DNA of 34,057 nt. Source: Methanocorpusculum sp. Lineage in GTDB: Archaea > Halobacteriota > Methanomicrobia > Methanomicrobiales > Methanocorpusculaceae. Each line of letters starts with the position of its first letter. Positions within the stretch are counted from its first letter, which is position 1. This document shows, piece after piece, positions 1 to 34,057 of this stretch. The notes under the pieces were generated by a model. That model saw nothing but the letters and a program-made list of their open reading frames with translations. It did no database searches and had not been told where the DNA came from. The DNA lies in contig JAUNXT010000008.1 of the NCBI GenBank assembly GCA_030539655.1, positions 1-34,057 of the forward strand, read 5' to 3'. The translations under genes were made by a program, and so were the position numbers.

Positions 1-692
1 TTTGATGAGAGCAGGATTCCGAAGGACTTTGCTTTTTTCGCTTTTTCAATCTGCACAAAGCGCTTCCTGAGGAACGGGTCAGCGGATACCTCCAGCAGGT
101 CGCCTGAGCCGTACGGGTCTAAGGCGTATGTTGGTTTTTTTGTTGCGAGGGCGACTCCTATCGCGTGGAATACCCCTGTTCCAATGAAAAGATTTGCATC
201 ACATCCCGCGTTTTTTGCAGATGCGTAGGTGCATCCCAGGACCTGCCCCAGTTCAGGCGTCCGCGGACTGCCGCGCCCTATTACCGTATGTACGCCGAGC
301 GCTTTTAAGGACTCTGCAACTGCTTCTGTCTGGTGTGAGTGCTGGATGGTTGTTGTCACACTGACGCTTTTGAAGGCCTTTAAGGTCTCAGCTGCTTTTT
401 CAAGAACAGCTGAACTAATGTCTCTTCGGTAGGGGATGTAGAGCACATTTTCCTCTTTCGTTACCGGTGTGTGGCCGACATGCACCAGAAATCCGGCGTC
501 AGCTGCTGCATCGAGCGAGAGGTCGCACGCTCCCCAGCAGGGGTCTCCGCTTATGATGCATGAGATTCCGTTTTTCTTCAGGATGCGGCAGAGCTCAGGC
601 GCAAAGCGTTTGAGTCCTTCGGGGAGCTGGACTGCGGTCTTTTGTATGCCGCGTTTTTTGAGTTCTTCTGCGATTTCAGAGTAGGGTATCAT
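1..692 (-). CDS. dph2: Diphthamide synthesis enzyme Dph2 (partial, 3' end off window)
   Basis: This is the N-terminal 230 residues of a reading frame that stays open to the left edge of the window. Dph2 is the radical-SAM-like 4Fe-4S enzyme that transfers the 3-amino-3-carboxypropyl group of SAM to the modified histidine of elongation factor 2, the first step of diphthamide synthesis. The start reads MIPYSEIAEELKKRG. The first conserved cysteine block is GDPCWGACD (residues 49-57), and a second conserved cysteine follows in LGCTYASAKNAGCD (Cys154). The third cluster cysteine would lie beyond the edge. The ATG overlaps the stop of the upstream Nudix gene as ATGA, so the two are probably translationally coupled. 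The identification is by motif and overall sequence pattern. Confidence 0.9.
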   Translation of the reverse strand, partial: MIPYSEIAEELKKRGIQKTAVQLPEGLKRFAPELCRILKKNGISCIISGDPCWGACDLSLDAAADAGFLVHVGHTPVTKEENVLYIPYRRDISSAVLEKAAETLKAFKSVSVTTTIQHSHQTEAVAESLKALGVHTVIGRGSPRTPELGQVLGCTYASAKNAGCDANLFIGTGVFHAIGVALATKKPTYALDPYGSGDLLEVSADPFLRKRFVQIEKAKKAKSFGILLSS

Positions 693-1147
693 TGGATTCC
701 TTCATCGGGTGTGCTGTGTATGAATTTACGGTTATGGGCGTGTATGTATTTTTCCGCAGCACAGAGCACGGCGTTGTCTGTTTCGAAGGTGACACGCGGA
801 AGTGCCTTTCTGAAGGTGAACCATTTCAGATCGTTTATCTCCTCAAGCTGTGGGCGTTCCACTCCTCCTATCGGTGTTGCAATGAAGAACACCACATCCT
901 TCATGTTTCCTCTCTGGGTCCGGTAGGAGACCATTTTGCGGAATCTTCCGTCGAGCGCCACATCCAGGCCGGTTTCCTCTTTTACTTCGCGCAGGGCTGT
1001 TGCTTTTTCTGTTTCGGCACCTTCCACATGTCCTTTGGGAAAACTCCAGTGACGCCTGTGCTGAATTAGGAGATACTCATGCCCCCAGGGGGTTACCCTC
1101 CAGATGACCGCGCCGCATGATTTTTCCCGTTCGGTGTCGCTGTACAT
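689..1147 (-). CDS. Nudix hydrolase, Ap4A-hydrolase-like
   Basis: A 152-residue single-domain Nudix protein. The complete Nudix box G-x5-E-x7-R-E-V-x-E-E-x-G-L lies at residues 39-61, preceded by the SFPKGH stretch typical of diadenosine tetraphosphatases and related housecleaning enzymes. The predicted activity is hydrolysis of a nucleoside diphosphate linked to another moiety, with Ap4A-type dinucleotides the most likely substrate by resemblance. The Glu residues of REVKEE bind the catalytic metal. It lies directly upstream of dph2 with a four-base ATGA overlap. It is divergent from rio1, with a 151-bp shared promoter region at 1148-1298. Substrate specificity cannot be read from sequence. 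Confidence 0.88.
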   Translation of the reverse strand: MYSDTEREKSCGAVIWRVTPWGHEYLLIQHRRHWSFPKGHVEGAETEKATALREVKEETGLDVALDGRFRKMVSYRTQRGNMKDVVFFIATPIGGVERPQLEEINDLKWFTFRKALPRVTFETDNAVLCAAEKYIHAHNRKFIHSTPDEGIQ

Positions 1148-1298
1148 TTATGGTAGTATATTGGTTTTTACCAGATATGCTGTTTGCGGTTTTATGGAGG
1201 CATGGACATCCTTTGTTTCCTGAAAGTTTAATACCTATTAAAAACAACATGTATACAAGCGCAGGAGAATTATATCTTCCGCTAAACAATCACCGCCT
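1148..1298. promoter_or_regulatory. Divergent promoter region between the Nudix gene and rio1
   Basis: A non-coding AT-rich 151-bp gap between two divergent genes. An AATTATATC element at about 1267-1275 lies some 27 bases before the rio1 ATG. That spacing would give a leaderless or nearly leaderless transcript, as is common in archaea. Further AT-rich elements (TTTAATACC near 1227, and on the minus strand CAATATACTA near 1157) could serve either gene. No Shine-Dalgarno sequence precedes the rio1 ATG. Confidence 0.45.
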
Positions 1299-2168
1299 AT
1301 GACCCCCTCACACAAAAACCGTCGTTCCTCTTTTGAAAACCGCGAGAATACGCGCCGTATCGAAGAACTTGACAGAAAACTCTCTGACCTTGGAATCCGC
1401 ATCAAAGATGAGGATTCAATGAAGGTGACAGGAGAGGTCTTTGACGAAATAACACTTCTCTCGCTCTACAAACTGGTGCAGAAAAAAGTCATCTCCTCGC
1501 TTGGAGGCTCAGTATCATCCGGAAAAGAGGCAAATGTCTTCCTCGCAGGAAGGGTCGAGTCCGGAAAAGCGGAGACAGAAGAGGGCACCTCTCCTGTGCA
1601 GGTAGCCCGTGATGCGGCGGTTAAAATCTACCGCATCAGGACCGGAAACTTCACCCGTATGAGCGAGTACATCACAGGAGATCCCAGGTTTTCGAGCATC
1701 AGACACTCGCACAAAGACCTCATCTTCGCCTGGACCAAAAAAGAGTTCAGCAACCTCTCGCGTGCGAAAGAGGCGGGACTTTGCGTCCCGACACCCTACG
1801 CTTTTGACAGAAACATCCTTATCATGGAGTTCATGGGAGAATCAGGAATCCCCTACCCCCAGATGAGACAAAAGCTTCCCGCATCGCCTGCAGAGACCTA
1901 CGAGGAAGCCCTTGACATCATCAAAAACCTCTACCGCCATGCAAAACTCGTCCACGGTGACTTATCCGGATACAACATCTTATCAGGCCCTGACGGGTTA
2001 ATCCTCATCGACATGGCACAGGCGGTAACCCCGGATCATCCGGGGGCATACCGTTTTCTCTTCCGCGACATCGCAAACATCACACATTTCTTCGAAAAAC
2101 AGTGTGAGGTTCGCGACCCTCACGAGATTTTCCGCGAGGTAGTCGGAAAGGAGTTTTTCGAAATCTGA
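1299..2168 (+). CDS. rio1: RIO1-type serine/threonine protein kinase (Rio1)
   Basis: An archaeal Rio1 atypical kinase/ATPase of 289 residues. The family acts in late maturation of the small ribosomal subunit. Visible motifs are the RIO-type P-loop SSGKEANVF (73-81), the ATP-contacting lysine in AAVKIYR (Lys109), the hinge MEFM (176-179), the catalytic loop HGDLSGYN (219-226, Asp221 and Asn226) and the metal-binding aspartate in LIDMAQ (Asp238). RIO kinases replace the usual DFG and lack the eukaryotic activation loop, as here. The next gene encodes the KH-domain protein corresponding to eukaryotic Dim2/Pno1, which also works in 40S maturation, so the two form a functional pair. A GGGCA-GGAAA-TGCCC hairpin just after the stop (about 2189-2204) may end or process the transcript. 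Confidence 0.95.
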   Translation: MTPSHKNRRSSFENRENTRRIEELDRKLSDLGIRIKDEDSMKVTGEVFDEITLLSLYKLVQKKVISSLGGSVSSGKEANVFLAGRVESGKAETEEGTSPVQVARDAAVKIYRIRTGNFTRMSEYITGDPRFSSIRHSHKDLIFAWTKKEFSNLSRAKEAGLCVPTPYAFDRNILIMEFMGESGIPYPQMRQKLPASPAETYEEALDIIKNLYRHAKLVHGDLSGYNILSGPDGLILIDMAQAVTPDHPGAYRFLFRDIANITHFFEKQCEVRDPHEIFREVVGKEFFEI

Positions 2169-2265
2169 GCGCAGATATGCGTAATCCAGGGCAGGAAATG
2201 CCCGGTTCTGTGATGACGCATACAAACACATACATAAGCACACAATTACAAAACACACATCAGCC

Positions 2266-2275
2266 GCATATAACC
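2266..2275 (+). promoter_or_regulatory. TATA element of the KH-protein gene
   Basis: GCATATAACC is centred about 31 bases before the ATG at 2302, so transcription would start within a few bases of the start codon. There is no convincing Shine-Dalgarno sequence, which agrees with a very short leader. Confidence 0.45.
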
Positions 2276-2301
2276 GCACATAAAATACACAAGGTATCAT
2301 C

Positions 2302-2844
2302 ATGACACAGGAAATAAAAATCCCGAATGACAGAATCGGCGCATTAGTCGGAAAAGGAGGGGAAACAAAGCGGAATCTCGAAAAATTCCTCAATGTAACC
2401 CTCGAAGTTGACAGCCAGACAGGCCTTGTCACGTTAACAAATGAGGAAAACTCCCTTGCAGAGATTGAGTCGATGGAGGTCATCAAAGCAATCGGGCGCG
2501 GATTCTCTCCGGAACGGGCGAAAAAGCTCATGGAAGACGACGAAATGATATTAGACATCATCGACGTCACTGACGTTGCAGATACACCCGGAAAGCTCGC
2601 GCGCATCAGAGGCCGCATCATCGGAAAAGAAGGAAAGGCGCGGGAACAGATAGAAAACATGACAGGTACAAGAATCTCTGTTTACGGCAAAACGGTCGCA
2701 ATTATCGGCCTTCCTGACCAGGCAGCCGATGCACATACCGCCATATCCATGCTCATAAACGGTTCCGAGCACAATACGGTCTTTAATTTCCTCGACCGGA
2801 AACGGAAAGAGGCAAAAATGGATATTATGACTTATTACTACTGA
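2302..2844 (+). CDS. KH-domain RNA-binding protein, archaeal Dim2/Krr1 (Pno1) homologue
   Basis: A 180-residue protein with two KH domains. The first has the GKGG loop (17-20) after IPNDRIGALV, and the second has GRIIGKEGKAREQI with the loop GKEG (108-111). This tandem arrangement is the conserved archaeal counterpart of eukaryotic Pno1/Dim2, which binds near the 3' end of small-subunit rRNA and helps Rio1 and Nob1-dependent maturation. Its position directly after rio1 is a common archaeal arrangement. Both GxxG loops are intact, so both domains should bind RNA or the rRNA-processing partner. Stop to next start (hel308) is 86 bp, with its own possible TATA element (ACATATATG, about 2861). Confidence 0.92.
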   Translation: MTQEIKIPNDRIGALVGKGGETKRNLEKFLNVTLEVDSQTGLVTLTNEENSLAEIESMEVIKAIGRGFSPERAKKLMEDDEMILDIIDVTDVADTPGKLARIRGRIIGKEGKAREQIENMTGTRISVYGKTVAIIGLPDQAADAHTAISMLINGSEHNTVFNFLDRKRKEAKMDIMTYYY

Positions 2845-2930
2845 AATTCTCTCTCAAAAGACATATATGAAGGATATGGATCTTCCAGAGTTCCACTCGA
2901 AATGAAGGGGTTAATGCAAATCAGGCTCGT

Positions 2931-5231
2931 ATGATGAAAATAGACTCTCTACCGATTCCAAACCGCCTGCGTACCGCGTATCTGAAGGCAGGGATAACCG
3001 GACTCTATCCTCCGCAGGAGGAATGCGTAAATGCGGGTTTATTCGAGCGGAAAAACATATTAGCGGCAATTCCTACCGCTTCCGGAAAGACGCTCGTTGC
3101 CGAGTGCGCCATGCAGAAGGAGATTGCCGCAGGAGGCAAATGCCTCTACATCGTCCCCTTAAAAGCACTTGCCTCGGAAAAGTATGAGGACTTCTCCGGA
3201 AAAGGAGTGTCTGTGGGTCTCGCAACAGGAGACCCGGACCAGAAAGATGAATATCTCGGGCGGTACGACATTGTGGTTGCCACCTCGGAAAAGACCGATT
3301 CCCTGTTGCGAAACCGGGCTGAGTGGATAAAACGGGTCTCTTTGTTAGTCGTCGATGAAATTCACCTGATAGGTGATGAGTCACGCGGGGCGACACTTGA
3401 GATGGTGATTGCAAAGCTCAGATACCAGAACCCAAAAATGCAGATAATCGGCCTCTCTGCCACGATGGGAAACCCTGAAGATCTTGCCAAATGGCTTGAT
3501 GCAGCGCTGATTACGAGCGAATGGCGGCCGGTGGACCTCAGAGAGGGGGTGTTTTACAACGGAGAAATCCGGTTTCACGAAGGAAAACGCAAGGTGCCTC
3601 CCGTAAAAAAGGACGATGACATCAATCTTCTCTTAGATACCGTGGAGGAAGGCGGGCAATGTCTGGTTTTTGTCTCCTCCAGACGCTCCGCAGAGGCGTA
3701 TGCAAAACGTGCGGCATCCGCACTGAAGCGGACATCTCCCGCGCTTGAGTCATACGCGGTGCAGATCGAAAAAGCGGATGCCACAGCATCCGGAAAGGTG
3801 CTCGCGGATTCTGTCAGAAAAGGTGCCGCATTCCACCATGCGGGACTTCCACGGGCAGCACGTGCCGCGGTTGAGGAGGGGTTCAGGAAAGGGGACATCC
3901 TTGTTATTTCTTCCACCCCGACACTTGCGGCAGGATTAAACCTTCCGGCGCGGCGTGTCATCATTCGTGACCACCAGCGCTATGAGGCACACCTCGGGAT
4001 GAATCCGATTCCTGTGATGGAGTACCGGCAGATGGCAGGACGTGCGGGGAGGCCGCACCTCGACCCGTACGGGGAGGCGGTACTTATCGCAAAAGACGAG
4101 GGCCGCGTGGATGAACTCTTCGGGGAGTTCATCGACGCTCCCGCGGAAAAAATTAAATCGCAGTGCCAGCGCGAGACCGAGCTTCGCGCACACTTGCTCG
4201 CGCTGATAGCAACCGGATTTGCAGAGACACGGTCCGACATCTCCGCATTTATGGAGCGGTCGTTTTATGCGAGCCAGAAGGCGGTGCACCGCAGACTCGA
4301 TAAAAATATTGAAAGTGCCTTATCCTATCTGGAGGATTCGGGAATGATAGACTCTGTGGGAGATGCGGTATCATCCACGTACTTCGGCTCGCTTTCCTCG
4401 AAGCTCTACCTGGCTCCTGAATCCGCACTCATGATAAAATCTGTATTGTCAGAGCATGCAAATGATACTTTTTCCGCGTTTGCGGTGCTGCATCTTCTCT
4501 GCATGACGCCTGACATGTTCCGCTTCTATCTGAAGGCATCAGACGAGCGGCTGGTCGATGATATTTTAGCGGCCCGCGGGGAAGAACTCTGGACTGAGGA
4601 GCTTTCCGAGGAGTTCTTCGGAGCTCTTAAAAGCGCCGCGGTACTTGAAGAGTGGATTTCTGAGACGCCTGAGGAGATGATATCCGAGCGGTACAGCATC
4701 GGAAGCGGTGATGTTCATGCCGCAGTCGAGAATCTGAAATGGCTTTTGCATGCGGCATCCCGCATCGCACATGAGTTTGCTCCGGCACTTGAAGAGGATG
4801 TTAAGCGGCTTGAAATTCGTGTGGAGAACGGTATCAGAGAAGAGTTAATCCCGCTGATCTCCTTAAAAGGCATCGGACGTGTGCGTGCGAGACGGCTCTT
4901 TGAGCGCGGCATCACAGACCCTGCATCTCTTCTAAAGGCAGGCAGGGCCTCGATCGTCCCCATCCTTGGAACAGTTGTCACAGAGAAGGTCTTTGCCGAG
5001 GCAAAGCGGAAAGTCACGGGTTCATCCCGGGTCCCGGATGATGCGTCTGATTTCGAAGAGGATGCATGGGATGAAAGGGGTGAAGAGGATGTAGAGAGGG
5101 TGCCGCAGGAGGAGAAAACACGGGCTTCGGTGCGGGAGCGGAAAAAAGATAAAGGACCACAGACAGATAAAGAAGAGACAGATAAAACGGATAAGACAGA
5201 TAAAAAACAGCCGACACTGTTTGATTTTTAA
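2931..5231 (+). CDS. hel308: Superfamily 2 DNA helicase Hel308 (Hjm) with C-terminal PCNA-interacting tail
   Basis: An ATP-dependent 3'-5' DNA helicase that acts at stalled replication forks. The Q-motif region YPPQE is at 26-30, Walker A AIPTASGKT at 46-54, DEIH (motif II) at 142-145, SAT at 176-178 and motif VI QMAGRAGR at 367-374. A helix-hairpin-helix near 640-660 contains LKGIGRVRARRLF. Archaeal Hel308 proteins usually run about 690-720 residues. This one is 766 because of a charged, low-complexity tail of about 65 residues from roughly 700. The tail contains TDK-type repeats and ends exactly in KQPTLFDF, which looks like a PCNA-interacting (PIP) motif. The second ATG (2934) is an equally possible start. 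cgi121 follows after 14 bases with a good Shine-Dalgarno sequence, an association seen in other archaea. Confidence 0.95.
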   Translation: MMKIDSLPIPNRLRTAYLKAGITGLYPPQEECVNAGLFERKNILAAIPTASGKTLVAECAMQKEIAAGGKCLYIVPLKALASEKYEDFSGKGVSVGLATGDPDQKDEYLGRYDIVVATSEKTDSLLRNRAEWIKRVSLLVVDEIHLIGDESRGATLEMVIAKLRYQNPKMQIIGLSATMGNPEDLAKWLDAALITSEWRPVDLREGVFYNGEIRFHEGKRKVPPVKKDDDINLLLDTVEEGGQCLVFVSSRRSAEAYAKRAASALKRTSPALESYAVQIEKADATASGKVLADSVRKGAAFHHAGLPRAARAAVEEGFRKGDILVISSTPTLAAGLNLPARRVIIRDHQRYEAHLGMNPIPVMEYRQMAGRAGRPHLDPYGEAVLIAKDEGRVDELFGEFIDAPAEKIKSQCQRETELRAHLLALIATGFAETRSDISAFMERSFYASQKAVHRRLDKNIESALSYLEDSGMIDSVGDAVSSTYFGSLSSKLYLAPESALMIKSVLSEHANDTFSAFAVLHLLCMTPDMFRFYLKASDERLVDDILAARGEELWTEELSEEFFGALKSAAVLEEWISETPEEMISERYSIGSGDVHAAVENLKWLLHAASRIAHEFAPALEEDVKRLEIRVENGIREELIPLISLKGIGRVRARRLFERGITDPASLLKAGRASIVPILGTVVTEKVFAEAKRKVTGSSRVPDDASDFEEDAWDERGEEDVERVPQEEKTRASVRERKKDKGPQTDKEETDKTDKTDKKQPTLFDF

Positions 5232-5245
5232 CGGAGGATAACACA

Positions 5246-5734
5246 ATGCGGATATTCAGCGGAAAGGTTGAGGTAAAAAATGTCTCTGACACACTTTCGA
5301 AAATAAATGATGCGGCAGATGCCTGCGGCTCGGTGATTGTGGTAATTGATGCGGAAAAAACGGCAGGTGCTTCGCACATCGAGTCTGCGGTGCTGCATGC
5401 AGAGCGCTCGTTTGCGGCAGGAGAAAATATTGCAAGGACCCTTGCGATGGAGGTGCTCGTCTATGTGTCGGGACAGCGTCAGTGCTCGCTTGCCGCAAAG
5501 TTCGGGCTGCATGAGGGAAAAAATGCAGTATATGCGGTAATCCTTGAGGGAGACGAGGAGCGTGCGGAGGCGATGCTAAAAGAGATTATATCCGCATGTG
5601 TTGTGCCGCCTGCGGATACCGGACGCCTGATGCGCGAGTTTGACATCTCCGAAGAGGAGCTTTTGGTGACGGGGGAAGAGCGTATCGGAGAGCTTGTTGC
5701 CGAGCGTACGGCAATGGTTGATGCGTGGAAGTAA
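5246..5734 (+). CDS. cgi121: KEOPS complex subunit Cgi121
   Basis: A 162-residue homologue of Cgi121/TPRKB, the KEOPS subunit that binds the 3' CCA end of tRNA and, with Kae1, Bud32 and Pcc1, helps make t6A37. The recognisable block is VLVYVSGQRQ (about 70-80), followed by the alternating strand/helix pattern of the family. An AACGGAGG Shine-Dalgarno sequence lies between the hel308 stop and this ATG. The gap to hel308 is only 14 bases, so the two are very probably cotranscribed. The hel308-cgi121 linkage recurs in euryarchaea. No other KEOPS subunit gene is present in the window. Confidence 0.88.
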   Translation: MRIFSGKVEVKNVSDTLSKINDAADACGSVIVVIDAEKTAGASHIESAVLHAERSFAAGENIARTLAMEVLVYVSGQRQCSLAAKFGLHEGKNAVYAVILEGDEERAEAMLKEIISACVVPPADTGRLMREFDISEEELLVTGEERIGELVAERTAMVDAWK

Positions 5735-5767
5735 GGGGCAGGGTTTTAGTTTTTTGCGAGTACGGTT

Positions 5768-5935
5768 TTAGTGTTTCTTTCCTTTCCTTATCCGTCCGTC
5801 ACGTTTTCTTTCCTTATCAATCATACGGGTTATGTACTCTTCAACAGGCATTCCCTTTTCTTTTGCTCTTGCTTCCAGTTCCCGGAACTCTTCGCCGGAG
5901 AATGAGATGGTGACAGTGTCGTTTTCGTTTGTCAT
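5768..5935 (-). CDS. Small ribbon-helix-helix-like protein (55 aa)
   Basis: A 55-codon frame on the minus strand filling the gap between cgi121 and the RPA promoter. The protein starts MTNENDTVTISFSGEEF, continues RELEARAKEKGMPVEEY and ends in a very basic KERKRDGRIRKGKKH. The order is a short beta strand (TVTISFS), an amphipathic helix, a turn with MPVEEY, and a second helix (ITRMIDK). This matches the ribbon-helix-helix fold of CopG/NikR-type DNA-binding proteins, with a basic tail added. There is no clear Shine-Dalgarno sequence, so it may be translated from a short-leader mRNA. It could regulate its divergent neighbour, the RPA operon, or be an antitoxin-like protein that has lost its toxin. 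Function is inferred from fold pattern only. Confidence 0.6.
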   Translation of the reverse strand: MTNENDTVTISFSGEEFRELEARAKEKGMPVEEYITRMIDKERKRDGRIRKGKKH

Positions 5936-6150
5936 TATTATGCTATTTGTTTCCGGAGGTTAATAGTATGCGGGTTTGTGACAGAGTGTTTCCACTTTCA
6001 AACCATATCCCTTTATATCTCTCCTCCCAAACTCGCGAAAGTGCGAATACACCTCTGAAAGTCCTCCGAACAAAAATCAAACCGCAAATATCCCGCAAAA
6101 ATCATTCGGACACATCCGGATCCGGACACTTCCGCACCGCACAGTGAGGG
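5936..6150. promoter_or_regulatory. Upstream region of the RPA operon with palindrome and direct repeats
   Basis: About 215 bases without a convincing gene. Near the RPA promoter there is a perfect 12-bp palindrome TCCGGATCCGGA (6115-6126). It sits inside two direct copies of CGGACAC(A/T)TCCG, starting at 6107 and 6123 and offset by 16 bp. This cluster ends about 15 bases upstream of the RPA TATA box and is a plausible operator. An ATG at 5969 with a strong GGAGGT before it opens a 59-codon frame, but its composition does not look like protein. Confidence 0.45.
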
Positions 6151-6151
6151 G

Positions 6152-6160
6152 TTTATATAT
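6152..6160 (+). promoter_or_regulatory. TATA box of the RPA operon
   Basis: TTTATATAT is centred at about 6156. A transcript starting some 25 bases downstream (about 6180) would have a leader of about 12 bases containing GGAG (6182-6185), seven bases before the ATG at 6192. Confidence 0.65.
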
Positions 6161-6191
6161 CTGGACATCATAGGTGTAAGTGGAGATCAAT

Positions 6192-7790
6192 ATGGACGCA
6201 AACCAGATCCAGCAGATTACCGACAGAATCTCCCTGAACTTAACATCAAAAGGAGTTTCTCCGGACAAGAACAGCATCTTTGACAAACTTTCAGCCTACA
6301 TCAACGATTTTGGCGTCGTACCGGCGGAAGCAGAGCGGAAAATCCTCTCCGACCTCTACAAAAAGTACGAGATTCCCGAAGAACAGAAGCCCCTTCCCTC
6401 GTATAACGCAGCAAACGAAGAGACAACTGTCTCAAACCTTCAGGAAGGAGACTGGGTAACCGTTGAGGTAAAAATCGTATCCCTCACACCCCCCAGAAGC
6501 CCTGTAATCTCCCAAAGCGGGATTGCCGCAGACAGTACAGGCGCAATCGAGTTCGTCACCTTCGCAAAAGCAGCAGACCTTCCTGTGCTTGAAGTCGAAA
6601 AATGGTACCGTATCGAATCAGCCATTGTTGACTCATTCAGAGGGTCACTCAGCCTGAAACTGCACTCAGGAACCAAGATAAGCGAACTCACTGACGAGCG
6701 CTGTCTGGTACCGGCATCACCTGTTTCCCTCTCAGAGATAAAACCCGGGGTAGTGCCGTGTCTTCGTGCAAAATTTATCGACAACTGGGAAGTCTCCAGT
6801 GAAAACATGATTCAGACCGGACTTCTTGCAGATGAAGGAAACAGACTGAAATTTATCATCTGGAAAAGTTCCGGAAAGGAAAAACTGAACCTGGGTTCAG
6901 TCTACACCATCTATTACGCAGTAGCATCCGAGTACAACGGACGCATCTCGATAGTGCTCGACACAGCAGTATGGATTGAAGAAGACGGAAGCGCGATGCC
7001 CTCTGTTTCGGTGCGGGAAAAAACACAAAAACCTGCTGAACCGCTTCCGGTAACGCCCATTCACGACCTGAAGGCAGGATATGCCACAGTTCATGCAAAG
7101 TTCATCGAACAGTGGGAAAACCGCAGCGAAAAGATGCTTCAGTGCGGACTTCTCGGCGATGAGACAGACCGGATGAAGTTCGTCATCTGGAAAGACGATA
7201 CTGCAGTCCCTCTCGAATTAAACAAAGTCTATACAATTAAAAACGCCAAAGTCGACGAATACAACGGAAGACTCTCCCTCGCCTTAAACCGTGCGGAGAT
7301 AATCCCTGAAGAAGGCGACCTTGTTCCGGGAAGAACGTTAGACACGCTCGAAGGAAATCTGGTCCAGATTGCAAAAGGGTCAGGTCTTATCAGACGCTGC
7401 CCCGTAGAAGGCTGCGGACGTGTTCTTTCAAAGCAGAATCTCTGCCCGGTCCATGAGATTCAGATGCAGTATACAAACGACCTTCGAATCCGCGGAATCC
7501 TCGACGACGGGGAGAAAGCAAACAGTGTATTAATTAACCGCGAGCTTACCGAAGCGCTTTCCGGCATGACACTCGATGAAGCGGTTGAAGTGGGAACCAG
7601 TACCCCGCTCGGAGCAGAAGAGGTTCAGATACGGCTTACGGAAAAGCTCGGCGGAAGGTACCTCACCTGCAGGGGAACATGGTTCAACGATCTCTTTATC
7701 GTGCAGGAGGCAGAGTTTAAACAGTTTGACGCGAATGAAATTACTCTTCTGATGAATCAGGCAGGAGAAGGACTGGGAGGCGAGTTATGA
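6192..7790 (+). CDS. rpa: Replication protein A, large single-stranded DNA-binding subunit (multi-OB fold with zinc finger)
   Basis: This 532-residue protein binds single-stranded DNA in replication, repair and recombination. At least three OB folds are visible: about 75-160, 180-265 and 290-372. A CX4CX9CX2H zinc finger (Cys403, Cys408, Cys418, His421) and a further C-terminal domain follow. The second and third OB folds are strikingly alike. Both contain AKFI-x2-W, GLL-x-DE, KF-x-IWK and EYNGR-x-S in the same order, offset by exactly 109 codons (AKF at 193 and 302). The ATG at 6192 is preferred over an upstream in-frame GTG (6180), because that GTG overlaps the Shine-Dalgarno GGAG. The next gene overlaps by four bases (ATGA). 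Confidence 0.95.
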   Translation: MDANQIQQITDRISLNLTSKGVSPDKNSIFDKLSAYINDFGVVPAEAERKILSDLYKKYEIPEEQKPLPSYNAANEETTVSNLQEGDWVTVEVKIVSLTPPRSPVISQSGIAADSTGAIEFVTFAKAADLPVLEVEKWYRIESAIVDSFRGSLSLKLHSGTKISELTDERCLVPASPVSLSEIKPGVVPCLRAKFIDNWEVSSENMIQTGLLADEGNRLKFIIWKSSGKEKLNLGSVYTIYYAVASEYNGRISIVLDTAVWIEEDGSAMPSVSVREKTQKPAEPLPVTPIHDLKAGYATVHAKFIEQWENRSEKMLQCGLLGDETDRMKFVIWKDDTAVPLELNKVYTIKNAKVDEYNGRLSLALNRAEIIPEEGDLVPGRTLDTLEGNLVQIAKGSGLIRRCPVEGCGRVLSKQNLCPVHEIQMQYTNDLRIRGILDDGEKANSVLINRELTEALSGMTLDEAVEVGTSTPLGAEEVQIRLTEKLGGRYLTCRGTWFNDLFIVQEAEFKQFDANEITLLMNQAGEGLGGEL

Positions 7791-8377
7791 GCGAAATGAT
7801 ACAGAGACAGTTTGAGCGCGAGCCTGCAAAACGCGTGTTTGCAGCAGAACTTCGCGAGGCAACACGGACAATTAAAGACGGTACTGACGAGAAAAGTCCC
7901 TCGTACCAGCTGCTTCCGACAGGTGAGCGGTGCAACAGAATTCTGATTGCAGGAGCAATCACCGATAAGACACGTGCAGGTGAGCAGAACATCACCTACC
8001 GTGCAAGAGTCTCCGATCCGACAGGAATGTTCTACATCAATGCAAGCTCCTATCAGCCGGAAGCGATGCTTCAGATGACAAAAATCGATACCGATACTCC
8101 GTCGTTCGTGGTTGTTGTCGGAAAACCAAACTCATATACAACCCCTGACGGAAGAGTCCTTGTATCGGTGCGTGTCGAGTCAATCCAGGTCGTAGACCGC
8201 GCAACACGTGACATGTGGGTTGCAGATACTGCCAAAGCGACACTGAAAAGAGCAGGTGTCATGTTCGGAGAAGGATTTGAAAACATCCCTGATGCAAAGC
8301 TTGCGCGGGAGACTTATCCGCAGAAGGAAGAGTACTGGAAGAGAATGGTCTTTGACGCACTGTCAAAGATGATGTAA
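7787..8377 (+). CDS. RPA-associated protein (COG3390-type OB-fold partner of RPA)
   Basis: A 196-residue protein beginning MSEMIQRQFEREPAKRVFAA. It contains an OB-fold-like region (about 35-125) with ERCNRILIAGAIT, TYRARVSDPTGMFYI and VLVSVRVES. Proteins of this kind are encoded next to RPA in euryarchaea. They correspond to the rpap genes of haloarchaea and the RPA32-like partners. The ATGA overlap with the rpa stop indicates translational coupling and probably complex formation. The C-terminus (PQKEEYWKRMVFDALSKMM) is helical and may carry the subunit contact. The assignment rests on context plus family pattern. Confidence 0.88.
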   Translation: MSEMIQRQFEREPAKRVFAAELREATRTIKDGTDEKSPSYQLLPTGERCNRILIAGAITDKTRAGEQNITYRARVSDPTGMFYINASSYQPEAMLQMTKIDTDTPSFVVVVGKPNSYTTPDGRVLVSVRVESIQVVDRATRDMWVADTAKATLKRAGVMFGEGFENIPDAKLARETYPQKEEYWKRMVFDALSKMM

Positions 8378-8416
8378 TCTGAAAAAACCGGGGGAGGCAA
8401 AGATTTTCCTCTCTAA

Positions 8417-8440
8417 CTTTTTTGTAATAATTAAAAAAAG
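8417..8440. terminator. Bidirectional terminator between the RPA operon and rpsB
   Basis: CTTTTTT (8417-8423) and AAAAAAAG (8433-8440) form an inverted repeat around a 9-base AT-rich spacer. This gives each of the two converging transcripts a run of six or seven U residues. Confidence 0.6.
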
Positions 8441-8458
8441 GATGTGTGAATCCGGAAT

Positions 8459-9067
8459 TTACATCTCGGATTCGAAGTCTTCGACAGTTAATGAGGAGAC
8501 AATGCCCTTCTGCTTTAAAATCTCTCTGGTTAAGAGGAAGTAAACCATGGAAAGAGCCTTGCGTCCCTTGTTGTTGGTCGGGATTACGAGATCAACGTTG
8601 TTCGTCTGGTTGTTAATATCACAAAGAGCGATAACCGGAATGCCGCACTGAACAGCTTCGGTGATAACCTGTGAGTCTCCAATCGGGTCGGTTACAATAA
8701 CAACCTCAGGCTCCACGTACTTCGGGAGCTTCGGGTTGGTTAAGGTTCCCGGGATGAATCTTCCGACATGGTAGACAGCGCCGATGGTCTCTGCAAACTT
8801 CTGTGCAGGGAACTGACCGTACTGACGGGAGGTTGCGACGAAGATCTTCGGGGACTCATAGCGTGCAAGGAACTTTGCTACCTGCTTGATACGCTCATCA
8901 GTCTTTCTGATGTCGATGATGTAGAGACCATCGGATCTGACACGGTAGATGAAGTCCTTCATGTCGTTGTCTTTCTGCTGGGTTCCGATGTGGACACCTG
9001 CGGCAAGATATTCTTCTACGGATACTAACGGTTCGTTTAATTCAATTCCAAGTTCATTGTCGGCCAT
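8459..9067 (-). CDS. rpsB: 30S ribosomal protein S2
   Basis: A 202-residue archaeal/eukaryotic-type uS2. Recognisable segments are [63 protein letters not shown] and [17 protein letters not shown]. Translation most likely starts at the ATG one base after the enolase stop, giving [17 protein letters not shown] six codons upstream lies within the enolase end. The GAGGAG that precedes the ATG by about ten bases is inside the enolase coding sequence. It is the last gene of the ribosomal protein operon. In many archaea memo and mevalonate kinase genes follow rpsB, but here the operon ends at a convergent terminator. Confidence 0.96.
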
Positions 9068-9068
9068 T

Positions 9069-10277
9069 TTAAAAATGCTCCTCAATTCTTATAAGTTCAT
9101 TTAGTTTGGCGATACGCTCGCCTCCGACAACACCGCTCTTTAACAGACAGCATCCGAAGGCTGTTGCAAGATGTGCAATGGTGTTGTCGGTTGTTTCACC
9201 TGATCTGTGGCTCATTACCGTCTCATAACCTGCCTCGTGTGCAAGCTGGATGGTTTCAAAGGTGTCAGTCAGGGTACCAATCTGATTCGGCTTGATTAAA
9301 ACACAGTTTCCTGCTTCCTTTTCAATACCGATTGCCAGACGTGCAGCGTTCGTTACAAAGAGGTCATCACCGCAGACGAGTGTGTCACGGTTTTCAACCG
9401 CCTTTGTAAAGGCCGCAAAGCCCTCGAAGTCCTCCTCCTGAATCGGGTCTTCGATGTATAAGAGATCGTACTGGTCCGCGAGTTCTGCAAGATATGCAAT
9501 CTGCTCTTCGGTTGTACGCTCTCCTGTCTTGTAGACGTAACGCTGTTTTTCAGCGTTCCACATTTCAGAGGATGCGACATCAAGTCCCATGCGGACTTCA
9601 ATTCCGGTTTCATCGGCAACCTTGTCTGTTGCTTCTTTTACGATCTCAAAGGCCTCGAGGTCGGAGATGTGCGGAGCCCATGCCCCTTCGTCTCCTTTTC
9701 CGCAGCCTTTTCCGCGGGCTACAAGAATCTCTTTAATGCGCTTGTGCACTAAGGCGTTCGTAAAGACCGCTTCAGCAGAGTTTCCGGCCCCTGTCGGGAT
9801 TACAAGGAACTCCTGGATATCGGTTGCATCAACTGCGTGTGCTCCGCCTCCGATGACATTTCCAAGCGGCAGAGGTGTGTTGTGCACCTGATAGAGTCCG
9901 TTTCCTCCAAGGTACTGGAAGAGTTCAAGGTTCTGTGCGGATGCTGCTGCCTTCGCATTTGCAAGCGATAAGGCAACCGCGACATTTGCTCCGATTCCGG
10001 AAAGGTTCTCGGTTCCGTCAACTTCGTGAAGAACTTCATCGAATCCGAACTGATCCGCCGCGTCAAGCTCAAGAAGGTGCGGAAGCAGTTTTATTTTTGC
10101 ATCGGCGATTGCTTCATCGCAATCGCGTACATGTGCTTCGTAGATTCCGGTGGATGCTCCCGAAGGTGCGCATGCGCGTCCGAAACCGCCGGAGACAGTG
10201 GTAATCTCAGCTTCAATTGTCGGATTCCCTCTGGAATCCAGAATCTTTCGAAGATATATATCTGCAATTTCAGTCAT
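9069..10277 (-). CDS. eno: Enolase (phosphopyruvate hydratase)
   Basis: The glycolytic/gluconeogenic enzyme interconverting 2-phosphoglycerate and phosphoenolpyruvate. Residues visible include the N-terminal [15 protein letters not shown], the loop [11 protein letters not shown], the metal-ligand region [16 protein letters not shown], the catalytic lysine in LIKPNQIGT and the [16 protein letters not shown] signature. The reading frame is open further upstream through rpoK. The ATG at 10277, one base after the rpoK stop with GAGGA about nine bases before it, gives 402 residues beginning [11 protein letters not shown]. An ATG three codons upstream (10286) is possible. Placement between rpoK and rpsB is the standard archaeal order. 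Confidence 0.96.
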
Positions 10278-10278
10278 A

Positions 10279-10476
10279 TCAGACATCCTCGGTTTTGTTG
10301 CCGATATGGCGGCGCACCGTAATTGGTACGCGGTCAGCCTCGAACTCTGCCATCGCGATTCCAAGAGGATCGATTTTTTCGGTGCGGACAAGGATTGGTG
10401 CCCCCATCGAAATCTGCAGAGCGCGCGCTCCGACAATTCTTGCGCGTTCATACCGGGTATAATCAGTAGCTGTCAT
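10279..10476 (-). CDS. rpoK: DNA-directed RNA polymerase subunit K (Rpb6 homologue)
   Basis: A 65-residue subunit beginning [20 protein letters not shown] and containing [17 protein letters not shown] and PITVRRHI. These are the conserved core of archaeal RpoK and eukaryotic Rpb6, which contacts the clamp and helps assembly. It is separated from rpoN by tRNA-Pro. The enolase start follows its stop by one base. Confidence 0.95.
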
Positions 10477-10505
10477 TTAAGAAATTCACATCCATGAATA
10501 GAGAG

Positions 10506-10512
10506 AAAAAAA
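10506..10512 (-). terminator. T-tract immediately after tRNA-Pro
   Basis: Seven A residues on the plus strand give a run of seven U residues directly after the tRNA-Pro discriminator base. This could end a tRNA-only transcript before rpoK. Read-through must be partial if rpoK, eno and rpsB share the upstream promoter. Confidence 0.5.
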
Positions 10513-10587
10513 TGGGGCCGCTGAGATTCGAACTCAGGTCACTACGTCCCGAACGTAATAGGATGGTCCAGGCTACCCTACGGCCCC
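10513..10587 (-). tRNA. tRNA-Pro (CGG)
   Basis: A full cloverleaf can be folded. The acceptor GGGGCCG pairs with CGGCCCC, followed by discriminator A. The anticodon stem TTACG/CGTAG holds the loop TTCGGGA with anticodon CGG. The T arm contains GAGTTCGAATCTC. No intron and no encoded CCA. It sits inside the ribosomal protein/RNA polymerase operon between rpoN and rpoK. Confidence 0.95.
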
Positions 10588-10603
10588 GCCTCATTCTCAT
10601 GTT

Positions 10604-10792
10604 TCACGTATAAGGATATAACTCATCTACAGTCTCTTTGTGAGATAGAAGCATTCTTCTGCAGCAGTAGCGGTCTAACCCTAACGAGTCAAGAACCTCT
10701 TTGGGGTCCTCACCCTCTGCTGTTCTCTGCTGGTACTCATCCCAGTATATGGAAATTACCTTTCCACATGTGAAACATCGAACTGGTATCAT
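10604..10792 (-). CDS. rpoN: DNA-directed RNA polymerase subunit N (Rpb10 homologue)
   Basis: A 62-residue zinc-binding subunit starting [13 protein letters not shown]. The Cys6-Cys9 pair and the adjacent Cys43-Cys44 pair in RYCCRRM are the four Zn ligands of Rpb10. It bridges RpoD and RpoB in polymerase assembly. A TTTATAAG element (10809-10816 on the minus strand) lies about 20 bases before the ATG, suggesting an internal leaderless promoter in addition to read-through from the operon. Confidence 0.96.
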
Positions 10793-10808
10793 AAGTTCTC
10801 TTTTTAAC

Positions 10809-10816
10809 CTTATAAA
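10809..10816 (-). promoter_or_regulatory. Internal TATA box before rpoN
   Basis: TTTATAAG on the minus strand is centred about 20-21 bases before the rpoN ATG. It would place the transcription start close to or at the start codon. Confidence 0.5.
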
Positions 10817-10825
10817 TATTTCTAG

Positions 10826-10847
10826 TTGAGAGAGGTAAATCTCCCAA
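10826..10847 (-). terminator. Hairpin between rpsI and rpoN
   Basis: On the minus strand TTGGGAGA and TCTCTCAA pair over eight positions (one G-U) around the six-base loop TTTACC. It lies between the rpsI stop and the rpoN promoter and could attenuate, process or end the upstream transcript. No long U-tract follows directly. Confidence 0.4.
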
Positions 10848-10866
10848 CATATTCGTATTTCTCTGC

Positions 10867-11265
10867 TTAACGGTAGGATTTCTGGAAACGCGCACGTGCA
10901 CCGTGGCAGTGCGGCTTCTTTGCTTCCTTCTGACGTGAGTCGTTGACAAGGAGTGTTCTGTCGTAAGTGAGATAGGTCTCCTTAATCTTCGGGTCGTTGG
11001 TCCAGCCGAGGATTCCGCGGCCGAGAGCTGTGCGTGCAGCTTCTGCCTGGCCCATAACGCCTCCGCCGGAGACCTCGATGTCAACATCAATGCCGTCAAT
11101 TGCTCCGGGTGCTAATGCAATGGCCTCGGAGATTTTCATTCTGATAATCTCGTTGGAGTAAACCTCTAAGGGGACAGAGTTAATACGGACTCTGCCTTTT
11201 CCCTCGCGTAAGGTTGCGCGTGCAATAGCAGTCTTTCTCTTTCCGCTGGTGTTTAATGTCTTCAT
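10867..11265 (-). CDS. rpsI: 30S ribosomal protein S9
   Basis: A 132-residue archaeal uS9. It starts [19 protein letters not shown], contains [21 protein letters not shown], and ends in the basic [12 protein letters not shown] tail that reaches the P-site tRNA. A TCAGGTGA Shine-Dalgarno sequence precedes the ATG. Follows rplM in the conserved archaeal order. Confidence 0.96.
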
Positions 11266-11280
11266 GTTTTACTCACCTGA

Positions 11281-11703
11281 TTAGAACTTTGCTCCAAGGA
11301 CCTTGCTGATTTCTCCGACTGCAACATAGCGTGCAGAGGAAAGTCTGTCACGGTGTGCGTCTTTTAAGACTTCTGCCTGAACGTCCTTTAATTCGTACGG
11401 AACTCCGACGTATGCTTTGACACGGCGGAATGCTGCTGCTCCCGGGCGTGTTTTGTACGGGAGCATGCCGCGAATGGTTCTCTTGACTAAGTGGTCCGGG
11501 CGTCTCGGGTAGAACGGACCGCCTTCAACGGATCCGCGGACACGCTTGGTGTAGTATTCCTTTATGACCATTGCACGGTTTCCGGAAACGATTGCTTTCT
11601 CAGCGTTGATAATTGCAATCTCTTCTCCTGCAAGGACGCGGGTTGCGACAATACTGGAGAGTCTTCCGAGAAGAAGGTTTTCTGCATCAATTACAGTTAC
11701 CAT
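11281..11703 (-). CDS. rplM: 50S ribosomal protein L13
   Basis: A 140-residue uL13 beginning MVTVIDAENLLLGRLSSIVA, with GPFYPRRPDHLVKRTIRGMLPY typical of the family. The ATG at 11703 is chosen because GAGGTG stands six bases before it. An in-frame GTG three codons upstream lies inside that Shine-Dalgarno sequence. L18e is five bases upstream, so coupling is likely. Confidence 0.95.
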   Translation of the reverse strand: MVTVIDAENLLLGRLSSIVATRVLAGEEIAIINAEKAIVSGNRAMVIKEYYTKRVRGSVEGGPFYPRRPDHLVKRTIRGMLPYKTRPGAAAFRRVKAYVGVPYELKDVQAEVLKDAHRDRLSSARYVAVGEISKVLGAKF

Positions 11704-11708
11704 GTTTT

Positions 11709-12062
11709 TCACCTCAGAATCCTTACGCGGCTTCCCTTCGGGTTTGCTGCGATGAGCTCTTCGATTGTCATGCAGGTACCTTTTGCCTGGGTGATTTTCT
11801 CGCGTGCTGCGTCAGAGAATGTTATGGCTGCGACCTTTACTGCAGCGTTGATTGTTCCTGCTGCAAGGACTTTTCCCGGAACCAGGATGGTTTCGTTCTC
11901 GTTTGCGTAGCGGTTGATTTTACTGACATTGACCTCTGCGTGGTTCTTGCTGGAAGTTTCAATGCGACCTGCAATCTCGCGCCAGATGTCTGCCTCGTTT
12001 TCCCGGGATGCTTTTTTGAGCATCTTTATCAGGGATTCAAGGCGGGGGTTTGATTTGTTCAT
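11709..12062 (-). CDS. rpl18e: 50S ribosomal protein L18e
   Basis: A 117-residue archaeal/eukaryotic-specific eL18. It begins MNKSNPRLESLIKMLKKAS and contains NRYANENETILVPGKVLAAG. Its ATG directly abuts the rpoD stop (TAAATG). It is present only in archaea and eukaryotes, which helps place the organism. Confidence 0.95.
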   Translation of the reverse strand: MNKSNPRLESLIKMLKKASRENEADIWREIAGRIETSSKNHAEVNVSKINRYANENETILVPGKVLAAGTINAAVKVAAITFSDAAREKITQAKGTCMTIEELIAANPKGSRVRILR

Positions 12063-12890
12063 TTACAGTCCCTCCTGTAATGTATCTTTTAAGTCTGCGG
12101 ATACTGTTTTGATATGCAGCAGTGCACGTTCGATAATCTCTTTGACCGGCAGAGAGCCGTCGCTTTCCACAACGAAGATGAATCTTGTGGAGTCGGCATC
12201 AATATGAATCGCAGATTTTTCACCTGCTTCATTTCCGGTACATGCTGTCTCACAAAGTTTACACATCGAGCAGTCTTTTTCCTTGCTCTCTCCTTTCTCG
12301 GAACGGATTTCGGCTTTGCCTCCTGAAATTTCCAGGACCTTGCGCGGGCACTCGGCGATACATTTTCCACACCCGTCACAGTCATCCGTAATCGTGATGA
12401 CGGGGTACTCTTTGTATCCGCAGGCAAGGGTTGGCTGCCATTTGGCGTGTTCTGTTCCGTAGTTTACCTCAGCTGTTGCCTCGAGGACAATCTTCTGTCC
12501 TTCCCAGAGTTTGATAATCGGGATGTTGTTGTGGACAGGAGATGCATTCGGGTCCATTGAGATGAGGTCTCCGGAAGTTACCATCTTAGGTCCTTCAACA
12601 CTTAAGGTGAAGGTAACGGTGCATCCGGGGCATCCCTCGCCTCCGCAGGAGCAGTCTTTGCGCGGCTTGTACTGCGAGAGGTCGGTTTTAATCGGGATGA
12701 GACCGAGACGGTGGGCTAATATTTCATCGAAGAGGACGCTCGTGTTGTCATAGATGCGTACATCTTCAATCGCAAGGGTTGGAACTTCTCCAATCATTGA
12801 GCGACGAAACGCGTTTGCAAATGCAGGTGTCGCTCCGTGAATCGTAAAACGTGCGACAGAGTCATCGAGCCTGCTGAATACCAGATCCAT
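12063..12890 (-). CDS. rpoD: DNA-directed RNA polymerase subunit D (Rpb3 homologue) with Fe-S domain
   Basis: The 275-residue alpha-like assembly subunit. The N-terminal dimerisation region contains ANAFRRSMIGEVPTLAIEDV. A Cys-rich insert, Cys80, Cys82, Cys87 and Cys90, resembles the Rpb3 zinc site. A ferredoxin-like insert has two complete 4Fe-4S motifs, CX2CX2CX3C at 171-181 and at 207-217. Archaeal RpoD proteins vary in whether they keep none, one or both clusters. Here all eight cysteines are present. The start overlaps the rpsK stop by one base (TGATG). The RpoL partner is encoded separately at 14766. Confidence 0.96.
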   Translation of the reverse strand: MDLVFSRLDDSVARFTIHGATPAFANAFRRSMIGEVPTLAIEDVRIYDNTSVLFDEILAHRLGLIPIKTDLSQYKPRKDCSCGGEGCPGCTVTFTLSVEGPKMVTSGDLISMDPNASPVHNNIPIIKLWEGQKIVLEATAEVNYGTEHAKWQPTLACGYKEYPVITITDDCDGCGKCIAECPRKVLEISGGKAEIRSEKGESKEKDCSMCKLCETACTGNEAGEKSAIHIDADSTRFIFVVESDGSLPVKEIIERALLHIKTVSADLKDTLQEGL

Positions 12891-13285
12891 CAGACTCTCC
12901 TGCCTCTTTTTCCGCCCTTTGCACGAATGCTGTCATGCGGAACCGGGGTCACGTCTTCGATTCTTCCAATCCGGATTCCTGCACGGGAGAGTGCACGAAT
13001 TGCTGCCTGCGCACCAGGTCCGGGGGAGCGCTGTCTTGCGTCTCCGGGGGCGCGGACACGGATGTGAAGTCCGGTAATTCCTTTGTCTTTTGCTGCCTGC
13101 GCAATGTTGATTGCCATCTGCATTGCTGCGTACGGCGAGGACTCATTGCGTGCCTGCTTTACGACCATTCCACCGCTGGATTTGCAGATGGTTTCGGCCC
13201 CTGATAAATCGGTAACGGTGATGATGGTGTTGTTAAATGAGGCAAATATGTGGGCGACTCCCCACTTTTCAGCTGCTTCTGCCAT
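12890..13285 (-). CDS. rpsK: 30S ribosomal protein S11
   Basis: A 131-residue uS11 beginning [20 protein letters not shown]. It contains the [19 protein letters not shown] block and the C-terminal [20 protein letters not shown] signature. It lies two bases after the rpsD stop and overlaps rpoD by one base, so rpsD, rpsK and rpoD are tightly coupled. Confidence 0.96.
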
Positions 13286-13287
13286 AC

Positions 13288-13839
13288 TTAGGCCCTCTGA
13301 TTCTGATTCATAATACGCTGTCTCTCACCATTTGCCTCGTCAGCAAAGGAAGAGGTTGCGTAGTATGCAATGCTTGCTTCTTCGGATACAGAAACCATGT
13401 AGCTCGGAACACTGACACGCTGTCCTGCGATAGCGATGTGTCCGTGGGTGATGAGCTGTCTGGCCTGCTTCGGGCTTCTTGCGAGACCTTTGCGGTAGAC
13501 AATGGTCTGAAGGCGGCGCTCTAAGATGTCTTCAACCTTTAAACTCAAGACATCATCCATTGCTGCGTTTGCGCCGATTAAGCCGTAACGCTGGAGGGTG
13601 CCTAAAAGTTCATCGCGGCGTGCGACGGTCTTTTCGGTCTCACCAAGGGAGGAGACCATTGCTAATACTTCTCTGGCTCCGCTTCTGTGTTTCTTTAAGA
13701 CCTCGTTTGCTCTCCAGATTTCGCGCTTGTTACGAAGTCCGTAGTTAATTGCAAGTACGCGCTCGGTCTCGATACGTGCTTTTTCAAAGCGGCGTTTCGG
13801 GGAGGAGTACTGTTTTGTATTTTTACCCGGGTATCCCAT
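13288..13839 (-). CDS. rpsD: 30S ribosomal protein S4
   Basis: A 183-residue archaeal uS4 beginning [20 protein letters not shown]. The S4 RNA-binding domain is recognisable in [20 protein letters not shown] and [26 protein letters not shown] stands eight bases before the ATG. Sits 15 bases after rpsM. Confidence 0.96.
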
Positions 13840-13854
13840 TTCTGTTCACCTCAG

Positions 13855-14310
13855 TTAGTTGCCCTTCCTCTTGGAAACACCGACAATCTTTCCGAATCTG
13901 CCGGTGGATTTCGTACACTGACCACGGACTTTTAAGCCGTTCTCATGACGAACTCCGCGGTAGCACCGCATCTTCTTCATGAGGTTGATGTCGTCTTCCT
14001 TTGCTAATGCAAGGTCGCTGCCGTAGAGGTGTTTCTGTTCTCCAGTGTACACATCTACCGGGCGGTTGACCATCCACTTCGGGACCGACTTGGGGTAGGC
14101 AATTACTTCCTTCTCAAGTGCGGCAACCTGTGCGTCATCGAGAAGTCCCGTTGTTGCGTGGACATCTACGCCTGCACGGCGTGCGATGACAAGTGCTGCG
14201 TGGAGGCCGATGCCCTTGATTCCGGTGAGCGCGAGCTGAACCGGCTGGGTACCGTCCAGATCAGTGTTAATGATCCGCACAAAATATTTTAATTCTGACT
14301 CTTCAACCAT
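13855..14310 (-). CDS. rpsM: 30S ribosomal protein S13
   Basis: A 151-residue archaeal uS13, first protein gene of the operon. It contains ALTGIKGIGLHAALVIARRA (helix-hairpin-helix) and the basic C-terminal CYRGVRHENGLKVRGQCT block. GAGGT precedes the ATG by about six bases. A weak TATA-like ACTATACC lies about 25-30 bases upstream, downstream of the tRNA-Ser terminator hairpin, so the operon may have its own promoter there. Confidence 0.96.
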   Translation of the reverse strand: MVEESELKYFVRIINTDLDGTQPVQLALTGIKGIGLHAALVIARRAGVDVHATTGLLDDAQVAALEKEVIAYPKSVPKWMVNRPVDVYTGEQKHLYGSDLALAKEDDINLMKKMRCYRGVRHENGLKVRGQCTKSTGRFGKIVGVSKRKGN

Positions 14311-14370
14311 GTTAGTACCTCTTATGAGGGTATAGTTGTTGTTTTACGTCTTACCGACGCTTTGCATCTG

Positions 14371-14388
14371 AAAAAACCACGGTTTTTT
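14371..14388 (-). terminator. Terminator-like perfect inverted repeat after tRNA-Ser
   Basis: AAAAAACC-AC-GGTTTTTT is a perfect 8-bp inverted repeat located about 30 bases downstream of tRNA-Ser and upstream of rpsM. It ends in six U residues on either strand, so it probably separates the tRNA transcript from the ribosomal protein operon. Confidence 0.65.
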
Positions 14389-14418
14389 CCGACGCGTGTG
14401 GTATACGCGAAGTTTAAG

Positions 14419-14503
14419 CGCAGACGGAGGGATTTGAACCCTCGAGACCCAGGGGGTCACAGGTTTAGCAAACCTGCGCCATGCCAGGCTTGGCTACATC
14501 TGC
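14419..14503 (-). tRNA. tRNA-Ser (GCU)
   Basis: A class II tRNA of 85 bases. The acceptor GCAGATG pairs with CGTCTGC (one G-U), followed by discriminator G. The anticodon stem CAGGT/ACCTG encloses TTGCTAA, giving anticodon GCU. A long variable arm GACCCCCTGGGTCTC is typical of tRNA-Ser. The T arm GAGGGTTCAAATCCCTC is intact. No intron. Confidence 0.95.
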
Positions 14504-14519
14504 AGATAATTTCCGCATC

Positions 14520-14577
14520 ATCTCCATGGGGAGATAGACACTCGCAGTTCCTGGGAACTGCTCCACTAAAGTGAGTG
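14520..14577 (-). other. Stacked hairpins in the leader of tRNA-Ser (possible structured RNA)
   Basis: Three inverted repeats lie between the TATA element and tRNA-Ser. The first is ATCTCC-CCAT-GGAGAT (14520-14535). The second is GCAGTTC-CCAG-GAACTGC (14544-14561), a perfect 7-bp stem. The third is a short CACT/AGTG stem (14564-14573). CACTC and GAGTG (14539-14543 and 14573-14577) can close the last two into a three-way junction. If transcription starts about 25 bases after the TATA box, the 5' end would lie near 14560, just at the start of the second hairpin. Confidence 0.4.
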
Positions 14578-14579
14578 CT

Positions 14580-14589
14580 CTTATATATT
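14580..14589 (-). promoter_or_regulatory. TATA box upstream of tRNA-Ser
   Basis: AATATATAAG on the minus strand is the only strong TATA element upstream of tRNA-Ser. It implies a 5' leader of about 55 bases on the tRNA precursor. Confidence 0.6.
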
Positions 14590-14727
14590 GGTCTTGGTAT
14601 GTATTAATACTTTGGGGTTAATCCTGAATTTTTGAATGAACAATATTTATTATTGTATGTGCGCTTCGTTTCCGACGGAGGTCTATCTCTTAGGTCGTTT
14701 TCCTGCTGAAACGGCTGCCAACTAACT

Positions 14728-14738
14728 AAAAATATATA
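14728..14738 (+). promoter_or_regulatory. TATA box of rpoL
   Basis: AAAAATATATA is centred about 33 bases before the rpoL ATG, predicting a leader of only a few bases. The remaining divergent region 14590-14727 shows no gene. Confidence 0.6.
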
Positions 14739-14765
14739 CCCTCCAAGACCGAATAATATAGAACA

Positions 14766-15038
14766 ATGAAACTGAAAATCCTTGAACACGAAAAAGATAA
14801 ACTCAGATTCTCGCTGGAAGGAGAGGGGCACACCTTTGTCAATGCCTTAGTTGAAGAACTCCTCCTCGACCCGGAGGTCGATGTCGCCGAATACGTCATT
14901 GAATATCAGTTCTCCGACCCGGTTATACTCGTGACGATGAAGCCGAAGGCAAAACAGACTCCGGAGAAAGCTATTCTTGCAGCACTCAAAAACATCACCA
15001 AACGGTGTGACGACCTGTTAAACTGCCTGAAGAACTAA
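14766..15038 (+). CDS. rpoL: DNA-directed RNA polymerase subunit L (Rpb11 homologue)
   Basis: A 90-residue protein starting MKLKILEHEKDKLRFSLEGE, followed by GHTFVNALVEELLLDPEV and a C-terminal amphipathic helix. This is the Rpb11/RpoL fold that heterodimerises with RpoD during polymerase assembly. It is monocistronic and divergent from the tRNA-Ser/ribosomal operon. No Shine-Dalgarno sequence is seen, in line with a leaderless transcript. Confidence 0.93.
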   Translation: MKLKILEHEKDKLRFSLEGEGHTFVNALVEELLLDPEVDVAEYVIEYQFSDPVILVTMKPKAKQTPEKAILAALKNITKRCDDLLNCLKN

Positions 15039-15200
15039 ATATCTGTGTCCATTTGGACATCATTTCTTTTTCCCGTTATATACCAGTTAATACTGCGGAC
15101 GGTTTTTTGCTCCTGTATCGTATCATATCATATATTAGTATAGTATCCGCATCCAAGCGCGCTCTTTATCCCCAATCCCGTACAACATAAACGTAACAAC
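15039..15200. promoter_or_regulatory. Promoter region of the decarboxylase gene
   Basis: A 162-bp non-coding stretch. It contains an AT-rich track of ATC-ATAT repeats at about 15117-15147 with CATATATTA (about 15129-15137) as the likely TATA element. That would leave a leader of roughly 40-45 bases without a clear Shine-Dalgarno sequence. Confidence 0.35.
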
Positions 15201-16613
15201 ATGGCAGAGACACCTATTCTATCATTTCTTCTGGAGCACGCGGATAAACACACTGTCTCCTTTCACATGCCGGGACACAAGGGGTCCGGCATCTACAGAA
15301 AATACGGCTACGGTGAGTTCCTCGAAAAAATCATGGACTGCGACATTACAGAGATTATCGGCGCGGACAATCTCTATCAGACCGAGGGAATCTTAAAGGA
15401 GGCGCAGGAGGAGTATGCAAAACTTTACGGCGTCAAACGTGCGTACATCCTGGTAAACGGTACAAGCGCAGGATTAATTGCTGCGATTCTTGCATCCGTT
15501 CCAAAAGGAGGGAAGATTATTCTTGCGCGCAACTGCCACAAGGCAATCTACAATGCGCTGGTTTTAGGCGGCATCCAGCCCGTTTATGCTTATCCTTCGA
15601 TGATTGAAGAGTACGGCATCTCCGGGGAAATCACCCCTGAGGAGGTTTCACGCTGCCTTGCGGAAAACCCGGATGCTTCTGCTGTGGTCTTTCCATCTCC
15701 CAACTACTACGGCATCTGTTCCGACATCACAAAAATTGCGGAGATTGTACATGCCGCAGGAAAAATCCTTATTGTGGACCAGGCACACGGCGCGCACCTG
15801 AAGTTTTTCAGCGACTGCGGCTACCCGCTTCCCAAATCCGCCGAGGAGTGCGGGGCAGACATCGCCGTAAACTCGATTCACAAAACCCTCGCCTCATTTA
15901 CCCAGAGCGCTCTTCTGACATTTAACACCGACAAGGTTGACCACTATGTGCTCGAAGACAAGCTTCAGATGATAATGTCCACGTCTCCCTCATACCTTCT
16001 GATGGCATCCCTTGACATCAATGCAGACATCTTAAAGCACCACAAAGAGCAGGCATGTGCAGAGTGGTATGAGGCACTGACGTACTTCTATGAGGAGGCG
16101 GCAAAGATAGACGGTCTTGAGGTCATCAGAACGGACACGCTTGACATTACAAAGATTAACCTCGACATGAGTGCGTTCGGGCTTTCAGGCGCTGAGTTAG
16201 AGCAGCTTCTGCTCGAAAAAGGCATCTATGCGGAGCTTACGACGGGAAATATTTTAATGTGCATGACCGGAATCGGCAACACGAAAGAGGATATGAAAAA
16301 GACTCTTGCGGCACTGAAAGCAATCGCCCTCTCCCGTCCGATGAAGGCTGCAGTCCATGAAAAGCCCCCTGCAGTTCTTGAGGCGCGGTTTGAACTCTGT
16401 GCGGTACCCCAGAAGAAGGTGCGTATCCCGCTCGAGGAAGGAGAGGGGAGAATCTGTGCGCAGTCAATTATTCCCTACCCCCCGGGAATTCCTTTTATCT
16501 GCCCGGGAGAAAAAATCACGGCAGAGGTCATCACATACATTAAGACCCTCAGGAACGCCGGGGAAAAGGTCATCGGTGTGAATGCCGAAGGTGAGATTAC
16601 CGTCGGCGAGTAA
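15201..16613 (+). CDS. Orn/Lys/Arg decarboxylase family protein (PLP fold type I)
   Basis: A 470-residue PLP-dependent decarboxylase of the group that includes Bacillus SpeA/YaaO. The N-terminus has SFHMPGHKGSG (20-30). The PLP pocket includes the DQAHGAHL block (193-200) and the Schiff-base lysine in SIHKTLASFTQ (Lys228). A C-terminal domain has IIPYPPGIPFICPGE. The substrate could be arginine, ornithine, lysine or another basic amino acid. Methanogens generally make agmatine with a pyruvoyl-dependent enzyme, so this bacterial-type gene may have been acquired by transfer. The EctB-like aminotransferase follows in the same direction after 309 bases, suggesting a possible joint role in diamine metabolism, but the two need not be cotranscribed. 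Confidence 0.88.
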   Translation: MAETPILSFLLEHADKHTVSFHMPGHKGSGIYRKYGYGEFLEKIMDCDITEIIGADNLYQTEGILKEAQEEYAKLYGVKRAYILVNGTSAGLIAAILASVPKGGKIILARNCHKAIYNALVLGGIQPVYAYPSMIEEYGISGEITPEEVSRCLAENPDASAVVFPSPNYYGICSDITKIAEIVHAAGKILIVDQAHGAHLKFFSDCGYPLPKSAEECGADIAVNSIHKTLASFTQSALLTFNTDKVDHYVLEDKLQMIMSTSPSYLLMASLDINADILKHHKEQACAEWYEALTYFYEEAAKIDGLEVIRTDTLDITKINLDMSAFGLSGAELEQLLLEKGIYAELTTGNILMCMTGIGNTKEDMKKTLAALKAIALSRPMKAAVHEKPPAVLEARFELCAVPQKKVRIPLEEGEGRICAQSIIPYPPGIPFICPGEKITAEVITYIKTLRNAGEKVIGVNAEGEITVGE

Positions 16614-16922
16614 TCCGGAAGAGTGTTTCAAAGAATAAATCCGCGCGAAGGGTGCGGCAGATGCGGCCTGTTTTCCCCCGCCCCCGAAACCATTTACCCC
16701 CTCTTCCGGCGCGGATAGGTGATTTAAGACTGCTGGGGGTTTTAAACTCCGCAAATTCCCATTAGAACGGACAAAATCCCTTTATAAACAGCCTTTTTTC
16801 AAAGGGACAGTTTTAAATCCTGAGGGGGGCAACAATTTTATGATATCTCCTACCTGCATCAGATGTGCAGGGCAAAGATTTTCCGTAAATATATGCTGTC
16901 CGACAAAAAGGGGTGTGTAATT
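16614..16922. promoter_or_regulatory. Intergenic region before the aminotransferase
   Basis: About 309 bases without a credible gene. CTTTATAAAC at about 16780-16789 and AAATATATGC at about 16888-16897 are TATA candidates. The second would give an almost leaderless mRNA for the ATG at 16923. A GGGGTG about eight bases before the ATG may act as a Shine-Dalgarno sequence. No terminator hairpin after the decarboxylase is obvious. Confidence 0.35.
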
Positions 16923-18215
16923 ATGGGTCTTAAAGAAGAAGAAAAAATTGATACAGCTTTGTTCGAGGAATACGAGAGCAATGTACGGTCCTACTGCAGA
17001 AAATACCCGGTCGTTTTTACCCGGGCAAAAGGTTCACTTCTCTACGATCAGAACGATACCGAATATGTTGATTTCCTCTGCGGTGCGGGCGCCTTAAACT
17101 TCGGCCACAACAATGAGGCTGTTAAGCGCAAGGTAATCGAGTATCTCGAAAACGACGGCATGGTGCACGGCCTTGACCTTTATTCACAGGCAAAGGCGGA
17201 GTTCATTAAAACACTCGAAGAGCGTATTCTAAAACCGCGCGGGCTAAACTATAAGGTGATGTTTCCGGGCCCTGCAGGAACGCTTGCAGTGGAGGCCGGG
17301 CTAAAGGTCGCACGTAAGGCCACAGGACGCTCCAATGTCTTTGCGCTCATGGGAGGCTTCCACGGAATGTCCATCGGAGCACTTGAGGCAACAAGTGAAG
17401 AGCTCGCACGCAAGGCAAGCGGGGTGGTCCTCGGAAACGTTACGAGAATTCCGCATCCGCTGGACAATCCGAACTTTGATACCATCGGCTATATGGAGAT
17501 GCTCATATCAAACGACCACAGTGGTGTTGAAAAACCGGCGGCAATTCTTGTGGAGACCGTACAGGGAGAGGGAGGAATTAACATTCTTCCGCCTGAGTGG
17601 CTGCAGGCCGTACGAAAGCTCTGTGACAAACACGGCGTGCTTCTTATCTGTGACGAGATTCAGGCAGGATGCGGAAGAACAGGCCCATTCTTCTCCTTCG
17701 AGCCGTCAGGAATTGTGCCTGATATTGTCCTGATGGCAAAATCGATCGGCGGCATCGGCATGCCTCTTGCCATCACCCTGTTAAAGCCCGAGTATGATGT
17801 GTTAAGCCCGGGAGAGCACAACGGAACGTTCCGCGGCTTTAACCTCGCCTTTGTTGCGGGAAAGGCAGCTCTTGACATGTATGTCGATGAGAATATGGAG
17901 TCGGAGACCAGACGGAAGGAAGAACTCATCCGCAGGTTCTTTGATGAAAAGCTCCCCATCCTTCACGGCAAAAACATTAAGGCACGCGGACTTGGTGTTA
18001 TGTGGGGAGTTGATTTCGGTGCATATCCTGCAAAGGTCTCCTTTGAGATCCGCAAGCTCTGCTTTGAGAAAGGCGTTATCCTGGAACTGTGCGGACGCGA
18101 GGATACCGTGGTCAAGATTATGACCGCATGCACAATCCCCGATGACATTCTCATGAAAGGTTTAAACATCGTCTTTGAAGCGATGAAAGAGGTCCTTGGC
18201 TCCTTTAAGGAGTGA
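16923..18215 (+). CDS. Class III aminotransferase, diaminobutyrate--2-oxoglutarate transaminase (EctB-like)
   Basis: A 430-residue PLP enzyme closely patterned on EctB. It has YVDFLCGAGALNFGHNN (48-64), MVHGLDLYSQAKAEF, FPGPAGTLAVEAGLK (114-128), CDEIQAGCGRTG (243-254), the PLP lysine in MAKSIGGIGMP (Lys273) and HNGTFRGFNLA. The expected reaction transfers the amino group of glutamate to aspartate semialdehyde, giving 2,4-diaminobutyrate. In bacteria this is the first ectoine step or feeds siderophores and 1,3-diaminopropane. No ectA or ectC is nearby. The upstream reading frame extends to 16863, but the ATG at 16923 gives the normal family length. The upstream neighbour is a basic amino acid decarboxylase. 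Confidence 0.88.
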   Translation: MGLKEEEKIDTALFEEYESNVRSYCRKYPVVFTRAKGSLLYDQNDTEYVDFLCGAGALNFGHNNEAVKRKVIEYLENDGMVHGLDLYSQAKAEFIKTLEERILKPRGLNYKVMFPGPAGTLAVEAGLKVARKATGRSNVFALMGGFHGMSIGALEATSEELARKASGVVLGNVTRIPHPLDNPNFDTIGYMEMLISNDHSGVEKPAAILVETVQGEGGINILPPEWLQAVRKLCDKHGVLLICDEIQAGCGRTGPFFSFEPSGIVPDIVLMAKSIGGIGMPLAITLLKPEYDVLSPGEHNGTFRGFNLAFVAGKAALDMYVDENMESETRRKEELIRRFFDEKLPILHGKNIKARGLGVMWGVDFGAYPAKVSFEIRKLCFEKGVILELCGREDTVVKIMTACTIPDDILMKGLNIVFEAMKEVLGSFKE

Positions 18216-18227
18216 AGGCTGCATCTC

Positions 18228-18242
18228 TTTTTTTTATTTTTT
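18228..18242 (+). terminator. T-rich terminator after the aminotransferase
   Basis: T8-A-T6 begins 13 bases after the stop codon of the aminotransferase gene, matching the U-rich termination signals of archaea. Confidence 0.55.
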
Positions 18243-18373
18243 CCGAATGTCCGGTTCTTGCCCAGAGGCTTTTTTCACACATCCCCAATCCCGACACGGA
18301 TACCCCGAATAGGTGGCAGATTCTGTTTAAATGTTGATATAGTATTAGATACATACTATTTTTGAAAGATACT

Positions 18374-19540
18374 ATGGGTGTACATATGCACACAAACGTA
18401 ACAGAAAACAAAAGAAAAACAGCTATGCGTGTCTTATCTGCCGCTGTTTTTGTTCTGCTTGTCTCAATCTGTGCCTTCGCAGGTGCAGGAGCAGGTGCGG
18501 AAAACGGTGTCGACGGCGGCATCACATGGAACATCGCCGGAGACGGAACGCTGACGATTTCTCCTGCGGAGACTCCGGAAGAGGGGCATGTGAGCGGTGA
18601 GATGAAGGATTATGAGAATCCCGAAGAAACCCCGTGGTATGCATCAGCTGAGAGCCTGAAAAAGCTGGTCATCAGCAACGGAGTGACAAAGATTGGCAGC
18701 TATGCATTTGTCGGGTGTGAATCCCTTACCGGAGATCTTGTCATCCCGGGCAGTGTTACAGCAATCGGAGACTGGGCGTTTGCAAACTGCACCGGGTTTT
18801 CCGGTTCACTTGTCATCGGTGACAGAGTTGATACCATCGGGGAGTTTGCATTTATAAACTGCTGCGGCTTTACCGGGTCTCTTGTCATTCCGGACAGTGT
18901 AACGACAATCGGGGAATTCGCATTTAACGGATGCTGCGGCTTTACCGGATCTCCTTCCCTGGGTAAGAATGTGGCAGTAATCGGTGACTTTGCATTCGTT
19001 GACTGCAGCGGATTTGCCGGAGACCTCGTCTTCCCCGGAAGCGTAAGAACAATCGGCAACTTTGCGTTTGAAAATTGCAGTGGTATTACCGGTTCTGTTG
19101 TTATTCCGGCATCTGTGACAATAATTGGTGATTTTGCATTTAATAACTGTACCGGCATCTCTGTCATCTATATCGCAGGAGACCCCGCGCTTCTCACCGA
19201 CAAATATCCGGCCGAAGTTCCGCTCGCAGCGGTAAACGGCGGTATTGTCAAGATGTTCCCGGCAAAACCGGCTCTTGCCGCACCGGAAAAAGCAGGTTAC
19301 GCCTTTGCCGGATGGTATACAAACCCTGACTTCTCAGGAGAGTCTGCCGCGGCATATGAAGCAGGGAAAATCTACTATGCAAAATGGGAAACAGAGCTTC
19401 CTGCACCGACACAGACAGCCGCAGCAGACCCGACTGCAGAACCCGCACAGACACAGACTGGAGCCTCCCCCGCACCTGTCGCAGGACTTCTTGCAGGACT
19501 CGGGTGTGCTGCGTTTCTCTTCAGCCTCAGACGGAAGTAA
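18374..19540 (+). CDS. BspA-type leucine-rich-repeat surface protein with C-terminal anchor
   Basis: A secreted, cell-surface-anchored protein of about 388 residues. A signal peptide (RVLSAAVFVLLVSICAFAG) ends near an Ala-Gly stretch. The BspA-type cap ITWNIAGDGTLTIS comes next. Seven leucine-rich repeats of 24 residues follow, with the pattern LVIP-x-SVT-x-IG-x-FAF-x-NC-x-GFTG. One Listeria-Bacteroides (InlB B-type) repeat with GYAFAGWYTNP and YYAKW precedes a Thr/Pro/Ala/Gln linker. The C-terminus is SPAPV, a hydrophobic helix and RRK, which resembles archaeal PGF-CTERM-like sorting signals. Start choice is uncertain: ATG 18374, or ATG 18386 preceded by GGGTG. Adhesion or interaction with other cells is plausible but unproven. 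Confidence 0.85.
   Translation: MGVHMHTNVTENKRKTAMRVLSAAVFVLLVSICAFAGAGAGAENGVDGGITWNIAGDGTLTISPAETPEEGHVSGEMKDYENPEETPWYASAESLKKLVISNGVTKIGSYAFVGCESLTGDLVIPGSVTAIGDWAFANCTGFSGSLVIGDRVDTIGEFAFINCCGFTGSLVIPDSVTTIGEFAFNGCCGFTGSPSLGKNVAVIGDFAFVDCSGFAGDLVFPGSVRTIGNFAFENCSGITGSVVIPASVTIIGDFAFNNCTGISVIYIAGDPALLTDKYPAEVPLAAVNGGIVKMFPAKPALAAPEKAGYAFAGWYTNPDFSGESAAAYEAGKIYYAKWETELPAPTQTAAADPTAEPAQTQTGASPAPVAGLLAGLGCAAFLFSLRRK
18656..19159 (+). repeat. Seven tandem 72-bp leucine-rich-repeat units
   Basis: The coding repeat has a 24-codon period (the first unit 26 codons, the last 22). The third and fourth units are most similar, sharing IGEFAF and CCGFTGS, which suggests recent duplication. The alternate cysteine positions (GC, NC, NCC, GCC, DC) vary between units. 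Confidence 0.8.
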
Positions 19541-19559
19541 TGGCTGCTGAATATTATTC

Positions 19560-19575
19560 TTTTTTTTGTTTTTTT
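19560..19575 (+). terminator. T-rich terminator after the surface protein gene
   Basis: T8-G-T7 starts about 20 bases after the stop codon, a typical archaeal U-rich stop for transcription. Confidence 0.55.
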
Positions 19576-19874
19576 GGTTGTGGTTTTTATTCGCGGCTGT
19601 TGTATCAGTCAGTGACATGACGAGGAACGAACGCAGTAAGTCGTGAGCAGGCAGAAGGCATGCAATCTGCGGATATCTGCATCCCGGACCTATCAGGCGA
19701 GCTCACCATACACACTGTCACCTACAGTCCGATGCATAAAAGACATGACTAAAGAACCGGGGCCTCCCGGCTTTACGGTGAAGAACATACGCGGCCGCAG
19801 GCGAGCGGCAGCGACAGAGCACCCTCATCCAAAATATTCATCATCTATCATTAACATAAAAAGATACAGAATCT
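19576..19874. other. Intergenic stretch with dispersed repeat copy A
   Basis: About 300 bases with no credible gene. It holds copy A of a degenerate non-coding repeat (19646-19736) that has a second, inverted copy at 32479-32570. The birA ATG at 19875 is preceded by an AT-rich ACATAAAAAGATAC, with no clear Shine-Dalgarno sequence. Confidence 0.55.
19646..19736 (+). repeat. Dispersed degenerate repeat, copy A
   Basis: Two conserved blocks are collinear with copy B on the opposite strand. Block 1 (19646-19669) matches 22 of 24 bases of 32547-32570 reversed. Block 2 (19711-19736) matches 22 of 26 bases of 32479-32504 reversed. Block spacing is 65 and 66 bases. The sequence between the blocks is diverged. 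Confidence 0.7.
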
Positions 19875-20864
19875 ATGAGCAGCCCTATATTTGACCTTCT
19901 CCGCATACTCGATGAAGCAGGAATCGACACCCCTGTATCTCTTGCATCCCTCAGTGAAAGACTTGGTATCTCACGGACAACCGTATGGAAAGAGGTAAAC
20001 GTCCTGCGTGAGCTCGGCTATGTCATCGACGCCTCGCCAAAGACCGGATACATTCTTCGAAAACGTACCCGGCTCCTTCTCCCCTACGAGGTGCGCCGGA
20101 TTCTTAAAACACAGGTCATCGGACAGGAGATGCATCATTTCTCCGAAGTCCCCTCCACAAACGCCCTCGCACGGCAGATGATGCATGAGGTTGGCTGCGA
20201 AGTGCGCCCGGGAACAGTCCTTGTCGCAGAAGAACAGACCGGGGGTTCCGGACGTCTGAACAGAGCATGGTTAAGTCCCGAAGGAGGAATCTGGGCAACG
20301 ATTGTATTAATGCCGAAGGTTCCTGTGGACGCCTCCTTTATCATCATGGCTGCAGCCTCCACCTCCCTTGCAAAGGCCCTCAGAAAAGAGTACGGACTGT
20401 CCGCGCTTGTCAACTGGCCGAACGACGTCTTTATCGCCGACAAAATGGTTGCAGGAACCACGCTTGAACTCTCCGCTGACGGGGGCATGATAAGGTACTG
20501 TCTTGCGGGAATCGGCATTGATGCAAATCTTTCCGTTCAGAAAGCGATGCCAAACCTTGGGAATACCGTAACCTCGCTTTCGGATGAACTGGGGCATGAG
20601 ATTGACCGCGTCCCGCTCTTTGCGGTGTTTTTAAAGGAGTTTGAGCGCAGATACCAGATGATTCTGAAAGGTGAGACAGAAGCCGTTCTTCGCGAGTGGA
20701 GAAGTCTTTCACGGACGCTGCATCACAGGGTGCGCGTCAGAACAGTTCATGAAGGATTCGACGGGGAAGCAATGGATATTGATGAGACCGGGGCGCTTTT
20801 AATCCACCGCGACGGAGGAGATGTGGAGCGGGTGATTGCCGGAGACTGTATTGTGCTTGAATGA
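19875..20864 (+). CDS. birA: Biotin--protein ligase / biotin operon repressor (BirA)
   Basis: A 329-residue bifunctional enzyme. The N-terminal winged helix-turn-helix (about 1-62, with SLASLSERLGISRTTVWKEV) can repress transcription. The catalytic core activates biotin with ATP and transfers it to a lysine of carboxyl-carrier proteins such as pyruvate carboxylase. Catalytic-loop residues appear as GGSGRLNRAW (123-132), where the usual GRGR has a Ser in the second position. WPNDV (181-185) is preceded by Asn rather than Lys. Lys190 in KMVAGTTLE corresponds to the biotin-binding lysine. A C-terminal SH3-like domain ends the protein. The window has no biotin synthesis genes, so any operator must lie elsewhere. 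Confidence 0.92.
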   Translation: MSSPIFDLLRILDEAGIDTPVSLASLSERLGISRTTVWKEVNVLRELGYVIDASPKTGYILRKRTRLLLPYEVRRILKTQVIGQEMHHFSEVPSTNALARQMMHEVGCEVRPGTVLVAEEQTGGSGRLNRAWLSPEGGIWATIVLMPKVPVDASFIIMAAASTSLAKALRKEYGLSALVNWPNDVFIADKMVAGTTLELSADGGMIRYCLAGIGIDANLSVQKAMPNLGNTVTSLSDELGHEIDRVPLFAVFLKEFERRYQMILKGETEAVLREWRSLSRTLHHRVRVRTVHEGFDGEAMDIDETGALLIHRDGGDVERVIAGDCIVLE

Positions 20865-20876
20865 GGGAAGTCAATC

Positions 20877-20896
20877 TTTTTCTTTTACTATTTTTT
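20877..20896 (+). terminator. T-rich terminator after birA
   Basis: A stretch of T5-C-T4 followed by T6 begins 13 bases after the birA stop codon. Confidence 0.5.
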
Positions 20897-20928
20897 GTTC
20901 TGTTTTGATTCAGGTGTCTTTTGTCATT

Positions 20929-20999
20929 GTTGTAACTGACAGTGTGGATTCTCTTGGAGGAGAACGCAGACCTCAAGCATCCACACCGAAAGTTACAAC
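20929..20999. repeat. Long imperfect inverted repeat between birA and aspS
   Basis: The 21-base arms 20929-20949 and 20979-20999 pair as GTTGTAACT plus GTGTGGAT with a 4-base mismatch in the middle, around a 29-base spacer. The left arm shares TGTAACTGAC(A/G)GTGTGGATT with the repeat at 32490-32508. It lies in the convergent gap between birA and aspS. Confidence 0.65.
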
Positions 21000-21035
21000 A
21001 TCTGCGAAGAAGAAATGCAACTGAATAGTTAAATG

Positions 21036-21049
21036 AAAAAATAAAAAAA
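21036..21049 (-). terminator. T-rich terminator after aspS
   Basis: A6 and A7 runs on the plus strand give U-rich tracts for the minus-strand aspS transcript, starting 17 bases after its stop. Confidence 0.5.
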
Positions 21050-21065
21050 TGTCCGTAATTGAAAT

Positions 21066-22355
21066 TTACGGGCTCACTCTGTGGCGGTCTCTGGGGAAGA
21101 GGACACCCTCTCTGATGTTCTGGAGGTCAAGCATTGTCATAATCAGACGCTCTGCTCCAAGACCCCATCCTGCGTGCGGCGGCATACCGTACTTGAACGG
21201 ATTTAAGTAGAAGTCAAAGGAGTCGGGGTTAAGGCCTTTGTCCTTAATCTGCTGAACCAGAAGGTCATAGATATGACAGCGCTGCGCACCGGATGAGAGC
21301 TCCATTCTCGGGTGCATCATATCAAAGGCCCTGCAGACCTCCGGGCGGTCCAGGAAGGGCATTGTATAGAACGGCCTGGTTGAAGACGGCCATTCGGTGA
21401 TAAAGTACATGGTGCCCATCTTCTCACCGATGATACGCTCGGATGCCGAGGATAAATCGTCTCCGAATGCGAGCGGCTCTCCGCCTGCGGTGGAGATTTC
21501 AATCGCTTCCTTGTAGGTAATCCGCGGGAACGGGACGGCGGGGACCTTAAAGTCGGTGATGCCAAGGGTTTCCAGAGCTGCCGCGCAGTGGTCTTTTACA
21601 TACTGGTATGCGTATGCGACAACATTTTCGAGAACGCTCATCGCGTCTTCCTGGTCAGCAAAGGACATCTCAATATCAATCGATGTTGCCTCGTTTAAGT
21701 GGCGGACCGTATTGTGCTCCTCCGCTCTGAAAATCGGGCCGATCTCAAAGACTCTGTCGAATCCTGCGCTCATCAGCATCTGCTTGAAAAGCTGCGGGGA
21801 CTGGTTTAAGAATGCCTCCTTGTCGAAGTAGGCCAGGGGGAAAAGTTCTGTTCCCCCCTCGGTTGCGGCGGCCACAATTTTCGGAGTCTGTGCCTGAATG
21901 AATCCGTGCTCCCAGAGATAGTCGCTGATTGCATGAAGTACCGCGCTTCTGATTTGGAAAATGGCATTTACCGCTGGTTTTCTTAAATCGAGATATCTGT
22001 TGTCAAGTCTTGTGTCGAGTTCTGCCGGAACCTTTTCGGAGACATCGAGCGGCAGCGGGGCTGCAGCTTTGGAGATGACCTTCAGGGTCTCCGGGACAAG
22101 TTCCCGTCCTCCGGGTGCTTTCTCGGTTGCTTTTACTTCTCCGGTTACCTCAACTACTGACTCGCGGCTGACTTCTTTTACCGCTTCCAGAACCTCAGGG
22201 GTTACCTTCTTCTTCGGGATGGTGACCTGGAGGATGCCTGTCCTGTCTCTTACCAGAAGGAAAGTAAGTCCGCCAAGCGCACGTTCTTCATGAACCCAGC
22301 CTGTGATGTGAGCGTGTCCGCAGTCAGGGGTTACGTCTTTTATTGGTATTCTCAT
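21066..22355 (-). CDS. aspS: Aspartyl-tRNA synthetase, archaeal type, probably non-discriminating
   Basis: A 429-residue class IIb synthetase. The N-terminal OB fold binds the anticodon (ITGWVHEERALGGLTFLLVRD). The catalytic core has motif 1 near HGFIQAQTPKI, motif 2 with FEIGPIFRAEEHNTVRHLNE and motif 3 with GWGLGAERL. The residue after GWV is His22, where Asp-specific archaeal enzymes carry Trp, and the nearby loop has KAPGGRE with Pro. From published work on Thermococcus and Methanothermobacter AspRS, His and Pro at these places go with a relaxed enzyme that also makes Asp-tRNA(Asn) for GatCAB amidation. No AsnRS gene is in the window to contradict this. Confidence 0.95.
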   Translation of the reverse strand: MRIPIKDVTPDCGHAHITGWVHEERALGGLTFLLVRDRTGILQVTIPKKKVTPEVLEAVKEVSRESVVEVTGEVKATEKAPGGRELVPETLKVISKAAAPLPLDVSEKVPAELDTRLDNRYLDLRKPAVNAIFQIRSAVLHAISDYLWEHGFIQAQTPKIVAAATEGGTELFPLAYFDKEAFLNQSPQLFKQMLMSAGFDRVFEIGPIFRAEEHNTVRHLNEATSIDIEMSFADQEDAMSVLENVVAYAYQYVKDHCAAALETLGITDFKVPAVPFPRITYKEAIEISTAGGEPLAFGDDLSSASERIIGEKMGTMYFITEWPSSTRPFYTMPFLDRPEVCRAFDMMHPRMELSSGAQRCHIYDLLVQQIKDKGLNPDSFDFYLNPFKYGMPPHAGWGLGAERLIMTMLDLQNIREGVLFPRDRHRVSP

Positions 22356-22406
22356 ATGAATGCCTGTATATATTTGCGCTCGTTATAGATTAGGGTTTGC
22401 TGTGGT

Positions 22407-23513
22407 TCATGCGAACACAGCGGAAGGTGTTTTACTAAGAGAGGTGTCAATTATGTCGTTCCAGTGCCTCTGGAAGACGGCATCCGCAGTACCCGTACCC
22501 AGATGGTAGACCACAGACCACTGGGTGGTTCCCAATGTCTCCATTTCAGGTATCTGTGCCGAGGCCTCCAGGATATCGAACGCTTTTGCGGTATCAGTCT
22601 CATACAGTACCGCGTCAAGCATTGTCTCCACCGTCTCATACCGGTCCTGCCCGTGTCCTGCGGGGTAATCCTCCGGCACCGGGCAGAGATAGAAGTTGGT
22701 CAGAATTTTTTCATCATATGTTACCGTCATCTCATCATGGATGTAGTTGACGACAGCGGTCTTTCCGCTTTTATCGGCGATATAATACTGAAAACCCGAT
22801 GTGAAGTTTGCATCATACTGTGACATAAGAGCAACTGCTTCATCCGCATCCGCTGCTTTGTCCAGAACAAGTCTGATGAAAAACGGTGCTGTTGCCGTGG
22901 GTTTTCCGGTGTTCTGGTGCACCGCAGGCCCGTCTGCTGCAAGAACCGCAATGAAAACCCCTGCTTCATTTAATCCGTCCATACAAAGATACGGCGATAC
23001 AAGGGCTTCTCCTGCGTTTGCAGGGTCACCTGCAGGGTCAGAGGCATACATGTTTATGTCGGCAAAGGCTATCGACTCATAACCGTTATCGGGGACGGTG
23101 TGCACAAGTATGCAGCTGGTATCGCTGAAATCAAAGTTTCTGCCGACAAGGAACTGACCGGCAGAAGCCGGGTTTTCATACGACAGAAAGACGGTACACC
23201 CCGGAACCGGTCTTTTTATCCGGACGTTTTCTCCCGGAGCACACAGTTCGGCAATCCGGGCGGAGAGCATCCCTGCATCGGTAATCTGTTCCGCGAGCAG
23301 GTCATCGAGTTTGTCGTCGTGTGTGTATTCTGCAAGGTAGAGATTGTATTCAGGATAGTCCGTCAGCTGAGTAATCGCAGGCGTCCACTTTTCCGGGTCT
23401 TCGGGGGAGAGGATGCACCCCGCAGAGCAGGTGACAGCGACCGCTGCCAGTACGGCCGCAAATATAAGGAAGTATTTTGTGAAGGCGGTTTTTTTGCTGC
23501 TGGTCATACGCAT
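22407..23513 (-). CDS. Exported Ntn-hydrolase of the choloylglycine hydrolase/penicillin V acylase family
   Basis: A 368-residue linear amide C-N hydrolase. An N-terminal signal (YFLIFAAVLAAVAVTCSAGC) ends in a possible lipobox cysteine (Cys33). The mature part has an internal nucleophile in GCTVFLSYENP (Cys106), the substrate motif VGRNFDF (Arg125, Asp128), and MDGLNEAGVFIAVL. A C-terminal GQDRYETV supplies the family arginine. In bile salt hydrolases the nucleophile directly follows the initiator Met. Here about 105 residues precede it, so autoproteolytic removal of a prosegment (as in acid ceramidase and NAAA) is expected. The substrate could be a bile salt, N-acyl amino acid or acyl-homoserine lactone. 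The ATG at 23513 or 23507 is preferred to the TTG before it. Confidence 0.8.
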   Translation of the reverse strand: MRMTSSKKTAFTKYFLIFAAVLAAVAVTCSAGCILSPEDPEKWTPAITQLTDYPEYNLYLAEYTHDDKLDDLLAEQITDAGMLSARIAELCAPGENVRIKRPVPGCTVFLSYENPASAGQFLVGRNFDFSDTSCILVHTVPDNGYESIAFADINMYASDPAGDPANAGEALVSPYLCMDGLNEAGVFIAVLAADGPAVHQNTGKPTATAPFFIRLVLDKAADADEAVALMSQYDANFTSGFQYYIADKSGKTAVVNYIHDEMTVTYDEKILTNFYLCPVPEDYPAGHGQDRYETVETMLDAVLYETDTAKAFDILEASAQIPEMETLGTTQWSVVYHLGTGTADAVFQRHWNDIIDTSLSKTPSAVFA

Positions 23514-23528
23514 CAATTATTACCTTTT

Positions 23529-23538
23529 ATATTATAAA
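23529..23538 (-). promoter_or_regulatory. TATA box of the Ntn-hydrolase gene
   Basis: TTTATAATAT on the minus strand lies about 20-25 bases before the candidate start codons, implying a leaderless or very short-leader mRNA. On the plus strand ATAAATAATATAC (23610-23622) is the likely TATA region for ubiX. The 124 bases between the two genes hold no other gene. Confidence 0.45.
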
Positions 23539-23637
23539 TAACAGACAGTCTGAAAGAAAAGAGAGGTGTTTGCCGCACCTGCCACCCAAAACAACATTAA
23601 TCCCTCACGATAAATAATATACAGAAGAGAACACGAG

Positions 23638-24183
23638 ATGAAACGGATTGTTGTTGCGGTAACGGGCGCCTCAGGTATAATTTATGCGAAGCGCCTCATG
23701 GATGCCCTCTGCGGCAGGGCAGAGGTATATGTAATCATATCTGATGCGGCGCGGAAAGTTTCCGCGGTTGAAGGCCTGTCCCTTGACGGATACCCCTTCC
23801 ATTATGAAGAGAATGCGGAAATCGGCGCAAAAATTGCGAGCGGCTCATTCCTCTATGATGCGATGGTGATAGTCCCCTGCAGCATGAAAACCCTCTCTGC
23901 GGTTGCAAACGGCTATGCGGAGTCGCTTATCGTCCGCGCAGCAGATGTTGCCCTGAAAGAACGGCGGACCCTTATTATTGTCCCGCGCGAAACCCCGTAC
24001 AACAGAATCCATCTGACCAATATGCTAAAGGCAAACGATGCGGGAGCTCTTATAATGCCCGCATCCCCTTCCTTTTACACGCATCCGGAAACAATCGGGG
24101 AGCTCGCAGACGTTCTGGTCGCCCGCATCCTGGACCACTGCGGCATTGAGCACAATCTTAGGAAACGCTGGGGTGATTCCTGA
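23638..24183 (+). CDS. ubiX: Flavin prenyltransferase UbiX
   Basis: A 181-residue enzyme that attaches a dimethylallyl group to FMN to make prenyl-FMN, the cofactor of UbiD-type decarboxylases. It starts MKRIVVAVTGASGIIYAKRL with the flavin phosphate-binding TGASG. It also has VPCSMKTLSAVANGYAESLI and RRTLIIVPRETPYNRIHLTN, the characteristic prenyl-phosphate site. TGATG overlap with ubiD by one base shows coupling with its client enzyme. Confidence 0.95.
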   Translation: MKRIVVAVTGASGIIYAKRLMDALCGRAEVYVIISDAARKVSAVEGLSLDGYPFHYEENAEIGAKIASGSFLYDAMVIVPCSMKTLSAVANGYAESLIVRAADVALKERRTLIIVPRETPYNRIHLTNMLKANDAGALIMPASPSFYTHPETIGELADVLVARILDHCGIEHNLRKRWGDS

Positions 24184-25430
24184 TGGAAAGCTTCAGGGAC
24201 TTTGTCCGGAAGATGAAAGAGGAGGGACTTGCACAGGTCATCACAGAGCCTGTGTCAACCGACATGGAAGCAGCACAGCTTGCCGCAGCAACAGACAAGA
24301 TGCTCATCTTCGAAAACCTCGAAGGACACACGGCTGTGATGAACACCGTAACCACCCATAAGGCACTCTCTGTTGCTCTTGGTCTTCCGGAAAAGACCAT
24401 GATTGAGCAGCTCTCCAAATGTGCGTTTTCCGGCACGGTCACCGACGGGGGAAAACTCTCCTTCGTTCCGGCAGACCTTTCAAAGATTCCGATACTGAAG
24501 CACTTCCCGAAGGATGCAGGGCGCTACATCACCTCAGGAATTGTGTTTTCCGCATATGGCGGAGTTGAAAACGCCTCGGTTCACCGGATGCTTGTACTCG
24601 ACAAAAATCATCTGGCAGCACGCCTTGTTGAAACGCGGCACACCGATGTTCTCTGCAAAAAGGCCTGTGCTGCGGGTGAAAAGCTTCCGATTGCAGTCGT
24701 CATCGGCGTAAACCCTGTAATTCTTTTCGCAGCCTGCACCCGTGTTCCCGAAGGATGCGAGATGAAATATGCGGCAGAAATTGCAGGAGAGCCGCTGCCC
24801 CTTTTCACCTGCCCGAACGGAGTCCGCGTTCCCGATGCGGAGATTGTACTCTACGGGTGGATTACGTCGGAAAAAACCGCGGAAGGTCCCTTCGTCGATA
24901 TCAGCGGAACGTACGACTCGGTTCGTCAGCAGCCCGTAATCGAACTCGAAGGAATGGCGGTAAAAGATGACTTCATCTATCATGCCCTGCTCCCCTCGGG
25001 CGCGGAGCATAAGATGTTTATGGGCGCCCCCTATGAGCCGAAGATTTTTGCCGAAGTATCCCGCGCGGCAGATATTACTGGGATAACACTTACCAGAGGA
25101 GGTGCCGGGTATTTCCATGCGGTTATTCAGATACGAAAGCACGGGGAAGAGGACGGGCGGCGTGCGATTGACGCCGCATTTGCCGCACACAAATCCTTAA
25201 AACATGTGGCAGTCGTTGATACCGATATCGACATATATGACCCGTCAGACGTGGAATACGCCATCGCAACGCGGGTCCGCGCGGACCGGGATGTCATTGT
25301 TTATACTGGTGTCCGCGGATCTACCATTGACCCGTGCAGAATCGGCGACGGACTCAACGTAAAGGCGGGCGTTGACGCAACAATTCCTTTCGGGCGCGAG
25401 GCTGAGTTCATCCGTGCAGACTGGAAGTAA
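24183..25430 (+). CDS. UbiD-family prenyl-FMN decarboxylase, probable anhydromevalonate phosphate decarboxylase
   Basis: A 415-residue UbiD-family protein. It starts MESFRDFVRKMKEEGLAQVI and contains YITSGIVFSAYGGVENASVH, VIGVNPVILFAACTRVPEG, ETAEGPFVD-like KTAEGPFVDISGTYDSVRQQ and AHKSLKHVAVVDTDIDIYDP. In methanogens the old label was 3-polyprenyl-4-hydroxybenzoate decarboxylase, yet these organisms make no ubiquinone. Published work on the archaeal mevalonate pathway showed that such a protein decarboxylates trans-anhydromevalonate 5-phosphate to isopentenyl phosphate. The neighbours here, UbiX for the cofactor and aconitase X for the preceding step, support that assignment strongly. Paralogous UbiD functions cannot be excluded by sequence alone. 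Confidence 0.85.
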   Translation: MESFRDFVRKMKEEGLAQVITEPVSTDMEAAQLAAATDKMLIFENLEGHTAVMNTVTTHKALSVALGLPEKTMIEQLSKCAFSGTVTDGGKLSFVPADLSKIPILKHFPKDAGRYITSGIVFSAYGGVENASVHRMLVLDKNHLAARLVETRHTDVLCKKACAAGEKLPIAVVIGVNPVILFAACTRVPEGCEMKYAAEIAGEPLPLFTCPNGVRVPDAEIVLYGWITSEKTAEGPFVDISGTYDSVRQQPVIELEGMAVKDDFIYHALLPSGAEHKMFMGAPYEPKIFAEVSRAADITGITLTRGGAGYFHAVIQIRKHGEEDGRRAIDAAFAAHKSLKHVAVVDTDIDIYDPSDVEYAIATRVRADRDVIVYTGVRGSTIDPCRIGDGLNVKAGVDATIPFGREAEFIRADWK

Positions 25431-25482
25431 TATATACAATTCGTGACAATAATATAGAAATTATACAGAACTGGAGCGAGAG

Positions 25483-26664
25483 ATGCAGTTAGACAGTTAT
25501 GATCAGGCCCTTCTCAACGGAGAATCGGGCGAGACAAAACAGAAGATGATGGAGATCCTTGTATCGCTCGGCAAAATTTACAATGCCGAGCGTCTTATTG
25601 AGGTGAAAAGTGTTCAGGTATCGGGAGCATCCTACAAAACCATCGGAGACACCGGTCTTGAGTGGCTGTCTTCCCTTTCAGGAAAGACCGTGGTTCCCTC
25701 ATACTTAAATCCGATTGGAATGCCGCGTGACGGCTGGGAAGAACTCGGGATTCCAAAGGATTTTGCGCAGAAACAGCTTGAGGTAAATGCCGCGTATGCA
25801 AAACTCGGCATCCGCTTATCCTGTACCTGCACTCCATACTACTATACCTTAATCGAGCGCGGCGACCATCTCGCATGGTCAGAGTCCTCCGCGGTCATAT
25901 ATGCAAATTCAGTCCTCGGGGCACGGACAAACCGTGAAGGGGGACCTTCAGCACTTGCGGCGGCTCTTACCGGAAAGACACCGGAGTATGGAATGCATAT
26001 CGTAAAGAACCGTCTGCCGCAGGTTGATTTTGTCCTCTCCGACCCTGAAGCTGCAAAATCCTGGACTCCTGCAGAGTACGGAGCACTTGGAATAATTGCG
26101 GGAGCTGTTGCAGGCGATAAGATTCCGCTCTTTAAGGGAATCCGCCCGAAGAGTTCCATGCTCAAAAGCATGGGGGCAGCGATGGCTGCTTCCGGTGCAG
26201 TACCCTTATTCCATGTAGAAGACATCACTCCTGAAGCCCGTTTCCCGTTCTTTAAGAAGCATTTCGAGGAGGATGAACGTGAGGAGATTGTCATTGAGAA
26301 CTCGGAGATTGCAGAGCTTTTCAGCGACCTTGAACCGGACTCGGTTGCAGTCGGCTGCCCGCATGTCTCAACCGAGGAGCTTTCGGAACTTGCAGCGCTT
26401 CTCGAAGGAAAGAAGGTGAAGCTTCCGTTCTATGTGTTCGCAGCGGCCGATTCAGTGAAAGGAAACGAGGAGCTGTACAAAATCATCACTGCGTCTGGAG
26501 CAAAGATCGTTCCCGACACCTGCATGATTGTCTCCCCGCTTTTAGAGGGGCAGACGGTTATGACAAACTCAGGCAAGGCCTTCACTTACCTTCCTGGTAT
26601 GTGCAAGGCAATCCCGCGGCTTGGAACGCTTGCGGACTGTGTTAAGGTCGGATGTGGTCTCTGA
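25483..26664 (+). CDS. Aconitase X large subunit, probable phosphomevalonate dehydratase large subunit
   Basis: A 393-residue AcnX-type protein. It contains ISCTC-like RLSCTCTPYYYT (111-122), ARTNREGGPSALAAALTGKT (147-166), VGCPHVS and PDTCMIVSP. The three cysteine sites fit the Fe-S cluster ligands of the aconitase X superfamily. In archaea the AcnX large and small subunits form phosphomevalonate dehydratase, which makes trans-anhydromevalonate 5-phosphate from phosphomevalonate. The UbiX and UbiD genes just upstream supply the next reaction. GGAG six bases before the ATG is a good Shine-Dalgarno sequence, and an AT-rich element near 25429-25455 may add a promoter. The small subunit gene is not next to it nor in the window. 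Confidence 0.88.
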   Translation: MQLDSYDQALLNGESGETKQKMMEILVSLGKIYNAERLIEVKSVQVSGASYKTIGDTGLEWLSSLSGKTVVPSYLNPIGMPRDGWEELGIPKDFAQKQLEVNAAYAKLGIRLSCTCTPYYYTLIERGDHLAWSESSAVIYANSVLGARTNREGGPSALAAALTGKTPEYGMHIVKNRLPQVDFVLSDPEAAKSWTPAEYGALGIIAGAVAGDKIPLFKGIRPKSSMLKSMGAAMAASGAVPLFHVEDITPEARFPFFKKHFEEDEREEIVIENSEIAELFSDLEPDSVAVGCPHVSTEELSELAALLEGKKVKLPFYVFAAADSVKGNEELYKIITASGAKIVPDTCMIVSPLLEGQTVMTNSGKAFTYLPGMCKAIPRLGTLADCVKVGCGL

Positions 26665-27413
26665 TGGGATTGTTTAAGAAGATTTCCCCGTTCGAGAAGA
26701 AGGATCTCTTCATCGCCTGGATTGCGCTTACTATCGCATTCACGATTGCGCTCTTTGCGAAAGGAGGTCTTGTCAATCTTATCAGTCAGGCGGTGGGCGG
26801 AAACTTTTCCGGATTTAACGGAACGATGCTTTTAATCGCGTTTGTTGCATCGCTGATTATTGTCGGTCTTTCATTTGTTCTGCACGAGATGGCACACAAA
26901 TACTCTGCAATTCATTTCGGATACTGGGCGGAGTTCAGAAAGAGCAATCCGATGCTTGTTATGTCCCTGTGTCTTGCAGTTCTGTTAGGCGTGGTCTTTG
27001 CAGCCCCGGGGGCTACGGTTATCAATACTGCAGGCCGTCAGATGACACAAAAGGAGAACGGTATTATTTCCATCCTTGGTCCGATTACGAACCTGATTCT
27101 TCTGGTTATCTTTGCAGCCCTGATGATTTTCGGCATTTTCCTGGGAGGAGGGCAGATAATTGCGGGAGGCATTGCCTTTAGTTTCACCGGAGCCGGTTTC
27201 CTGTTCTACCTCGGATACTCCGGATGGCTTGTAAACGCGATGCTTGCGTTCTTTAACATGCTTCCGGTAGGCCCTCTTGATGGTAAGAAAGTTCTCAGAT
27301 GGAATCCGGTTGCGTTTATTTTAGTGATTGCAGCATCAGCATTTCTGTTGTACATGCCGTTTGATACAAATCTGATGATGAACTTTGTCGGGTTCTTCTT
27401 CCCTGCGGTGTAA
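26664..27413 (+). CDS. Site-2 protease family membrane metalloprotease (M50)
   Basis: A 249-residue integral membrane zinc protease. The first zinc-binding motif HEMAH (74-78) sits in a transmembrane helix. The third-ligand motif NMLPVGPLDGKK (198-209, Asp206) follows in a later one. Five or six hydrophobic helices are visible, and the protein has no PDZ or CBS domain. Members cleave substrates within the membrane in regulated proteolysis. The ATG overlaps the AcnX stop as TGATG, so translation is coupled to the isoprenoid genes. Whether this reflects a functional link is unknown. The upstream in-frame alternative start at 26652 lies inside the AcnX gene and is less likely. Confidence 0.88.
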   Translation: MGLFKKISPFEKKDLFIAWIALTIAFTIALFAKGGLVNLISQAVGGNFSGFNGTMLLIAFVASLIIVGLSFVLHEMAHKYSAIHFGYWAEFRKSNPMLVMSLCLAVLLGVVFAAPGATVINTAGRQMTQKENGIISILGPITNLILLVIFAALMIFGIFLGGGQIIAGGIAFSFTGAGFLFYLGYSGWLVNAMLAFFNMLPVGPLDGKKVLRWNPVAFILVIAASAFLLYMPFDTNLMMNFVGFFFPAV

Positions 27414-27711
27414 AGCCGCAGGATTTTTTTTAAAATAATTTTTAGAGCGGGTGTTCCCCGGTGTATCGGAAAGAATCTCACCCCTGGGAACCTGTTATTC
27501 ATCACACAGTAAACATCGCCAGATCTTCTTCTCTTGATTTGAAATAACCGCAAAAGAAGGAAAAATCAAACCTAAAAAAGATATTAGCTGTGTCTTCCAG
27601 GGAAGACTGCAGCTACGCTGATACCTGCCAAGAAAATATATGATATTCGGCTGGACAAACCTATAATGCTGCCCTTTTTTTCAGAATAATGTCTCCATTC
27701 AGGATTCTGCC
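27414..27711. other. Convergent intergenic region with two terminators
   Basis: About 300 bases without a credible gene. T8 (27424-27431) ends the site-2 protease transcript. A strong hairpin at 27586-27614 with a U6 tract on the minus strand would end the transcript of the lysine-rich protein. A T8 run on the plus strand near 27672 could alternatively terminate an unannotated plus-strand RNA of about 100 bases containing the same hairpin. Confidence 0.5.
27574..27614 (-). terminator. Hairpin-plus-U-tract terminator of the lysine-rich protein gene
   Basis: AGCTG (27586-27590) pairs with CAGCT (27610-27614). Inside, TCTTCC (27593-27598) pairs with GGAAGA (27601-27606), with a small internal loop between. 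On the minus strand the hairpin is followed within a few bases by six U residues (27574-27579). Confidence 0.5.
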
Positions 27712-28698
27712 TCACGCATACCCTGCGGGATGCTCATCCTCGTTCTTCGTCTTTTCCTTCCCGTAGAACTTCTCATAAAACTCTTTACAGTGCTCGCGGC
27801 ACCGCCCGACAAGGTCCGGGTCAATCTGTTCTGCGGGGATATTATCCACAAGCTCGGTCATCAGAATTTCAACCAGCTGGTATGCGGAGTCAGGCGTCAT
27901 CTTCAGCTGCGTCTCCACTCCGCTGTACTGCGAAAGCCTCAGATCAATCAGCCAGAGAGGGGCAGGTCCCTCGCGTCTGAACGTGTTAATATCAATCGTA
28001 TGCCAGTCTTCATCCATGGTTCCCGATGAGAGAGAATAGGCCTTCTGCACGCGGTTCCCGTAGATTGAGGTCAGCTGCTGGATAATCCACACTGCAGTCT
28101 TTGCCGAATCATTATCCTTCACCGCGCCGAGCAGATCCTCAAAAAATGACACCGAGTTTACATGGCATCCGGTCATAAGAACCATGGCAGGCGCAGGGCC
28201 TAAGAGCATTGAAACTGCATTTACCATCCGCGGAAACGTCTTTCTATCGAGGGGGTCTGCCAGATGGCACTCAAAAACGTCGCGAATAGGGTCAATGACT
28301 CCCGGATTGACCTCAAAAATCTTTGCGAGATCATTTAAATCCGAGATAAACGCATCGGGGACTTTTTTGTACCCGGCGTCCGTTCCGGACTGTTTATCTC
28401 CCTTCACGGTCTTTCCGGAGGCGGTTTTCGGGACCTTGTCCTTTGCCCCCGTCTCTTTCGTGTCCGCCTCCTTTGTCCGGTTTGTCTTTGCTGATTTTGC
28501 CTTTCCTTCGGTTTTTTCCGGACTTACACCCGGTTCCGTATCTTTTTTTGTTTTTCCGGCTCCTTTCTCTGACGCTCTTTTTGAAACGGCTTTTCCGGTT
28601 TTCTTCTCCGTATCACCGGCTGCTTTTTTTACCGTCCGCTTCTTTACCTCCTCTTTTGCAGAAGGGCCTGCGGTTTCCTCTCCTGATTTTTTATTCAT
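27712..28698 (-). CDS. Protein of unknown function with lysine-rich disordered N-terminal tail
   Basis: I do not recognise this protein. Starting at ATG 28698 it has 328 residues. About 1-112 is a disordered tail of Lys, Thr, Ala, Glu and Gly with KKRTVKKAAGDTEKKTGK-type segments, reminiscent of histone H1 or AlgP tails. About 113-312 is a compact, mostly helical domain with GPAPAMVLMTGCHVNSVSFF, KTAVWIIQQLTSIYGNRV, WHTIDINTFRREGPAPLWLI and MTPDSAYQLVEILMTELV. A short charged end follows. There is no signal peptide or membrane segment. An upstream extension to 28803 is open but lacks the tail's composition. It is divergent from the acetolactate decarboxylase operon. Nucleic-acid binding by the tail is a guess from charge only. 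Confidence 0.75.
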   Translation of the reverse strand: MNKKSGEETAGPSAKEEVKKRTVKKAAGDTEKKTGKAVSKRASEKGAGKTKKDTEPGVSPEKTEGKAKSAKTNRTKEADTKETGAKDKVPKTASGKTVKGDKQSGTDAGYKKVPDAFISDLNDLAKIFEVNPGVIDPIRDVFECHLADPLDRKTFPRMVNAVSMLLGPAPAMVLMTGCHVNSVSFFEDLLGAVKDNDSAKTAVWIIQQLTSIYGNRVQKAYSLSSGTMDEDWHTIDINTFRREGPAPLWLIDLRLSQYSGVETQLKMTPDSAYQLVEILMTELVDNIPAEQIDPDLVGRCREHCKEFYEKFYGKEKTKNEDEHPAGYA

Positions 28699-28851
28699 GA
28701 TAAATAATGTGCTGTTATCTCTCAAAATAGCATCGGTCCGAGACTCCTTCCCCCGCCGGAAAAAGACCGTCAGGGCAGGCTTCAGAGACCCCGTTTCCTG
28801 CAAACAGCAGTATTAAATAATAGCGTATCAAATGATATTGCATTGACCCGG
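28699..28851. promoter_or_regulatory. Divergent promoter region before acetolactate decarboxylase
   Basis: Non-coding in my reading. GTATTAAATAATA (28810-28822) is a TATA candidate for the plus-strand operon, with a transcription start near 28842. AT-rich sequence near 28700-28712 could serve the minus-strand gene. Confidence 0.35.
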
Positions 28852-29694
28852 ATGGTGCATGCCGTGAAAAAACCTGTCACACACCCCTTATCCTCAGCCG
28901 AATCCTGCACTCTTTACCAGGTATCACTGCTTTCAGGCCTGGTGCTCGGAGACTTTTGCGGACATCTCCCCCTGTCCGTACTGAAAACGCACGGGGATAC
29001 GGGGCTTGGCACCTTCGACGGGGCAGACGGAGAGTTAATCATGCTCGACGGCGCCGTCTTTCGTGCGGCAGCAGACGGAACGATTGAGCAGCCCCGGGAT
29101 ACGGAAACAACACCGTTTGCCGCAGCCGTGTTTTTTAAACCGGATTTTACCGCAGACGGGATAGGGGCCGCTTCCCTTCAGGAGCTGGAGGAGAGACTCT
29201 TTCTCCTCACCGCGGAGGATAAAAACAGCATCCTGATGCTGCGCCTCGAAGGGTTCTTCCCCTCCATAACCCTCCGCAGTATCGTAAAGCAGAAGAAAAG
29301 CGGAGTCCCTCTTGCAGAAGTCCTGAAAACCGGCCAGCGTGTCTACACCTTTACCGGCTGCACGGGAACCCTTGTCGGCCTCTGCTGTCCGGAGTATATG
29401 GGGGGCATCAACGCACCCGGCTGGCATTTTCATTTCATAAGCGCTGATAAAACAAAAGGAGGACACCTCCTTGACTGCACGCTGGAAAACGGGTCTGCCG
29501 TCTTCTGCAGAATTGAGTCGTTTTCACTGCAGCTTCCGCAAAGCAGGTCATCTGACAGCAGTATATTCAGGTACCTGGATTTTTCAAAGGATACCGCAGA
29601 CGACCTCCGTGCAGTTGAAGGAAAGAAGGAGCAGAAACATCCCGCAGAGCAGCTGACCGGAGAGCAGCAGACAGGAGAGAACACAGGAGCGTAA
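28852..29694 (+). CDS. Alpha-acetolactate decarboxylase
   Basis: A 280-residue zinc enzyme that converts (S)-2-acetolactate to acetoin and CO2. The family core is visible as YQVSLLSGLVLGDFCGHLPL (22-41), GDTGLGTFDGADGELIMLDG (48-67) and RLEGFFPSITLRSIVKQ. The zinc triad is His192, His194 and His205 in WHFHFISADKTKGGHLLDC. Glu61 matches the conserved catalytic glutamate. The Glu/Gln-rich C-terminal tail (about 250-280) is not part of the fold. There is no signal peptide, so it is probably cytoplasmic. The ATG at 28852 is preferred over a TTG three codons earlier. The next gene starts after one base, so it heads a three-gene operon. Confidence 0.9.
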   Translation: MVHAVKKPVTHPLSSAESCTLYQVSLLSGLVLGDFCGHLPLSVLKTHGDTGLGTFDGADGELIMLDGAVFRAAADGTIEQPRDTETTPFAAAVFFKPDFTADGIGAASLQELEERLFLLTAEDKNSILMLRLEGFFPSITLRSIVKQKKSGVPLAEVLKTGQRVYTFTGCTGTLVGLCCPEYMGGINAPGWHFHFISADKTKGGHLLDCTLENGSAVFCRIESFSLQLPQSRSSDSSIFRYLDFSKDTADDLRAVEGKKEQKHPAEQLTGEQQTGENTGA

Positions 29695-29695
29695 A

Positions 29696-30907
29696 ATGCA
29701 GTACAGAACAAACCCGAAAAACAACACACAAATATCCGTCCTCGGTTTCGGCTGTATGCGGTTTCCGAGAACCGCCTTTACGATAAACCAGAAAAAGACC
29801 GAAGAATTGCTCTCACGTGCAGTTGAGGCAGGCATCAACTACTTCGATACCGCATACGTATATCCGGGAAGCGAAGCAGCTCTCGGAAAGTTTATCGCAA
29901 AAATCAACGCCGAGGGACACCGCGACAAAATCCATATTGCAACAAAGCTTCCCTACCGGCAGTGCAAATCGGCGGAAGACGCGGAAAAAATCTTTGCCGA
30001 ACAGAAAAAACTGCTCTGCACCGAATACATCGACTACTACCTGCTGCACATGCTGGCAGATACTGCCGCATGGGAAAAATGCAGAGATACAGGAATCATC
30101 CGCTGGCTTGAGGAGAAAAAGAAAACCGGCGAGATTCGAAACATCGGGTTCTCCTATCACGGAGACACCTCCGGGTTTAAAGCGCTCGTTGACATCTACC
30201 CCTGGGACTTCTGCCAGATACAACTGAACTACTTAGATGACGTCTCGCAGGCAGGTGTTGCGGGACTGAAGTATGCAGGTGACGCGGGGCTTCCGGTCAT
30301 TATTATGGAGCCCCTGCGCGGGGGAAAACTCGTAAACCTCCCGCCCGATGCAAAAGACCTCCTTGAAAAGGAACTTCCCGGCTGCTCACCTGCGGAGTTT
30401 TCCTTCCGCTGGCTCTGGAACTTCCCGGAGGTCACCTGCATCTTATCCGGCATGAATGAGGCAGAGCAGCTCGAGGAAAACCTGTCCTCGGCAGAGCATG
30501 CTAATCCCGGGTGTCTTTCGGATGAATCGCTTTCCCTCTACAGCTCCGTAAAAGAGATTCTGAATGCAAAAACCGCAGTTCCCTGTACCGGATGCGGCTA
30601 CTGCATGCCCTGCCCGCACGGCGTTGATATTCCTTCGGTTTTTGCCGCATACAACAAACGGTGTGCGGAAGGATTCATCTCCGGAATGACCGCGTATGTT
30701 ACCTGCACCTCGATGAAGGAAAAATCAGCAGCTGCTTCTGCATGCATAAAGTGCGGTCTTTGTGAGAAGAGATGTCCGCAGGGTCTGTTAATCAGAGACT
30801 TGCTCGATGAAACAAAAGCGGTGATGGAGGGTCTTCCCTACCGTACCCTCCTCCCGATTATCAAAAAAATCCCGGGGGTTATACGATGGATGAGCCTGAT
30901 GATGTAA
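29696..30907 (+). CDS. Aldo/keto reductase with C-terminal 4Fe-4S ferredoxin domain
   Basis: A 403-residue fusion enzyme. The aldo/keto reductase barrel has the full catalytic tetrad Asp51, Tyr56, Lys84 and His118 (FDTAYVYPGSE, IATKLP, YYLLHML). The C-terminal domain holds CTGCGYCMPCPHGVD (Cys297, 300, 303, 306) and CIKCGLCEKRCPQ (Cys350, 353, 356, 360), which should bind iron-sulfur clusters. Such fusions are common in anaerobes and may connect ferredoxin to NAD(P)H-dependent carbonyl reduction. GGAG precedes the ATG by about seven bases. Following an acetolactate decarboxylase, acetoin or diacetyl is an attractive but unproven substrate. Confidence 0.92.
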   Translation: MQYRTNPKNNTQISVLGFGCMRFPRTAFTINQKKTEELLSRAVEAGINYFDTAYVYPGSEAALGKFIAKINAEGHRDKIHIATKLPYRQCKSAEDAEKIFAEQKKLLCTEYIDYYLLHMLADTAAWEKCRDTGIIRWLEEKKKTGEIRNIGFSYHGDTSGFKALVDIYPWDFCQIQLNYLDDVSQAGVAGLKYAGDAGLPVIIMEPLRGGKLVNLPPDAKDLLEKELPGCSPAEFSFRWLWNFPEVTCILSGMNEAEQLEENLSSAEHANPGCLSDESLSLYSSVKEILNAKTAVPCTGCGYCMPCPHGVDIPSVFAAYNKRCAEGFISGMTAYVTCTSMKEKSAAASACIKCGLCEKRCPQGLLIRDLLDETKAVMEGLPYRTLLPIIKKIPGVIRWMSLMM

Positions 30908-32190
30908 AGCCCGATTATGTAATATCCGCTGCGGAAAACCGCAGCACAGCAGAATATGATGCGGTTGTAATCGGCGGAGGACCTGCCGGGCTTTTTGCCG
31001 CGGCGAATCTGAAAGGGATGCGCACCGTCCTCCTCGAAAAAACGGATGCCCCGGGGAAAAAACTGCTGCTTTCAGGACTCGGACAGTGCAACATCACCCA
31101 TGCGGGAACACCTGCGGAGTTGTTAAAACACTACGGGGGAGGAGAACACGCGGCGTTTCTGAAGCCCGCGCTTCAGGCGTTTAAAAACAGCGATACAACA
31201 GCGTTTTTCGGGCAGTACGGCATCTCTTTTGAAACGATGGAAAACGGGAAGGTGTTCCCGGAATCCCGCAGCGCAAAAGACATTCTGCAGGCGCTTCTTG
31301 CGGCGTGCAAAACAGCAGGTGCGGAAGTCAGGACAGGCTGCCGGGTAAAAAGCATCGCACAAAGCAGTGCGGGATTTCTCATCGATACCGGGGCCGAAAC
31401 GTTTTCCGCAAAATATCTTATCATCGCCTGCGGAGGAAAGTCATATCCTCATACCGGCTCGTCAGGTGACGGGTACCTCCTCGCAAAGTCACTCGGACAT
31501 ACAATCGTTCCCCCGAAGGAGGCGCTGACTCCTGTCTATGTGAAGCAGTTTCCCTTAAAGGAGCTTTCAGGGATTTCAGTCACGGATGCGACCGTCAGGA
31601 TTTTCAGAAACGGCACCCTTGCGGCGAAGAATGCGGGCGACCTTCTGATTACGGCATTCGGGTTTTCAGGACCTGCAGTCCTTGATGCAGGGAGGTGGAT
31701 TTATGCAGGCGACATCCTGGAGATTTCCTTTGTTCACCTGACACCCGGGGCATTTGATACCCTCATCATTGAGCGGTGCCAAAACGACGGGGCAAAGGCG
31801 GTCCCGAATCTCTTCTATGACCTCGGAGTTCCGGAGCGGCTGATTCATGCCCTTTTGTCCGCGGCAGGGGTTTCAGAGTCCCTGAAGGGTGCGCAGCTAT
31901 CAGCTGCCGCCCGAAAAAGTCTGGTGCGGGCATTTACCGCGTACCGTGCCGCAGTCGACCGGACCGGGGATTTTTCTGCCGCAATGGCTACTGCAGGGGG
32001 TGTGTCTCTTTCAGAGGTGAACAAAAAGACCTGCGGGTCGAAGATCTGCCCGAATCTGTTCTTTGCAGGCGAGGTTCTTGATATCGACGGGGATACCGGG
32101 GGATATAATATTCAGGCGGCGTTTTCGACGGCGTTTCTCGCTGCCTCGGCTATTCGGGCAGGGAATCAGGCAGATAGCAGCAGGGAGTAA
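30886..32190 (+). CDS. HI0933/YhiN-family FAD-dependent oxidoreductase
   Basis: A 434-residue flavoprotein. The FAD dinucleotide-binding motif is AVVIGGGPAGLFAA (26-39), and the family marker LLSGLGQCNITH follows at 61-72. Also present are ACGGKSYPHTGSSGDGYLLA and, near the end, NLFFAGEVLDIDGDTGGYNI. The family's reactions remain mostly undefined, with BaiN-like bile acid reduction and tRNA-related roles proposed for some members. The ATG lies 22 bases inside the aldo/keto reductase gene. GGGGG about seven bases before the ATG may serve for ribosome binding. This is the last gene of the operon. Confidence 0.9.
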   Translation: MDEPDDVKPDYVISAAENRSTAEYDAVVIGGGPAGLFAAANLKGMRTVLLEKTDAPGKKLLLSGLGQCNITHAGTPAELLKHYGGGEHAAFLKPALQAFKNSDTTAFFGQYGISFETMENGKVFPESRSAKDILQALLAACKTAGAEVRTGCRVKSIAQSSAGFLIDTGAETFSAKYLIIACGGKSYPHTGSSGDGYLLAKSLGHTIVPPKEALTPVYVKQFPLKELSGISVTDATVRIFRNGTLAAKNAGDLLITAFGFSGPAVLDAGRWIYAGDILEISFVHLTPGAFDTLIIERCQNDGAKAVPNLFYDLGVPERLIHALLSAAGVSESLKGAQLSAAARKSLVRAFTAYRAAVDRTGDFSAAMATAGGVSLSEVNKKTCGSKICPNLFFAGEVLDIDGDTGGYNIQAAFSTAFLAASAIRAGNQADSSRE

Positions 32191-32311
32191 ACGCGGGTTA
32201 TTTCGCGCGCAGGGGTGTTTTGCCCTGCCGGCCATTCTGTTTGCCCGTGATTCAGGGATTTATTCCACAACGTTTAAATTAAATCCCTGCTTATATTAAT
32301 AACGCATACTT
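32191..32311 (+). promoter_or_regulatory. Promoter region of tRNA-Thr with inverted repeat
   Basis: CTTATATTA (32290-32298) is the TATA box for tRNA-Thr. Immediately upstream, CAGGGATTTA (32253-32262) and TAAATCCCTG (32280-32289) form a perfect 10-bp inverted repeat around 17 AT-rich bases. A CAGGG/CCCTG hairpin near 32210-32227 may terminate the flavoprotein transcript. Confidence 0.6.
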
Positions 32312-32383
32312 GCCTCAGTGGCCTAGGGGTATAGCGCGTCCTTGGTAAGGACGAGGTCGCGAGTTCAAATCTCGCCTGAGGCT
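32312..32383 (+). tRNA. tRNA-Thr (GGU)
   Basis: The acceptor GCCTCAG pairs with CTGAGGC, with discriminator T. The anticodon stem CGTCC/GGACG holds TTGGTAA with anticodon GGU. The T arm GCGAGTTCAAATCTCGC is intact. No intron and no encoded CCA. It marks the boundary between the conserved gene block and the accessory right end. Confidence 0.95.
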
Positions 32384-32626
32384 TATTTACCTATTTTCTA
32401 AAGCTCTATTTGCATCTGGTGTTTTTCGGTCTCCCCTCTATTTTTTCTGCGCAGGGGGTGGGGCTCGTGCGGATGCTCTGCGTCGGACTGTAACTGACGG
32501 TGTGGATTTTCCAACGCGCATTCGCGCGTCAGACACAGATTACGCACAGATCGCATGCCTTCGGCCTGCTTTAGCTTCGAGCCTTCGGCTCTCGCAGATT
32601 TCCCGCAGATATTACGCAGATTGCCA
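32384..32626. other. Intergenic stretch with repeat copy B and short hairpins
   Basis: About 240 bases with no credible gene. It contains copy B of the dispersed repeat (32479-32570). It also has short palindromes such as GAGCC-TTC-GGCTC (near 32579-32591) and CGCATGCC/GGCCTGC, and tandem CGCAGAT/CACAGAT words (32531-32623) up to the rhuM stop. U-rich TATTTACCTATTTT directly after tRNA-Thr is its likely terminator. Confidence 0.6.
32479..32570 (-). repeat. Dispersed degenerate repeat, copy B
   Basis: Inverted relative to copy A at 19646-19736. Block 1 (32547-32570) is 22/24 identical and block 2 (32479-32504) is 22/26 identical, with nearly the same spacing. Block 2 continues into the 19-base word shared with the left arm of the hairpin at 20929-20999. 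Confidence 0.7.
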
Positions 32627-33694
32627 TTAGTTTTCTTTTCCTTTGTAGTATTTTTCCATTTCCCGGTCGAAGTCTGAGATGTATTTTTTGTCCTGTTTTT
32701 TCCGGAACGCTTTGTACTCTTCCCGGGCGTGCTGTTCTGCTTCAGCGCGGGTTATGTGACCTGCACCTGTTAAGATGTTTCTCCGGTTGTTTTTGAGGAA
32801 TCTGTCTGTCTGGTGTGCCCAGTCCTGCATGGTCATTACGATGTTATCCTCTGCCATGAGTTCTGCGTAGTCGATGAACATGGTAACAAGTCTGTTCAGG
32901 CGTTTGAGTTCTGCTTCGTTGAGGTAGTTTTTGGCGGTTGTGATGTCACTTTGATAGATTTTGCCGCCTGGTGCGTCTTTCCATGTGGTTAAGCCCATGG
33001 TCGGGTGGTTTGCGTCTGCCCGTTCGCTGATGAGTTCTGCGGCTGTTTTTCCGGTTGCTGCGAAGTGGAGTTTGTTTTGTATTGTGGCGTAGAATTCTTT
33101 GGTGATATCGCTTTCTTTGTCGTAGTCGCTGCTGCACTGCTGGAAGAGGTCGGTTATTTTCTGGTATGCTCTTCGTTCGCTTGCCCTGATTTCGCGGATG
33201 CGTTCTAAGAGTTCGTCGAAGTAGTCTTTGCCGAATGGTTTTCCGTTTTTGAGCATGTCGTCATTTAAGACGAAGCCTTTTGTGATGTATTCTTTGAGGG
33301 TTTTTGTTGCCCATTGTCTGAATCTGGTTGCTTTTTTGCTGTTGATGCGGTATCCGGCGGCTATTACGGCGTCGAGGCTGTAGAATTTTGTTTTGTATGT
33401 TTTTCCGTCACTGGCAGTTACCGAGGATTCCTCGGTAACTGAATTTTTGTCGAGTTCTTCTTCTTCGAAGATGTGTTTCAGGTGCAGTGAGATGTTGTCT
33501 GTTGTGCAGTCGAAGAGTTCTGCCATGGCTTTCTGGGTGAGCCAGAAGGTTTCTCCGCTGTAGCGTACGTTTACGCTGATGTTTGCGTCTTCGATTTGGT
33601 AGAGTATGATGGGGTGTTCCTGTTGCACAACGGCGGTCGTTTCTTTTGGGGTTTCTTTTCCGGTTTTGTCCGGGTTGTTTTGTTGTGGTGTCAT
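32627..33694 (-). CDS. rhuM: RhuM-family protein (virulence RhuM/DNA-binding domain protein)
   Basis: A 355-residue RhuM-family protein. The conserved N-terminal domain has SGETFWLTQKAMAELFDCTT (46-65, helix-turn-helix-like). It is followed by FYSLDAVIAAGYRINSKKAT (104-123) and RFRQWATKTLKEYI. The helical C-terminal part has ADANHPTMGLTTW, MFIDYAELMAE and QDWAHQTDRFL. RhuM was named in a Salmonella pathogenicity island, and its biochemical role is not established. In many prokaryotes it sits among type I restriction-modification or toxin genes. The start at 33694 has GCAGGAG eight bases before it, and its ATGA overlaps the end of an HsdS-like fragment. Longer upstream starts are open but atypical. 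Confidence 0.85.
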   Translation of the reverse strand: MTPQQNNPDKTGKETPKETTAVVQQEHPIILYQIEDANISVNVRYSGETFWLTQKAMAELFDCTTDNISLHLKHIFEEEELDKNSVTEESSVTASDGKTYKTKFYSLDAVIAAGYRINSKKATRFRQWATKTLKEYITKGFVLNDDMLKNGKPFGKDYFDELLERIREIRASERRAYQKITDLFQQCSSDYDKESDITKEFYATIQNKLHFAATGKTAAELISERADANHPTMGLTTWKDAPGGKIYQSDITTAKNYLNEAELKRLNRLVTMFIDYAELMAEDNIVMTMQDWAHQTDRFLKNNRRNILTGAGHITRAEAEQHAREEYKAFRKKQDKKYISDFDREMEKYYKGKEN

Positions 33695-33771
33695 GTTTTG
33701 GCTCCTGCGATGCGTTTTTTCCCGGTGACGTACTCGTAGATGAGGGATTGTTTGTGTTTTTTGAGGTTTAT
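33691..33771 (-). pseudogene. hsdS: 3' remnant of a type I restriction specificity subunit (hsdS)
   Basis: In the frame ending TGA at 33691, the last 26 codons read INLKKHKQSLIYEYVTGKKR followed by IAGAKT. The SLIYEYVTGKK block is the typical C-terminal end of HsdS proteins. Upstream the frame becomes low-complexity (YNTYNI) and meets a stop about 16 codons earlier, so the rest of the gene is absent. The stop overlaps the rhuM ATG as ATGA, which is what an hsdS-rhuM operon would leave. Short length limits certainty. Confidence 0.6.
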
Positions 33772-34057
33772 ATTGTATGTATTGTATATTATATTTTTGT
33801 TGCCATAGGCGTTGTTCGTTTATCCCCCTCTGTTCGGCTTTAATCATTCGTTTTGCAAATAACGAGCAGCACTGTTGTTATAATTCATACATTTCCCATG
33901 TCATTCGCTTCAGTCGGTCTCGCTTACGCGGAACCTCCCGTCGCTCATTTACGGCCGTTAATCCGGGTCCTCGCACCCATGCTACGCTCTCGCTCCGCAT
34001 CGGCTATTCTCCTCCGCTCGTTCGGTACTGCTCACTATCGTTCGCAGAAGCCCGCAT
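33772..34057. other. Non-coding GAGCGA-rich tract at right edge
   Basis: About 290 bases with no credible gene. On the minus strand it is built of recurring GAGCGA, GCGAG and CGAACGA words, with a near-palindrome ATTTACGGCCGTTAAT (33948-33963). All frames are interrupted. An AT-rich ATAATATACAATACATACAATATAAA segment (near 33770-33797) could contain a promoter for rhuM. Confidence 0.5.

Follow-up and report, generated by a model that had tools for sequence, protein, structure and literature searches.

In our analysis, the hel308 gene of the window, a stretch of 34,057 nucleotides that is contig C21 of a MAG (1.2 Mb, 77% complete) of a gut methanogen of the genus Methanocorpusculum, most probably encodes an ordinary euryarchaeal Hel308/Hjm whose C-terminal PIP box, carried on a flexible linker, would tether the helicase to PCNA. 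We give this reading, based on sequence comparison, a structural model and analogy with a characterized orthologue, a probability of about 0.88. Since such a PIP box is known from Pyrococcus and is normal in most relatives, the feature can be regarded as real and largely ordinary; only the length of the tether and a small TDK repeat are special to the window protein. The features discussed below are the following:

2931..5231, plus strand: hel308 (Hjm/ski2-like 3'-5' DNA helicase), 766 aa, ATG start, with NF002654 and Pfam matches
5019..5228, plus strand: C-terminal extension of Hel308, residues 697-766, charged and predicted to be disordered (pLDDT < 50 for 698-766)
5163..5171, plus strand: isolated TDK unit, residues 745-747, read from the sequence
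5178..5204, plus strand: three tandem TDK units, residues 750-758, a 9-bp repeat (ACAGATAAA ACGGATAAG ACAGATAAA)
5208..5228, plus strand: PIP box QPTLFDF, residues 760-766, ending at the stop codon and conserved in relatives
5233..5237, plus strand: GGAGG, 8 bases before the ATG at 5246, probably serving cgi121 as ribosome binding site
5246..5734, plus strand: cgi121, KEOPS complex subunit and downstream neighbour (NF011465, 137.5 bits, cut-off 40)

The protein matches NCBIfam NF002654 with 993.8 bits (cut-off 887) over residues 2-766, which places it in this family, and contains the Pfam domains DEAD, Helicase_C, HTH_61 and Helicase_dom4_arc, the last being the archaeal domain 4 (PF21280, E = 1e-32). 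Its nearest solved chains are PfuHjm (2zj2) and AfuHel308 (2p6r). Motif IVa, which is F/YHHAGL in Hel308 (PMC10484726), is present as FHHAGL at residues 301-306 and is invariant among 23 aligned proteins. The C-terminal helix-hairpin-helix is only weakly recognized (HHH_5, 21.5 bits, below the cut-off of 27), with GIGRVRARRL present. In the AlphaFold2 model (23 sequences), the final helix of the core comprises residues 681-696, and the low confidence of residues 698-766 suggests the exposed, flexible terminus expected of a PIP box. The extension thus amounts to about 70 residues (697-766), close to the roughly 65 extra charged residues that the initial annotation had placed past the helicase core. 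Its composition also reads as described there, with an acidic segment (DFEEDAWDERGEEDVE) followed by a basic one (RERKKDK), the TDK units and a terminal KKQPTLFDF directly before the stop codon, and the open reading frame ends in ...RKKDKGPQTDKEETDKTDKTDKKQPTLFDF. A frame error or artefact as the source of this tail was excluded, because the frame and the motif recur in 24 genomes of the genus and because cgi121 comes next with its own ribosome site.

The archaeal PIP core is given as QxxLxxF (glutamine, aliphatic, aromatic) in the literature (PMC7776575), and it is supplied here by the conserved residues Q760, L763 and F766. The strict consensus, QxxhxxaA, also includes a second aromatic, which is absent here, F766 being the last residue of the protein, and in most relatives the position after the last F is occupied by G or by no residue. 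This second aromatic is non-essential, as the PIP box of A. fulgidus RNase H, solved with PCNA, lacks it (PMC3504372). The pattern Q-x-x-hydrophobic-x-x-F-stop occurs at only 35 places in the whole 1.2 Mb genome; at 30 of these the reading frame was examined, and the ORFs of at least 200 aa ending in this way were Hel308, the RFC large subunit, four similar membrane-like proteins and one other ORF. Conservation, together with this whole-genome scan of terminal motifs, excluded a chance motif. As a separate observation, the membrane-like proteins (contigs C3, C17 and C70 of the window genome, G000) end in QKKLPKF (three cases) or QRKIPLF and are PIP-like by letters only.

The same genome also encodes PCNA and other PIP-ended proteins. 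A single PCNA_C match per genome was found in 25 of 25 genomes of the genus, including that of the window, whose PCNA (L192, 1486-2232, minus strand) is canonical, with a connector loop and a C-terminal segment that align to solved archaeal clamps. The RFC large subunit of this genome has a charged tail ending in NQATLDFF (PIP box QATLDFF), and the PIP box of its FEN1 is QATLDSWF; these are different enzymes and both carry the second aromatic, whereas Hel308 does not. The sequence KQATLFDF, cited by the initial annotation as the archaeal RFC large-subunit motif, is therefore not that of this organism, and it was not found in the papers searched. The reading as a PCNA tether is built on this single canonical PCNA, on the PIP-ended RFC large subunit and FEN1, and on the Pyrococcus orthologue.

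Pyrococcus furiosus Hjm/Hel308 depends on a PIP box at its C-terminus to bind PCNA, and its unwinding activity is enhanced by PCNA (PMC2636818). This protein (Hel308a; PDB 2ZJ2/2ZJ8) belongs to the same helicase family as the window protein (E = 3.5e-154), and its PIP box is likewise located at the very C-terminus after domain 5, being invisible in the Pyrococcus crystals; the PDB sequence ends in ...EKPRKSTLDYFLKS, with KSTLDYFLKS at the equivalent place. Nevertheless, its tail has about 20 residues instead of 70, and where QPTLFDF has its Q, the Pyrococcus motif KSTLDYF has a K. The Archaeoglobus fulgidus Hel308 (PDB 2P6R) shares the same helicase core, but ends in ...AERVVEGISVKSLNPES, followed by a His tag, and, unlike the window protein, has no PIP box. 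Our literature search for the Hel308-PCNA interaction in Sulfolobales that had been put forward as a precedent returned no such case among the papers searched, the precedent being instead that of Pyrococcus; indeed, the S. solfataricus Hel308 chain of 715 aa is matched as far as residue 710, which leaves no space for a tail. Neither PCNA nor PIP is mentioned in a 2023 Hel308 paper, and where a 2020 Haloferax review treats Hel308, it gives the helicase no PIP box; the papers on Hel308 of Haloferax and Methanothermobacter deal with RPA and Hjc and not with PCNA.

The terminal motif, whose absence from close relatives would have refuted the initial reading, proved to be conserved when the C-termini of the genus were compared: Q-x-x-L-(F/L)-D-F is kept at the end of Hel308 in all 24 complete genus genomes, where it either forms the C-terminal end itself or is followed by GE, GG, GGYT or RE. 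The codons of Q, L, D and the last F show synonymous changes only (CAG/CAA for Q; CTG/CTT/CTC/CTA/TTG for L; TTT/TTC for F), and the fifth position is F, but L in one species. Judged from these comparisons, the motif is under selection. In contrast, the linker cannot be aligned between species and drifts freely. In Candidatus Methanorbis basalitermitum (G016; loci L025 and L046), a linker segment of about 200 bp consists of a dispersed, hairpin-rich repeat that is read in frame, and the PIP box downstream is intact; this repeat (L025, G016:C26:92555-92758) has 46 matches in that genome when its own copy is counted, and a DNA folding z of -4.97. A motif that is kept while its linker drifts and accepts an inserted repeat is what a functional terminus on a tolerant tether would look like.

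To place the protein more widely, the C-terminus of Hel308, where complete, was compared across 160 genomes of the phylum. A Q-x-x-h-x-x-aromatic motif near the end was found in 124 of them, a figure that describes a sample and not a census, because coverage is incomplete (part of the 197 sampled genomes fall outside the count, including all of families f10, f12 and f18) and because 25 of the 160 belong to the genus of the window or were drawn as its near relatives. Where the tail measures at least 20 aa, the motif is present in 124 of 126 proteins, against none of the 34 without a tail. It occurs in every complete protein of f1, the family of the window, and of f2, f3, f4 and f5, in 10 of 11 in f6 and in 29 of 29 in f8, as well as in all sampled proteins of f13, f17, f20, f22, f25 and f26, which we take to be haloarchaea and whose mostly acidic tails end in QxxLGDF forms. 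In contrast, all 34 proteins of f9, f15, f16, f19, f21, f24 and f28 have neither tail nor motif. Only G167 and G061 have a tailed protein that lacks the motif; that of G167 (L098), a Hel308 on a long branch within the same order, carries a long tail ending in GQQLLNLT, and its PIP box has apparently been lost. On a quick tree of domains 4-5 (141 rows, tail columns excluded, many weak branches), presence and absence of the motif can be explained by only four changes. By this survey, most related archaea normally have a PIP-tailed Hel308, and the initial statement that most Hel308 proteins lack such a tail does not hold within this phylum. Of the proposed PCNA tether, the disordered tail ending in a conserved PIP box stood, while its supposed rarity and the Sulfolobales precedent did not.

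From the orthologue and from conservation, we infer PCNA binding in this organism and its cellular role as a step beyond the motif. In the most likely mechanism, residues Q760, L763 and F766 (with F764) would dock in the pocket between the inter-domain connector loop and the C-terminus of PCNA, and the disordered linker of about 60 residues would allow the core to reach forked DNA while clamped. Hel308 would thus be brought to clamps where forks stall or restart, sharing PCNA with RFC, FEN1 and polymerases. A more elaborate and unlikely version is that the same motif docks either PCNA or RPA, so that at stalled forks the helicase would pass from the clamp onto single-stranded DNA, its reach being set by a linker length tuned by small repeats, while tailless (Archaeoglobus-type) lineages would load Hel308 otherwise.

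It is quite unlikely that the motif mainly docks RPA, loading Hel308 on single-stranded DNA, with its PIP likeness being secondary. The interaction of the Methanothermobacter Hel308 with RPA was reportedly mapped to a conserved C-terminal motif in the abstract of Woodman 2011. Reviews state that archaeal Hel308 also binds RPA and cite that physical interaction in Methanothermobacter. However, the residues conserved here coincide exactly with the PIP consensus, which also occurs in the RFC large subunit and FEN1 of the same genome, and it is PCNA binding that requires the C-terminal motif of the Pyrococcus orthologue. Selection of the C-terminus for another purpose, such as a degradation signal for which a hydrophobic ending is generally considered a possible site, with convergent likeness to a PIP box, appears very unlikely: many species have further residues after the motif (GE, GGTENE, EK), which shows that the constant feature is not a free carboxylate at the C-terminus. 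Finally, an unselected disordered extension with a fortuitous motif, suggested by a linker that lacks conservation and accommodates both repeats and a dispersed element inserted in it, is barely credible, being already refuted, unless the motif is selected for another reason, by its presence in 24 of 24 genus genomes and 124 of 126 tailed proteins of the phylum and by its synonymous-only key codons.

If the survey holds, Hel308 of methanogens and haloarchaea would commonly be tethered to PCNA, and the tether would be lost or absent in an Archaeoglobus-like group of lineages, whose crystal structure is a standard model. Haloferax volcanii could then offer a cheap genetic test, provided that its own Hel308 ends like the sampled haloarchaea-like proteins. 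The finding leaves the known kind of system unchanged.

Regarding the TDK units, Tandem Repeats Finder reports an array at 5176-5203 with a period of 9 and 3.1 copies, whose score of 42 is weak; therefore, the 9-bp units of the initial annotation are present, but their description as near-perfect was slightly generous. In the sister species (G023), the corresponding region reads TDK-DE-TDK-ADK-TNK-ANK-MDK-ADK, in which six degenerate 3-residue units are readable, and the same program found no array in G023. The tail has 70 residues in the window protein, about 98 in G023 and about 33-43 in most of the genus. Both TDK copy number and tether length differ between species (window and G023, one genome per species).

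Upstream of hel308 lie the gene for a KH protein (2302-2844) and, before it, that for a RIO kinase (1299-2168). In 60 loci of the order, which include some genomes twice, a KH homologue lies upstream of hel308 in 59 and a Cgi121 homologue downstream in 56. In this order-wide KH-hel308-cgi121 arrangement (1299-5734 in the window, with the RIO kinase), the gene of a fork helicase has genes of tRNA modification and translation as its neighbours. In many relatives (L009-L025), the final F is followed by GGA GAG or GGA GGA, codons that spell GGAG or GGAGGA just before cgi121, and the GE/GG ending of Hel308 may have been shaped by the ribosome binding site of cgi121, since the same codons probably constitute that site. 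A Methanocorpusculum-type hel308 and cgi121 also occur in a horse-faeces contig that was binned as Lachnospiraceae (L051, JAKSRN010000263.1) and is likely mis-binned. Elsewhere in the window, a 72-bp tandem repeat (18726-18953; 3.2 copies, 70% matches) lies within the ORF at 18362-19540.
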